From Exobasidium rhododendri (lineage: Eukaryota; Basidiomycota; Exobasidiomycetes; Exobasidiales; Exobasidiaceae): a stretch of 64,000 nt of DNA. Both the position numbers and the translations under genes were made by a program. The DNA lies in the NCBI GenBank assembly GCA_026210745.1, contig CP110631.1, positions 3,720,001-3,784,000 of the forward strand, read 5' to 3'. Of this stretch, positions 1 through 64,000 are shown piece after piece (within the stretch, counting starts at the first letter, position 1; each line of letters begins with the position of its first letter). Below the pieces are notes generated by a model. It made no database searches and was not told the DNA's origin. It saw nothing but the letters and a program-made list of their open reading frames with translations.

Positions 1-199
1 CTCGATCTACCGGTAAGGGAGACTTGTTCGGCGAGAAGGCTATCACGTGGTGGCAGTCTCGATTCAAATCTACAAAAAACTGAAGATTTGCCATCAGTAC
101 CCCTCTTAGAAGTGTGTTAAGAAAAGTGAGGTAAAGCTGGACGCTCTTCATCCTACACGATCGCTACATCTTCACCCTCACCATCGGACAAACTACGAC

Positions 200-2416
200 A
201 TGAACCCAAACGCTCGAAATTTCGCTTTCAATCCAGCGGCGTCTGGGTTTGTACCACCTCAACTGGCAGCTCAATACGCTACTCCACAACAAGGATCAGC
301 GGAGGGAGGAGCGCCAAATGGTCAAGTACCACCACAGCAACAGCAAGCGGGCGGTGCATACTATGAACAAGGACTTGGGTCAAATTCGTACAATTTTGGT
401 CAGCAAAATTATGGTGGTTTTTCGCAACAGCCCCAGCAAGGAGGCTATTATGCCGGCAATGGAGGTAATTATACCCCTTACGACAATACTCCTCAGCAAC
501 AGTACAACAATGCACATTTCCAGCAAGACACACAGTCCTCCGTCACTAGAAGTGGGAATTTACCGCCAAGACCGTCTGCTGCTGATGATGTAAATCGAAA
601 GCCAGTCAGTCTAAGCATAGGTGGAGCAAAGCCAAGTACATCAAACCCATCAGCAGAGGGAGAAGCGAGAAAACCAGTCACTATCAGCTTAGGAGCTAAA
701 TCAGCTGCAGCGGATAAGAAGCCGGTCAGTATCTCATTAGGCGGAGGAGCCAAAAAGCTTGACTCTGTGTCAAGTAGCACGAACTCGACGAATCCCACTA
801 CTGCTACAGCTCCGGTAGCAAAGGACGAAGCAACGCAGTCTGCGTCGGAAAGTGGAACATCTACACCGGGTCAAGTCAGTAGTCGAAATGAAGTACCATA
901 TCCTGATTCGAAAGGACCTGGGGCAGGTCAGGCAGCCAAGAAGACGGCGAAGATCGATCAGAAAGTGGAAAAGAGCCAGACTGACGCTGTCAAGATCCTC
1001 GAAGAAGCCAGCAAGGCAACAGATGAAGAAACTATGAGAGACTTGTTTGGTGACAAAGTAGACACTTTCAAAGCACATCTAAATGTTGTCTTTATTGGTC
1101 ATGTCGATGCTGGAAAGTCAACAATGGGTGGAAATCTACTCTACCTGACTGGAATGGTGGACAAGCGAACGATGGAAAAGTACGAAAAGGAAGCAAAAGA
1201 AGCCGGTAGAGAAAGTTGGTACCTGAGTTGGGCTCTTGATTCTACGCCACAGGAAAGAGAAAAGGGAAAGACGGTTGAAGTCGGACGGGCCTACTTTGAG
1301 ACGGGAAAGAGGCGTTACACAATCTTGGACGCACCAGGTCATAAATCTTACGTACCAAGTATGATAAGTGGAGCGGCTCAAGCTGATATCGCCATCTTGG
1401 TCATTTCCGCGCGACGAGGAGAATTCGAAACAGGATTTGAACGAGGTGGTCAAACTAGAGAACATGCTATGCTTGTCAAGACGGCCGGAGTACAGCGTTT
1501 GATTGTCGTCGTGAACAAGATGGACGAACCAACAGTGAAATGGGAAAAGGAAAGGTACGACGAGATTGTCACGAAATTAACACCCTTCTTACGAAGTGCT
1601 GGCTTTAACCCAAAGACCGATCTGACCTTTATACCCGTCTCGGCTTATGCTGGTCAGAATTTGAAAGAAGTAGTCCCAAAGGAGGTTTGCCCATGGTATT
1701 CTGGTCCTTCTTTGCTTGATTTTTTGGACAACCTATCACTGGATGATCGAAAAATCAATGAACCCCTCAAGATGCCTATCAGTGAAAAGTATACCGACAT
1801 GGGAACGGTCGTGGTAGGCAAATTGGAATCTGGCAAAGTTCGAAAAGGTGACACGATGTTGCTGATGCCTAATCGAACATCGGTAGAAGTACTTTCGATC
1901 TTTAACGAGGTAGAAGAGGAAGTTCCGGCAGCTATTTCGGGTGATAATGTTCGTATCAAGATCAAAGGAGTCGATCATGAAGACGTCAGCGTAGGCTTCG
2001 TTTTGACAGACCCGAGGAAACCGGTCAATGTGGTGCGACAATTCGAAGCACAAGTGGCCATCTTGGAGACGAGAAACATCATCTGTGCTGGCTACACTGC
2101 TGTGATGCATGTTCACACGCTCAGTGAAGAAATCACTTTGACTGCCCTTCTTCATTACTACGATAAGAAGACGGGAAAGAAGAGCAGAAAGCCGCCTCAA
2201 TTTGCCAAAAAGGGTATGAAAGTCGTGGCTTTGATCGAGACGACAGCACCGATCAGCGTGGAGAGATTTGTCGATTACCCTCAATTGGGTCGTTTTACCA
2301 TTCGTGATGAAGGAAGAACAGTCGGGATCGGGAAGATCACAAAGCTATCGCCTCAGCTAGAAGAAGTGCCGGATGTCGGTAAAATTACACTGGAACAGGG
2401 ACCAGCAAACGCATAG
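200..2416 (+). CDS. SUP35: Translation termination factor eRF3 (Sup35 GTPase)
   Basis: This 738-residue, intronless protein is the class II release factor GTPase, which acts with eRF1 at stop codons in the cytosol. The N-terminal third is rich in Gln, Asn, Gly and Tyr (about residues 20-115), as in prion-forming Sup35. A charged middle region follows, then an EF-Tu-like GTPase from about residue 290. I can see G1 (GHVDAGKST), G3 (DAPGH), G4 (NKMD) and the SAY loop of G5. The C-terminal part has the two eRF3/EF-Tu-like beta-barrel domains and is full length. Residues 10-19 (FNPAASGFVP) fit the PAM2 consensus for poly(A)-binding protein. Three related elements near residues 134-180 (KPVSLSIGG, KPVTISLGA, KPVSISLGG) form a small internal repeat. 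The first ATG of the frame is used. Identity is certain; PABP binding is inferred. Confidence 0.97.
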   Translation: MNPNARNFAFNPAASGFVPPQLAAQYATPQQGSAEGGAPNGQVPPQQQQAGGAYYEQGLGSNSYNFGQQNYGGFSQQPQQGGYYAGNGGNYTPYDNTPQQQYNNAHFQQDTQSSVTRSGNLPPRPSAADDVNRKPVSLSIGGAKPSTSNPSAEGEARKPVTISLGAKSAAADKKPVSISLGGGAKKLDSVSSSTNSTNPTTATAPVAKDEATQSASESGTSTPGQVSSRNEVPYPDSKGPGAGQAAKKTAKIDQKVEKSQTDAVKILEEASKATDEETMRDLFGDKVDTFKAHLNVVFIGHVDAGKSTMGGNLLYLTGMVDKRTMEKYEKEAKEAGRESWYLSWALDSTPQEREKGKTVEVGRAYFETGKRRYTILDAPGHKSYVPSMISGAAQADIAILVISARRGEFETGFERGGQTREHAMLVKTAGVQRLIVVVNKMDEPTVKWEKERYDEIVTKLTPFLRSAGFNPKTDLTFIPVSAYAGQNLKEVVPKEVCPWYSGPSLLDFLDNLSLDDRKINEPLKMPISEKYTDMGTVVVGKLESGKVRKGDTMLLMPNRTSVEVLSIFNEVEEEVPAAISGDNVRIKIKGVDHEDVSVGFVLTDPRKPVNVVRQFEAQVAILETRNIICAGYTAVMHVHTLSEEITLTALLHYYDKKTGKKSRKPPQFAKKGMKVVALIETTAPISVERFVDYPQLGRFTIRDEGRTVGIGKITKLSPQLEEVPDVGKITLEQGPANA

Positions 2417-2531
2417 ACGAACAATTTCAACAGCACATCACTTACATGGTCACACAGCACTATCATGACCCGCTTCATTCATGACCTAGATACGTCCAAC
2501 TTTGTAATATTCTTCTCCCCTTCCTATATAC

Positions 2532-2571
<40 letters not shown>

Positions 2572-2875
2572 CGCCAATAAAAATGTTCAAAGACACACTA
2601 CCACAATCACTCTTGACGTGGCCTGTTGGATTTCTTTTCGTTTTCTGCAGCCCTCCGGAGGTGTCGGTCGGTGTGCATAACACGTGGAGTTGTGTTTTGA
2701 CGCGTCGACTAACTCATCATCTCATCAAGGCCCCCGCCGCTATGGACCAAACACGGCTCCCTACCCTCTCTCCATCTCCTACGCTTACCTTGTGTCCTGT
2801 TTCGGCAGCAAAGACGAGGAAACATCTTCCTTCACGATAATCTGATCACCTCCGCCAATCGCCTGGTCCAATACC
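2417..2875. other. Intergenic region between SUP35 and the Bqt4-like gene
   Basis: SUP35 3' UTR and promoter of the next gene. It contains a CT repeat (2535-2564) and an AATAAA hexamer at 2576-2581 that could serve as a polyadenylation signal. No coding potential was found. Confidence 0.6.
2535..2564. repeat. (CT)n microsatellite
   Basis: About 15 perfect CT dinucleotides in the SUP35-Bqt4 intergenic region, a simple-sequence repeat and a candidate length-variable marker. A polypyrimidine promoter element for the downstream gene is possible but unproven. Confidence 0.9.
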
Positions 2876-4382
2876 ATGCCAGCTTCGCGTAAATCCACAC
2901 CAAGACGGGGTCGCTCCTCTTCGGTTGTCTCGAATGTGTCGGCTACATCTGCTAAACAAGAAAGCGTTTCAACACCTCGTCGAGGCAAAGCGGCCAGTGC
3001 TGCAGCCAAGGAAGAGTCGACCCCGGCAACCCCGACATCAGCAAAGTCTTCAATTGCTAGACCTCCATTGCCGACTGAAATCAATCCTGTCTTGCCCAGC
3101 ACCAATGTGCCAGTCAAATTGCAGGTAATCCGTCGCGATGGAAAGTGAGAATAATGTCGCGGAGCTCTTGCTACGGGCAGTAGTAGCACCCCAATCTCCA
3201 GAGCTGATTAATCTATCCACCTCCATCTCTCTACTCCTCAGGAACATCATCATTGGGCGAGTCAAATTGCCTACTGTCGGCGGCACAGACCACGCCTTTC
3301 TCCTGAAAAGGTAAGCTATCACGTCTCTCCCATCACTGAAGGAGGCTGTTTAGAAGGACGCTCAACTGATTCATTGTTCCGCACGCAGATTTGACACTAA
3401 TGCAATTGCTGCGTCGTCAATGTTCCGTCTGGCTTTCCCTTTCGCGGACGGAGATGCTGAAAACGGCGAGATGGCTTATCTCGAGAGTAAGTTTGATGCC
3501 GAGGCTGCAAACGGCGGCATGCGAAAGGTTTTGAAACGCAGTCGTGGCAAGGGAGCAAGGAAGACGCAGGATGTCGATACCGGAGAAGAAGAGCTACCTG
3601 AAGGAAGCACGGGTGTGAAGTTGCAAGGTACTTGGATTCCATGCGCTGATGCACCTGAGATTGCTAAAGAATACGGGCTTTTGCGATTTGCTCAACCCTT
3701 GATCGACGCTCAAGCTAGCCAAACACAAACTGGACAACTCATCCTGACACCCTCCAAGCTTGACAAGAACAGCACTCCGTCTAGTCAAAGCAGTAAAAAA
3801 GAGAGCGGAAAGAAGAGCGGGTCGTTGGCTGATGAAGCATCAGAGCCTAGTCCAACGATTACTCGAATTCGCACGACCAAGAGAGTCAAGGGAGATGGAT
3901 CAGAAGACGTCTTGGTTGAGAAGTCGGAGATCACGTTGGAACCAGCCAGTAAGCTGACTGCTGAACAGATCGAGGCACAGATCAAGGAATCACAATCGTT
4001 TGCCAAAGGTATTCAGTCAAGTGCCAACTCTACTCCCTCGTCCTCGTCCTCGTCGAAGAAGCGAAGAGCAGTCAATCAAACACCCACGGCAGATGTTGAT
4101 GTCTTGGCAGACGAGGATTACGAAGGAAGCAACGCAGTCGTACGATCGTTGCGCAAGGGTGGCAGAGCTGTGCGAAGGCGTCCCATCATTTCCACAGCAG
4201 GTGCTCTGAGTGCCATAGGGGCTGGAACGTTAGCTTGGATCTCCGGTGGGAGCTTAGACGTCGCTACTCATCTGGTCCAACAGAATCTAGATGTCGCTAC
4301 ACATTTGGTTCAACAGAACTTAGATGTCGCTGCACATTTACTTCAACAGGGCGTTGCCAACGTCGGTTCCTGGTTCTTCTGA
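2876..4382 (+). CDS. Bqt4-like APSES/KilA-N inner nuclear membrane protein
   Basis: Proposed exons are 2876-3144, 3242-3310 and 3389-4382 (443 residues). All introns are GT-AG, and the domain reads continuously over both junctions (DGK|NIIIGRVKLP and FLLKR|FDTNAIAAS). The N-terminus is a basic Ser/Thr-rich tail. An APSES/KilA-N-type domain spans roughly residues 75-190 and includes GTWIPCADAPEIAKEYGL. A disordered, acidic and Ser-rich linker follows. One hydrophobic segment (IISTAGALSAIGAGTLAWI) precedes a short tail of three 11-residue repeats (LDVATHLVQQN). An APSES domain plus a single C-terminal membrane helix is the layout of fission-yeast Bqt4, which anchors telomeres to the nuclear envelope. 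A soluble APSES transcription factor is less likely because of the membrane segment. Function is inferred from architecture. Confidence 0.78.
4254..4352 (+). repeat. Three tandem 33-bp coding repeats
   Basis: Units 4254-4286, 4287-4319 and 4320-4352 encode three near-identical copies of LDVATHLVQQN at the end of the Bqt4-like protein, after its membrane segment. Most differences between units are synonymous, which suggests selection on the peptide or recent duplication. Confidence 0.9.
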
Positions 4383-5270
4383 GGCTGCTTTGCTAGCTGT
4401 CAGTATTTACTGCGATTGTCGCCGCTTCTAGTCGATTGAAGGTCCCCTTGCTGGACATTCTTCTTCTTTCAGACGTCGAAAGATAGTGGGAGGGGTCCCT
4501 GCTGGGTGTGTGAATATTGTACTCTTTTACTTTCTCTTTGCTTTTCCCGACTGAGTTCGCGCCGTATGTCTTCTAATACCTCTTCTTGGAAATCTTATTT
4601 CTCAATCGTGTCCTCTTGCTCTCGGCCTCAATGATTTCGATCGCGATGGCTTCTTTGGGCGTCTTGGTTTCGGCTCACCTGATGTCGCCATCCTTGCTCG
4701 ACGAGTGCTGTCACTTGAGATGAGATTGCGTCGTCGACACACGACTGGTACCTAGTTGAAAGGCGGCGGCGGCGGCGGACCAGAAGACGCGTCTGTGGCA
4801 GCAAAATTGCGTTTTTTAAGTTGTCTCCTGTATGTAAATCTAATAATAATCATCACGTCAACGCTTCGGACAATCAAAGATCTCCACTCTGAGCTACTTG
4901 AGCGTAGATAGGTTAGATAGGTAGGTGTGCCTTTGGATATCATCGCTATACGCAAACATCCGTCAAGACTCGAAACGGCAGCACGGCACTCCTCGCAGCT
5001 TCGACTGATCGACGTGATTTGCTGAAGCCTCTCCAGCCTACTTGCCAGTAGCATCATCTATAAGAGAAGGGGAAACGGTGCGAGCAACACTTCTTCACTG
5101 AACTTGTAGGTCTATTGGTTGATATCCCGCTTCAGACCCCTTGACTGCGCCCTTCTATCCTCTCGCTCTTTCTTCTTCTTCTTCTTGCACATCCATCTTT
5201 GCCTGGGAACACCTGCTATAATCACCATCTGTACCTTGCCCCCCCCCTTCTCACATTGTCCTGCACTCGT
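4383..5270. other. Intergenic region, possible unresolved minus-strand spliced gene
   Basis: 888 bp between the Bqt4-like gene and ATG13. On the minus strand, 4792-4679 is a 114-nt open segment with a good acceptor before it (pyrimidine-rich, ending CACAG) and a CAG|GTGAGC donor after it. It encodes 38 residues including LSTRYQSCVDDAISSQVTAL. A minus-strand ORF of 101 codons (5057-4752) overlaps it in another frame. I could not assemble a full gene. CTT-rich sequence near 5170 probably belongs to the ATG13 promoter or 5' UTR. Confidence 0.35.
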
Positions 5271-8200
5271 ATGAATACCGCTTCCGTCAGCAATGAAGAA
5301 CCCACCACAAAGCTACACACTCCCAACGAACGAGCACAACAAGCACATCCACTCAAAGCGCATCAACAGCCTTCTGCAACCCCTTCTTCCGACAAGGCAT
5401 TAAGTGCGACACAACAAACAACGACCTTGTCAACGTCGGCTCTACCTTCTAGATTGCCTAAATTGGATGGCGTCCTTTATCATTTCTACTCCAAGACATT
5501 AGCCGTCATCACAGATTGCCGGTTGACGCACTATGATGCCCTCGATTCACCCTCCTCCTCCTCGGTCCCTGCAGCGCCTCACGTTGAATCACCTACAAAT
5601 ACTGTCAGATCGAGTTCAAGTGGGACGTCATCAAATCTACGTATTGTGAACAAATGGTTTGACTTGGAGATTGCTGATTACGACATCTTTCGCGAGGAGG
5701 TGCGGCTGTGGAGGAACATCTCCGGAATGATACCTTCAGCCATCTTTGAAGGGCCTACATCTGCTTCCGGCCTTGAAGGCCAATCAACCATCCCCCCAAT
5801 GATTATTGATGTCATCTTGGACACTTCAATGCTCACCGAGAAACACCTGATAATGATGGACAGATCTGACAAGAGAGGATCGACTAGTAAGAGGAGAGTC
5901 AGAGTAGATGGCAACGAGTGGGTAACAGGAGTAGGAAAAGGAGAAGAACGAATGCGAGATACGCTTCGAAAACCTATCGTCCTCGAGACATGGAAATTGG
6001 AGTTGAATGCTTATAATCCGCCAGACCCTCCTGACCTTCCCACATTGTATCGGCATGCAACAGCAAATTTAAAAGAGCTACATTCACTGGTCAGGCAGTT
6101 GCCAGTCTATCCAATGTACGCCCGACTAAAAAGATTGAAGGAGGCACTGAAGCAAGGTGAAGACAATGAAGCGGATCTCCTCAAGATTGGCGTTCGATTG
6201 GGCATTGAAGCGGAGAAGCAAGAGGATGATATCTGCTCTTTGCAAGAATCCCTGGGACCTGTGCCTGCTTTGAACAGTGCCTTGGCCACTAAAGTGACAG
6301 AGACTTTCTCGTTTCAGCCTCTTGAAACGCCCATTGGAACGATTGCTTTCTCCGTCGAGTATCGTATCGAGGCAGACTTTTTCGTCGAAATTTTGGAAAG
6401 CAGCAAGAATCTGCAAGATCTCGACTTAGAAGAAGATTATTTCCGACCTGGCATCAATAGACAGGGTGCAAGGCAGGACGTGAACGAGGCTGTGGGTTTG
6501 ATTTCATCGTCGTCGTCGTCGTCGTCTACCGCTCAGAGCAAGCCCGGCTCTTCCTTGCCGACGATTTCAGATCGAAGACAAGGTATCATTGCTGCAGAAT
6601 CTTCCTCTAGCAACGCTGCCGCTGGACAAAGTAATGCACAAAGTTCACCTCAAGATATGGGCACTCGGTCACCTGTAATCTTGTCTGCCGCATCGACGAG
6701 TGTCTTTAGTGCCAGCGCATCTTCAGGAAAGCCAGTGGCAGGATTGTCAAGTCTACGAAGGAGTCCCTCCATCACTACTGCAGGACATGGCACGAGCCCA
6801 ACGACGACCATGACACCGACCGGTGGTAGTGGCTCCAATTCAGCCGCTACGAGTGTCTTGATTTCCGATGCAGCATTTCTCACCCAAGGAAGGAGAGGCA
6901 GTATGAGTGAGAGAAAGTTACGGACTTTAAACAACATGAGTGGCAGTGGTGGTGACAGATCAAGTCCAACGATTAATGCGGCCGCCACGTTCACGCCATC
7001 TTCTCCACAGATCGCAGGCAGACCGATCTTGGCAAGAGCGACAAACAACGTCCTACCTTCCTTGCGAACAGGCTCTTTCAGCCCTTCTTCCCCTTCCCCT
7101 CTAGCACAACAGCTTTCTGCGCAACAGCAGATAAATGTTCCTCCTTCAACGAGCAATGTGAGGACTACATCTAGTCCTTCCTACCGAATTGCAAGCCTAC
7201 CCTTCTCAGCCAGCCCAAGCTTGCGTTCAGTGTTCCAGACCTATCCCCTTTCGCAATCACAGACTTCGATTTCTTCTCTGTCCAAAACACCTCCAAAGTC
7301 TATCACAGAAGGAATGAGGAACACTCCTAGTCTAGGCTTGCACGGGACGTCTGCGTCTCAGCTTGAGGTACAGCATAGCCCTTCACAGTCTGGCTTATCA
7401 GGGGAAAGGCAGCAACCGTCAGTTGCACCGCAGATGATTAAGCGATACAGCTCTACCTTCAACTACCGACAAGGTAGACAGAGTGCTTCAGCCTTGTCAG
7501 GTGCTGGGGCGAGTGGCGAATCTTCCATCGAAAGCGACGGTAACGCAGGACCATACAGCAAGAGTTGGCAAACGCGAATCGAACAAAGGCAAATGATGAC
7601 TGCTCGCAGCTTGGGAAGAGAAGAAGGATCCCACTTTTCCAGTAGCAGCGGAGGTCATTTTTTCAACTCGAATTACTCCCCTCGAGCACAGAGACGCTCG
7701 ATCGGTGCTTCTACTAGTCAAGAAGATGATTTGGACGATTTTGTGCGCATGATCGACTCGAATCACTTGGGCGAAACACCTTCCAGTGTTGGAAGCACGA
7801 GTCATTCAGGAGCTATATCGCTAGAAGAAGGAGGAGGACCAAAGCGGTCGAGCCCTTCGAGATTCAGCAGTGCGACAGCTACCTCTTCTGGAATTGCTTT
7901 CCATCGCCACTTCAACATGAATCGAAATCAGGTAGACGACATGCTTAGCAAGATGCAGAGCTGTGTTCGTGAGTTCAGTATCTCGATGACAAGGAGGGGC
8001 AGTGGTGGTGCTAGTGGATCGGTAGAAGCAGGAGGAAGTGGAAGCGGTGTAGTGATCGGCTCATTTTCCAGTGGCTCTAATCGAAGTCATGGCGTAGGCG
8101 CAGGTGGTGGTGCAGGATCAGATGGTAGTCCGCAATCGAGTCAAGGTGTTCCTATCAGTAATTCGCCCAGCTTTGCACGTAGTCCTTTGAGTAGGGTTGG

Positions 8201-8882
8201 TTTCAGTGCGGCTAACAATGCTGCCGCAACCACGGATGCCATCAAGTCAGCTTCAGCACCTACCTACTACAATGCCAGAAGATCGTTGAAAGTAGAAAAG
8301 CAAGCACCGTATAGATACAACTTACCGACCAGAAGAGACTTCAGCTCACAGGTCGATGAGGCAGCAAAGACGACGGCCTTTGCTGTGAAAGGGGAGGGTG
8401 GCAAAGGAGGGAAAGTAGCAGAGCAAGAAGAGAGGAAAGGAGAGGGGGACGGCGAAGGCGAGGAGGAAGACAGCGCCAGTGCTGACGCTGCTGGCAGGTA
8501 TGCAAATCACGGTCATTCATACGATCCCTTGGAAGATGAAGCGGTAGGGCGTTTTGAGCTAGTCCAGGATGATCTTCTGATTGAACAAGGGAGCACTAGC
8601 AGAAGGATGACCGGTGCACTTTCGCCGACACATCAAGGTCTAGGAGGTCATCATCACCACCATCATCATCATCTACATCATAAAACCAATGATGCGGCCT
8701 TGTCAGAAGCAGCAGAGAGGAGAAGAGTGGATAGTGAATTGGCGAGGAATTTCGGTCAAGTGGTAAGTTCGAGCAGTAGCCGCGGCAATGCAAGAGCAAG
8801 TCTCAGTCCTTGGCGAAACAGGCTGCCCAATCAAACCAACGCTACTGCTTTCGGCAATCGAGGGGGAAACGGGACCTCTTGA
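5271..8882 (+). CDS. ATG13: Autophagy protein Atg13 (Atg1 complex regulatory subunit)
   Basis: 1203 residues, intronless. The reading frame stays open upstream, but 5271 is the first ATG. The N-terminal ~370 residues form the Atg13 HORMA domain. Family-typical blocks are YHFYSKTLAVITDCRLTHYD, NKWFDLEIADYDIFR, PPMIIDVILDTS, LPTLYRHATANLKEL and, at the end of the domain, PLETPIGTIAFSVEYR. The rest is Ser-rich and disordered, as expected for the phosphoregulated tail that binds Atg1 and Atg17. A conserved short motif (DDLDDFVRMID) lies in the second half. Odd features are a run of histidines near the C-terminus and a length well above the yeast protein, mostly from low-complexity sequence. It acts in the cytosol to switch on autophagosome formation under TOR control. 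Identity is strong; the exact start is less so. Confidence 0.93.
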   Translation: MNTASVSNEEPTTKLHTPNERAQQAHPLKAHQQPSATPSSDKALSATQQTTTLSTSALPSRLPKLDGVLYHFYSKTLAVITDCRLTHYDALDSPSSSSVPAAPHVESPTNTVRSSSSGTSSNLRIVNKWFDLEIADYDIFREEVRLWRNISGMIPSAIFEGPTSASGLEGQSTIPPMIIDVILDTSMLTEKHLIMMDRSDKRGSTSKRRVRVDGNEWVTGVGKGEERMRDTLRKPIVLETWKLELNAYNPPDPPDLPTLYRHATANLKELHSLVRQLPVYPMYARLKRLKEALKQGEDNEADLLKIGVRLGIEAEKQEDDICSLQESLGPVPALNSALATKVTETFSFQPLETPIGTIAFSVEYRIEADFFVEILESSKNLQDLDLEEDYFRPGINRQGARQDVNEAVGLISSSSSSSSTAQSKPGSSLPTISDRRQGIIAAESSSSNAAAGQSNAQSSPQDMGTRSPVILSAASTSVFSASASSGKPVAGLSSLRRSPSITTAGHGTSPTTTMTPTGGSGSNSAATSVLISDAAFLTQGRRGSMSERKLRTLNNMSGSGGDRSSPTINAAATFTPSSPQIAGRPILARATNNVLPSLRTGSFSPSSPSPLAQQLSAQQQINVPPSTSNVRTTSSPSYRIASLPFSASPSLRSVFQTYPLSQSQTSISSLSKTPPKSITEGMRNTPSLGLHGTSASQLEVQHSPSQSGLSGERQQPSVAPQMIKRYSSTFNYRQGRQSASALSGAGASGESSIESDGNAGPYSKSWQTRIEQRQMMTARSLGREEGSHFSSSSGGHFFNSNYSPRAQRRSIGASTSQEDDLDDFVRMIDSNHLGETPSSVGSTSHSGAISLEEGGGPKRSSPSRFSSATATSSGIAFHRHFNMNRNQVDDMLSKMQSCVREFSISMTRRGSGGASGSVEAGGSGSGVVIGSFSSGSNRSHGVGAGGGAGSDGSPQSSQGVPISNSPSFARSPLSRVGFSAANNAAATTDAIKSASAPTYYNARRSLKVEKQAPYRYNLPTRRDFSSQVDEAAKTTAFAVKGEGGKGGKVAEQEERKGEGDGEGEEEDSASADAAGRYANHGHSYDPLEDEAVGRFELVQDDLLIEQGSTSRRMTGALSPTHQGLGGHHHHHHHHLHHKTNDAALSEAAERRRVDSELARNFGQVVSSSSSRGNARASLSPWRNRLPNQTNATAFGNRGGNGTS

Positions 8883-9201
8883 GGGAGCAGTGGCGGCAAT
8901 GGAACTGGTTGGACGACATCTTTACTTTGTCGTAGATCTCGCTAAGAATACGAGGGCATTTTCGCTTCTCCCCCCCCCTCCTGATTCCCCGTTCTTGTAC
9001 ATTAGTCCCACCACTTACGGTAATGCCTTGCATGCACATAGCCAACCTTCCTAGCTCACTTTCCTCTAACTGAAATCACATGCACTTTCTTTGCTCTCAC
9101 GTTGGCGGTAGATCGAGTGAGGGGGTGCGAATGAGGGGATGCAATTGTAGTTTGTAGGATATGATGAGATACAGCTGGAGTCTGAGGTGGCAAACGTAAG
9201 A
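8883..9201. other. Convergent 3' intergenic region ATG13/SMG6
   Basis: 319 bp between two convergent stop codons, presumably both 3' UTRs. It contains a C-rich run near 8974. I see no gene or RNA in it. Confidence 0.6.
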
Positions 9202-10450
9202 TCAGAGTCCACTTCCTGGTTCGAGCATCTCAATCAGCTCGTTCGGTCCAATTGCAACCAAGTTTCGAAACCTGGCTTTTAGCCGAAGGTTCTTATCTAG
9301 CGTGATCAGGGCAGCCTTGACAGTCTGTCCTTTTTGGATTTGCGCCTGTTTTGCAGCAAGTTCCGCTCCATCCTTACTCAAGATACCCAGTCGATCCATA
9401 AAGTGCTCCGTCTGCCACGCCAAGCAATGAAGGATGACTTCATCAATTGATCTCGCCAATTGATGATGGTGGTCATCCCCTTCTTCATTGGAGTTGGCAT
9501 TACTTCGAGAGGCAGGATTAGTGGTGATTGTATTCGACGACGAAGCGCTGGTAGTAAGAGAGGAAGCCGAAAAGGCGGCGGCAGCTGCAGTAGCAGCAGC
9601 AGCAGCACTTGCACTGTTCATAGAGGAAAAATCTATCTCTTCGTTGCGGAAGCGCATGTCATTCAGGTAGTTGCCTCTGGAGGTCTGGATTTTGAGATAG
9701 TTTGCATTTGCCTTGACGTGGATTGTCAAGTACTCGATGGCTTGTTTTGCTCTTTGTCCGATCGGTCCTGTTCTTCTCGTGAGCCCTTCCAGTTCGGTGA
9801 TTGTCACCAAGGGAATTATGCAGCACCATCGCTTCGACTCAACCAACTTCTCCAGGATACTGACGGGCGTCAACATGACATTGGTGTCCAAGACTAGCGT
9901 CGTATAGCAGGCCAAGACTGCTTGCTTTTCTGAAGGATCACCTTTTGCTCGTGATGCTTTTCCTGGCTTCGTCGTAGCCTCCTGCTTCTGTGGAGTTGGC
10001 GCACCAGAGTAGGACGGCTTTCCTTCTAGTAGCTGCTTTCGTAACCTTCGACGCCTTTCCTTAAGCTCTCGAATTTCCTTTGGTACATTTTCATGATCGG
10101 GATGTGCGTCAATGGTGTGCGCCACTTCCTCCCCTTCCTCCTCCAGATCGTCATCTTCATCACTTGCCCCGACTGTTATCTGATCAGGGTCCTCCTTGCT
10201 TACTGTCAGTGTCTTTAAATGGTCCCCTTGCCTCTCCAATGTAGCTGTAGACTCCCAATTTTCAATCTTCTCCTTCAACGGCGATGTCAAGAGGAGTACA
10301 CCAGAAGCAGTTCCTTCGCCAGGCTTGTAGTCTAATCCTGGAACGGTCTTGATAAGGACGATCAAGGTGTAGGCCACTCGTTTCCATCTGAGCAACAACA
10401 TACTCGCTGGTTTGCTCCTACAAGTGGCTGATTTCCCCACAGACATCTTC

Positions 10451-10491
<41 letters not shown>

Positions 10492-13473
10492 TTCATCTTC
10501 GTCCTCATCGACTCCGCTTTCGCCAGAGCTTGGGATCGTGTCCTCACCGTGAGTGTTTCTGCAATTGTTCAAGACTTCGATCTCCGACTCGAACTGTGGT
10601 GGCAGACGTGGTCTCATGTCCTTCCCATTCCCGCCTACGGTTCGATTGCTGCTGCCGCCTCCCTTCCAAAAACCTCTCTCGTACACTCTCCTGCCCACCC
10701 AAGCCATTCCTCTCAGGCACCAGTCTTCCGAGAGAGGACTGCTGTCGCCACGTATGCGCAGTGGTATTTCTTTTCGAGGGTCGATACGATCCATCGATTG
10801 TGGAAGGCAAGACCCTAGCTGTAGAAGCAGCGACCAGGGAACATACTCTTCAACCGTCTTCAACGTCGTCGTCTGCTTGCATTCTTGGCTGAGATAGGTG
10901 AGAATCATGATCACATACGGATTTACTTTTCTCTCCCTTTCATTTTGCTTCATCGAGATGGTCAAGAGGAAGGTGAGCATGGAGAAAGTCAAGCGAGCTG
11001 CGTACTCAACCGTGATTGGCTTCTCCGTCTCCACGATGGCTAAAGCTTTCAAGGACAGAGGTGGCGGATCAGGACCGCCAGCAACACTTTTCAGCTGATC
11101 CTCTCCCTTCTCGTCTGCTTCGTCTTCTTCTTCCTCTCCTTCTTCAGCACCCTCGCCGTCATCGTCATCGTCGGGAGCACCCCTCAGTGCGTTGCTTTTC
11201 ACTGTTGTCGATGATGACGATGACGATGACGGCATTTCCGTCACTGTTGTACTGGTGCTTTCCTGTGGTGATTTGATGGTCTTGCCCGGAAGTGTCTGAT
11301 GTTGCTCGCTGTCGCCGGCACCGTACTGCAGCATTGCAGCAATATTGATCGTCGCCATCATCATCCAGGATGAAGAGGAGATGGCGTTTTCTTCCCCCGC
11401 TTCTTGCTCGGACGGAGTAGTATATCTCTTCAATCGCTCTTCAAATCGTGCGAGGAGTCCTTCAAATTCATGCAATTGAACTTTGGTGTAGAGAATGCCG
11501 TGAAGATGTACGAACAGGTCGATCACAGAAGCGTTTGGCACCAGTCTCCTCTTCTGCAGATCCCTCTCAAACAAGGAAAGAATTGATTCTCTCGTGCTGA
11601 GGTATGGCTTCGAGCTTGTCAAACTCTTGGAAAAGTGATAAAGGGCTCTCAAGTCATCATCTCGGCTCAGGATGCCGAGGTGATGGTGTAGTCTACCATT
11701 GCCAGGTGTCTCGGCAAGTCCTTTAGCGTACCAGTCCTTCGCCGTCGATCGCCATACTTCCTCCTCCTCGATGTCCCAGTCCTGCAATGCACCGCTCCCA
11801 ATGCTTGCCTTGTCGTATTTCCCATTCAGACTGGACGTTTCCAATTCAGTCGTCTGTCCTGAAGAGTCGCCTTTTCCCTCTTCTTGTGCGGTCTTCGTTC
11901 CTGGCTTGTGCAGCTCTTGCTTCGACACCACCTTTGCAATCGCCATTCGATAGCGAGCCAGATCACCTAGATTTTCGATCCATGAATTTCGAAATGCTTT
12001 GTAGGTCTCACTCTCCAACAAGTTCGAGTAGTACGTGTAGGCAAAGTAGATGAATTCCGTCAAAAGGTCCAGCACCTCGCTGTGTAGCTTTTGAAATGCC
12101 TTTGACTCAGTCGATGTACTGTCCTTTTCCGCAGGCGATGGAGGGAGTGTATGCCGAAGCCGTTCCAAGAGACTGTGAAAGGCTGTATGCCACAGCCTCG
12201 TGGGAATGTTGTACGTTTGTGGTAGGGAATGAAGCGAGGCGGGCAGACCGGGCTTGAGAGCGGCTTCCAAGAAAGCAGCATGTGTCTCTGCAAGCTGACG
12301 ATGCTGTGCGACCAAGTTTATCCAATAGCGATGATCCAATTCTCCAGAGGAGGTGTAGCCCGGCTGATTCAGACGAGATCGAATGGTAGACATGCTGCCA
12401 CTTGACGACGCTTCAGCTTGGTCCTTCCGCTGCTTTTCACTGGCTGATCGATGCTCTTCTTGCAGCTTTCGCTCCAGACAAGCAATGTCACGGTACCTCT
12501 TTTTGAGCTCGATTACGTAGCTATTACTATCGTTATCGTTGTTGCCGCCAGCACCGCCCCTTTTCTTCTCGCCAGAATCTTCCGTCGTCCGCGAACTTGG
12601 ACCTCTCCTTCTCCTTTTTTCTCGTCCGTCACTAGAGGCATTGGTGCTATTGTCACCAGAGGCAATTGATCGCAAGTCCGAAGTGGAGGAGGCGAGGGAA
12701 AAAACCGAAGAAGACTTGTTGAAAGGCGGTAGTGCAGTGGTGCTGCTCGGGATCATTCCGTATTTACTTTTCAGGGAAGCAAATTTAACCGGATCATCCT
12801 TTCTAGGATCGAACAACTTGCTTGCTTTATTTGATTGTCCGGGCCTACCGCTCGATTGTGAGTCCGCATCCAGTCGATTGCTGTGTTCACCTTCGCCACG
12901 CTGATGATGGTGCCAATGACCACCACGACCGGTATCTTGTCCTTGATGCCACTGGTGTTGGTGCTGATGAAAGTGGTGTTGATGAGGGGTCTTGAGATGC
13001 CTTGCTTCTACCTGATCTGCAGAAATGTCGGATCGACTAATCACACTCATGCCTCCTCCTCCTCCACCAGATCGACTCGAAGAACGATCACCCCTCTCCT
13101 CAAATCTCATGCGACGTTCATCGCTATCTTTAGGGTGTCCATCGGTGCTCTCTAGCCGCTCTCCGTTCTTCCTGACTTTCTTGTCACTCTTTGCAGGAAT
13201 GCCTTCAATTTTAACTTGCATGTCTTCATGTCTTGCACGTTGACTGTCTGACTGTTCATTGCGAGCAACACGAAGACCTTCAGGCCGATGATGCTGATTC
13301 GCTCGGCGGCTATTCTCAGGAAGCACTTTCTTTTGGCGAAGAGCTTCTTTTGAGTTGCCACTTCCATCTTCGTTGATATCAGGTTGTGTCAACCGTATGA
13401 TGCCTTGACGTTGCGTTGATGGTGATGGATGGGTGGCAGCATTCTGATGCTGTTCTTGCTGTAAGGGAGCCAT
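9202..13473 (-). CDS. SMG6/EST1A-type PIN-domain endonuclease (nonsense-mediated decay)
   Basis: 1423 residues in a single exon. The N-terminal ~370 residues are charged and disordered. An EST1/14-3-3-like TPR region follows (for example HRYWINLVAQHRQLAETHAA, FIYFAYTYYSNLLE, WYAKGLAETPGNGRLHHHLG). The C-terminal ~235 residues are a PIN nuclease. Its four acidic positions look intact: D about 1196 in VLDTNV, E about 1227 in TELEGL, D about 1344 in RSIDEVILHC and D about 1393 in ITLDKN. In animals SMG6 cuts mRNA near premature stops during NMD and is related to telomerase factor Est1, so an added telomere role is possible. Insertions are an Asp-rich tract encoded by a GTC/GAC repeat and an Ala/Ser-rich loop inside the PIN domain. 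It is divergent from lysyl-tRNA synthetase. Confidence in the family is high; NMD versus telomere role cannot be decided here. Confidence 0.9.
10455..10491 (-). repeat. Trinucleotide repeat encoding poly-Asp
   Basis: About twelve tandem GTC (GAC on the coding strand) units inside the SMG6-like gene encode an Asp tract embedded in a longer acidic stretch. Probably length-variable between strains. Confidence 0.85.
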
Positions 13474-14169
13474 GACAGGCTCGCTACTCTATTTAGGCCG
13501 GGTGGTGAAGCGATGCAAGGGTGGCACTTGATACCAATGAATGCTTGCTAGATGGGCGTCCAGAGAGTTGACGTACCACGGCGCTTGCTCACGTTGTGCT
13601 GGCGGACCATATCTGTCACTTTCTGGCAGTTTAGAAAAATTCCAAGGTGACAGCGTATAGTGGAGCAAAACCTGAGATCTATCTGGACATGGAGTGATGG
13701 TGGGTAGGTGACAGCAAGTGCTTCAGATGTTCGACGAGTCCGTTGACTGATAACCGACTCAAGCGATGCAGTGTGGCTGGAGGGCTTGAGCGCTGTGGCC
13801 TCGTTGTCGTCACCTTCAGAATGGCGATCTGTCTTGACACTCAGCTCTCGTCCATTTAGGCCGTACTATAATTGAAGACTCACGTACACTGCTTGAATGC
13901 TTCCGCGGCTTTTGCCCCCCCCCCCTTTTCTTTTAAAAGTAAGCTCAGCGTAGGGCGTTGCGCAGCTTGTATCTAGGCTTCAGCCTCAGTAGACTCAAAC
14001 GCTCTAACTTCTCCTTTGACGCGATGAGATTTTGGGCTCCCCTCTCCACGCAAGAATTCACGTGCACTGAGTGCTTCATCTTTTCTTGCGTCCTCGATAC
14101 GGTACCTTCCCTGTAGGAGTGGAATACAAAGTCGAGGGGAGTGGTGGGCGTAGAGCTACTCTCTGATTA
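13474..14169. other. Divergent promoter region SMG6 / lysyl-tRNA synthetase
   Basis: About 700 bp between the SMG6 start and the upstream start of the lysyl-tRNA synthetase reading frame. It contains a C-run near 13917-13924 and no convincing ORF. Presumed shared regulatory region. Confidence 0.5.
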
Positions 14170-14328
14170 ATGTACCTTGCTGCAACTGCCAAGAGCTTCT
14201 TTTTCCCTTTCCAGCATCTTTCGACCCGTTCAATCGCTCGTATTGCCTCACAATCACTCGTCCCACCAAAGTTTAGGTATAGACGTCCTCAGTTGTCCCA
14301 CCTGCACTTTTCATCATCTACCTTCATC
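14170..14328 (+). other. Candidate mitochondrial-targeting extension of lysyl-tRNA synthetase
   Basis: 53 in-frame codons lie directly upstream of the cytosolic start at 14329, opened by an ATG at 14170 and preceded by an in-frame TGA at 14164. The peptide (starting MYLAATAKSFFF, then STRSIARIASQS and FRYRR) has no acidic residue and is rich in Arg, Ser, Leu and Phe, the composition of a matrix presequence. Use of both starts would give cytosolic and mitochondrial enzymes from one gene. The alternative is that this is merely 5' UTR. Confidence 0.55.
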
Positions 14329-16307
14329 ATGGCCGACACCAACGAAGGAGAGAACAAGCTGTTCAAGGATGAGGTCTCGGGAGAGATGATCAGCAAGAGG
14401 TGCGTTGAAAGCTTTGTGTGGATTTCCAATTGTCGTATGAGTCTCGCCTGATGTGCATATCGTCTCCCTGCCTCTAGCGAGCTCAAGAGACGTCAAGTGC
14501 AGAGACAGAAGGAGGCCGAAAAAGCAGAAAAGGCGGCAAAGGCGCCCCCTTCCACTACAAAGGCGCCCGCCGAAGGAACTGTTGCAGCAGAAAAAGACCT
14601 ATCGCCTGAGAAGTACTATGAACGTAGGGTGCGAACTATCCTAAAGCTTCGAGAAACTCGCAATCCCGACCCGTACCCCCACAAATTTCACGTATCGATC
14701 TCGCTTAGTGATTACATTGAGAAGTATCAAGATCGTATCAAGATGGGAGAACATCTTGAAGGAGAAGTGGTCACAGTTGCTGGCAGATTGCATAACATGC
14801 GTTCAGGTGGTTCGAAACTTCGATTCTATGATCTTCACGGAGAAGGAGTCAAGATCCAAGTCTTTGCACAAATTCAAAATCATACCGATGGAGATTTTGC
14901 CGAAGCTCATGATCTTTTAAGACGTGGAGATATCGTCGGTGTGACTGGAGTGCCCTCAAAGACCAAAAAGGGTGAATTGTCGATCTCTCCAACTTCCATC
15001 AAGCTTCTATCGCCCAATCTTCACTTGCTTCCGAAGGCAGCAGTAGCCGCTGGTCAAAAGGGAGGATTCACCGATCAAGAGCTACGTCATCGAAAGCGAT
15101 ACCTAGACTTGATCATGAATCAAAACGTTCGAGACGTCTTCGTCAAGCGAGCAAAGATTATCAACTACGTTCGTCGATACCTCGACAATCTAGGATTCCT
15201 CGAGGTAGAGACGCCAATGATGAACATGATCGCTGGTGGTGCAACAGCTAGGCCCTTTGTTACACATCACAACGACCTCAAACTAGATCTCTTTATGCGA
15301 ATTGCACCGGAACTCTTCTTGAAGGAGCTCGTCGTCGGTGGTCTAGATCGAGTGTACGAGATCGGACGAGTGTTTCGAAATGAAGGAATCGATTTGACAC
15401 ACAATCCAGAATTCTCCATTTGTGAATTCTACATGGCGTATGCTGATATGTACGACTTGATGGACATCACCGAAAGCATGATCAGTGGACTGGTGAAGGC
15501 TGTTACAGGAAGTCACATAGTCAAGTACCACCCAGACGGCAAGGATGTGGAAGGCGGACGAGAGTATGAAATTGACTTTAGTACACCTTGGAAGCGATTT
15601 GACATGATCAAAGAATTAGAAGCAAAATTGGGTGTGAGTCTACCACCGGCTAACACGCTTCACACGGAAGTATCCAGAAAGGTTCTCTCGGATCTGGCTG
15701 CAAAGCATGATGTTGATTGTTCAGAACCTCGAACGAGTGCTAGATTGATTGACAAGATGGTAGGAGAGTTCATCGAAGTGAAATGCATCAACCCTAGCTT
15801 CATCGTTGGTCACCCTCAAGTCATGAGTCCTTTGGCCAAGAGACATCGGGACATTGACGGACTTTGTGAGCGATTCGAAGTTTTTGTGGCTACGAAGGAA
15901 ATCTGCAATGCCTACACTGAATTGTGAGTAACGCAAGAAGGGGGAATAAGAGGGAGGGAGGGTGAGGGAAGGGAGGTATAAATGGCAATGTGATGCTGGA
16001 ACGTTGCGTGATGCTGATCTCTCGCTCTTGCTCATCTTTCTTCACCAGAAACGACCCTTTTGATCAAAAGGAGAGATTTGAAGAGCAGACTCGACAGAAG
16101 GACCAGGGTGACGATGAGGCTCAAGGTATCGACCAAGTTTTCATTGACGCCATGGAGCATGGCTTACCGCCTACCGGCGGTTGGGGCATGGGGATTGATC
16201 GTCTTGTGATGTTCCTGACCGACTCCAATTCCATCAAGGAAGTGCTCGCCTTTCCTGCCAATAAACCTTTGCCAGCTGCCAACCAAGAAAGAGTAGAGAG
16301 TGTATGA
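14329..16307 (+). CDS. KRS1: Lysyl-tRNA synthetase (class II)
   Basis: Proposed exons are 14329-14399, 14478-15923 and 16049-16307 (591 residues from ATG 14329). Junctions read through conserved sequence: SK|SELKRR and NAYTEL|NDPF. The enzyme charges tRNA-Lys. A Lys/Ala-rich N-terminal helix ([19 protein letters not shown]) as in eukaryotic LysRS is followed by an OB-fold anticodon-binding domain from about residue 120. The class II catalytic domain shows motif 1 (FLEVETPMM), motif 2 ([10 protein letters not shown]) and motif 3 (GWGMGIDRL). Length fits the family. In-frame upstream codons from 14170 encode a likely mitochondrial presequence, giving a 644-residue form. The 3' end converges with the RAMP4-like gene, 91 bp away. 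Identity is certain; dual targeting is inferred. Confidence 0.97.
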
Positions 16308-16398
16308 TATACCAAATAGTCTTTCTTTTCCACGATCAAATCATCACTATTTCGTGTGCAATGTCCATCGTCTACCCTCTTTATGTGACTTTGTGCGG

Positions 16399-16833
16399 TT
16401 AAAGGAAAAGCCTCGCGACTTCGAAGACCACTGTGAAAGGGACAAGACAGAGCCCGAATGTTCAGTACAAAGAGCGCTTTCCGGTAACCCCCTGATCGTG
16501 TCTCGATGTATTTACCTCCTCCAATGACCACGAAGCAGATAAGTGCCAAGGCAACTGTGCTCACAGGTGTGCCCTTTTTGATCCTCTCTGCATATGCTGC
16601 TCTTGGCTTCGTCTTCCCTAGTGCAGCATTGCGAGCGTTCTGTGCAGTGCAATCAGTGCAACAGGTTAAGTTCCAATGGAGAAAAGGGCGGTCCAGGATT
16701 CTGACGTCCCTTTGACCACTCACCCGCTCATTCTTTGCTCTTATGTCTTTGCCAGTCGGCTGCGAGAAGAGACTTGTGTACGATAAGTCCTGCATTCTCA
16801 GCCCACTCAGAGTCCCCTAGCTCTACTCACCAT
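16399..16833 (-). CDS. RAMP4/SERP1/Ysy6 family ER translocon-associated protein
   Basis: Four exons on the minus strand: 16833-16831 (just the ATG), 16759-16724, 16639-16516 and 16430-16399, giving 64 residues; yeast and animal homologues are about 65. It begins MPTGKDIRAKNER, with the family's charged cytosolic part, and ends in one membrane helix (TPVSTVALALICFVVIGG) and a short tail VVFEVARLFL. All introns are GT-AG: GTGAGT, GTGAGT and GTAAAT donors with CGCAG, CACAG and CACAG acceptors. The family is a tail-anchored ER protein linked to Sec61 and to stress tolerance of nascent membrane proteins. A 224-codon unspliced ORF across the locus is an artefact of reading through introns. The start codon touches the first donor site. 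Divergent from ALY, 254 bp away. Confidence 0.82.
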
Positions 16834-17087
16834 GGCCGTCTCTGCTGCTCTTGAATAGAATGGATGATTTCCAAAGGAAAGAGAGGTTTGCCCATCACCG
16901 CTCCAAGATGATCGTGCACCCCTTTAAGTTACGCCGAGTGAAGGTGGGAGAGGGCGCCCTTTTGTCACGTTTTCGTCCATCTCGCGCGTCTTTCCCTCCC
17001 TGGAGGCGCTCATCTCTCGTCACGTCTAATGTCACAAGGAAGCGCATCCCAGCACGAGTCCTCTTGATCTGTAGCACAACTTCCAGA

Positions 17088-18411
17088 ATGTCCGGCATAT
17101 TTCAGAAGTCAGTTCAGGAAATCTCTCAGCAGGATAGGAGGACGGGAAGAGGCTCACCCTACACTGTAGGTCTTCGCTAATGCTTTCGTGCGACCATTTA
17201 GCATATCTTCGAGGACATCTCCAATCCTAATCTACAATACGATCTTCCTTTTTTTTTCCCATCTTCATCCTCCATCTTTCCAAACAGAGACCATCGCTCA
17301 CACCCAAGTCGAGTTCCGACGGCAAATGGCAGCATGACATGTATGGCAGTGGATCGAAAGACGATAGAAGTAGACCGGTAGCAGCATCCAACTCACCTAC
17401 GCAAAAGCTTCTCGTGGAAGGCTTGCACTACGAAATCACTGAGGCGGAATTAGATGTACGTAGAACGAAGACGAACGACTAGCCATACGTCTAAATCAGC
17501 GCTTAATTGAGGGTTTCATCACTTTAAATAGGGCTTGTTCAAACAAATGGGACCAACAGAAAAATGTTTCATCAGGGTGCGCTTTCCGGTCGTCGAATGC
17601 TGATTGCAAACAAGGAATATCGCAGCGTTGAACCCTTACACGACATCCACTTTCTCCTTCTTTGTTCCTTTGTCTCACATTGCTCAGTACGATCGATCCG
17701 GTCGTTCAAGTGGGACAGCTACAGTAATCTACAAAGACGTCGGCCATGCAATCAATGCAAAACGGGAGTATGATGGTGCCAATGCAAAGGGACAACCTAT
17801 CAAGATCTCCTATGAAGTGTTCCGCGAAAGACAGCCCAGAGATACTGATGGGGCTCCGTCGGGTAATGGATCTGCGCTGAAAGGTTCAGATTTGCTTGCT
17901 AGATTGAGTGGTGGAGATTTAGGCTCGCGGCTTGGAGGAGGGGGAGGAGTGTGAGTGATGAAATACAGTGAATGAGAGATAATACAGTTGCAAGAAGCTG
18001 ATAAGAATGGATCAAAGTCGCCCTGTGTCAAGCACGTCAAGAGGCCAGGCGCCTAGTGATGCACCGCGAGGGCCGTCCCAGAACACTGTGCAGCCTCCTC
18101 GTCCTGGACCCCAAAGAAATTTCAGTGGAGAAGGAAGAGGCAGAGGTAATTTCATCCGAGGAGGAAGTCGAGGCAGGGGCAATCGAGGTAGAGGAGGAGC
18201 TAGCGAAAGGGGAAACCGTGGTCCAGCTCCGAGTGCCAGCAATCTAGACGCCGAACTAGGTACGTGTATTGTTGACCGGGTCTTTCATGTCATTCGTACG
18301 ATGCTTTCTTTTGCTCACCCCTTGCTTTGCTTTCTTGCAGACGCTTTTATGAAGGCTCCTACGCCATCGGCGACAAACGCTTCGATCGAAGGCGACGTAG
18401 AAATGAAGTGA
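17088..18411 (+). CDS. mRNA export adaptor ALY/REF (Yra1)
   Basis: Proposed exons are 17088-17165, 17288-17455, 17532-17576, 17688-17950, 18018-18259 and 18341-18411 (288 residues). Each junction keeps the RRM in frame (EAELD|GLFKQMGPTEKCFIR|YDRSGRSSGTATV). The family couples splicing to export by loading Mex67/NXF1 on mRNP in the nucleus. Seen: an N-terminal SVQEISQQDRR segment resembling the first UAP56-binding motif, a KWQHDMY linker typical of REF proteins, an RRM at about residues 65-140, an RGG-rich region at about 200-250, and a C-terminal UAP56-binding motif, LDAELDAFMKAP, formed across the last intron. The exon 4/5 junction is least certain because several AG acceptors are close. Ends 48 bp from the convergent decarboxylase gene. 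Confidence 0.9.
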
Positions 18412-18459
18412 TGGAAGCGAAAGTGATTGCATTGCGACTTGCAGCACGAGATTGTTCAT

Positions 18460-20190
18460 CTACGCAGCAACATCAACCTTTCCCATGACCAGTTTCAGTG
18501 CAGCAGTAGTAATCTCATAGTCTATATCTCCATTCGTCCCTGTGGACCAATTGCTGACTGCTATTCTAGCGCCACCAACACCGTCAAGACTACCCGGTGA
18601 GACGTAGATCTTGCGAGTCTCTTTGATAGCCGCGATAAGGTTCAAATGACCAGACTGCGCATCTGTAAAGGACGTGATAGGGCAGCCTTGGGGATGAGCT
18701 CGAAAGAAGACGATCGTCGTGTACCAATCACCCTTTCCTTTCTGTGGCTTGTCCAAGTGGTCTGGATCGAGTGATGACGAGCAGGAAGGTATTAAGAGCT
18801 GGTAGAATGGGCTCGCTTCTATCCAGGCACGGATTTGTTGAGTGAATGCAAGGTTGCGGTGGATCAACTGCTTCATGCCCTCCCTTCCTTGCGAGAGAAG
18901 AGATACATACAAAGGAAGAGCTCGAAATCTTCTCGAATTCTCCAAATTTTGATTGAGGGGAGATGGTATGGAATGGATGTGATGCGTCGCTGCTGCGGCG
19001 GCGTCATCGTCGTCTTCGTCGTCAGCGAGACTGCTCTGGCTGGGTGTCGCAACTAAGTAGGAAGGACCTCCGGCGCTTCCAGGGCCACAAACGTCATCCA
19101 ACAAAGATTTCGTTGGATTTGCACGGGATGAATCATCACTCTTGATGAGTAAGATGCCGCAATCGTAGGGCACATTAAGCGCTTTGTGACCATCCGATGT
19201 GATGCTGTCACATACACTCATGTGAGAGGATATCCAGCGATAGCCCTCGATAAGGCAGACAAAAGCAGAAAAGGCTGCATCCATGTGTAACCAAGCTAGA
19301 TACTTATCGCAGAGGCGTCTAATTTGAAGCGTCTGATCAGTGAGTGAACCTGTGACGACCTCTCCCATTCCAACAACGACGATGGCTGGTACTTTTGCAT
19401 CATAGCATTCTTTCAAGTGACTTTCTAATCGGACTAAGTCAAAATCCAGGCTACAGAGCAGCCTTTCTTCCTGGCTGGTGTGTGTGTCTCCTTGTCGCTG
19501 CTCAGGAGGTCGCTGGCTAACGTCAATGACATTGGCTCGACCGATACCGCTCAGTGCTGCCGTCTTCTTGATGCTGGCATGGGCTTGACAGACGTAGACT
19601 TTGACGGGCAGAGCACCGATGCCGCTCAGTCCATACTCTGCCGTACTCCAGTCCTGTATGCCGTGCCTCCTTTCGACGCAACGCCTCACTGTCCTTTCCC
19701 TTGCACAGATCATGGCTAGCAGGTTGCTGCTGGTCGCGCCGGTCGTCAGTGTTCCTGTGAATTGGAGTGTCGTTAAATCGAGCAATTGGATGATCATCTT
19801 CATGGTTAGCGCTTCGATGACAGTGGAGAATGATTCGCTCGGTAGATGAACCTGAACGTTCTGATCGAAGAGGGTAGTGAACCAGTCGGCAAGTAGTGCA
19901 CTTGGCAACGTACCGCCGGTGACAAAGCCAAAGTATCTTGGACCCGCTTGACCGGGATTAAGGAGTGAAGCAATCTCTTTCAGCAGGAAGTCGGTAGATC
20001 TCTCGAGACCCCATCCTTGATCTGGTATCGTGTGCGGAAGCGCTCTCGCCCCTCGCTTGACATTGTCACGAGCCGCTATGGTAGGCAAAGTAGCGAGATT
20101 CCTTTGGCGGTCTAATGCCAACTCACACACCCTTTCGATGCCGATCTTGAAGCTGGCAAAGCTTTCATTATCAAGCTCAGCAGGAGCCAT
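18460..20190 (-). CDS. Group II pyridoxal-phosphate-dependent decarboxylase
   Basis: 576 residues from ATG 20190, no introns. The frame stays open to another ATG at 20310, which would add 40 residues (MGGGLFLPIPL...), but these look unlike the family's N-terminus. The fold-type I decarboxylase core is clear: substrate-side RYFGFVTGGTLPSALLADW, the cofactor-ring Asp in HMDAAF, and the PLP Schiff-base lysine in SDGHKALNVPYDCG (K about 336). The family includes decarboxylases of aromatic amino acids, glutamate, aspartate and 2,4-diaminobutyrate; substrate cannot be called from sequence alone. A disordered Asp/Ala-rich insertion lies after the lysine region. A cytosolic enzyme is likely because no targeting signal is evident. 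Lack of introns and the isolated context leave horizontal origin possible but untested. Confidence 0.85.
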   Translation of the reverse strand: MAPAELDNESFASFKIGIERVCELALDRQRNLATLPTIAARDNVKRGARALPHTIPDQGWGLERSTDFLLKEIASLLNPGQAGPRYFGFVTGGTLPSALLADWFTTLFDQNVQVHLPSESFSTVIEALTMKMIIQLLDLTTLQFTGTLTTGATSSNLLAMICARERTVRRCVERRHGIQDWSTAEYGLSGIGALPVKVYVCQAHASIKKTAALSGIGRANVIDVSQRPPEQRQGDTHTSQEERLLCSLDFDLVRLESHLKECYDAKVPAIVVVGMGEVVTGSLTDQTLQIRRLCDKYLAWLHMDAAFSAFVCLIEGYRWISSHMSVCDSITSDGHKALNVPYDCGILLIKSDDSSRANPTKSLLDDVCGPGSAGGPSYLVATPSQSSLADDEDDDDAAAAATHHIHSIPSPLNQNLENSRRFRALPLYVSLLSQGREGMKQLIHRNLAFTQQIRAWIEASPFYQLLIPSCSSSLDPDHLDKPQKGKGDWYTTIVFFRAHPQGCPITSFTDAQSGHLNLIAAIKETRKIYVSPGSLDGVGGARIAVSNWSTGTNGDIDYEITTAALKLVMGKVDVAA

Positions 20191-21026
20191 GAATGCCAAG
20201 GTCAAGGCGGGTCCCGACCTTTTCCTTTTCTCAGAAACTAAGTCGAATATTATGTCCGGCAGAGTGACGAATCGGCAAAGGGGTATCGGTAGGAAGAGCC
20301 CCCCCCCCATGTCCTACTTAGAAGCCCGCCAGAAAGTCTAATTCTTTCCGCCAAAGAAGCTCAACATCACAGGAAGCGAGAAGTACCGAGTCCCGAGTTC
20401 GTCTGTTTCTCATGATGAAGAAGCGAGGAGCGCAAAGGGGGTACGTCAAGACAAGCTGCTTAAGCGAGACCGATATTAAGCCTCGATCGTAAATAGTTCA
20501 GCTGTAAGAAGATAAAGGCAGTCGTATGATGTTACCTCCAGCAGATTACTGCATCCACCGGCACATAAAGAAGTTGCAAGGTCAACGAGCGTACTTCTAC
20601 TCGCACCGCAGAGCAACAGTGGCAGAAGATACCATGCGATTCGACTAGCGAGAAAGAATGGCGGTAAGGCCGTTGAAAGGTCTTGAAGCAAGAGACGTTG
20701 CAGAAGATCTAAGAGAATATCTGCCGCTGATAGATTGAGATTCGAAGCGTTGGAATTTGAAAACCGGGGGTGGGGATAAGTCACAAAAGTGATTAAGGAT
20801 TCTTACTTCTCCGCGAGACAGGGATGGCTGTGAAGAGATGTACCAAAGGACGGAAGTAACAGCAAACAGTTCCAGCAAGCGCCACGGCTGTCGAGCGATG
20901 CGACGGTGATCGACGGTGATCGAGAGTGTGTGAAGTATTTTCTTGGAGGCGTTGGTGTTGGCGATAGATTTGTAAATAAGCGCGAGAAGTTATATACATT
21001 AGTGGTATAAGTCGTGTGCAAATAGC
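20191..21026. other. Intergenic region decarboxylase / tRNA-Lys
   Basis: About 840 bp. It holds the decarboxylase promoter, a C-run near 20300, and a 10-bp direct repeat (CGACGGTGAT twice, 20901-20920). Short ORFs here have no recognisable features. Confidence 0.5.
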
Positions 21027-21146
21027 GCCTGCGTAACTCAATCGGTAGAGTGTCAGACTCTTATTAAAGCAGTCTCTTCGCCTTTCGAAGCCATACCTGA
21101 TAGTTCGCAAATCTGAAAGTTGCGGGTTCGAGCCCCGCCGTGGGTT
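21027..21146 (+). tRNA. tRNA-Lys (anticodon CTT), intron-containing, copy 1
   Basis: Folds as a cloverleaf. Acceptor GCCTGCG pairs with CGTGGGT, with wobbles at 1:72, 4:69 and 5:68. D arm is ACTC/GAGT, anticodon stem TCAGA/TCTGA with anticodon CTT at 34-36, T arm GCGGG-TTCGAGC-CCCGC, discriminator T. A 47-nt intron (21064-21110) sits after position 37, the canonical tRNA intron site. The A and B box sequences are intact and a T8 run follows. It is identical over all 120 nt to the gene at 47720-47839. Confidence 0.95.
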
Positions 21147-21148
21147 AA

Positions 21149-21156
21149 TTTTTTTT
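21149..21156 (+). terminator. RNA polymerase III terminator of tRNA-Lys copy 1
   Basis: Run of eight T residues starting two bases after the tRNA 3' end, the standard Pol III stop signal. Confidence 0.85.
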
Positions 21157-22101
21157 GCTTTCTGAATCTGCTACATGGGAGATCGACACCATAAGCTATG
21201 ACGCATAGAACAAAGCAACTTCTTAGTTGAAGCTTGAGCGTGGGTATGAACACGGCATGCCCTTTGCATAATGCCGGAAAAGCAGAATATTGGGCTTGTA
21301 CCACTGACTTCTTTTGGAAGGTCAATCTCTTTTATGTCGCTGGTCTGCACTTTTTCAATTTCCTTGGGAGGAGGTGATCATCACTAAATGACAGGTGCTC
21401 TTGCAAAGCTGCTCCATCACAGTCTGCATCATGATAATAGCATAACATCAAAGCAAAGGGAAAAAGCGCGCGCTCGCTGTCTTGTTGGCTCGTCAGAATT
21501 GCCGCAGTAGGACGCACTTGGGCTCCAACCATACAGCTTTCGATACTTTTTCCGCGCCCCATGCAAACGAAGAATGGGAGGATGCTCTGTGTCAGTTGAA
21601 AGGATCGTTGATGTACGTGTCTACAGTGGCCGCAATTGTCCTGCTTTTTCTGCCTTTGTGCCGCTCCTTGCCCCTCTTCCCCCCTCGGTGGACACTCGCG
21701 TGATTGCTTGCCAGAGAAGTGTCACTCTGTTAATCAGTCAGCGTCTTTCCTTCTCCCTCCAGCCTCCACACTGCCGTCTGTGTCCTGTCCTGCTTATTTT
21801 AGCCTACCTGCTCGATCGGCCATTAAGCAGGAAAGTTACCACAGAATAAGCGCGTTTTTCGTCTCACGACGCCCTCCCCCCCCCTCCACCGCGCCGCTTC
21901 TGCGACGTTCTCCCTCTTGCTTTTCCACTCGTGTCGCGATCTCCGATATTACACCACCCATTCATAGCCGCTCACGCACGGCAACGGACCGTCATATTTC
22001 AGAGGGGAAAGTATCTACGATTCGAGAACAAATACCTAATCCTTTATAGGGTGCTGCATCACAGCACGTCTGTAGCCGTATGCGGCAAAGGGAGGCAAAG
22101 A
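21157..22101. other. Intergenic region tRNA-Lys / PSY2
   Basis: About 950 bp upstream of PSY2, with pyrimidine-rich tracts typical of fungal promoters. The PSY2 frame is open back to 21931 without an ATG. ORFs of 70-140 codons overlap here in all frames and none shows a domain. A 5' UTR intron is possible. Confidence 0.45.
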
Positions 22102-25100
22102 ATGCAGTCCAACGATTCGCCCACGAAAGACAGATCAGATCCATCGACAGCTGTTCCTGATTCAATAAAGAGCCGTGGGGAGGACCACGCAAATGGATCG
22201 CTGAATTCGAATCCCCAAAGTGGTGGTACGGACAGTGTCGTTGCTACCAATAGTACACACGTCAGTCCTTCGCACAAGTCGAGGGATCATCGCGAGACAT
22301 CAGCTGGCAACCGGGATGTCAAGACTCCCACTAAACAGTCATCCGAGAACAATAGCAAAAGAAGAGGATCTACTTCATCGGAGACTCGACAAACATCCAC
22401 CTCACACAAATCACCAAGATCTGCCAAGGACTCATCGCCTTCTTCCTCACAATCTTCCCCCTCCAGTCCTCGCAAATCGCCTTCGCCTTCTAAGCGACAT
22501 AGAGCTAATCACTCGAGAAAGAGTCTCCCGAGCTCACTAGATGCGGCTGGTACAGCGACACAAGTCAGCCTGGCTAACACAGTCTCCGACCCTAGTTCGA
22601 GTCGATCATCTCAGCAAGCATCGACATCACAACTCAGAGGTGACGAAGGTACACCCGAAGGTGATGGTAACGATAATGAAGGATCATACTCATTGGGGGA
22701 AACGGACATGAATAGTGACTCGGTGGAGATTGAAGCATCTCTTTCAGCCTCAAGCTCCAATTCCTCGTCCACCAATGTTAGTGTAGACACAACGGCGGAC
22801 GTGATAGCAGGAAGATTTGCAGACGATGGAGAGAACACGTCGGGTGAAATCTCTCTCTCTTCTACTGGAAATCAACCTCAGTCCCTTTCCGCCACTCTGT
22901 CAAGAGGCGCATTCCATCAGTGCGGCACCGCTAGACGTGTGAAAGTGTATGAGTTGAAAGGAGAGACTTGGGACGATCGAGGGACAGGCTATTGCGCAGG
23001 AGTCTACGATGAGAAACACGATGCGGCTCTACTGGTGGCAAGAGTAGAAGAAGGTTGTCGAAAATTGACAGTCTCACCAAATGGAGTGGGAAATGAAAGC
23101 GACGAAGTAGAGGGGCAGCCTCTGGTGAATGAATCAACAGCAGCAGGGGAAGAGAATGCGGGAATCGAAGGAAAAGAGGATCGAGAACATTTCATGCTCG
23201 TCGTAAGTGAGGATTTGGACAAGGAGGACCTTCTACTGAAGACTAGGGTCGTCAAGGAAGATGTCTATCAACGACAGCAAGATACACTCGTTGTCTGGAC
23301 AGAACCAGATGGCACGGATATGGCCTTATCCTTTCAAGAAGCAGATGGGTGCCATGAAGTGTGGGAGTTTCTGACAGAAGTGCAAAAGCATTTCATCTTG
23401 AATGCTCGTCAAGCCAGTGAAGGTTTGGGACTGGATGATGGAGATGGGGAAGGATTGGCGCCGGGTACCTTGGGCGTTTCATCTGCTGGTATTGCGTCCG
23501 ACGGAGAACTGATCATGTCGGATGGCTCCTCTTTTGCTCTTCCTATCCCTAATATGGACTCGTTGGAAGTGATAGACTTGACGCTTAAGGACGCTGCAAG
23601 CAGAAGTCCTCAAGCGAGAGAAAAGGTGGCAGAATGGATCATCCGAGATGAATACTTGCTCAAGCTCATTCCCGTGTTTCACGACGCCGAAGATCTAGAG
23701 CAGCTAGAAGAGTTGCACCGGCTATGCAATATCATGCACACGATTCGTGAGTACTGGGAGGGAGACGGTATATCGTGGCCGAGCGGGACCGGCGAGCGAG
23801 CTGCTTACACTTTGATCTCCCCCCCCCCCCGCTTTTTTATCTTATCGCCATCCTCTTCTGCCAACCGTTCTGCAGTGATGCTGAATGATAGCGTACTGGT
23901 CGAGCGCATCCTACGAGACGACATCTTCTTGGGCGCGATTGGCATGCTGGAGTACGATCCAGAATTTCCCCGTCTAAAAGCATCGTATCGCAATTATCTC
24001 ATCCATACGACGAAATTTCGTCAAGTGGTAGATATCCACGACGCCTCCATCTTGAGCAAGATCCATCAAACGTATCGACTTCAATATTTGAAAGATGTCG
24101 TCCTCGCCCGCATCTTGGACGACTCGACGTTCGCTATTTTGAATTCGATCATCTTCTATCATCAGGCCGATATTGTCACCTTTTGCACCTCGAGTGAAGT
24201 CTTTCTGACGTCCTTGTTCCAGATCTTTGGCAAGGGAAGGGAAGAAAGTGAAGAGAGGAAAGCGGAGGCCATCATCTTCTTACAGCAGCTTTGTGCTATG
24301 GGCAAGCAGATCCAGCTGCCCGTACGAGTTGCCCTCTATCGCACATTGACAGAATGGGGACTCCTGATCGTGCTGGAGTATGCGCTCTCCAGGACCGAGT
24401 CAAGACTTCGCAATGCTGCTGCAGAAGTCCTCATGACCATCACTGAATACGATGCTACCGGCATTCGAGTGCACGTGTTGGATCAAGTGGAAAAGAAGGC
24501 GACACCCCTCATCACCAAGATGAGTGAGATCTTGCATGAGAACCATGGAGACTTGGGATTAAAGACGCAGATCACCGAATCGCTTCGGATTCTGTTCGAC
24601 TCTGGACCGGATGGAGCCAGTGGAGGCCCCAACGTTGCGCAAACACTGGCAGCAGCGGCAGCGGCATCCAATGACGGAGGCCGTAGTCAAAAGGACGACA
24701 CAGATCGATTCCTGAATTGGTTCTACGACGGTGAAGTCGACCATCTCTTTTCACCACTGAAGAATTTGACGACTTTCAAGGAGTTGATGAGTCAACAGAC
24801 ATCATCGTCCAACTCGACAAAGCATCGCACCAATGTGATTGACATTACCTCGCCTTCTAAATCCGCGCTGTTCAACCATCTATGCGATCTGTTGACTTTC
24901 ATCATAATTCACCATCACTTTCGATCGCAGTACTGGGTCATCTCGTCTGACATCAGTATTCGAGTCGCCACTCTCTTGTTTGCTAGGGAGAAGCATCTTC
25001 GCTTGACGGCACTTCGATTCTTCCGTGCCTGTCTTTCGAAGGGGAACCAGTTCATCAATCGACATTTCTTGAAAATCGAGCTCGTCAGTGCTGTATTGGC

Positions 25101-25941
25101 CGTCGTGGAAGGTGAATCAAAGCGAGATAACTTGGTGACGAGTGCTTGCTTGGACTTCTTCGAGCATATTCGAAAGGAAAATATGAGGGCATTGATTGCC
25201 CATCTCATGGAACGTCATGAAGCAAGGGTGCGTGCTTTGACCGAGCATTCTCATATTGGACACTACTTCCAAGCCCTGATTTTGCAGTGGGAAAAAAATA
25301 TCGAACCGCTCCCGTCTTCGAGTGCCCTTGAAGAAGGAGAGAGCACTTTAGCGTCCGTGTCAGATACAGCTGAGAAGGAAAGGCGTTTACGTGACATTGA
25401 TAGAAGAGGCGGCAATCGAGCAACAATGGATTCCGATGAAGAAAATTACTTTAACGGAGAGGAAGACGACGACGACGACGAAGAGGAGGATGACCGTGAA
25501 CACCATTCCTTCCTTGATCCATCGCTTGGTTCGCAGGCTCTGACAAAATCGAGCACGCCTGGCTCTGGTCTAGTATCCTATCTTGCCGACGAAGAGGGGG
25601 AGGAAGAAGGAGAAGAGCAGCAGAGCATAGATACGAAAGATGAGGATGAAGACAATTTCCTCTCTTCCAAGAAGGAGTCTCCATCTTTGTCGCTCTCCAA
25701 ACGAAAGAAGCGAGAAGCAGAAGAAGATGAGGACGATGATATGATGGGACGATTAGCCAAACGGAAATCTCACACAAACGACGCAGGGGAAGAGGCCGAT
25801 CTCGCTCAAGCAGGTGGCTTCATCAAGGAAGACGACGACCAGCAAAGTGACACCACTTCTCGCCCTCCTGCTGCCTCCAAGCGCTTTTCGATCAACCTCT
25901 CCTTTGATTCCAAAAAGACGGTCAAGAAGGACAAGGAATGA
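22102..25941 (+). CDS. PSY2: Protein phosphatase 4 regulatory subunit 3 (Psy2/SMEK)
   Basis: Proposed exons are 22102-23746 and 23876-25941 (1236 residues). The 129-nt intron has no in-frame stop, so the unspliced frame is open. Splicing restores the family core NIMHTILMLNDSVLVERIL. PP4R3 targets the PP4 catalytic subunit to substrates in DNA-damage recovery and other pathways, mainly in the nucleus. Seen: a long Ser-rich disordered N-terminus (~275 residues, unusual in length); a PH/EVH1-like domain starting ARRVKVYELKGETWDDRGTG and ending near GCHEVWEFLTEVQKHF; the SMK-1 domain (GMLEYDPEFPRLKASYRNYL, HQTYRLQYLKDVVLARILDD); ARM-type repeats; and an acidic, Lys-rich C-terminus ending KKTVKKDKE, with a likely nuclear signal KRKKREAEE. 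The first ATG in frame is used. Confidence 0.94.
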   Translation: MQSNDSPTKDRSDPSTAVPDSIKSRGEDHANGSLNSNPQSGGTDSVVATNSTHVSPSHKSRDHRETSAGNRDVKTPTKQSSENNSKRRGSTSSETRQTSTSHKSPRSAKDSSPSSSQSSPSSPRKSPSPSKRHRANHSRKSLPSSLDAAGTATQVSLANTVSDPSSSRSSQQASTSQLRGDEGTPEGDGNDNEGSYSLGETDMNSDSVEIEASLSASSSNSSSTNVSVDTTADVIAGRFADDGENTSGEISLSSTGNQPQSLSATLSRGAFHQCGTARRVKVYELKGETWDDRGTGYCAGVYDEKHDAALLVARVEEGCRKLTVSPNGVGNESDEVEGQPLVNESTAAGEENAGIEGKEDREHFMLVVSEDLDKEDLLLKTRVVKEDVYQRQQDTLVVWTEPDGTDMALSFQEADGCHEVWEFLTEVQKHFILNARQASEGLGLDDGDGEGLAPGTLGVSSAGIASDGELIMSDGSSFALPIPNMDSLEVIDLTLKDAASRSPQAREKVAEWIIRDEYLLKLIPVFHDAEDLEQLEELHRLCNIMHTIREYWEGDGISWPSGTGERAAYTLISPPPRFFILSPSSSANRSAVMLNDSVLVERILRDDIFLGAIGMLEYDPEFPRLKASYRNYLIHTTKFRQVVDIHDASILSKIHQTYRLQYLKDVVLARILDDSTFAILNSIIFYHQADIVTFCTSSEVFLTSLFQIFGKGREESEERKAEAIIFLQQLCAMGKQIQLPVRVALYRTLTEWGLLIVLEYALSRTESRLRNAAAEVLMTITEYDATGIRVHVLDQVEKKATPLITKMSEILHENHGDLGLKTQITESLRILFDSGPDGASGGPNVAQTLAAAAAASNDGGRSQKDDTDRFLNWFYDGEVDHLFSPLKNLTTFKELMSQQTSSSNSTKHRTNVIDITSPSKSALFNHLCDLLTFIIIHHHFRSQYWVISSDISIRVATLLFAREKHLRLTALRFFRACLSKGNQFINRHFLKIELVSAVLAVVEGESKRDNLVTSACLDFFEHIRKENMRALIAHLMERHEARVRALTEHSHIGHYFQALILQWEKNIEPLPSSSALEEGESTLASVSDTAEKERRLRDIDRRGGNRATMDSDEENYFNGEEDDDDDEEEDDREHHSFLDPSLGSQALTKSSTPGSGLVSYLADEEGEEEGEEQQSIDTKDEDEDNFLSSKKESPSLSLSKRKKREAEEDEDDDMMGRLAKRKSHTNDAGEEADLAQAGGFIKEDDDQQSDTTSRPPAASKRFSINLSFDSKKTVKKDKE

Positions 25942-26433
25942 AAATAACCACTCCTGTACTGCATCGTGCTTCTGCTGCTGTGCTTCCTCCTATACCTCCC
26001 TCCACACCGCTGGTTGTACGCTTTGTATTTTAATAAATGAAAGAGAATGATGATTCACACTCTTGCCGCTTCACTTTTCTCCCCTACCCTCCTGCAATAG
26101 TCAATTCGAAATTCAGCCATCATCAGCGATGTAAGTTGCGTTACCATGGATCAGGGGGGCCCGCGCGTAGCTGGACGCCACGCGGCTCGAAAAGTCAATC
26201 TTGCGCACAGCTGAGTCCCTCGGTACAAAGAAGAGGAGGTGCCGCCTTGCCTTTCCGCTCCTTTCAAAACCTAATCTCTTTCAATTCCTCTCTTTACCAT
26301 TTTGTTCTCCTCACTTGTAGCTTCTCAATACCTTGCCAACCTAAGGTGTACACAGCTTAGCGACGACTTGACAAACACTTAGTAGGTGATTCGTCTTCTT
26401 GTGCAAGGTTGCTTCTACCCTTTCCTGGCTTGC
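25942..26433. other. Intergenic region PSY2 / ORM
   Basis: About 490 bp. An AATAAA at 26032-26037 lies about 90 bp after the PSY2 stop and may be its polyadenylation signal. The remainder is the presumed promoter of the ORMDL gene. No gene seen. Confidence 0.5.
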
Positions 26434-27755
26434 ATGTCTTCTTCCTCTCCAACACCTTCACCCTCGAGTGTCACACCTACAACTTCACCTCAGCTGTCTT
26501 CCACGCATCATCGAGGCTCAAGAAGAGGTATCGCCCAATCTGACGAAGAAGTCGATACATCCTTGAATACCTCCATCTCTTCCACATCTCCACTTAACGA
26601 CAATCTCAAGAGCAATCCTTCCTTCAGCCTTACACCTCCCGCCACTATAAATTCGTCTTTTGCCGAAATGCCAGCAGCACCGATGGGCAACGCTGGAGCT
26701 AGCAGTAGCAGTGCCTTTGCAGGTGGTATGAACGACCTTACCGGAATAGGGGGTGGCAAGAGTGGTTTCAGCATGACAACATCAAAAGTGCCAACGTCGT
26801 CATCGTCGTCATCATCAGCCATCAACCATAAAACCTCTCGAATGCCCCCGTATTTTGGCGATGTAGCTTCGATTGGGGCCACATCTGGAGCTAGAGCTCC
26901 ACCATTAACAATGGGAGACAAGAAAGAGAGGGCAGGTCACCGAAAGCGAAGCTCAAGTATAGTAGTGGTGGAAAAGATCGAGCAGAGTCACGAAGAATTA
27001 CTGGACCAAAGTGCTGGTTTCAATGCAAATGCCGATTGGGTAAACTACAAGGGTGAGTGGGCTGCAATATATGAGGATGCGATAGGCTGGCTGATCGATG
27101 TGGCTCCTAACATTCAGGTGCATGGGTCATTCATGTCGTTTTGATTATGCTGGGCAAGATTCTTGTAGACGTAGTGCCGGGCATGGAACAGGATACAAGT
27201 TGGACGATTGTCAATGTCGGCTACATTGCAGTGAGCAGCGGGGAGAGAATTAAAGATGCCAGAAACAAGTATCTGAATAAGTTCTCCTCCTTCTTCTCTC
27301 TCTTTTCGACATGCTCCAGATCTCTTTTCTAATGTTCCACTACGTCACTGGCACGCCGTTTGAGAGTAACGCGGGCGTCTATGACAAATTGACTTTGTGG
27401 GAGCAGATCGACGAAGGTGCTCAGTATACGCCAGCAAAGAAATGGCTGACAAGTGTGCCCATTGGACTGTCAGTAGCCAGCGCGATATCATTTTCTCTTT
27501 TGGGCTGGCAAATCCGTACTCACGCCTCTCTCCTCCTCTTTTCTCTCTGTCATCAGTTTTTTAATTTCAACGCATTACACTCGATACAATCCCTTTCTTT
27601 TTGGTCTCAACTTTTTCGCCCTCCTCTTTGTGCTGTTTCCCAAGTTACCGATCCTTCATCGACTTCGATTCAAGGTCAAGCCATTCGCTCCTCACTCGTC
27701 TCTTCCACCTACGCCAACACACTCTAGGCCTCCTTCGGCTGCCGGGTTCCGTTGA
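26434..27755 (+). CDS. ORMDL family sphingolipid homeostasis protein (Orm1/Orm2)
   Basis: Proposed exons are 26434-27052, 27118-27230, 27320-27468 and 27557-27755 (359 residues). Junctions are fixed by the conserved ORM core: NYKG|AWVIHVVLIMLGKI, NVGYIA|ISFLMFHYVTGTPF and TSVPIG|LFLISTHYTRYN. The protein sits in the ER membrane and restrains serine palmitoyltransferase, the first step of sphingolipid synthesis. The core from about residue 195 has the family membrane helices and signature blocks TLWEQIDEGAQYTPAKKWL and LFPKLPILHRLRFKV. The ~195-residue Ser/Thr-rich N-terminal extension is far longer than in yeast Orm proteins, where a short N-terminal tail is phosphorylated by Ypk1; regulation through it is inferred. 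The start is the first in-frame ATG. Confidence 0.93.
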
Positions 27756-27967
27756 AGACAAGAAGACCCAAGGGAACGATAAGAGAGTACACTGCATGAT
27801 CGATTCTGGCGCAGATCATTATATTTTTTCTGTGTAGTACTTACGACCAGTCTCTTTCAGCGCATCACCTACCCTGATCATCCCCTTCCTCTCTTTCTTC
27901 CGCCTAGTCATGTGCTTCTATAATTATAATGATGTTGAAAGTCAAACTTTTTTTTTGCAAAAGCGGT

Positions 27968-30814
27968 CTACGCCATCTCTACATCACCTGACAAGGCCAC
28001 CGCTTTGTCGCTATCCTCTGCGTCCAACAAGGGTAGTTCACTCTGCGATTCACTGTAGATGCTACTGAACTTAGGATATGAACGTTTGTATAGCGCTAGT
28101 GCGACCGTGTCCACTTGGGATAGGGAAGGCCCGTCAAAGTGAGCCTTGAAGTAGCCGTGAGTTCCGAGAGATTCCTGAATATGGCCCACTCGCCCGTATT
28201 TTGTCTTCAACTCCAAGGGGGCGTAGTAGCGAACGTCCTCTGGATTGAAGAACATGAACCGGATCGTGCTTGTCTTCTTATGTATCTTGTAGGGATGGCC
28301 TGTCAAGACGATTCTTTTGGCTACAATTCTCGTTGGATCTGCATCTAAGAGACTTCCCATTCCAACCAAGTGCGGCATTTGATTGGCTCCTATACCCCTC
28401 TGATCGTAGCCTTCTTCACCATCCTGCCTCCTTTCCTTCAAGAGGACAGCGGAAACATTGGACCCTCCGAATGTGACTGGTCCAAAGATGGTAGCTACGG
28501 ATACTATACCTGTGCCGCCTTTCAGGTACCTTTCAAACTTATGAACATTGTTTGAACCACTCTTGCCGTTGTTTCCTATATCGTGTTGTGAATAGATGGG
28601 ATTCACCCGCAATCTTCTTGGTCCTAGACAAAGGACGAGTGGATCTTTCGACTTGATCACTTCTTCGTACTCTGTATTCCTGGAAATGGTGAAATTGAGA
28701 ACACTCTTCTTATGCTCATGTCGCAGTAAGCCGAAGAGAACGAAAGGCACTCGATCGTTGACCTTGCCTTCTGCATCTGCTTTCGACGGGACTACCTTGT
28801 GAGCTCTAGCCCGAATCGCTGCTTCTATGGGCACATTTCGAATCCAGACACAGACTCGCACGCCCGGATTCACCCCTTCTTCCAACGCACTCGCTTCCAC
28901 TCTTCTCCTTGTCTTTTTAAAGTCGTCAAACTGAAAGATTCGAGCGTATTCTGTAGGGAGATCTTCGTAAGGATCCCATGGACTCGTTCGGAATGATTTC
29001 AAGCCGCGATAACGAGCAAATCGCACTCGAGCGGCTATCTCCAAGGGTGTGTCAACTTCGTCTGGAAAGGAGCGATCTACTTCCTCTTCCTTGCGTCTCA
29101 ACCTTTCCGTCTCCATCTCCGCCTTGTATTCCGCCAATTCTCTCGCTTCCGCTTCTTCGTCATAATCATTGCCATCCTCCTCCTGATCACTATCGATATC
29201 CTTTGCCTCTGTTTCACCGTTGAGTAGATCTTGCTCATCACCTATCTCCATGACGCTGCTCCCCTCTTCTTGTCCTCCTTCACTGTCTTCGTCCACCTCG
29301 TCAAAGTCTTCCATCTCTTTGATCCAATTAGCATCATAGCGCAGATCTTTCTTCTTCGTCTTGTCCTTGGTGATACTCTTTGGGGTAGTGCCGGGTAAAG
29401 CAGGTGGAAGATCGGCGATTTGCTTCGTCCTGTTCACCTCCCCTTGCTCCAGCTCTTCCTGCGTGGGCCAAGTCTGTTCGTTTTCTAAATCGTTGACTGA
29501 ATTCTCACTAATAAGTTCATCGGCAAGATCGTCATCATGCTCGTCCAATAAATTATCTACTTCATCCTGCTTCCCATCTTCTTCTCCCTCTTCCAATCTC
29601 ATCTCTACATCCTTCGCATCACTCTTCTTCGCCTTTTCCTTTCTCCTGTTGGTTGGTGCCGCCATGATCTTTTCCACCTGAAAGTCACCAAAGTCAGGCA
29701 AGTGAACCAATCTGTTGGCCGAGAGCGGGGCTCCTCTGGCCCACCCCTTTACTTTGAGTGTTCCCTCTTCGCCATCATCTGTATTGGGAGTCCATTCTGC
29801 CTCTTCTGATATCAGCCAAGCTCTGAAGTCCCGCCAAGCGACTCTTCTAGGACTACTTGTGGCCATTGTCCTCAGTAAAGCACTCTTTTCACTCTGTTCA
29901 TCTAGTGCATATACCTTCTCTACCTCTGGAGCAAAGTACTTTGTGAAGCTGAGAAGCGATTTTCGAATCTCTGTCGTCGCCTTTGATCGCTTCGATCCCT
30001 CTCCATTAGAAAGGGTTGGCGTACCTGCCATCACAGTCGGCAGCCCCTGCGCTTGGAGTGTTCGCATGGCCATCTCTCCCCAAGATCCCGGTTCGATGGA
30101 CGAATTGGATGATAGCAAAAGGAGGACAAAATCGGCCGCCTTGCAAGCATCCAACAGGGGATATAGAGCACCATAAGGGATAGGGTGCAATTGCAGCGTC
30201 GTTTTATGTCGAGTAAGGTCTAATTCTACGAAAATTTGACCATTACTTCGAGCATCTTCATAGCTCTTTCCTTCAACCGCTCTTACACCACCTTCTTCGC
30301 CTTCATCCTGCAGTTGTTTGATTGCGTCCCAGCTGTCGACATCTTGCGTGAGAGTACAAACAACAACGATTCGAGGGGCTCCGCCGGAAGAACTGCTCGA
30401 GATTCCTTTCCCCAGCCCTGTTCCGCTGTTTATATGTAACGTTAGAGCGTCCTTTACGTCTGTCGAGCTCCCATTGGTGCCTTGAAAGACTCGATTCGCT
30501 TGGACCAGCGCGGCTCGTTTTTGCATTTGTTGTTGCTTGGCAAAGTTCCGCCGAGTCTGAGCACTTCCAGCAGCATTATGCAAAGACAGGGGTGAGGACT
30601 TGTGGGACGAGGCCTTGGATGTCGTTGACTCTTGTCGACCTGAAGAGAAGAGGAACACTGGTGTGAGTAGGTGCTCGTTTCTAGCATACGCTCTACCTAT
30701 CGTTCCCCAAGATTTACCTTTGGCCGCCTGTTTTAGAGTACCTTTGGATGCGTGTCGCGATTTGAATGTTTTGTTTTTTTGCTTTAGGGTCGATCGGTGA
30801 TGATGCCCCGACAT
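27968..30814 (-). CDS. TSR1: Pre-rRNA processing / 40S assembly factor Tsr1
   Basis: Proposed exons are 30814-30718 and 30639-27968 (922 residues). The 78-nt intron is divisible by three and stop-free; splicing restores LKQAAKGRQE in the conserved N-terminus (HRSTLKQKNKTFKSRHASKG). Tsr1 is a GTPase-like protein without GTPase activity that joins late pre-40S particles. Seen: the N-terminal signature, a BMS1/TSR1-like translation-factor fold, a highly acidic middle (about residues 400-560), and the C-terminal block YRGLKSFRTSPWDPYEDLP with FGPVTFG and FFNPEDVRYYAPLELKTKYG, characteristic of the family. Divergent from the ATR gene with 378 bp between starts. Confidence 0.93.
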   Translation of the reverse strand: MSGHHHRSTLKQKNKTFKSRHASKGTLKQAAKGKSWGTIGRAYARNEHLLTPVFLFSSGRQESTTSKASSHKSSPLSLHNAAGSAQTRRNFAKQQQMQKRAALVQANRVFQGTNGSSTDVKDALTLHINSGTGLGKGISSSSSGGAPRIVVVCTLTQDVDSWDAIKQLQDEGEEGGVRAVEGKSYEDARSNGQIFVELDLTRHKTTLQLHPIPYGALYPLLDACKAADFVLLLLSSNSSIEPGSWGEMAMRTLQAQGLPTVMAGTPTLSNGEGSKRSKATTEIRKSLLSFTKYFAPEVEKVYALDEQSEKSALLRTMATSSPRRVAWRDFRAWLISEEAEWTPNTDDGEEGTLKVKGWARGAPLSANRLVHLPDFGDFQVEKIMAAPTNRRKEKAKKSDAKDVEMRLEEGEEDGKQDEVDNLLDEHDDDLADELISENSVNDLENEQTWPTQEELEQGEVNRTKQIADLPPALPGTTPKSITKDKTKKKDLRYDANWIKEMEDFDEVDEDSEGGQEEGSSVMEIGDEQDLLNGETEAKDIDSDQEEDGNDYDEEAEARELAEYKAEMETERLRRKEEEVDRSFPDEVDTPLEIAARVRFARYRGLKSFRTSPWDPYEDLPTEYARIFQFDDFKKTRRRVEASALEEGVNPGVRVCVWIRNVPIEAAIRARAHKVVPSKADAEGKVNDRVPFVLFGLLRHEHKKSVLNFTISRNTEYEEVIKSKDPLVLCLGPRRLRVNPIYSQHDIGNNGKSGSNNVHKFERYLKGGTGIVSVATIFGPVTFGGSNVSAVLLKERRQDGEEGYDQRGIGANQMPHLVGMGSLLDADPTRIVAKRIVLTGHPYKIHKKTSTIRFMFFNPEDVRYYAPLELKTKYGRVGHIQESLGTHGYFKAHFDGPSLSQVDTVALALYKRSYPKFSSIYSESQSELPLLDAEDSDKAVALSGDVEMA

Positions 30815-31192
30815 GATGAAGACGACGTACAGCTACACTCTTCGGGGACAAGAACAGATGCTGCACTTGATACAAAGGCTGACTTCCAGTGGGTTTGTCT
30901 CGACGATGTACCTTTTAGTCTCAAGTACCAAGCAGATCTTGCCGCTCCCCCCTTCCAAGAAAAGCAAAAAAAATTATGATACACGTGGTGCACGAGAGCA
31001 ACACCACGAACGTTTATAGGAAGACGCGCTCATTTATATGTTCACACTCCTTCGCGACGTAAAATTCATTAGCATCCGTTGCATCGATACTGAACCACTC
31101 TCTCATCGCCTCTTGCTCGTCTGCGGCAGTATCGATGAAAGCCAAAACCCAATAGCGGAAGGGTCATTGTTCTAATCTCATGCTGGGAAGCC
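30815..31192. promoter_or_regulatory. Divergent TSR1/ATR intergenic promoter region
   Basis: 378 bp separating two start codons that face away from each other, so it must hold both promoters. I could not identify a specific binding site. Confidence 0.5.
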
Positions 31193-39951
<8,759 letters not shown>

Positions 39952-40062
39952 GCTGCTAGTGCTTGCTCTCACGAGACGGAATGAGATGCAGACTGGAGGA
40001 AACGGGCAAGCGCCTCCTGTTTGAGACAACGCCAACGACAGCGACAGCGCGAGCGAGCAAGC

Positions 40063-42389
40063 TCAGCTGTGATCGTGCTCATGATCTTGGTGGATTTCTG
40101 CACCCTCGTCTCCTCTTTGCTTTGCTTGCTCCCGAATAAAGACGGACTGCTCTTCTCGTGCTTTACGGCTGTCGAGTGGTAAGAGTAGAATGAAGCCAAG
40201 GACGGACATGGCAAGAAGGAAGTAGAACGGCGAGCTTGCATTGCCGGTGTCGTCCGATATGGCACTGGAGGAAGAAGCAAGGTCATCACTGTCAATATTG
40301 TGGCTTGCAGGGACAGAGCGAATTTTCCGACGCTCACCTGCTGACGAATGGCCCAATGAATGCTATTGTTTCGTAAGCGGGAGAGAGAGAAGAGGGGAGG
40401 AAGAGGAGAAGGAGGAGGAGGAGGAGGAGGAGGAGGAGGAGGAGGAGGAGGAGGAGGAGGAGGAGAATGGAAAAGTGGTCAGGGTCAGTTCTACGCATAT
40501 CTCGTACTCTTCGCCTTCAGGTAGCACGCACAACTTGTCCTGCCTACCAAATTGAGCAGACTGAAGAATTGAAATTCATACCCTTTTGGAGCAGCTTCTG
40601 AGATTCCAGTCTGTGACACGGCATACCACGGACAAACAAAGAGACCGTACAGCGCTTGATACAGATAAGCTTCATACACGTTGTGAAAGCCGAATTTCTG
40701 CGTGAAGATGCCGATGAGACCCCAGACCTGAAGTAAGATGATGAAGAAAGAAACGCCCAGGAGCATCGTCTTTGTTTGAAGAGCAAATTTTTTTTGGATG
40801 AGCCAGAAGACGTAGATTCCAACTGCTTGAGCGGCGATTCCAACAATGAGTAGAATGTTAAAAGTTGTCGAGCTGAAGGAGATTAGCTGATTCTGAACAG
40901 TCGAGATTACTGTGACGGAGGTATTCAATGCATCGCCCATGACAAAACTGGCAAGGAATATGTGCAACACACTCAGTGTCAAGAAGAGAAGACGACTTCC
41001 AGCACGACACAATCCAACTCACTAGAAGCACAGATACAGGAGACTCTGCTTCAGCTTCCAAATCTTCTTTGCGGTGCTGACGGCCATGATGATACCGGCA
41101 GTAAAGTAGTTGGTGCCTGGCGGTAGCCTTTGACCAGGTCGATGTTTCTCACATACAAACCAAGGAAGAGCCACCAAGATCCAGATCCCAGCGGAGAAGG
41201 CAGTAGCAGCGCTGATAGCTCGCGTATTGGAAGCGACGTCGCGATCTGCGTGGATGCCGTACAACATGCCTTGGATGACGGCCAAGATAATCAGCTCTCC
41301 ACATGATGAGACAGTAAAGGCAATCTGGGCACGGGTGAGGAGCAGAGAGACAAGAGGCCTTAGCCAGAGCAGAGTTGCGCATTATATTCGACACTCTGGA
41401 CGACTCACGTTGGCCACTCGATTTCGCGTGAGGACGTCTAAAAGATGGTGCGCTTCTGGCGTCGTCTCTGGTGGGGTCATCTCCAACTTCTCCTTGCTGT
41501 CTCGGACTTCAGGAAGATTTCGAGCTAGACCTGGGAAAGCTGCCGTCCAGAATGTCAAACTCGTCTGATAGCCGACCAAGCCCACGATATACAACCCAAT
41601 GCCAGTCTGCCATTGCCCAGGGTCGGTCACTCCCAGCCAAGCAAAAGAGATGGCGATGGTGATGACCGTTGCAACAATCAAGATATAAGGTCGCCATCTG
41701 CCAAAGTCGGCAAAGGTGCCCAAGACCAGGAAGAGGAAGGCCTGTAGTGCAAACGAGATGCCGTCTAAGAGAGCGCACAGAATGGGGGCAAACAGAGTCA
41801 GACTACTTTCAGACAGGATCTTCTTCTCAGAAACAAGGCAGACGAACTGGACAGCAACACAATCGATTCGACTGTTCGGTCAGACCCAGACCAGTATAGT
41901 CGACACACCGCTTGACCCTCTGCACCACAGTTTCCGTTACTAGCATTGCTCGCAGCTTGACTGAGAAGATTTTGTAGTCTGATGCATAATCGATCGGTGA
42001 GTCGATAAGTTCTCACGCATTACTTCTTCTCCTACGACACCTCGACCAACATTGAACGACTCACTGTGAAGGGGCAAAGTTAAATGGACCTAGAGTGGAA
42101 AAGTGTAAGCTTTTCTTCGTCGTCACTTTTTTTACCGACTTCGCTTCTACTCATGACCAAAGTCCTCACCTAGCCCTGAATTGCCGATGTAGTAGGAATA
42201 GTAGCTCCACAATTCTCTTCGAGTCGTGGTGTACTTTGCATCATTGCCCTCCTTATCTTCTGCACTCGTCAGTAGAGCATTTGCAAATGTCTCGTCAGAC
42301 GACAAGCTGCCCTCTTCGTACTCGGGGACTGATTTTGAGTCACTCTTCTTGGTTTCGACCTCGGGCTCTGCTTCAATCGGGGATGACAT
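40063..42389 (-). CDS. ATG22-like vacuolar amino-acid effluxer (MFS)
   Basis: Proposed exons, 5' to 3': 42389-42170, 42089-42065, 41978-41848, 41764-41409, 41324-41023, 40947-40535, 40362-40338 and 40264-40063 (557 residues). Junctions are anchored by the Atg22 family pattern: YYIGNSGLG|PFNFAPSQ|LQNLLSQAAS, then VLLS|NGISFALQAFLFLV, CFY|FVMGDALNTSVTVI and FIGPFVSS|AISDDTG. About twelve hydrophobic segments are present. Yeast Atg22 returns amino acids from the vacuole to the cytosol after autophagic breakdown; this is the multi-copy fungal 'Atg22-like' family, so the exact substrate is inferred. Two donors are weak (GTTCGT, GTTGTG), and two exons are only 25 nt. The 172-nt intron 6 holds an 18-unit GGA repeat. 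The tail is His/Asp/Glu-rich. A Harbinger element sits 237 bp upstream of the start. Confidence 0.82.
40411..40464. repeat. (GGA)n microsatellite inside an ATG22-like intron
   Basis: Eighteen perfect GGA units (CTC-rich on the coding strand, so it doubles as the polypyrimidine stretch of the intron). Confidence 0.9.
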
Positions 42390-42622
42390 GATGGGACAGT
42401 GCGGACGCTCAAGAAGGCCTGCTTTCAAAGTGACATGCTCTAGGAAGATTCACTCATTATTAAAGGCCGTATCTCTGTATTAAGTAATCATGGCTCTTCT
42501 TTACGACGGTCTTAGATGCAGAGTGATAGATCGGCGAGCGGGCCAAAGCGATATTCTAATCATCTTCTTCACTGTGTGCATGCATAGTGTATTGGGTGTA
42601 CTAGCGTGGAGTATTCAGATAC
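42390..42622. promoter_or_regulatory. ATG22-like promoter remnant left of the transposon
   Basis: About 230 bp between the ATG22-like start and the transposon; the rest of the original upstream region now lies beyond the insertion, from 45928. No specific site identified. Confidence 0.4.
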
Positions 42623-42625
42623 AGT

Positions 42626-42638
42626 AGGGGGTTTCACG
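42626..42638 (+). repeat. Left terminal inverted repeat of the Harbinger element
   Basis: AGGGGGTTTCACG, perfectly complementary to 45915-45927. After 13 bp the two ends diverge but share a CGTT-containing continuation with a small offset. Confidence 0.85.
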
Positions 42639-43238
42639 CGTTTGTAACCCGAAACGTGAATTGCAGATAATTGCTTTTAAATTTGAACACCCCCACCGAT
42701 CTCACTTTTTAACTTTGTACAACCATCACCACACCTGGTAAGTGGTAAAAGCTGGCTGACTGTTGTCCTGAGCCTTTTGGGTTAGCTAGAGAGCTTGGGA
42801 AGGGTGGAGGGGGTGTCTGGGAGACAGCTGCCGGGTCCCATTGCCACCTTGGCTCCCTAAAGCTGGCCCAAGAGGTAAAGGGCAACTATTGGCTGGCCGA
42901 TGGGAGGTGCCAGGAATATGGGAGGTCATGCCCTTTTTTTTGACAATAGTACTTCTTGCACCAATTCTAGAGACACGTTACCTATACATAGTTTCTTCAT
43001 TTCTACACCTTCCTCATAGCCATCAGCCTGTTCTCTGACTCTCTAGTAAGTACAAAGCAGACGCAGCAGAGCATCACGCTCACTGCACCTTCTGTTAGTG
43101 CCACGCCACAGTTACCGCCAAATTCAGATCAATGAAGCGTGTGCCTTCATCACAGATTTTGCAACAGGGATATCTCTTATCCAGCTTGGTGAGAGCATTG
43201 CCAGCATTGGCTCAGCGTCTAGCTCAGAAGAAGTGTTG

Positions 43239-44573
43239 ATGCTGGCTTTGGAAACTCTTGTACAAGAATTATCAAATCTGGAATCTCAACGATACCTTGC
43301 ACCACGCATCTGTGTTCCTAAACACAGATGTATGATTGATGAATTAAATTACTGGGCAGCATACAATCATCAACGCTTCCGAGGCTTTGCTAGAATGCAA
43401 CCCCAAGCCTTTGATACCCTTGCAAACCAACTCAAGTCAACAGTATCATTCTCAAGGCTTCCAAGGTGCACCATAGCTAACGTGAGAGAGCAATTGGCAG
43501 TTGCTCTTTATTGTCTTGGACGGTCAGGCAATGCAGCAGGCGTGCGGGATGTAGGTCATGCATGCGGATGTTCAGAGGGTTCTGTGCACAATTGGACACA
43601 GACTGTTGTAGAAGGTCTGAATGAGCTTGCAGCGTCAACAGTGGTATGGGCAAATGAAGAGGAACGCAATGCAGCAAGAGACTGGGTGATCAGAAAGAGC
43701 GGCGTGGAGGAATGGGGTAGCGGTTGGGCCGTTGTAGATGGTACACACATCAATCTTGCCTGGAAGCCCAATAGAAACCATCGAGAATACTTCAATTACA
43801 AAGGAAAGTATAGTATGAATGTTCAACTTGTGATGCTACCACACTCTATGAGGATCATTGAGTGTGTTATAGGATTTCCTGGATCTGCTCAAGATTCTCG
43901 TGTATGGGCTGGAGGTAGTAGAGTCTTGAGAGAGCCACATCTCTTTCTAGACAAGGGAGAATTTATTTGGACGGATGGTGGTTATGGCTATAGCCCTTTT
44001 ACTGTTGGTGTCTATAGCCACATACGTTCAGAGGCAGTGCATGATCTGAGACAATTCAACTATTATCAATCACTTATACGTGGTAGAGCAGAGCACAGCA
44101 TATCTTACCTCAAACAGCGCTTTCAAGCACTTAAGAGCTATAGAGGAAATATGTACCGGCTGGTGGATGAGATGATGGTATCAAAGGTGATAATGGCTTG
44201 TATTGTTGCACACACCATTGCTTCAACGTATGATCAGAGCAAAGATGTAGCGCAATGGCTTGTAGATGGTCAAGCTATTTCAAATTTAGATGATGCACTG
44301 AACAATGTTGAAACAACTCAAACAACAAGCTTTAGCACAAGCGATACACAACTATTATTGCGTCAGAGAGCAAAGCGGCAGCATGATTTCAAGAGATCAC
44401 AAGAAAATGAATTGATACAGCTAGGAGAGCGCAAAGTAGACCGTCTACGCAAAGATAGGGCATTGGACCTGCGCGAGAAGATGCATGCAAGCTTGTTTAG
44501 GGCTTTAGATCTCACTTTTGTAGACACAGATGCTGATTCACGTAGAAAAGAGGCAGCAAGAAGAGGTCTCTAG
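43239..44573 (+). CDS. Harbinger transposase (DDE superfamily nuclease)
   Basis: 444 residues from the first in-frame ATG at 43239. The frame is open back to 43098 without an ATG, so an upstream exon or an alternative start is possible. An N-terminal helical region (NHQRFRGFARMQPQAFDTL, CTIANVREQLAVALYCLGRS, GCSEGSVHNWTQTV, an HTH-like segment) precedes the nuclease. The DDE triad appears complete: D in WAVVDGTHI, D in FIWTDGGYGY and E in RGRAEHSISYLKQRF. Between them lie NYKGKYSMNVQLV and GFPGSAQDSRVW, typical of DDE_4 transposases. The C-terminus is a charged helix (RQRAKRQHDFKRSQENELIQ). It would cut and paste the element together with the Myb-like partner. Its stop overlaps that of the convergent gene in a shared CTAG. 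Confidence 0.9.
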   Translation: MLALETLVQELSNLESQRYLAPRICVPKHRCMIDELNYWAAYNHQRFRGFARMQPQAFDTLANQLKSTVSFSRLPRCTIANVREQLAVALYCLGRSGNAAGVRDVGHACGCSEGSVHNWTQTVVEGLNELAASTVVWANEEERNAARDWVIRKSGVEEWGSGWAVVDGTHINLAWKPNRNHREYFNYKGKYSMNVQLVMLPHSMRIIECVIGFPGSAQDSRVWAGGSRVLREPHLFLDKGEFIWTDGGYGYSPFTVGVYSHIRSEAVHDLRQFNYYQSLIRGRAEHSISYLKQRFQALKSYRGNMYRLVDEMMVSKVIMACIVAHTIASTYDQSKDVAQWLVDGQAISNLDDALNNVETTQTTSFSTSDTQLLLRQRAKRQHDFKRSQENELIQLGERKVDRLRKDRALDLREKMHASLFRALDLTFVDTDADSRRKEAARRGL

Positions 44574-45709
44574 ACAGGATGTTCAGGGATTCTCCCGATA
44601 GATCTTTGTATCAAGGCAAGCAGTGCCTCCATGTAGCGTTCCTGTGCTGCTCTTGCACTTTCTCGCTCTTTGTCCATCTTTTCTCTTTCACGCTCTATTG
44701 CACGCCTCTCTTCCAATTTGTCCTCATGTTCCAATTCCAGCTTTTTCTTTTCAAGCTCAATGTCAAGTTCCCTTCTGCGTGTTATTTGTTCCTCAATGCT
44801 TGCTCTCTGAGTATATGACCCGCTGACAACATCTTGAACAGACTGCGTCATCATGTCCCGCACCATATCTGGCTGGGTTCTTCTCTGTATTGAAACTTCT
44901 CTCCGCTTGCGTTTCTGCCTTGACATGGGTGTGTTGTCCAGATCTCTCTCAGCATATGTTGCAGAGTCTGATTGCGTTGGCTGCAATGAGGTAGGTGTGG
45001 ATGAAACTTGCGGCATCAAAGGATCACTTGCAGACGCTGTCACAGAACTTCCTAAGCTAGGAATTCCCCGTCCATTCCTAGCCTGACTACTGGGAAATCC
45101 TTGATCTGCGTCTTCATCACTGCTGTCCAGGCTTAGGCTCCAGCCTGTCTGTTGAGATGTACTCCCGGCTGCATGGGGTGTTTCAGGATCAGGCAAATGA
45201 AGCCCCGTGTCATTAGTGCCATTGTCGGCCTCTTGCATCTGAGAGAAATCATTGTCTAGGTCCATATTATATCCACTGCTGGTGAGAACCTGAACTGGCT
45301 CAACGTCAGGTCTATCAATAGCCATTGCATGCCATTTCTCCCACCATGGAACACGGATGAGAAGTTCTTCACGCTGTGTCTTGAGGCTTGAGCCAGAACG
45401 TAATTCTTCCAACAGTTTACCTTGACCAGTCTGTGTCATCTTGTCCCTCTCTTTCCTATATATATCATGCAATGCTTTGATCTTTGCTCTGATACGGGAA
45501 TCATCTGCTGGCTTATCATCTGGCCAAATATAAAGATAGACATGTCGCAAGAGGGAGGCTTTATTTATCTTTCCATTGTCTTGGCCTGGGGGTACCCGGC
45601 CAGGTAATAGAGCATACTGATAGCGTGGTTGCTGATAGAGGTAGTCAACAAGTTTCTCTACATCTGAGTCCTTCCATGCCATATGTGCTCGGCGTCGAGG
45701 GCTTCTCAT
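44570..45709 (-). CDS. Harbinger-encoded Myb/SANT-like DNA-binding protein
   Basis: 379 residues, single exon, ATG at 45709. The N-terminal ~130 residues form a Myb/SANT-like module (AWKDSDVEKLVDYLYQQP, WPDDKPADDSRIRAKIKALH, VPWWEKWHAMA) of the kind found in the second ORF of PIF/Harbinger elements, where it binds the transposon ends and helps the nuclease reach the nucleus. A Ser/Asp-rich linker, a basic patch (RQKRKRREVSIQRR) and a long Glu/Arg/Lys coiled coil at about residues 300-365 (RRELDIELEKKKLELEHED) follow. The coiled coil may pair with the charged helix of the transposase; that is inference. The two genes meet tail to tail. Confidence 0.85.
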   Translation of the reverse strand: MRSPRRRAHMAWKDSDVEKLVDYLYQQPRYQYALLPGRVPPGQDNGKINKASLLRHVYLYIWPDDKPADDSRIRAKIKALHDIYRKERDKMTQTGQGKLLEELRSGSSLKTQREELLIRVPWWEKWHAMAIDRPDVEPVQVLTSSGYNMDLDNDFSQMQEADNGTNDTGLHLPDPETPHAAGSTSQQTGWSLSLDSSDEDADQGFPSSQARNGRGIPSLGSSVTASASDPLMPQVSSTPTSLQPTQSDSATYAERDLDNTPMSRQKRKRREVSIQRRTQPDMVRDMMTQSVQDVVSGSYTQRASIEEQITRRRELDIELEKKKLELEHEDKLEERRAIEREREKMDKERESARAAQERYMEALLALIQRSIGRIPEHPV

Positions 45710-45760
45710 GTTGTTGTGCTAAATTACAGCTGCGCACAAAGTAATTTCAGAAATCAAGAC

Positions 45761-45909
45761 TTCATGAATTTGCAAAGCAGCTCTTGAGGCTGTATTCTCA
45801 TTCCTGTATTTTCATTCATGAATACGTCACATGTGACTGACAAATTAACAACTCTCAGTCAGAATATCCCATTCGTGTATTCTCATTCATGAATGGATCA
45901 ATTCATGAA
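45761..45909. repeat. Four TTCATGAA subterminal palindromes, right end of Harbinger
   Basis: Copies at 45761-45768, 45815-45822, 45886-45893 and 45902-45909. The last three lie in related contexts (CATTCATGAAT or AATTCATGAAC). I find none in the left subterminal region, so the two ends are asymmetric. They are candidate binding sites for the Myb-like protein. Confidence 0.75.
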
Positions 45910-45914
45910 CGCGT

Positions 45915-45927
45915 CGTGAAACCCCCT
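45915..45927 (-). repeat. Right terminal inverted repeat of the Harbinger element
   Basis: Exact complement of 42626-42638; followed by AGT at 45928-45930, matching the AGT before the left end. Confidence 0.85.
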
Positions 45928-46127
45928 AGTAGTATTCTTTAAGGGAAAGCCGCACGCATGGCTCGCTTTGAAGTGCTTCCGTGACTTTAGCTACAGATCT
46001 TCCGGAGGCCGAATTAAGCTCAAATCACAGCAACGTCTTTCCGCCCACGAACCCATCCCCCATTAGGCGATCCTTCTCTTACCTCCGGCTCCACAGGGCT
46101 TGACCGCCGCACCTGAGCCAGCCAGAC

Positions 46128-47139
46128 ATGAGCTCGAATGAGGGGGCAGGGCCAAAAGCGGTCGCTAAGCCAGGCAAGACATCCTCGGCCAAATTTGCAG
46201 AAGCTGATGCGCTGTATGCCAGTCAGATGGAGACGTTGTCGATGAAGGAGAAATCCTTGCGTGGACTCCCTTACCTTGCTAGCGATCCTGCTTTGGTAGA
46301 GGCAAGAACTAGAAACAGGCTCCTGCTTCGGGAGTACAATAGCAGCACAAGCGGACCAGCGCACGAGGACGAAAAGGGAGCAAATGATCTGACAAATGAA
46401 AATAGGCGACGATTGCTTGGAGAAATCTTTCGCATACCGGCAGAGGCAGCACAGCGGGTCTTCGTTGAGCCACCTTTCTGGTGGTGAGCATAGAGATGTT
46501 CACAGCCAAGGTTCTTCTTTTCGCTCAGCTCATACTGACCATAGGGTGCTTTTTGCCTTTGACAGTGACTTCGGGCATAACATCAAGCTAGAAGGCGACT
46601 TTTACTGCAACTTCAATACGACCATCCTCGACTGTGCGGAAGTTCGCATAGGCCATGGAGTGCTGTTTGGTCCCAATGTCCACATATACGCTGCAACACA
46701 CTCAGTATCTGTTGCCGAGAGAGAACAGGGTTACGAGAGAGCCCTCTCTGTCTCTATCGGCAGGAATTCATGGATGTGAGTCGACACGATCAGAGTGAAG
46801 TAAGGATAATCCGACTGCTGAAGCGGCATTCGATTCTATCTTTCCCCGCAGAGGAGGAAACGTGACCATCATGTGAGTAGGAGGAGGGGGTGGTGGTGGT
46901 GCAGTGCTGAGCAAGGACATGCCAGCGGCTTGAAGTGGAGCGCTTACCCTCTTGGTACTCTACTATCTAGGGCTGGGGTGCAGATTGGAGAGGGTTGCAC
47001 TATCGGAGCTGGCAGTATAGTGACCCGAGATATACCAGCTTGGTCTGTTGCAGTAGGAAATCCGGCCCGCATAGTGAAGGTGCTGGAGGAGAGTGAGAGG
47101 GGAAATCAAGACGGGAAGAGTAAAATGGTGCCATTCTAG
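46128..47139 (+). CDS. Maltose/galactoside-type sugar O-acetyltransferase (LacA/NodL family)
   Basis: Proposed exons are 46128-46483, 46566-46775, 46852-46872 and 46971-47139 (251 residues). Splicing joins [32 protein letters not shown] and [16 protein letters not shown]. The enzyme moves an acetyl group from acetyl-CoA to a sugar hydroxyl. The N-terminal mac (maltose-acetyltransferase) region includes [20 protein letters not shown]. The rest is a left-handed beta helix of hexapeptide repeats ([38 protein letters not shown]). The likely catalytic His is in [11 protein letters not shown]. The C-terminus ends with a short charged tail. Exon 3 encodes seven residues only. No signal peptide, so probably cytosolic; natural substrate unknown. 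Confidence 0.9.
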
Positions 47140-47719
47140 TGTAGTGTGAAAGCGAAAGGCTCACACTATCCGTCATGTTCATGTGATTGCGCACCCTCCC
47201 GAGTGATATCTTCTGAAGTGCCCCAAGTGCCTCTGCGCATGTGATCGATACACTCTCAGCTCGAGACAATTCTCAGCTTCATGGAGAGGTCAATCGTGGC
47301 CGCGGGCTTTCATAAGCAGTCAATGTGTGACATGGAGAGTTTTTCCACAAGATTGCATACTTGCGCTTTCTGGATACAACTTCTGTGCCATTTTGTGTAA
47401 AGAAAGAATGAATGCGCAGTCCTGTCGGAATGAATGCGCTTATGCTGTCCCAATATACAATGAAAGGTTCCCTTCAGAGCCAAGTACATACGACTGACAC
47501 CATTGCTAGTATCAGGAAAAACGAGTAGTACTTCAAGTGACGAAGACTACAAAATATGAGTGGGACTTCACAGCGAGCTCCACGAACGTCGAACGATAAG
47601 GCCGGCGGATAGGAGGAGGTGATGTAGTTTCCCTCCATCCCTGGCGACGGGTGACCATAATTAGTACAAAAGTGTGAGCGATACCTAATTTCTAGAAGAA
47701 TTTTCCTCTTCAAAAAAAT
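47140..47719. other. Intergenic region acetyltransferase / tRNA-Lys copy 2
   Basis: 580 bp with no convincing ORF. It carries the upstream region of the tRNA gene. The sequence flanking this tRNA copy shows no extended similarity to the flanks of copy 1. Confidence 0.5.
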
Positions 47720-47839
47720 GCCTGCGTAACTCAATCGGTAGAGTGTCAGACTCTTATTAAAGCAGTCTCTTCGCCTTTCGAAGCCATACCTGATAGTTCG
47801 CAAATCTGAAAGTTGCGGGTTCGAGCCCCGCCGTGGGTT
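47720..47839 (+). tRNA. tRNA-Lys (anticodon CTT), intron-containing, copy 2
   Basis: Identical over all 120 nt to 21027-21146, including the 47-nt intron (47757-47803) after position 37. Cloverleaf, A and B boxes and anticodon CTT as in copy 1. A T8 run follows. Confidence 0.95.
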
Positions 47840-47842
47840 AAA

Positions 47843-47850
47843 TTTTTTTT
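47843..47850 (+). terminator. RNA polymerase III terminator of tRNA-Lys copy 2
   Basis: Run of eight T residues three bases after the tRNA end. Confidence 0.85.
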
Positions 47851-49249
47851 CTCTATTTTACTCAGAGCTTCTTCGCCTTGCGTTAGTGATCACTCCGTAA
47901 TGATTCCCAAAGGCACTGATATTGATGGTCATGGATTTGCTACCAGCTGTGCTTTGTGCTTTACGAAGTGGACAATACTGCTGTTGCTTGATTTAATGCT
48001 TTCGACGACGTCCCAAGAGCTGCTCGCTCTCACTCCCTTGGCTACAGTGTCCACTGAGGTAGCGTGCGCGTTAAACATGAACGGAAAAAGCTTGGGTGGA
48101 ACATTTAGTCATCCCCAGGTGCTCGAGATCAAGACTCGTCATGTATCATTTGTTCTCCCTTTGGCACATTCATGGAAGTCCCATCGTATGGACCATATTC
48201 TGGAGTGTTTAGCTTTGACAGGTTCTGCACGCATCCGATTGCGACATTCCCCCAAGCAGCCTTTGTCCTCGATCCCTCTTCCGGTCTTCTGCCCCGCAAC
48301 CCCCTCCCCTCCCCACAGTCCAAGAACGACCACACACGTAAATAGACTTCAAATCCTTGCAAGGCCATGCCAGGCTGCACATCGGAAGCGACGCCGAGTT
48401 TCCGAATTGCTCACCTGGCCCCCAAAAGCAAGCATGTCGAAGAGGAAGCAGTAAAGCAACACTTTCTTCTCAACACCCTCTTTTCCTTGCCCTGTGCTCC
48501 GGATCAGGTGAGATGGTCCTGTAAGGGGGACCTCCTATAGTAGTACGTCAAGGCCATCTCGCACCTCGAGGATACTAGCTACAATGCCACACAGTAAAGA
48601 CCACAATGCTTGTGACGCTGAGTGTGAACTTTATATGCGGCGGATTATACATCTGCGGCTATCTACACGAGCGATCATGTGCCCTTGCAAACAGTAGCGC
48701 AGTGTCTCCTAATGCGCAAGTTGCCGCATCTGTTACACAATCATCGACATGCACACTGTTTGCTGTTCTGCAGAGCTGCAGTGTCATGTCGGAAAGAAAG
48801 GAGATAAATATGTATGAAAAAAGGTTTTCTTGACATGTTGATGAACACAAACTTAAATATCTCCACATGGCCCGATTGTTTCACTTTGGTGCACTAGCAC
48901 TAGATCACTCTCGTCGAAGTAAATAGAAAAATTCCCCATTGTGATGCTAAGTTGGAAGTGCAGAAATCGCGATTCGCAGTGCATGATCTTTGTCGCCGGG
49001 ATCAGGAGACAAGCATTGGTATCATTCCCCATGATCGGGCTTTTGCATCTTCTTAAGGAAGACAACCTCTTGCCCCTCTCTTTCTCCTCTTCAAAGCAGC
49101 CCAGCACAACCCTCGTCCTTTGATTGCTCTGCTGAGCACTATATCATCTGCTTTCCTGCTTAAATCGTGAGCATTTATCCCTTTCTCCTACGCCACTCGT
49201 GTCAACGGCCGATCAGTGATCTTCGCGCCGACGGTGGTATGCAGTAGAT
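47851..49249. other. 1.4-kb intergenic region tRNA-Lys / Zn2Cys6 regulator
   Basis: A 184-codon ATG-initiated ORF (47900-48454, plus) is present but has no recognisable domain and a Pro/His/Arg-rich end, so I do not call it a gene. The rest, including A/T-rich stretches near 48820-48960, shows nothing I recognise. Confidence 0.4.
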
Positions 49250-52094
49250 ATGCTGTACGACGGTACTGGCAATCCGCAAGAAAGACATTCGAGAACACAC
49301 GCCTATCAGATGCCACCAAATCACCATTCACATGATCGCCCAACCCGCGGTGGATGGGTCTCAGAACATCCCTCTATGGATATTGCTCGACCCCGGACCT
49401 CTTCAAGTACGGGTGGTCAGGACGCTACAGGGCCTGTTGCCAAACTGACTCCAAGCTGCTCTCGATGTCGATCAAAGAAACTGCGATGCCACTTCACCGA
49501 CAGTAATCGCTCCTCGGCTTGTATGAACTGTCTAACAAAAGGTTTGGAAGATCAATGTCACCGAGATGTACGTATTGCTAGGGGAAAGAAGCGTGCCAGG
49601 AGTGACATGAATGCTGTAGCTCAACCATCAGATCAAAGTGGTCTCAAGGGCAAAATGAAAGAAATTGAAATGGACCCTCGAGTGGAAATTAGCATCCTCC
49701 GAAAAAGGGTAGCTGAGCTGGAAAAATTGGAGAGAGATTGTCGGAAGCCGCTTAGTCCACCATCAACGGGCGACGAACTCATGCGAGACACTCTCACGCC
49801 CAGCGGATCAAATTCTCCAGGAGAGACAGCACCAACAGCAGTACCAGCAGCAGCAGCTACAGCAGAGGCCTCGTCCTCGCCTTCTAGCATTGGAGCGATG
49901 AAGCGCAACGATATTGAAGAAGCTGCGATCTTGCTGGAGGACTTCGCCGCAAATGGTGCCACAAGAAATGGGAGTGGCACTGGAAAATCGAGCGTCAACT
50001 TACCTCCAGACACACCTCAAAGAAAATGGCAAAATCTCACTGCATTGCCTGAGCGACTGCAGCTTCTCCAGCAAGCAAAAGAGTGCCCTTATGCGAGTGA
50101 TGGTCTCATAGTGAGGGAATTGGTTTCTGTCTACCTATATCGTGTCAACCATCTTGCGGGTCATGTCATCTACAGCCCTGGCTTCCAAAGAGCAGTGGAA
50201 GCTTTCCTGAGTATGAGTGTGGAGGAAGTGGTGACGAGCAAAATCTTTATTGATCCGTGCTGCTTGTCGACATTGATGCTGGTGGTGAGTTTTGTGGGAA
50301 TGAACTCTTCTCCTTCTTTGCACGGCATAAAGGCTTACTTTCAGCGACGCACCTCCTTTTTAGCTCTGCTTAGGATTTGAATTCCATCCATGGCAGTTGC
50401 CACCTGGTCAATCTCCCACCCCTGGCTTCCTGGCTGTGCATTCGATTCGAAAGCGTTCAATCGATCCTACGAAGCAGTGGTACTCGATTGGTCGCCGTGC
50501 CTTGGCCATTGAAGACTCATATCGACTCAACAGTTTGCCGGCCCTTCAAGCAGCTTGCCTCTTTCTCGTTCAGGGCAAAGAAAGTCGCGAGTGGTCAAGG
50601 ATGCTACATCAAATCGCCATTGCCAGTGCGCAAGACTTTGGTCTACATCGACTTGGAAGAGCAGAAGCACCCACGGTAGAGAAGAGCGAGTTCGTCCGTC
50701 TAGAGTGTGGCATAAGGATTTGGAACTTTCTTGCCATGAGAGATTGGAGTCTAGCTATCGATCAAGGCTACACGTTCGTCATTCAGCCCGAGCATTCAAC
50801 GACACGATTGCCTCTCAATCTGGGAGATGACGATCTCGAAGCTGGCATACGCACTGCAAAGCCATCATCGGAGTGGACAATGATGAGCTTCGTCATTACG
50901 CAAATCGAGCTGGCCAAAGTCGTGCGCGACAGTTCGACTCTTCGAAACAGACAACTGCTGAACGAGGAGCAAAGCCAGAGTAGCAGACTGGCTCACCAAA
51001 GCATTCTGAAAGACAAGCTGATTCAATTTCAGACTCGCATGCCACAGTACTTCACCCTGGATAGTCGTGTCAACACGCCAGGTCTCATCCATGTTCAACG
51101 CTGGCTTCTCAATCAGCAGATCTTCGACTTTCAACTGCGACTGCTACGTTCTGGTTTGACAAGCAGTGCGCTTGAGCGAAGAAACTGTCTTCAACTAGCC
51201 GAGAACGTCATCGATCAACAAGCCAACATACGAAGAATCTGCCCAGTCATTGACAACTTACAGATCAATTTCTTTCATCTCTTTGGTGCTTGCTTAATTC
51301 TATTACTCGATCTCATCGAGCAGTATCAAACTAGCGACGGAGAGGAAGAGGTGGCGTGGTGTAGAGGCGATTCGAGGCACAAGATCTCGACTGCATTGCA
51401 AGCTTTCCCCACCGGCAATCTAAAATACAGCAGAGGAAGGCATGTGCTGGAGGTCTTGATGGAGTACGAGGAAGACTGCCATCAGAAGGCTCAAGAAGGA
51501 AAGAAAGGGCTCTCTAGACTAAGTCAAGAACGAGACGGAAGTGCCAAGAATTTCCTCTCCCTTGCTCGACGACTCGTCACTGACGCTCAGATGACGACTC
51601 GCGAAGGAGGACAGAACGAACAATCACAGGAGGAGCACATTTGGCCAGCCTTGCTCTCTAATTGTTGGACTGCACCCTCGATACCAATTCAGACCGTGTT
51701 GCCTACTGCAGGTGCTTGGAGGACAATTCCTTACTTTGAGGACCGATCTTGTCTCTCATCCTCGGGAAAAGCGGTGCATTCCACATCAACGACAAAGGAA
51801 GCAATGCTGCCCTCGGGAGACTCCGATCTTTCTCCATTCCAGGAAGCCGACTCGATGAGAGCATCGATCAATCAGGCCGCTTTATTTGACTGGGCGTTAG
51901 GACGAGGTCTCGACCCATTTCGAAATCACGAAGAAGCCCACACGGCTTCCAGTGATCTTCAACATTTTCCTTCAGATTTCTCCCACACCTCTCCAGACTA
52001 CACACTTGATAGATATCTACGAGAATTGAACAACTCTGACCAATTCTACGTGGAGAAGAACAGACACCAGCAACCTTTGTTTGGAAGATCTTGA
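49250..52094 (+). CDS. Zn2Cys6 fungal transcription factor
   Basis: Proposed exons are 49250-50284 and 50397-52094 (910 residues); the intron is GTGAGT...GGCAG and joins LMLV|LPPGQSPTPGFLAVH. The zinc cluster uses C70, C73, C80, C91, C94 and C103 (PSCSRCRSKKLRC, ACMNCLTKGLEDQC). A basic segment (ARGKKRARSD) and a coiled-coil dimerisation helix near residues 140-170 follow (VEISILRKRVAELEKLERD). The second half is the fungal-specific middle homology region (ALQAACLFLVQGKESREWS, IAIASAQDFGLHRLG). It is nuclear and DNA-binding, most likely as a dimer on paired CGG-type half-sites; that and the target genes are inferred. First of three adjacent, unrelated zinc-cluster genes. Confidence 0.9.
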
Positions 52095-52127
52095 AAGAAT
52101 ACCTCCGAATCTTCTCACCCACACACC

Positions 52128-52148
52128 CACACACACACACACACACAC
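52128..52148. repeat. (CA)n microsatellite
   Basis: About ten CA units in the 265-bp convergent intergenic region between two zinc-cluster regulator genes. Confidence 0.85.
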
Positions 52149-52359
52149 TTACTTATACCATGTACACTCTATATCGTTCCAGACTCGTGAGAAAAGAATT
52201 CATTCCTGTACGAGGTCGACGTTCATCTGTCTAGACTTTTGATCTCAATGTCAATTTCTATACTACGATGCAGTAAATTGAAATGAGACAAATGATACAA
52301 CACGATGCAGCGATTGCAATAAGATCTTCTCGTCGTCGTGAAGAGGTGACATGCCTCCT

Positions 52360-55300
52360 CTACAGCCCTTGAGCGTTCATAGTGGCTTCGATCTTGGCTA
52401 TTTCATCATCCACCATCGGCCAAGCATAGCCTAATTGAGCCATTGCTCCCAAGCAGATGTCGACTTCTCTGCGTTTTCGAGCCGAATCAAACGTCTCTAG
52501 TTGGCTTGTGAAGATGTGCTCTGGCACATGGCCCTTCTTCCGAACGTCACTTTCAGCTTCCTCTTCCGAGATGGTCGCGTTCTTTTCGTTGTTCCACGCT
52601 TGACTCGCAGTATGTTTGTGAAGCGTTCTAGGGTCGACTGCATGATCACTGTCAAGAGCGGACGTTTCCGAAAGCTCCGAAAGCGACACGTTTGTCTGCT
52701 GCTGCTGTTGCTGCTTTGGCAGAAAGGCGTGATACAGTGGTGCATTCTTTACCGCAACAAATTCGCACGGCATCATTGCTAAAAATTGTGTTAGCGGAAG
52801 CATCTGTCGAAGTATTAGGCCGCCCATTCTAAAGACGTTCTTCTTCAAGAGGAATTCGACCAACTTGACGATCTTTCGACAGCTAGTGAGCGTCCTTTTC
52901 TGTGACTGTGCGAACAAGTTCTTCAATGCGTGTAGCTGACGAACCTGCTCCTCCGTGCGCGTGCCCGTATCATCCACGTTGATCGATGCTCTCAAAGCAA
53001 GGTCTACCTGATCCTTCAAAGTTCGAAATGTACCCAACTCGAGCATAACCCCGGCCAGCTTGATCGTAGCAATCCAGCCGAGTGGCTCGAATGGTTGCAG
53101 ATTGTCCATGTTCTTCCTTGCCTTCAAGGAGCACTGGTCAAAGAAAAGCAACAGCGAATCTGTACTTTTCCACAGAGCCTGACAAGCTTTTGTCAACTTG
53201 TCCATATCCGGGCACTGGCCAGAGAGAAGTGACCGGCTTGATGCTACGTCGTTGATGTGCATTGACGAAAACCTCGACAGGGCCCCCACTTGCATTAAAG
53301 CGAGAATACAAAAGGATAGTCCCATTTCTCCGTTCAATTCGGTACTCCTTCCGCTCGATACAGTGCCTTGTGAGCGTCTCTTTGACGCCCCAAGGCTTGC
53401 ACCGTCGAGACGTCTATTGCTGGCTTCCTCCGCTTCGCCCTTCCCGGGTTGCACGATCTCGTTCTTGCCTCTGATCACCAACGGTCGATCTGCTTTAAAA
53501 GAAGGTTTCTGCTTGTACAGCCCGCTCACAATGGCATCCCAAGTCCAGACGCAACACCACAATCTTCTTTTCTGCATGTTTCCTAGGATCTCTTCTACTG
53601 CCTTCTGATCTCCTTCATCTACTTGATGGTTGCTTTCTAAACCCAATGCTGTGATATGATCAGTAGCCGCCTTCGCAAATTTGTCCCCTCCTCTTTCTTC
53701 ACATAATTCAAGCACTTGAGCAAGCAGCATGAGGGCCTGTATTCCTTCCACGCTCGGCTCTTCCATCAAGCGATACTTTGACACTACCTCGGTGGCCTTT
53801 TGCACTAGAGCTTGGAAAAAGGGCTGTCTTGCCTTTCCATACACTGTCCACCGCCTGCCGTCGTCCAATCGAATGTCACTGTGCATTGAGGCACTCTGCT
53901 GTGCCCAAGACTTCTGTTCCAAGCTTGCCTCGCTAAGAATTTGCTCTGTACTGTACACAGTCTTGGCGAGTGATGGTGCACTTCCCACCACCCCTTCCTC
54001 TCCCTCCTCTCCCTCCTCCTCCTCTCCCTCCCTACTGCACTCTTTTCCTTTCTTTTCTCCCTTTCTTCTTTGAGATTGGATGTATTCGTCGGTGCAGTTG
54101 ATTCGCTTATCCTCGCATCGACTGCAGCTCATTCCTTCGAATCTTTCTAGCTTATCGCATCGCAGTCTTCGCAGGCGACATGTGTCGCAAGCTACGCCTT
54201 GCTTGCGTTTCGTTCGTCTCACATTCCCAGCAGCGCCCACGACAGGATCTGATGGCTTCCGTTTCACCTCACATGACGAATTCGCAAGACTTCTCCTCGT
54301 TCCTGTCAAGCAATTTCCTCCGCTCTGTCCTGGAAATTGGAATTCGGGGTGATCGCGAACATCCCCTCCAAACGCAACCGGCATGTCGGTGTACAAAGCT
54401 GCCCAGGCGTGCATTACAGCAATCAACGCTTCAGAAGATTCTGGCGTTGCTAGTGTGCTCTTTTGACGGCTTTGCACTGCAGAAGCACCAAATGGCGAGC
54501 ATGTAGACGAGAGACCAGGTGCTGATTGCTTCGCAGACGGAATGCTTTGCTCTGGGTCTCCTCCATTGGCCATGACTGCCATCACTCTGCAGTCACCTCT
54601 AGAGAAATTATATCGAGCACTGAAGTTATGGAAGTCGACGATGGGCATTTGCATGTGTGCAGTAGCAAAGAAGCATGTCAATAGGCGCAATGAAACGCTG
54701 CCAGCCATGACTCGATTGGTCAGAAGCGTGTCAAGTGAAGGACTAACAGAGGCAAGCTCTGATTGAAGTCGGAGAAGTACCTGAGGAGATAGGTGACGCC
54801 TTTCCATGGCAAGAGTACCATGTATCTGCCGAGCTTGCTCGATTCTCTTGCCAGTCCTACTTGGTCGAGGGTAGCGACGGGAAGGTTGTGCATAGCTACG
54901 ATGACAATCTAGACCCTTTACGTGGCATCGCTCGCACCTTGTCTTCTCACCAACTTTGTCAACCTTCTTGCCGTCTACGCATCGAAGGTGTTTGCTTCTG
55001 CACTGATCGCATGTCACCCCTTGTCGCCTCAGATGCTTTTTCTTTTCCTCGTCATGACCCGCTTGAGCTCTGTCGCCTTCAGCGCCTCCTTGCAACGTTG
55101 AGAGGTCGTTGCTCATACTGAGATCATCTTGCAAGCTCAAAATGCTCTTAGGGCTACTTGACGATGCTGAAGTGCCTATACCAGGTAGTGAGGGGTCTAT
55201 CTGAGAAGGGCTGTAGTGCGGTGAATCCAAATGCGAATCTTCGAAAGACAGATCGGAGGAGAGTAAACGTGATGAATAAGAGGTCGATGGCGAGGCACTC

Positions 55301-55638
55301 GTGAAGCACCCGGCAACATTGTTCGTCTGGAGATGACTTCCTTCAATCGACCAGTCGTGATTGCTGCTTTGCATACTCCGATCTTCATCTCGACCGTTGT
55401 CCCAACTCCGACTATAGGACGTAGACGGAGAGAACAGTGATTGATATGCTGATGGACTGGAAGTGGAGAAGACAGAGGTGTCGGTCATCGGAGGAAAAAG
55501 GCTGCCTTGCAAAGCAGCGTCAGTAGCCATTAGCTGTAGGATCGATTCTTGCGAGAATTCGTCGCTGTAATGAAAAGGGCTCCCATGCATAGCATTTGCT
55601 GCATAGGACGCAGACTGATCCGCTGATGTCGAAGTCAT
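52360..55638 (-). CDS. Transcription factor with two Zn2Cys6 clusters
   Basis: 1092 residues, single exon, first in-frame ATG at 55638 (MTSTSADQSA). Two complete zinc clusters are present. Cluster 1 spans residues 210-245 (VTCDQCRSKHLRC then RCERCHVKGLDC) with a long 14-residue loop. Cluster 2 spans residues 484-515 (VACDTCRLRRLRC then SCSRCEDKRINC). Each is followed or preceded by basic residues. The region between them resembles the start of a fungal regulatory domain (RVMAGSVSLRLLTCFFATAH), and the remainder resembles the fungal-specific regulatory domain (MQKRRLWCCVWTWDAIVSGL). The Ser-rich N-terminus is probably activating. Most fungal zinc-cluster proteins have one cluster, so two in one chain suggests a tandem or intramolecular DNA-binding mode. 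A fusion of two genes is possible but I see no leftover intron. Confidence 0.88.
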   Translation of the reverse strand: MTSTSADQSASYAANAMHGSPFHYSDEFSQESILQLMATDAALQGSLFPPMTDTSVFSTSSPSAYQSLFSPSTSYSRSWDNGRDEDRSMQSSNHDWSIEGSHLQTNNVAGCFTSASPSTSYSSRLLSSDLSFEDSHLDSPHYSPSQIDPSLPGIGTSASSSSPKSILSLQDDLSMSNDLSTLQGGAEGDRAQAGHDEEKKKHLRRQGVTCDQCRSKHLRCVDGKKVDKVGEKTRCERCHVKGLDCHRSYAQPSRRYPRPSRTGKRIEQARQIHGTLAMERRHLSPQVLLRLQSELASVSPSLDTLLTNRVMAGSVSLRLLTCFFATAHMQMPIVDFHNFSARYNFSRGDCRVMAVMANGGDPEQSIPSAKQSAPGLSSTCSPFGASAVQSRQKSTLATPESSEALIAVMHAWAALYTDMPVAFGGDVRDHPEFQFPGQSGGNCLTGTRRSLANSSCEVKRKPSDPVVGAAGNVRRTKRKQGVACDTCRLRRLRCDKLERFEGMSCSRCEDKRINCTDEYIQSQRRKGEKKGKECSREGEEEEGEEGEEGVVGSAPSLAKTVYSTEQILSEASLEQKSWAQQSASMHSDIRLDDGRRWTVYGKARQPFFQALVQKATEVVSKYRLMEEPSVEGIQALMLLAQVLELCEERGGDKFAKAATDHITALGLESNHQVDEGDQKAVEEILGNMQKRRLWCCVWTWDAIVSGLYKQKPSFKADRPLVIRGKNEIVQPGKGEAEEASNRRLDGASLGASKRRSQGTVSSGRSTELNGEMGLSFCILALMQVGALSRFSSMHINDVASSRSLLSGQCPDMDKLTKACQALWKSTDSLLLFFDQCSLKARKNMDNLQPFEPLGWIATIKLAGVMLELGTFRTLKDQVDLALRASINVDDTGTRTEEQVRQLHALKNLFAQSQKRTLTSCRKIVKLVEFLLKKNVFRMGGLILRQMLPLTQFLAMMPCEFVAVKNAPLYHAFLPKQQQQQQTNVSLSELSETSALDSDHAVDPRTLHKHTASQAWNNEKNATISEEEAESDVRKKGHVPEHIFTSQLETFDSARKRREVDICLGAMAQLGYAWPMVDDEIAKIEATMNAQGL

Positions 55639-56514
55639 GTCGACACAGTATTTCAGCAGCACTTGACAATGCTTCCCCTGTTCGAAAAGGAGAGAGAGAG
55701 AGAGAGATGAAGAGAGAGCAGAGTATATCTCTGAGTCGTCAAGCTGCTTGCACTCCCGTCTTCATCGACTTTGTTCGTGTCGATTGGTGAGGGGGCGCTC
55801 TCGTCAAGGTATGTGCAAGATGAGTTCTACCATCTTTCATGGCGCATTCACGTCTTCAACACCACCACCACCATTTCCCCCACCCCCAACTCAAGGAAGC
55901 TAAGCTAAAATGTCCGCCGCTCGCTCGTGAATCTGAAATTCTGAAAGGCTTGCGTTTCCTATTATTAAGCATTACAAAAACGATTTACAGTATAGCAGCA
56001 GCATTACGACTCCGAAAGTTAAGGTTGTCCCCCCATCTTGATGCCTCCTGTATTGAGCAAAGCGTGAGGAAGAGCACTTCGAATTTTACCCGTCATCGGA
56101 AACCACGCGAGAGATTCACTCGAAAACGTGTGTCTGCTCCGAGCAACAACTACCGTATCGAAGAGGCAGGCATGCACCAACATCGGTGCGCACGCGGTTT
56201 GTAGAGTGGCAAGAAGAAAAAGCTTCCCTGCAGACAGAAGAAGGTGGAGGTGGGAGTAGGCATGATCACAGCTAGCCGGGTGAGTCCACATTGAGTAGAG
56301 TAGTCAGTCGGCAAAGCACTTTCTCCTGGAGGTAGATGGTCGTAGATTGGCACGAAGACCCCCTCTTCACACGCATAAAAGTTCCATGAAGAGGTAATAG
56401 AAGAGATTTGCATCGCTAGAACACCAAAAGTACAAGAGAGAGCAAAGATAGAGGAAGGGGAACACGGTACATGATGTAAAGAGAAATCGCCTTCCACAAA
56501 AATTCGTGTGCGGT
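55639..56514. other. Intergenic region between two minus-strand regulators
   Basis: 876 bp with a GA-rich stretch (55690-55720). Short ORFs on both strands show no recognisable domain. Presumed 3' UTR of the right-hand gene and promoter of the left-hand gene. Confidence 0.5.
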
Positions 56515-59500
56515 TCAATGCTCGCTGTGTAACAGGCGCTCCACCGCTTTCTCCCATTCACCCCAATCTGTCGCAAATGTCTTCCCCATTGACTCGACCG
56601 GGGGCGCACTGGCAGGCTGTAGTGGAAGAGGGGCATGATTTTCATCTGGAGCTTGCTGGTGATGTGATTGCTGCTGATGAAGGAGATGGCTGTGATCTGC
56701 GTCGTGTTTGTCCCACGTAAGTATAGAATTGTAGCTGCTTTGACCATTGTGTTGCTGCGCAAGGGATGATGCCCATGTATCAGAAGAGGCTGGCACGCCA
56801 AACGTCCCTTGCAAGTTGTTGTTGTTGTTGTTGTTGTTGCTATTGTTGCGATCTGGCGACCAGTGTGGATCGCTCCTTGCATGGTCTACCTGTGCGGCCA
56901 GTAAATCTAGTCCGGTGGAGTGATGAGAAGTAGGTAGGCCTCTCGGATGGCTGCTTAATGCAGCTGCTGTACTGCCACCCCCAGATGCATTCAATAGACC
57001 GTAAACTTCGTGGAAGGGTCGATCGACGTAGACTCCCATTTCTGCATTCAACTTCAGGTCATTAGCGCCAGCTGCAGCCTGTGTTGCAAAGACCTGTAGA
57101 TCGTTAAAGTCGAATCCAAAAGATTGATGAGGAGCAACCTCTTCGAATTGATTGGCACTTGCGGAGAGAGTGCCATCGCCATCGATGACGCTGCCATTCG
57201 TATGACTCGCATCAGCAGCGGCAAAAGAAGTATAGTCGTTGCGATCCGAGGTAGAGGGTGTGGCGTGGGATGCTCGATTGGGGTAGCCTTGTCCACCCAA
57301 CTTCTTGCCATCTCCTTCCGCTACAATAGTGGGAGGAACCCCAATAAAGTAGCCAGGCACGTTACCCAGCACATTAATTTTTGGTGGGTGCGCAGAGTCG
57401 CTCCCTCGATTGGCTTCCCCGATTTTGCTCTTCTGCTGAGCTATGTCGATTTCCCTCAACGTACTTGCGTATCGTTGGGCCTGTTCGGCGATGAATCGTA
57501 ATCCTGCCTTACCTGCAATCAAATCCAACGTTCTCACAGCCTTGTCCAAGGAAGGCCTCGCCAATACGGCGAAGGTGGAGACTTCATTCCCGTTGTTCGT
57601 AGGACCGCAGAGAGCGCTCTGAATGGCAATTACAATCGCTGCTTGAAAGCAATAGAAGATGCAGAAATTGTAAAGCACATAGGGCGGGCCAGGACTTCGT
57701 GTGACGATGGACCAGATTAACCATATCAGCCTTTGAGCAGAGTCAATGCAAACTTCTAGTGATCGTTGTGCTTGGCCTTCCGGTGGCCTCCATTGACCGG
57801 TCCCATCTACTTGAGGTCGGTGAATCTGAATACTCACGCTCAGACTGATCATGCAGAGTAGAGAATCCTGCAGGTACCTCGTCTGTTCTTCAGGATCTTC
57901 CTCTACGATGGCCCTTTCACTCTCTTGGTCAATCGCACCACCTAGAACACCTAGTTCGTTCCTCTCTAATACTCTTCCTAGACTCTTGGGTAGATTACTT
58001 TTCCAATTTTCATAGGCTTCGGCGAAATTCTGATTATCTTTACCGGAACTGGAAGAGGAGGTGCCTTTTATCAGTACTTCGGTCAACTGGAATTTCGCCA
58101 AATGGAAGTCAAAGTTCGCTCTGGAGATGGGGTGTGCTTGGAAGTTGCTTCTTCTTCCTTCCACTACAAAAGGCTCAATCAAGCCTGCTCGCTTGTACAA
58201 GCCCAACAGAGCTTCGTGATTATCGGGAAATTGCGTGTCGTAGCTGTCGGGAAGTATGTTGGAAGGTTGGACCACTCGATCCGTGTGTAGGACTTCAAAC
58301 ATGGCTACATTCCAGAACATATTCTGTCGTGCTTGTGCTTCTTCGGCTCCCATAGACTGCCAATTTCGAGTGTCTCGATTGAGAGCAGCGGCGTGAGCAA
58401 GTCGAAGAGTGACAGCAAAACAACTGCCTGCGAATTGAAGGTGAAGTTCCGATAAATGCCATAAGCCTCGCAACAAGTTGGCACGTATAAGATCCAAGGG
58501 AGCAGAGAATGCGCTGGCCCAATTGGATGGGCAGGCAATTTGGAGCGCATCGATGCATCTGCCAGCAGTCTCGAGTAGTTCCTTCTCTGAAGAGCAAGAT
58601 TCGACGTACTCATCGTGTGGCGTCTGTGCCCGACTTCTGGGCATACCACCGGGTATCAAATCACTTCTGTCATTTTCTATCTTGAGGTGGTCACCCTTGT
58701 TTTGCTGTTTTCCTTTCGACTGTCGAAAGGAGGAGGAATTACGAGTCGTTCGTCTTGCTTGAATGGCCAAAGCAAGGATGACGAGTAGTAAGGGAACAAG
58801 TGGTGGATCTGCTGGTAGTGTCTGAGGGTTGCTGTGGTACCAGTTGATAAAGTTCTCGAACCTGCTTCGATTGAGATCAACGACCACTACATTGCACAGC
58901 CATTCCACGTTTGCCCGGTAGGTATCTAGCAAAGGTCCCAATTCTCTGATCGTCGGTAACTTCAACGACGTCACTGCTGCTGGTGGATTGTAAAGCTGAG
59001 CAGACCCGTCTTTGGCTGACGTTTTGGGCGTGCCGAATAGGACCGATCCTATCGCTGCTGCTCTGGCACATCGCACTCGAACATCGAAGTCCAGAGATTT
59101 GTTCTTCCCCGCATCGTACGTGGCAGAAATCAGGTTCAACCGGCGTGTCGCCAGGGAAGCGCTGATGCTAGACCCACGTTGATTTCCAGAGGTCTCCGAT
59201 GTGCCTTTGACAGGTTTGTTGCGACTTGAGCCATCCTCAGACGGGCTCCTCTTCGTGCGTCTGAGCAAGGAAAAACATTGCAGCGTCAATGCTCGGAGTC
59301 GCACTCGTCTAATTCTTCAGCCTCTTTCTTACTTTGCATCCTTTTCTCCCTCACCCGCCAGCACCTCTTGTGCTCCTTCAACAGTGTCAACATAGGTACA
59401 CATTCCCCCTCTCGAATTGCCAACATCGCAATTCCCGCATACTGGCCTTTGACGGTCACACTGGAGAGAAGGAGGGAAGCTCGTATTTTGTGAGTTCCTT

Positions 59501-59855
59501 TCCCGCACAACTGACCACCACACGCTGAGCTGACTTCCACCGTCTCTGCCCTCACCTTTTGCTTTCTTTCTCGACACTGCAGACAGCTGGTAATCTTTCG
59601 GTTCCTCGTTATCTTCTGTGTGGACCTTGCTCTCTTTATCTTTTCGTTCCCATCTCTGTCTGATTGCATCGAATGATCAAGCATGGAGGGGTCGTGATCG
59701 TATTGCACGTAATGTTGCGCTCGTATTGCTGCCTCGGACATGTATTCATGCTCGTGTGGATCACCGCCACTCATATCCTCGAATCCTGTCTGATCTTTCA
59801 CACTCATCTGACTGTCCCTCATCAGCTCGGCATCGTTCGAGAATTGAGACTGCAT
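56515..59855 (-). CDS. Zn2Cys6 transcription factor with fungal-specific domain
   Basis: Proposed exons are 59855-59556, 59460-59333 and 59260-56515 (1057 residues). Intron 1 falls inside the zinc cluster: exon 1 ends CLQCRERKQK (C91, C94) and exon 2 begins CDRQRPVCGNC (C101, C108, C111), with C121 completing it. The cluster is basic-flanked (RSTQKITRNRK). The long third exon holds the fungal-specific regulatory domain (GLWHLSELHLQFAGSCFAVTLRLAHAAALN includes the usual helices; ARQNMFWNVAMFEVLHTDRV is the classic WW/F-D block). The C-terminus is rich in Gln, His and Asn, with a run of nine Asn from an AAC repeat near 56815-56839. It is a nuclear regulator with unknown targets, divergent from the small membrane-protein gene 518 bp away. 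Confidence 0.88.
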
Positions 59856-60373
59856 TGGATGGATGTAAAGGGAATGTTTCTAAAAGGTCCAGAAGTCCGC
59901 GCTTGCATCTCAAGTATCTACGTCAGCGCACCTGCCTTCGTAGCGCCGGTGTAGCCTTTCTTCTCGGAGGCTTCGAGGGCTCGTCACTGAGAAGGACTTG
60001 CTACTGCAGTGCGGAGAGGAGAGCTGCAAGGCTAAGTGTAGTGTATGCTACGTAATCGAGCTCAGATGCGGGGGGGTAGGGTGGGGAGAGAGACGACAGA
60101 GGACGGCAGGCAGAAGAGGCGCGACAGGCTGCCGGCAGGACGCTAAAGTAGCAAGAACTCGATTGACGCATATTAAATCAAAGTAAGAATATACTTACAC
60201 ACCGTGGCTGGGGTAATTCGAAAAATTGTTATGTGCGGAAAAGGCCCTGGCGAGAAGGCGGACGGCTTCAAGTGACTTGATGCAGACGATCAACTTTTAA
60301 GCTTTTGACCCAGTCCCATCGGCTATACTTGATCAGACTTGACCAGCTAGACCAGGGCAAGCTCTTTGGCAGG
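59856..60373. other. Divergent intergenic region, regulator / membrane protein gene
   Basis: 518 bp holding both promoters. G-rich around 60068-60080. No coding evidence. Confidence 0.45.
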
Positions 60374-61039
60374 ATGCGATCACTGCCGATGCTGTTGATT
60401 GGTCTGCTCCTTTGCTTGTGCTGGGCTGGCCTACCTGCGCAAGCAGCATCAAGTAATCCCCATCTCTGCCGTTGCACATGTTTCGTCACCAATACCACCA
60501 TTGTTCCCCTCTTCTCACCGGTCGACCCTCAAAACCCTTGTACAACCTGCACACGACAATTCTGCTTGAACCAAGGACTAGAAGCTTGCAAAGGAGCCAG
60601 GATCGAAAGGCCAGATGCAGATACGGGGACAGGCTGGGAAGGCGAAGTGTGGGCAAAGTGTTTGCGTAAGTTGACAGTGTGTGGATTTGAGTTTCTGGGA
60701 TTAGAAGCTATGCTGAAGCGGTCTCTTTCACCCTGCCTACAGGGCCCGATTCAAACAGAGACAAGACTCTTATATCACTATACGTTCTTATCATCCTTGG
60801 CTTGCTTGCTATTGCCACTTTCCGAGATCGGGTTGAGGGAATCATGGGGGTACGTTTTTACCGCTTTTTACGGGATAGAGGTGGGAAGGTGAATGATGCG
60901 CTTACTACTTTTCTTTTGGATCCCATCACCCAGAATATTCACCTACACAGTCTATCAGGCGTCTATCGATCGGTCATGGCATCGTCTTGGCTTCAAGGAG
61001 CTGTATGGAACCGTCGGCAATAGGCAAAGACGAACGTAG
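60374..61039 (+). CDS. Small Cys-rich signal-peptide and single-pass membrane protein, unknown function
   Basis: Proposed exons are 60374-60665, 60743-60849 and 60959-61039 (159 residues). If the last intron is not removed, the frame ends at 61023 with a different tail. A clear signal peptide (MRSLPMLLIGLLLCLCWAGL, cleavage likely after AQA) precedes a lumenal or extracellular domain with many cysteines (LCRCTCFVTNTTIVPLF, NPCTTCTRQFCLNQGLEACKG). One membrane helix (TLISLYVLIILGLLAIATF) and a short basic cytosolic tail ending GNRQRRT follow. The CxCxC...CxxCxRxFC pattern recurs in uncharacterised fungal proteins as I remember them, but I cannot assign a function. The three-exon model is preferred because it uses a GTACGT donor and yields a plausible tail (WHRLGFKELYGTVG). 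Confidence 0.65.
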
Positions 61040-61131
61040 ACTGGCTACTACATGTACATTAGAGAGAATAATCCACTTGCAGTCTCGCTGATAATTGATT
61101 GTGCGATCTACCTTCATTTCCTCTCTTCGTA

Positions 61132-62536
61132 TCATAATTGCACAGCTTCCTTGATTCGCCTGACAAAGACTGAAGCGCTCTCGATCTTGAGCCCCATCTC
61201 TTTCTCATACTGAGGCGGCAATTTCTCCACCACTGCTGCGTCCGACTTGTCTTTTTCCACACCCAGATATCGCAACCTCGACGCATCTTCTTTGTAAGTT
61301 CGCAGCAGAAAGATCAAGCTACCTTTTGCGACTTTGTTTGTACCAGCTTTCCTTGCTTCTGTGTGCGAAGTCAAGCTCTCGTAGATGGTGGCTTTCCACT
61401 TGTGTCCATCTGCTTCTTCGGACTGCATTTCCAACTCCACCCCTCCCAGTGCTTCCAGTACTTGCAACCTAGCTTCCAGTCTGGCGATTCGATCTCGCAA
61501 TTTGCTATTATCTAACTCTCGCTGCAATGCACTCCCTCTCAGTCGCTGCATCTCTTCCCTTGCCCTACTTTCTGAATCGTCAGAGGACCGCTGAGTGCCG
61601 TTATGGGTCTTGTAGCTGTCTCCTTCGTCATCATGAACTCCGGGCAGGGAGGCATGAGAGGCAGTCGGGCTGGGACTTAAGACCGGCTCGTGCAAACCTA
61701 GCTTCTGCTGCCCATTTTTTCCATTGTATTTGCTCTCTCCTGATCCATTTAACCGGTTGTGCGTAACGAGCAATGACATTGGATCAGTAGTATCGGACGT
61801 CTGTTATAAAGCCAGATTTGGTTCAGTATTCTTGCTCGCTTGTGAGCTTCTGACCTTCTAAACTCACTCGAATCTCTTGCCAGATCTTACTTTTGTCAAA
61901 GCTTCGAAGCGCCTTATCGAAATCGAAATCTTCTTGTAGATCAGGCTCATTTGCCTCAAGTGCTGTTGCTCTTGACTGTGCTTTCTTCTTGCTCTTCGTC
62001 TGCTGCTTCTTCCCATTTCTCGCAGGTTCGTATTCGGTCTCATCTTCCGTGTGTGTCCTGGAAGACACGCCTAAATCGACAACAACATTTTTTCCGCCCT
62101 TCGCCTTTGCTGCATTTCGAGGCCGAGCAGATGTGCCCACCTCGTTCTTGTTGAGTGACAGACCAGCAGGCATACGCGACACAAGCACTGATGATTCCGT
62201 TGACGGCAGGAGGTTAGCTACGTCTGCATTATGTTTGGCCTCGGTAGTGTAGGATATGATTGCAGGATCATTGAACTGGGGAGGATGAGATTGAAGCGAG
62301 TGTGTAGTTACTGGTATCGATGCAGGTCGTGCTTTCATTGCTGTTCTTGACGCCAAGTCCTCAGAAATCATCTTCAGATCAGCGATCTCGCTTCGTGTCA
62401 CTGAGACTAGACCCCCATTGCCTTGAAGGATGCACAATGTCCCTGTTGTAGTGTTTATATCAATGATCTTCCCTGTGACCACGCCATCCGATTGCAGCTG
62501 CACCTCTACAGTCAGGCCAAGGAAAGAAGATGACAT
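61132..62536 (-). CDS. Edc3-type LSm+FDF protein fused to a Csm1/Pcs1-like C-terminal domain
   Basis: Proposed exons are 62536-61868 and 61800-61132 (445 residues); an in-frame ATG at 62614 would add 26. The LSm domain at residues 1-60 (MSSSFLGLTVEVQLQSDGVV) matches Edc3, the decapping activator of P-bodies. The FDF motif (EDFDFDKALRSFDKSKIW, about 202-219) runs without a break over the 67-nt intron into QEIR|TSDTTDPMSLLVTHNRL and then KLGLHEPVL, all Edc3-like. The YjeF_N domain expected next is missing. Instead there is a coiled coil (about 298-342) and a ~100-residue globular end (SLIFLLRTY, RLRYLGVEKDKSDAAVVEKL, ASVFVRRIKEA) that resembles the Csm1/Pcs1 C-terminal domain of monopolin. Edc3 front: high confidence. 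Csm1 likeness: moderate, by eye. It shares a 237-bp divergent promoter with VPS18. Confidence 0.78.
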
Positions 62537-62773
62537 GACGATGTGTGTGAGAGCTCGAAGGACTGCGAAGGGAAGAAGTGGTAGCTGCTGGACAAGATGC
62601 TGGCCCAACGTCATTCCTTACACGCGCCCGGAGAACTTCAGTGTTACTACTGACTCTCACAGTAAGAAAGCCTGTCGAACCGTGCGAGCAAAATTCGTAG
62701 ATGGGCAGGATCGACATTGGCACTTAGCCTTTCCTTCGCGCCGTCACAAGATCGCCAATAGTGTGCCCCCGAG
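62537..62773. promoter_or_regulatory. Divergent promoter EDC3-like / VPS18
   Basis: 237 bp between oppositely directed start codons; it must serve both genes. No specific element recognised. Confidence 0.5.
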
Positions 62774-64000
62774 ATGGACATGTTCGAGGAGTGAGTCACA
62801 CTTGAGACGTGCAGGGTGGATGGAAAGAGAGAGAAGACCAGGCTGAAATTTGTCATGTCTGCTGCTTCAGCTTCGTCCAGACATCTCGGTCTGCGCCTCA
62901 GCTGCAAACGGGACAAGGAGGCTTCGAACAGGACGAAGGTGGTCGGAATCTCGATCCTGTCACTGCTCTTGAGACCGGTTTTGTGTCTAGTGATGCCTAC
63001 CAACATGATGCATCTTTGCCACCCATATTCCAACTGGGTCGAGTTCAGTATGCCTTCTCCGCCCCTTTAGCTTGTCTTACCGTCTCGTCCAATCTTCTCA
63101 CCATGTGCTTGTACGCCTACCCTTCGCCATCTCGATTGGCTCAAAACGCCGCAAACTTGCCGGCACCACCAAAACTGGTACGAATCAATCTCGACGATCC
63201 GGAAAAGACGCTAGAGGCTGAGGTACCCCTTCCACCGCTTCCAAGGCTGCGTAATGCACCGCCTTCAGATCCTTCACTGCTAGGACCGCACAAGATGTTC
63301 GCAGATCCTAGTGGTAAACACCTCGTCTTGACGACGAGAAACGGCGACAATTTTTACTGGATATCTGGGTGGAAGAGGGCGAGGATATTGCCTCGACTGA
63401 AAGGAATTGTTATTGAGAGCATTGCATGGCGTCAGACAGGAGAATCATCTCAACGAGGAGGAAAGTTGCATCTTAAAGGACAGACAAGCAATGCTTCTAC
63501 TATCATTTCGACGGGCGAGATCTTGATAGGAACACAGTCTGGTGATATCTTTGAGACGATGCTAGTGACCCAGACACCACATGACGCAGAAGACGGCGAC
63601 TTTCTCGATCGTTTGGCCAGGAGGACTGCGCCGAGTGGGCCAGAAGTTGATCGATACCTTCGACACCTCTTTCGACTTCCAGAGAGGCAGCCCATCACGG
63701 GACTATGTAGCGAGATCTTCAAGACCGGGTCTCCTTCTCGTGCCGCTGTGGTTGTGACGACGAGTACGCGAATTTACGAATTCGTGGGTGAACTAGGCAA
63801 GGGAAGAAGTGACTATGACAGTAATGAAGGGGAAGATCTGTATGAGAAGCTTTTTGCTCCTTATCGCGGCGATGTCATACCTAATCTAAGTGAGTTTCAC
63901 AAGTTCCCAGAGAGGAGCGACAAATCCAGAACCTTATTGACAGAACGTATGTCCATGTCCAGGATCCGAGCTGCCAGGTGACTTGCCGTACTCCGAGTTG
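62774..64000 (+). CDS. VPS18: Vacuolar sorting protein Vps18/Pep3 (5' part, runs off window)
   Basis: Proposed exons are 62774-62790, 62871-63889 and 63963 onward, truncated by the window end. The 17-nt first exon encodes MDMFE and joins D|FVQTSRSAPQLQ. The last junction restores the family motif ELPGDLPYSEL. Vps18 is a core subunit of the HOPS and CORVET tethering complexes on vacuole and endosome. The visible ~360 residues are the N-terminal beta-propeller: LLTMCLYAYPSP, RINLDDPEKTLEAEVPL, HKMFADPSGKHLVLTTRNGD, LKGIVIESIAWRQ and STGEILIGTQSGDIFETML. The alpha-solenoid and RING finger would lie beyond 64000. The reading frame appears to stop near 63981 only because the second intron is read through. 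Confidence 0.92.

Follow-up and report, generated by a model that had tools for sequence, protein, structure and literature searches.

The decapping scaffold Edc3 (enhancer of mRNA decapping 3), which takes part in the degradation of messenger RNA, has the domain order LSm-FDF-YjeF_N. As stated in a review and an NMR paper, its LSm domain binds the leucine motifs (HLMs) of Dcp2 in S. pombe (PMC8984151), its FDF motif binds a helicase (PMC8984151, PMC6778109), and its YjeF_N domain forms a strong dimer that is essential to the phase separation of Edc3 (PMC6778109). A second system that has to be considered here is the kinetochore protein Csm1/Pcs1, in which a coiled coil is followed by a small domain; for Csm1, a further article describes a hydrophobic peptide-binding cavity (PMC6823300). 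The gene described below, from the rhododendron-infecting fungus Exobasidium rhododendri (Exobasidiomycetes), encodes the N-terminal half of an Edc3-type protein joined to a C-terminus in which the YjeF_N domain is not detected, and the first-pass annotation of this locus had read that C-terminus as a Csm1/Pcs1-like kinetochore domain.

The window, i.e., the whole stretch of 64,000 nucleotides that was analysed, corresponds to positions 3720001-3784000 of contig C2 in an assembly of 17.6 Mb and 4 contigs. The gene lies on its minus strand, complement(62536..61868, 61800..61132), and gives a 445-aa product with the order LSm, linker, FDF, post-FDF segment, predicted coiled-coil helix and an end of approx. 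100 residues, without YjeF_N. Exon 1 (61868..62536, minus strand) encodes the LSm domain, the linker and the first half of the FDF motif (aa 1-223); it is separated by an intron of 67 bp (61801..61867, phase 0, GTGAGT...ACAG) from exon 2 (61800-61132), which ends in the stop codon at 61132..61134. The clean GT-AG intron that had been proposed at 61800/61868 stands, since the identical splice join is present in the public protein CBS101457_004426 (P0003), which is 100% identical to the Edc3-like protein across 85% of its length. This public model has 379 residues and begins at Met67, so that it does not include the LSm domain encoded by the DNA at 62357-62536 (minus strand); it appears to be a shortened gene model. 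In P0004, a relative from a JGI metagenome, the LSm begins at the equivalent position, and the predicted protein terminates in EIRVS, which looks like a read-through into the same intron donor. Because the join of P0003 and the LSm start of P0004 agree with the model, the exon structure looks sound and the LSm domain looks to belong to the gene. Besides, the post-FDF segment and the C-terminus share one exon, where they form a single unbroken frame of 223 aa, and therefore the layout of the protein does not depend on the splice.

As for the genes that surround this locus, part of a Vps18/Pep3-type gene is found in divergent orientation at 62806-63981 (plus strand), with a PF05131 match of 118.9 bits across the scanned part 63109-63888. 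Small ORFs at 60374-61023 (plus strand) are convergent with the Edc3-like gene; the first of them contains cysteines and has, by eye, a signal-peptide-like start, and no Pfam match was obtained for these ORFs at E values up to 0.01. A large ORF on the minus strand, at 56518-59316, carries a fungal transcription factor domain (PF04082, 25.9 bits).

The N-terminal half of the protein was identified by its similarity to Edc3, as had been claimed at the outset. With aa 1-264 as the query, phmmer ranks S. pombe EDC3 (4a53) first among the solved structures, with an E value of 2e-4 that belongs to the whole sequence and is composed of an LSm stretch of 11.0 bits, weak when taken alone, and a stretch of linker and FDF that adds 14.9 bits; the six remaining PDB matches have E values from 0.26 to 1.7 and include two further EDC3 chains. 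The LSm domain (aa 1-60; 62357..62536, minus strand) is delimited by this similarity to EDC3 (4a53 and 4a54) and by its conservation in P0004, with 44 of 60 residues identical; the linker is looser (60 identities in 120 aligned positions) and the FDF motif is almost identical (28/30). The Pfam scan of the protein reported no LSm model. A BPL_C match across the LSm region, of 20.1 bits with the whole protein and 21.3 with exon 1 alone for a cut-off of 21, was taken as chance. The FDF motif in turn exceeds its Pfam cut-off (PF09532, 30.7 bits versus 26.1, aa 200-252); its exon 1 part covers aa 194-223 (61868..61957, minus strand), and the match reaches aa 252 in the post-FDF segment (aa 224-264, SDTTDPMSLLV ... 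KLGLHEPVL; 61678..61800, minus strand).

The LSm domain, closest among solved structures to that of S. pombe EDC3, the FDF motif, the post-FDF segment and the order of these parts are shared with Edc3; however, where Edc3 has YjeF_N, the E. rhododendri protein has a coiled coil and an unclassified end of approx. 100 residues, and for this reason the sequence would be better described as Edc3-like than as a canonical Edc3. Scd6/Lsm14 proteins also present an LSm domain followed by FDF; nevertheless, the Edc3-like protein differs from them in that it lacks the RGG-rich tail and that the LSM14-type LSm model (PF12701) was not reported for it.

No match to YjeF_N (PF03853) was found by Pfam within the 445-aa chain, and the C-terminus is continuous with the post-FDF exon; the earlier view that YjeF_N has been replaced in this layout was thus borne out. 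It had also been advised to look in the genome for a separate EDC3 bearing YjeF_N, and here the outcome was negative. The genome-wide YjeF_N search gave two exon matches that belong to one gene at C1:4930507-4931162 and none near the window. The reading frame at C1:4930507-4931162 includes AGPGNQGGDGLVAARHL, and no FDF match was found at that locus, which we take to be an NAXE-type epimerase. Likewise, a search of the 17.6-Mb genome for FDF revealed two loci only: the Edc3-like gene, detected by its exon 1 part alone with 22.9 bits, under the cut-off, and a locus at C3:3809306, where the exon upstream of the FDF match encodes an LSM14-type LSm domain (PF12701, 44 bits), indicating a separate Scd6 gene. 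A second Edc3 with YjeF_N was therefore not found in this assembly by a search that proceeded exon by exon, lacked a fungal Edc3 as its positive control and might overlook a divergent copy split by introns. From these sequence searches, the Edc3-like gene is the sole Edc3-type scaffold found in the E. rhododendri assembly.

The C-terminal part begins with a predicted coiled-coil helix at aa ~297-342 (61444..61581, minus strand). A first AF2 model, obtained without an alignment, shows a helix at aa 297-342 and little else, with no strands in the C-terminus (mean pLDDT 47.3); within this helix the block from aa 297 to 326 is fairly confident, with pLDDT values of 74-81. The top heptad score falls at aa 304-331 and was equalled by 47 of 1000 shuffled sequences, so that a coiled coil in this region may be considered modestly supported. 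The remaining residues (aa 343-445; 61135..61443, minus strand) form a putative domain of unclassified family, with no Pfam match above the cut-off, no notable sequence match in PDB and no paralogue reported in the E. rhododendri genome. Matches to PUB (E 0.13 and 0.055) and to Cauli_AT (E 0.1 and 0.085) lie under the Pfam cut-off and, like the PDB match to HSL1 (E 0.14), were taken as chance. Modelling of aa 323-445 alone, also without an alignment, was poor (mean pLDDT 53.1, helices and no strands), and only around aa 383-390 and 399-403 do crude propensities indicate clear strands.

In protein searches that scored 7996, 3418 and 117 candidates, only P0003, the protein itself, and P0004 matched, and no relative with this C-terminus came to light. 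These searches required exact words shared with the query and therefore do not show that other fungi are devoid of this layout; in addition, one of them left out proteins of less than ~245 aa, and a separately predicted exon 2 ORF from the contig of P0004 would escape it. A scan of viral contigs with P0004 gave no relative. Among the titles and abstract openings listed for Edc3 in the open-licence PMC literature, none describes an Edc3 with such a C-terminus, and Edc3 and Csm1 appear together there in a single paper, on doxorubicin repair.

The proposal that the end of this protein is a kinetochore domain, i.e., a diverged Csm1/Pcs1 coiled coil and globular domain fused to Edc3 that would supply a dimeric, cavity-bearing head for peptide binding, could be evaluated against the protein encoded by the same genome. 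A separate PCS1/CSM1 gene, whose possible presence had been raised beforehand, is indeed found on C2 (~1859221-1860426, minus strand); it is spliced from three exons into 349 aa and shows PF12539 at 36.9 bits, with the Csm1 domain interrupted by an intron. When its domain was compared with PDB, all 8 matches at E values up to 10 were Csm1 (best E 0.017), and this PCS1 is thus a good control for the detection of Csm1 by sequence. Since the genome keeps this gene, the Edc3-like protein is not a relocated monopolin subunit. The LRS4 family search was silent everywhere, controls included, and says nothing on Lrs4/Mde4.

The Edc3-like C-terminus would resemble Csm1/Pcs1 in its predicted coiled coil, which is followed by a small domain of similar size. 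By eye, the succession of a helix, strands, an LP-x-Y motif and two helices is Csm1-like in order and spacing, and a distant relation is possible; this order presumably also fits the wider RWD-like group, and at the position expected for the first Csm1-like strand the crude propensities point to a helix. The family model separates the two proteins: in one scan PF12539 gave 37.0 bits with PCS1 and 25.7 bits with a 67-aa piece of it, whereas at E values up to 10 it was not reported for the 109-aa C-terminal domain or three pieces of it; nor was it reported for the Edc3-like protein (E up to 5) or other C-terminal pieces (E up to 10), although the HMMER filters discard most matches above about 0.1 and such an absence is no measured score. 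A profile built from the Csm1 of S. cerevisiae and C. glabrata finds PCS1 with 15.5 bits, a score reached by 0 of 3000 shuffles and 0 of 119 ORFs; in contrast, it returns no score for the 109-aa domain and -1.0 bits for a 123-aa version, a value as good being obtained by 1421 of 3000 shuffles and 15 of the 119 window ORFs. With PCS1 alone as the profile, the C-terminal domain scored 0.0 and 0.2 bits (826 and 759 of 3000 shuffles, and 11 and 10 of the 119 window ORFs, did as well). When the yeast pair and PCS1 were combined, the three-sequence profile gave 2.4 bits for the 109-aa domain (120/3000 shuffles) and 2.2 bits for the 123-aa domain (130/3000), with 0 of 119 window ORFs as good in both cases, and in an earlier run with aa 323-445 a score as good was seen in 86 of 2000 shuffles; these sequence scores are a marginal hint of a relation to Csm1. 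The hhalign comparison of the C-terminal domain with the three-sequence profile had a P value of 0.095, versus 3.2e-5 for the PCS1 control, which was compared with a different profile, that of the yeasts. Finally, the pairwise alignment to PCS1 is at the level of chance, with 2027 of 5000 shuffles as good for domain against domain and 999 of 5000 for domain against whole protein. A Csm1/Pcs1 identity is therefore not supported by the Pfam models, by the pairwise alignments, by our own profiles or by hhalign. Of the coiled coil with a Csm1-like globular end that had been described at first, the coiled coil is retained, modestly supported, and the kinetochore identity of the globular end is not confirmed; the resemblance in sequence amounts to at most a weak hint that does not warrant filing the domain as Csm1, and we consider a fusion with a diverged Csm1/Pcs1 quite improbable.

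An alternative explanation is that YjeF_N was simply lost, and that the FDF motif is followed by a tail which evolves fast and forms no dimers, multivalency being supplied by Scd6 and other factors. The failure to recover a relative of the C-terminus in the protein, PDB, Pfam and own-genome searches, the low confidence of the AF2 models and the presence in the genome of an Scd6 with FDF all agree with such a loss; nevertheless, the last ~150 residues do not have the appearance of low complexity, and their heptads and hydrophobic stretches look folded, as judged by crude measures. We regard this explanation as rather unlikely. It could also be argued that the layout is an artefact of the gene model or of the assembly, with two genes merged or with a YjeF_N exon further along the true mRNA, given that introns of this small size might be placed wrongly. 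This is very hard to reconcile with the single open frame that holds both the post-FDF segment and the C-terminus, with the agreement of the public model CBS101457_004426 and with the lack of any YjeF_N match near the window in the whole-genome search, and it is given hardly any weight. The reading that we favour, by a modest degree of confidence, is that of a variant Edc3 in which the coiled coil and the unclassified domain would stand in for the dimerisation of YjeF_N. Given that the YjeF_N dimer is essential to phase separation, its loss should open a gap for another dimeriser. The more specific version, in which an unrelated coiled-coil dimer bearing a Csm1/RWD-like head took the place of YjeF_N, seems unlikely to us.

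The partners that such a variant Edc3 would need are in part recognizable in the genome. A Dcp2 gene (PF05026) is present on C1, at about 3168951-3171471 (minus strand), and encodes a long, proline-rich tail. When 435 aa of this tail are read as a single open frame, the LLxx[LIVM] motif occurs 7 times versus 1.14 expected, and 0 of 5000 shuffles attain this number; the strict form LLx-hydrophobic-L occurs 3 times, which 8 of 5000 shuffles attain. By analogy with the family, the LSm domain of the Edc3-like protein would bind the leucine-rich motifs in the tail of Dcp2, and the helicase Dhh1 would be the partner bound by the FDF motif. The coiled coil and the small end domain would then pair two chains and keep the protein bivalent, and this C-terminal pairing may have replaced YjeF_N as the dimeriser behind the clustering of decapping complexes and the assembly of P-bodies. 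As a speculation, if the end of the protein is Csm1-like, it might also carry a hydrophobic peptide-binding cavity of the Csm1 type.

A fungus whose only detected Edc3 is devoid of YjeF_N offers a natural experiment on whether one dimeriser can serve as well as another. Provided that the C-terminus dimerises, bivalency would be separated here from the YjeF_N fold and from the patch of this fold that binds disordered regions. Should an unrelated dimer bearing a Csm1/RWD-like head indeed have taken over from YjeF_N, the fold of a kinetochore protein, with its peptide-binding cavity, may have been brought into mRNA decay, and it would follow that the scaffolding of P-bodies requires bivalency and not the YjeF_N fold.
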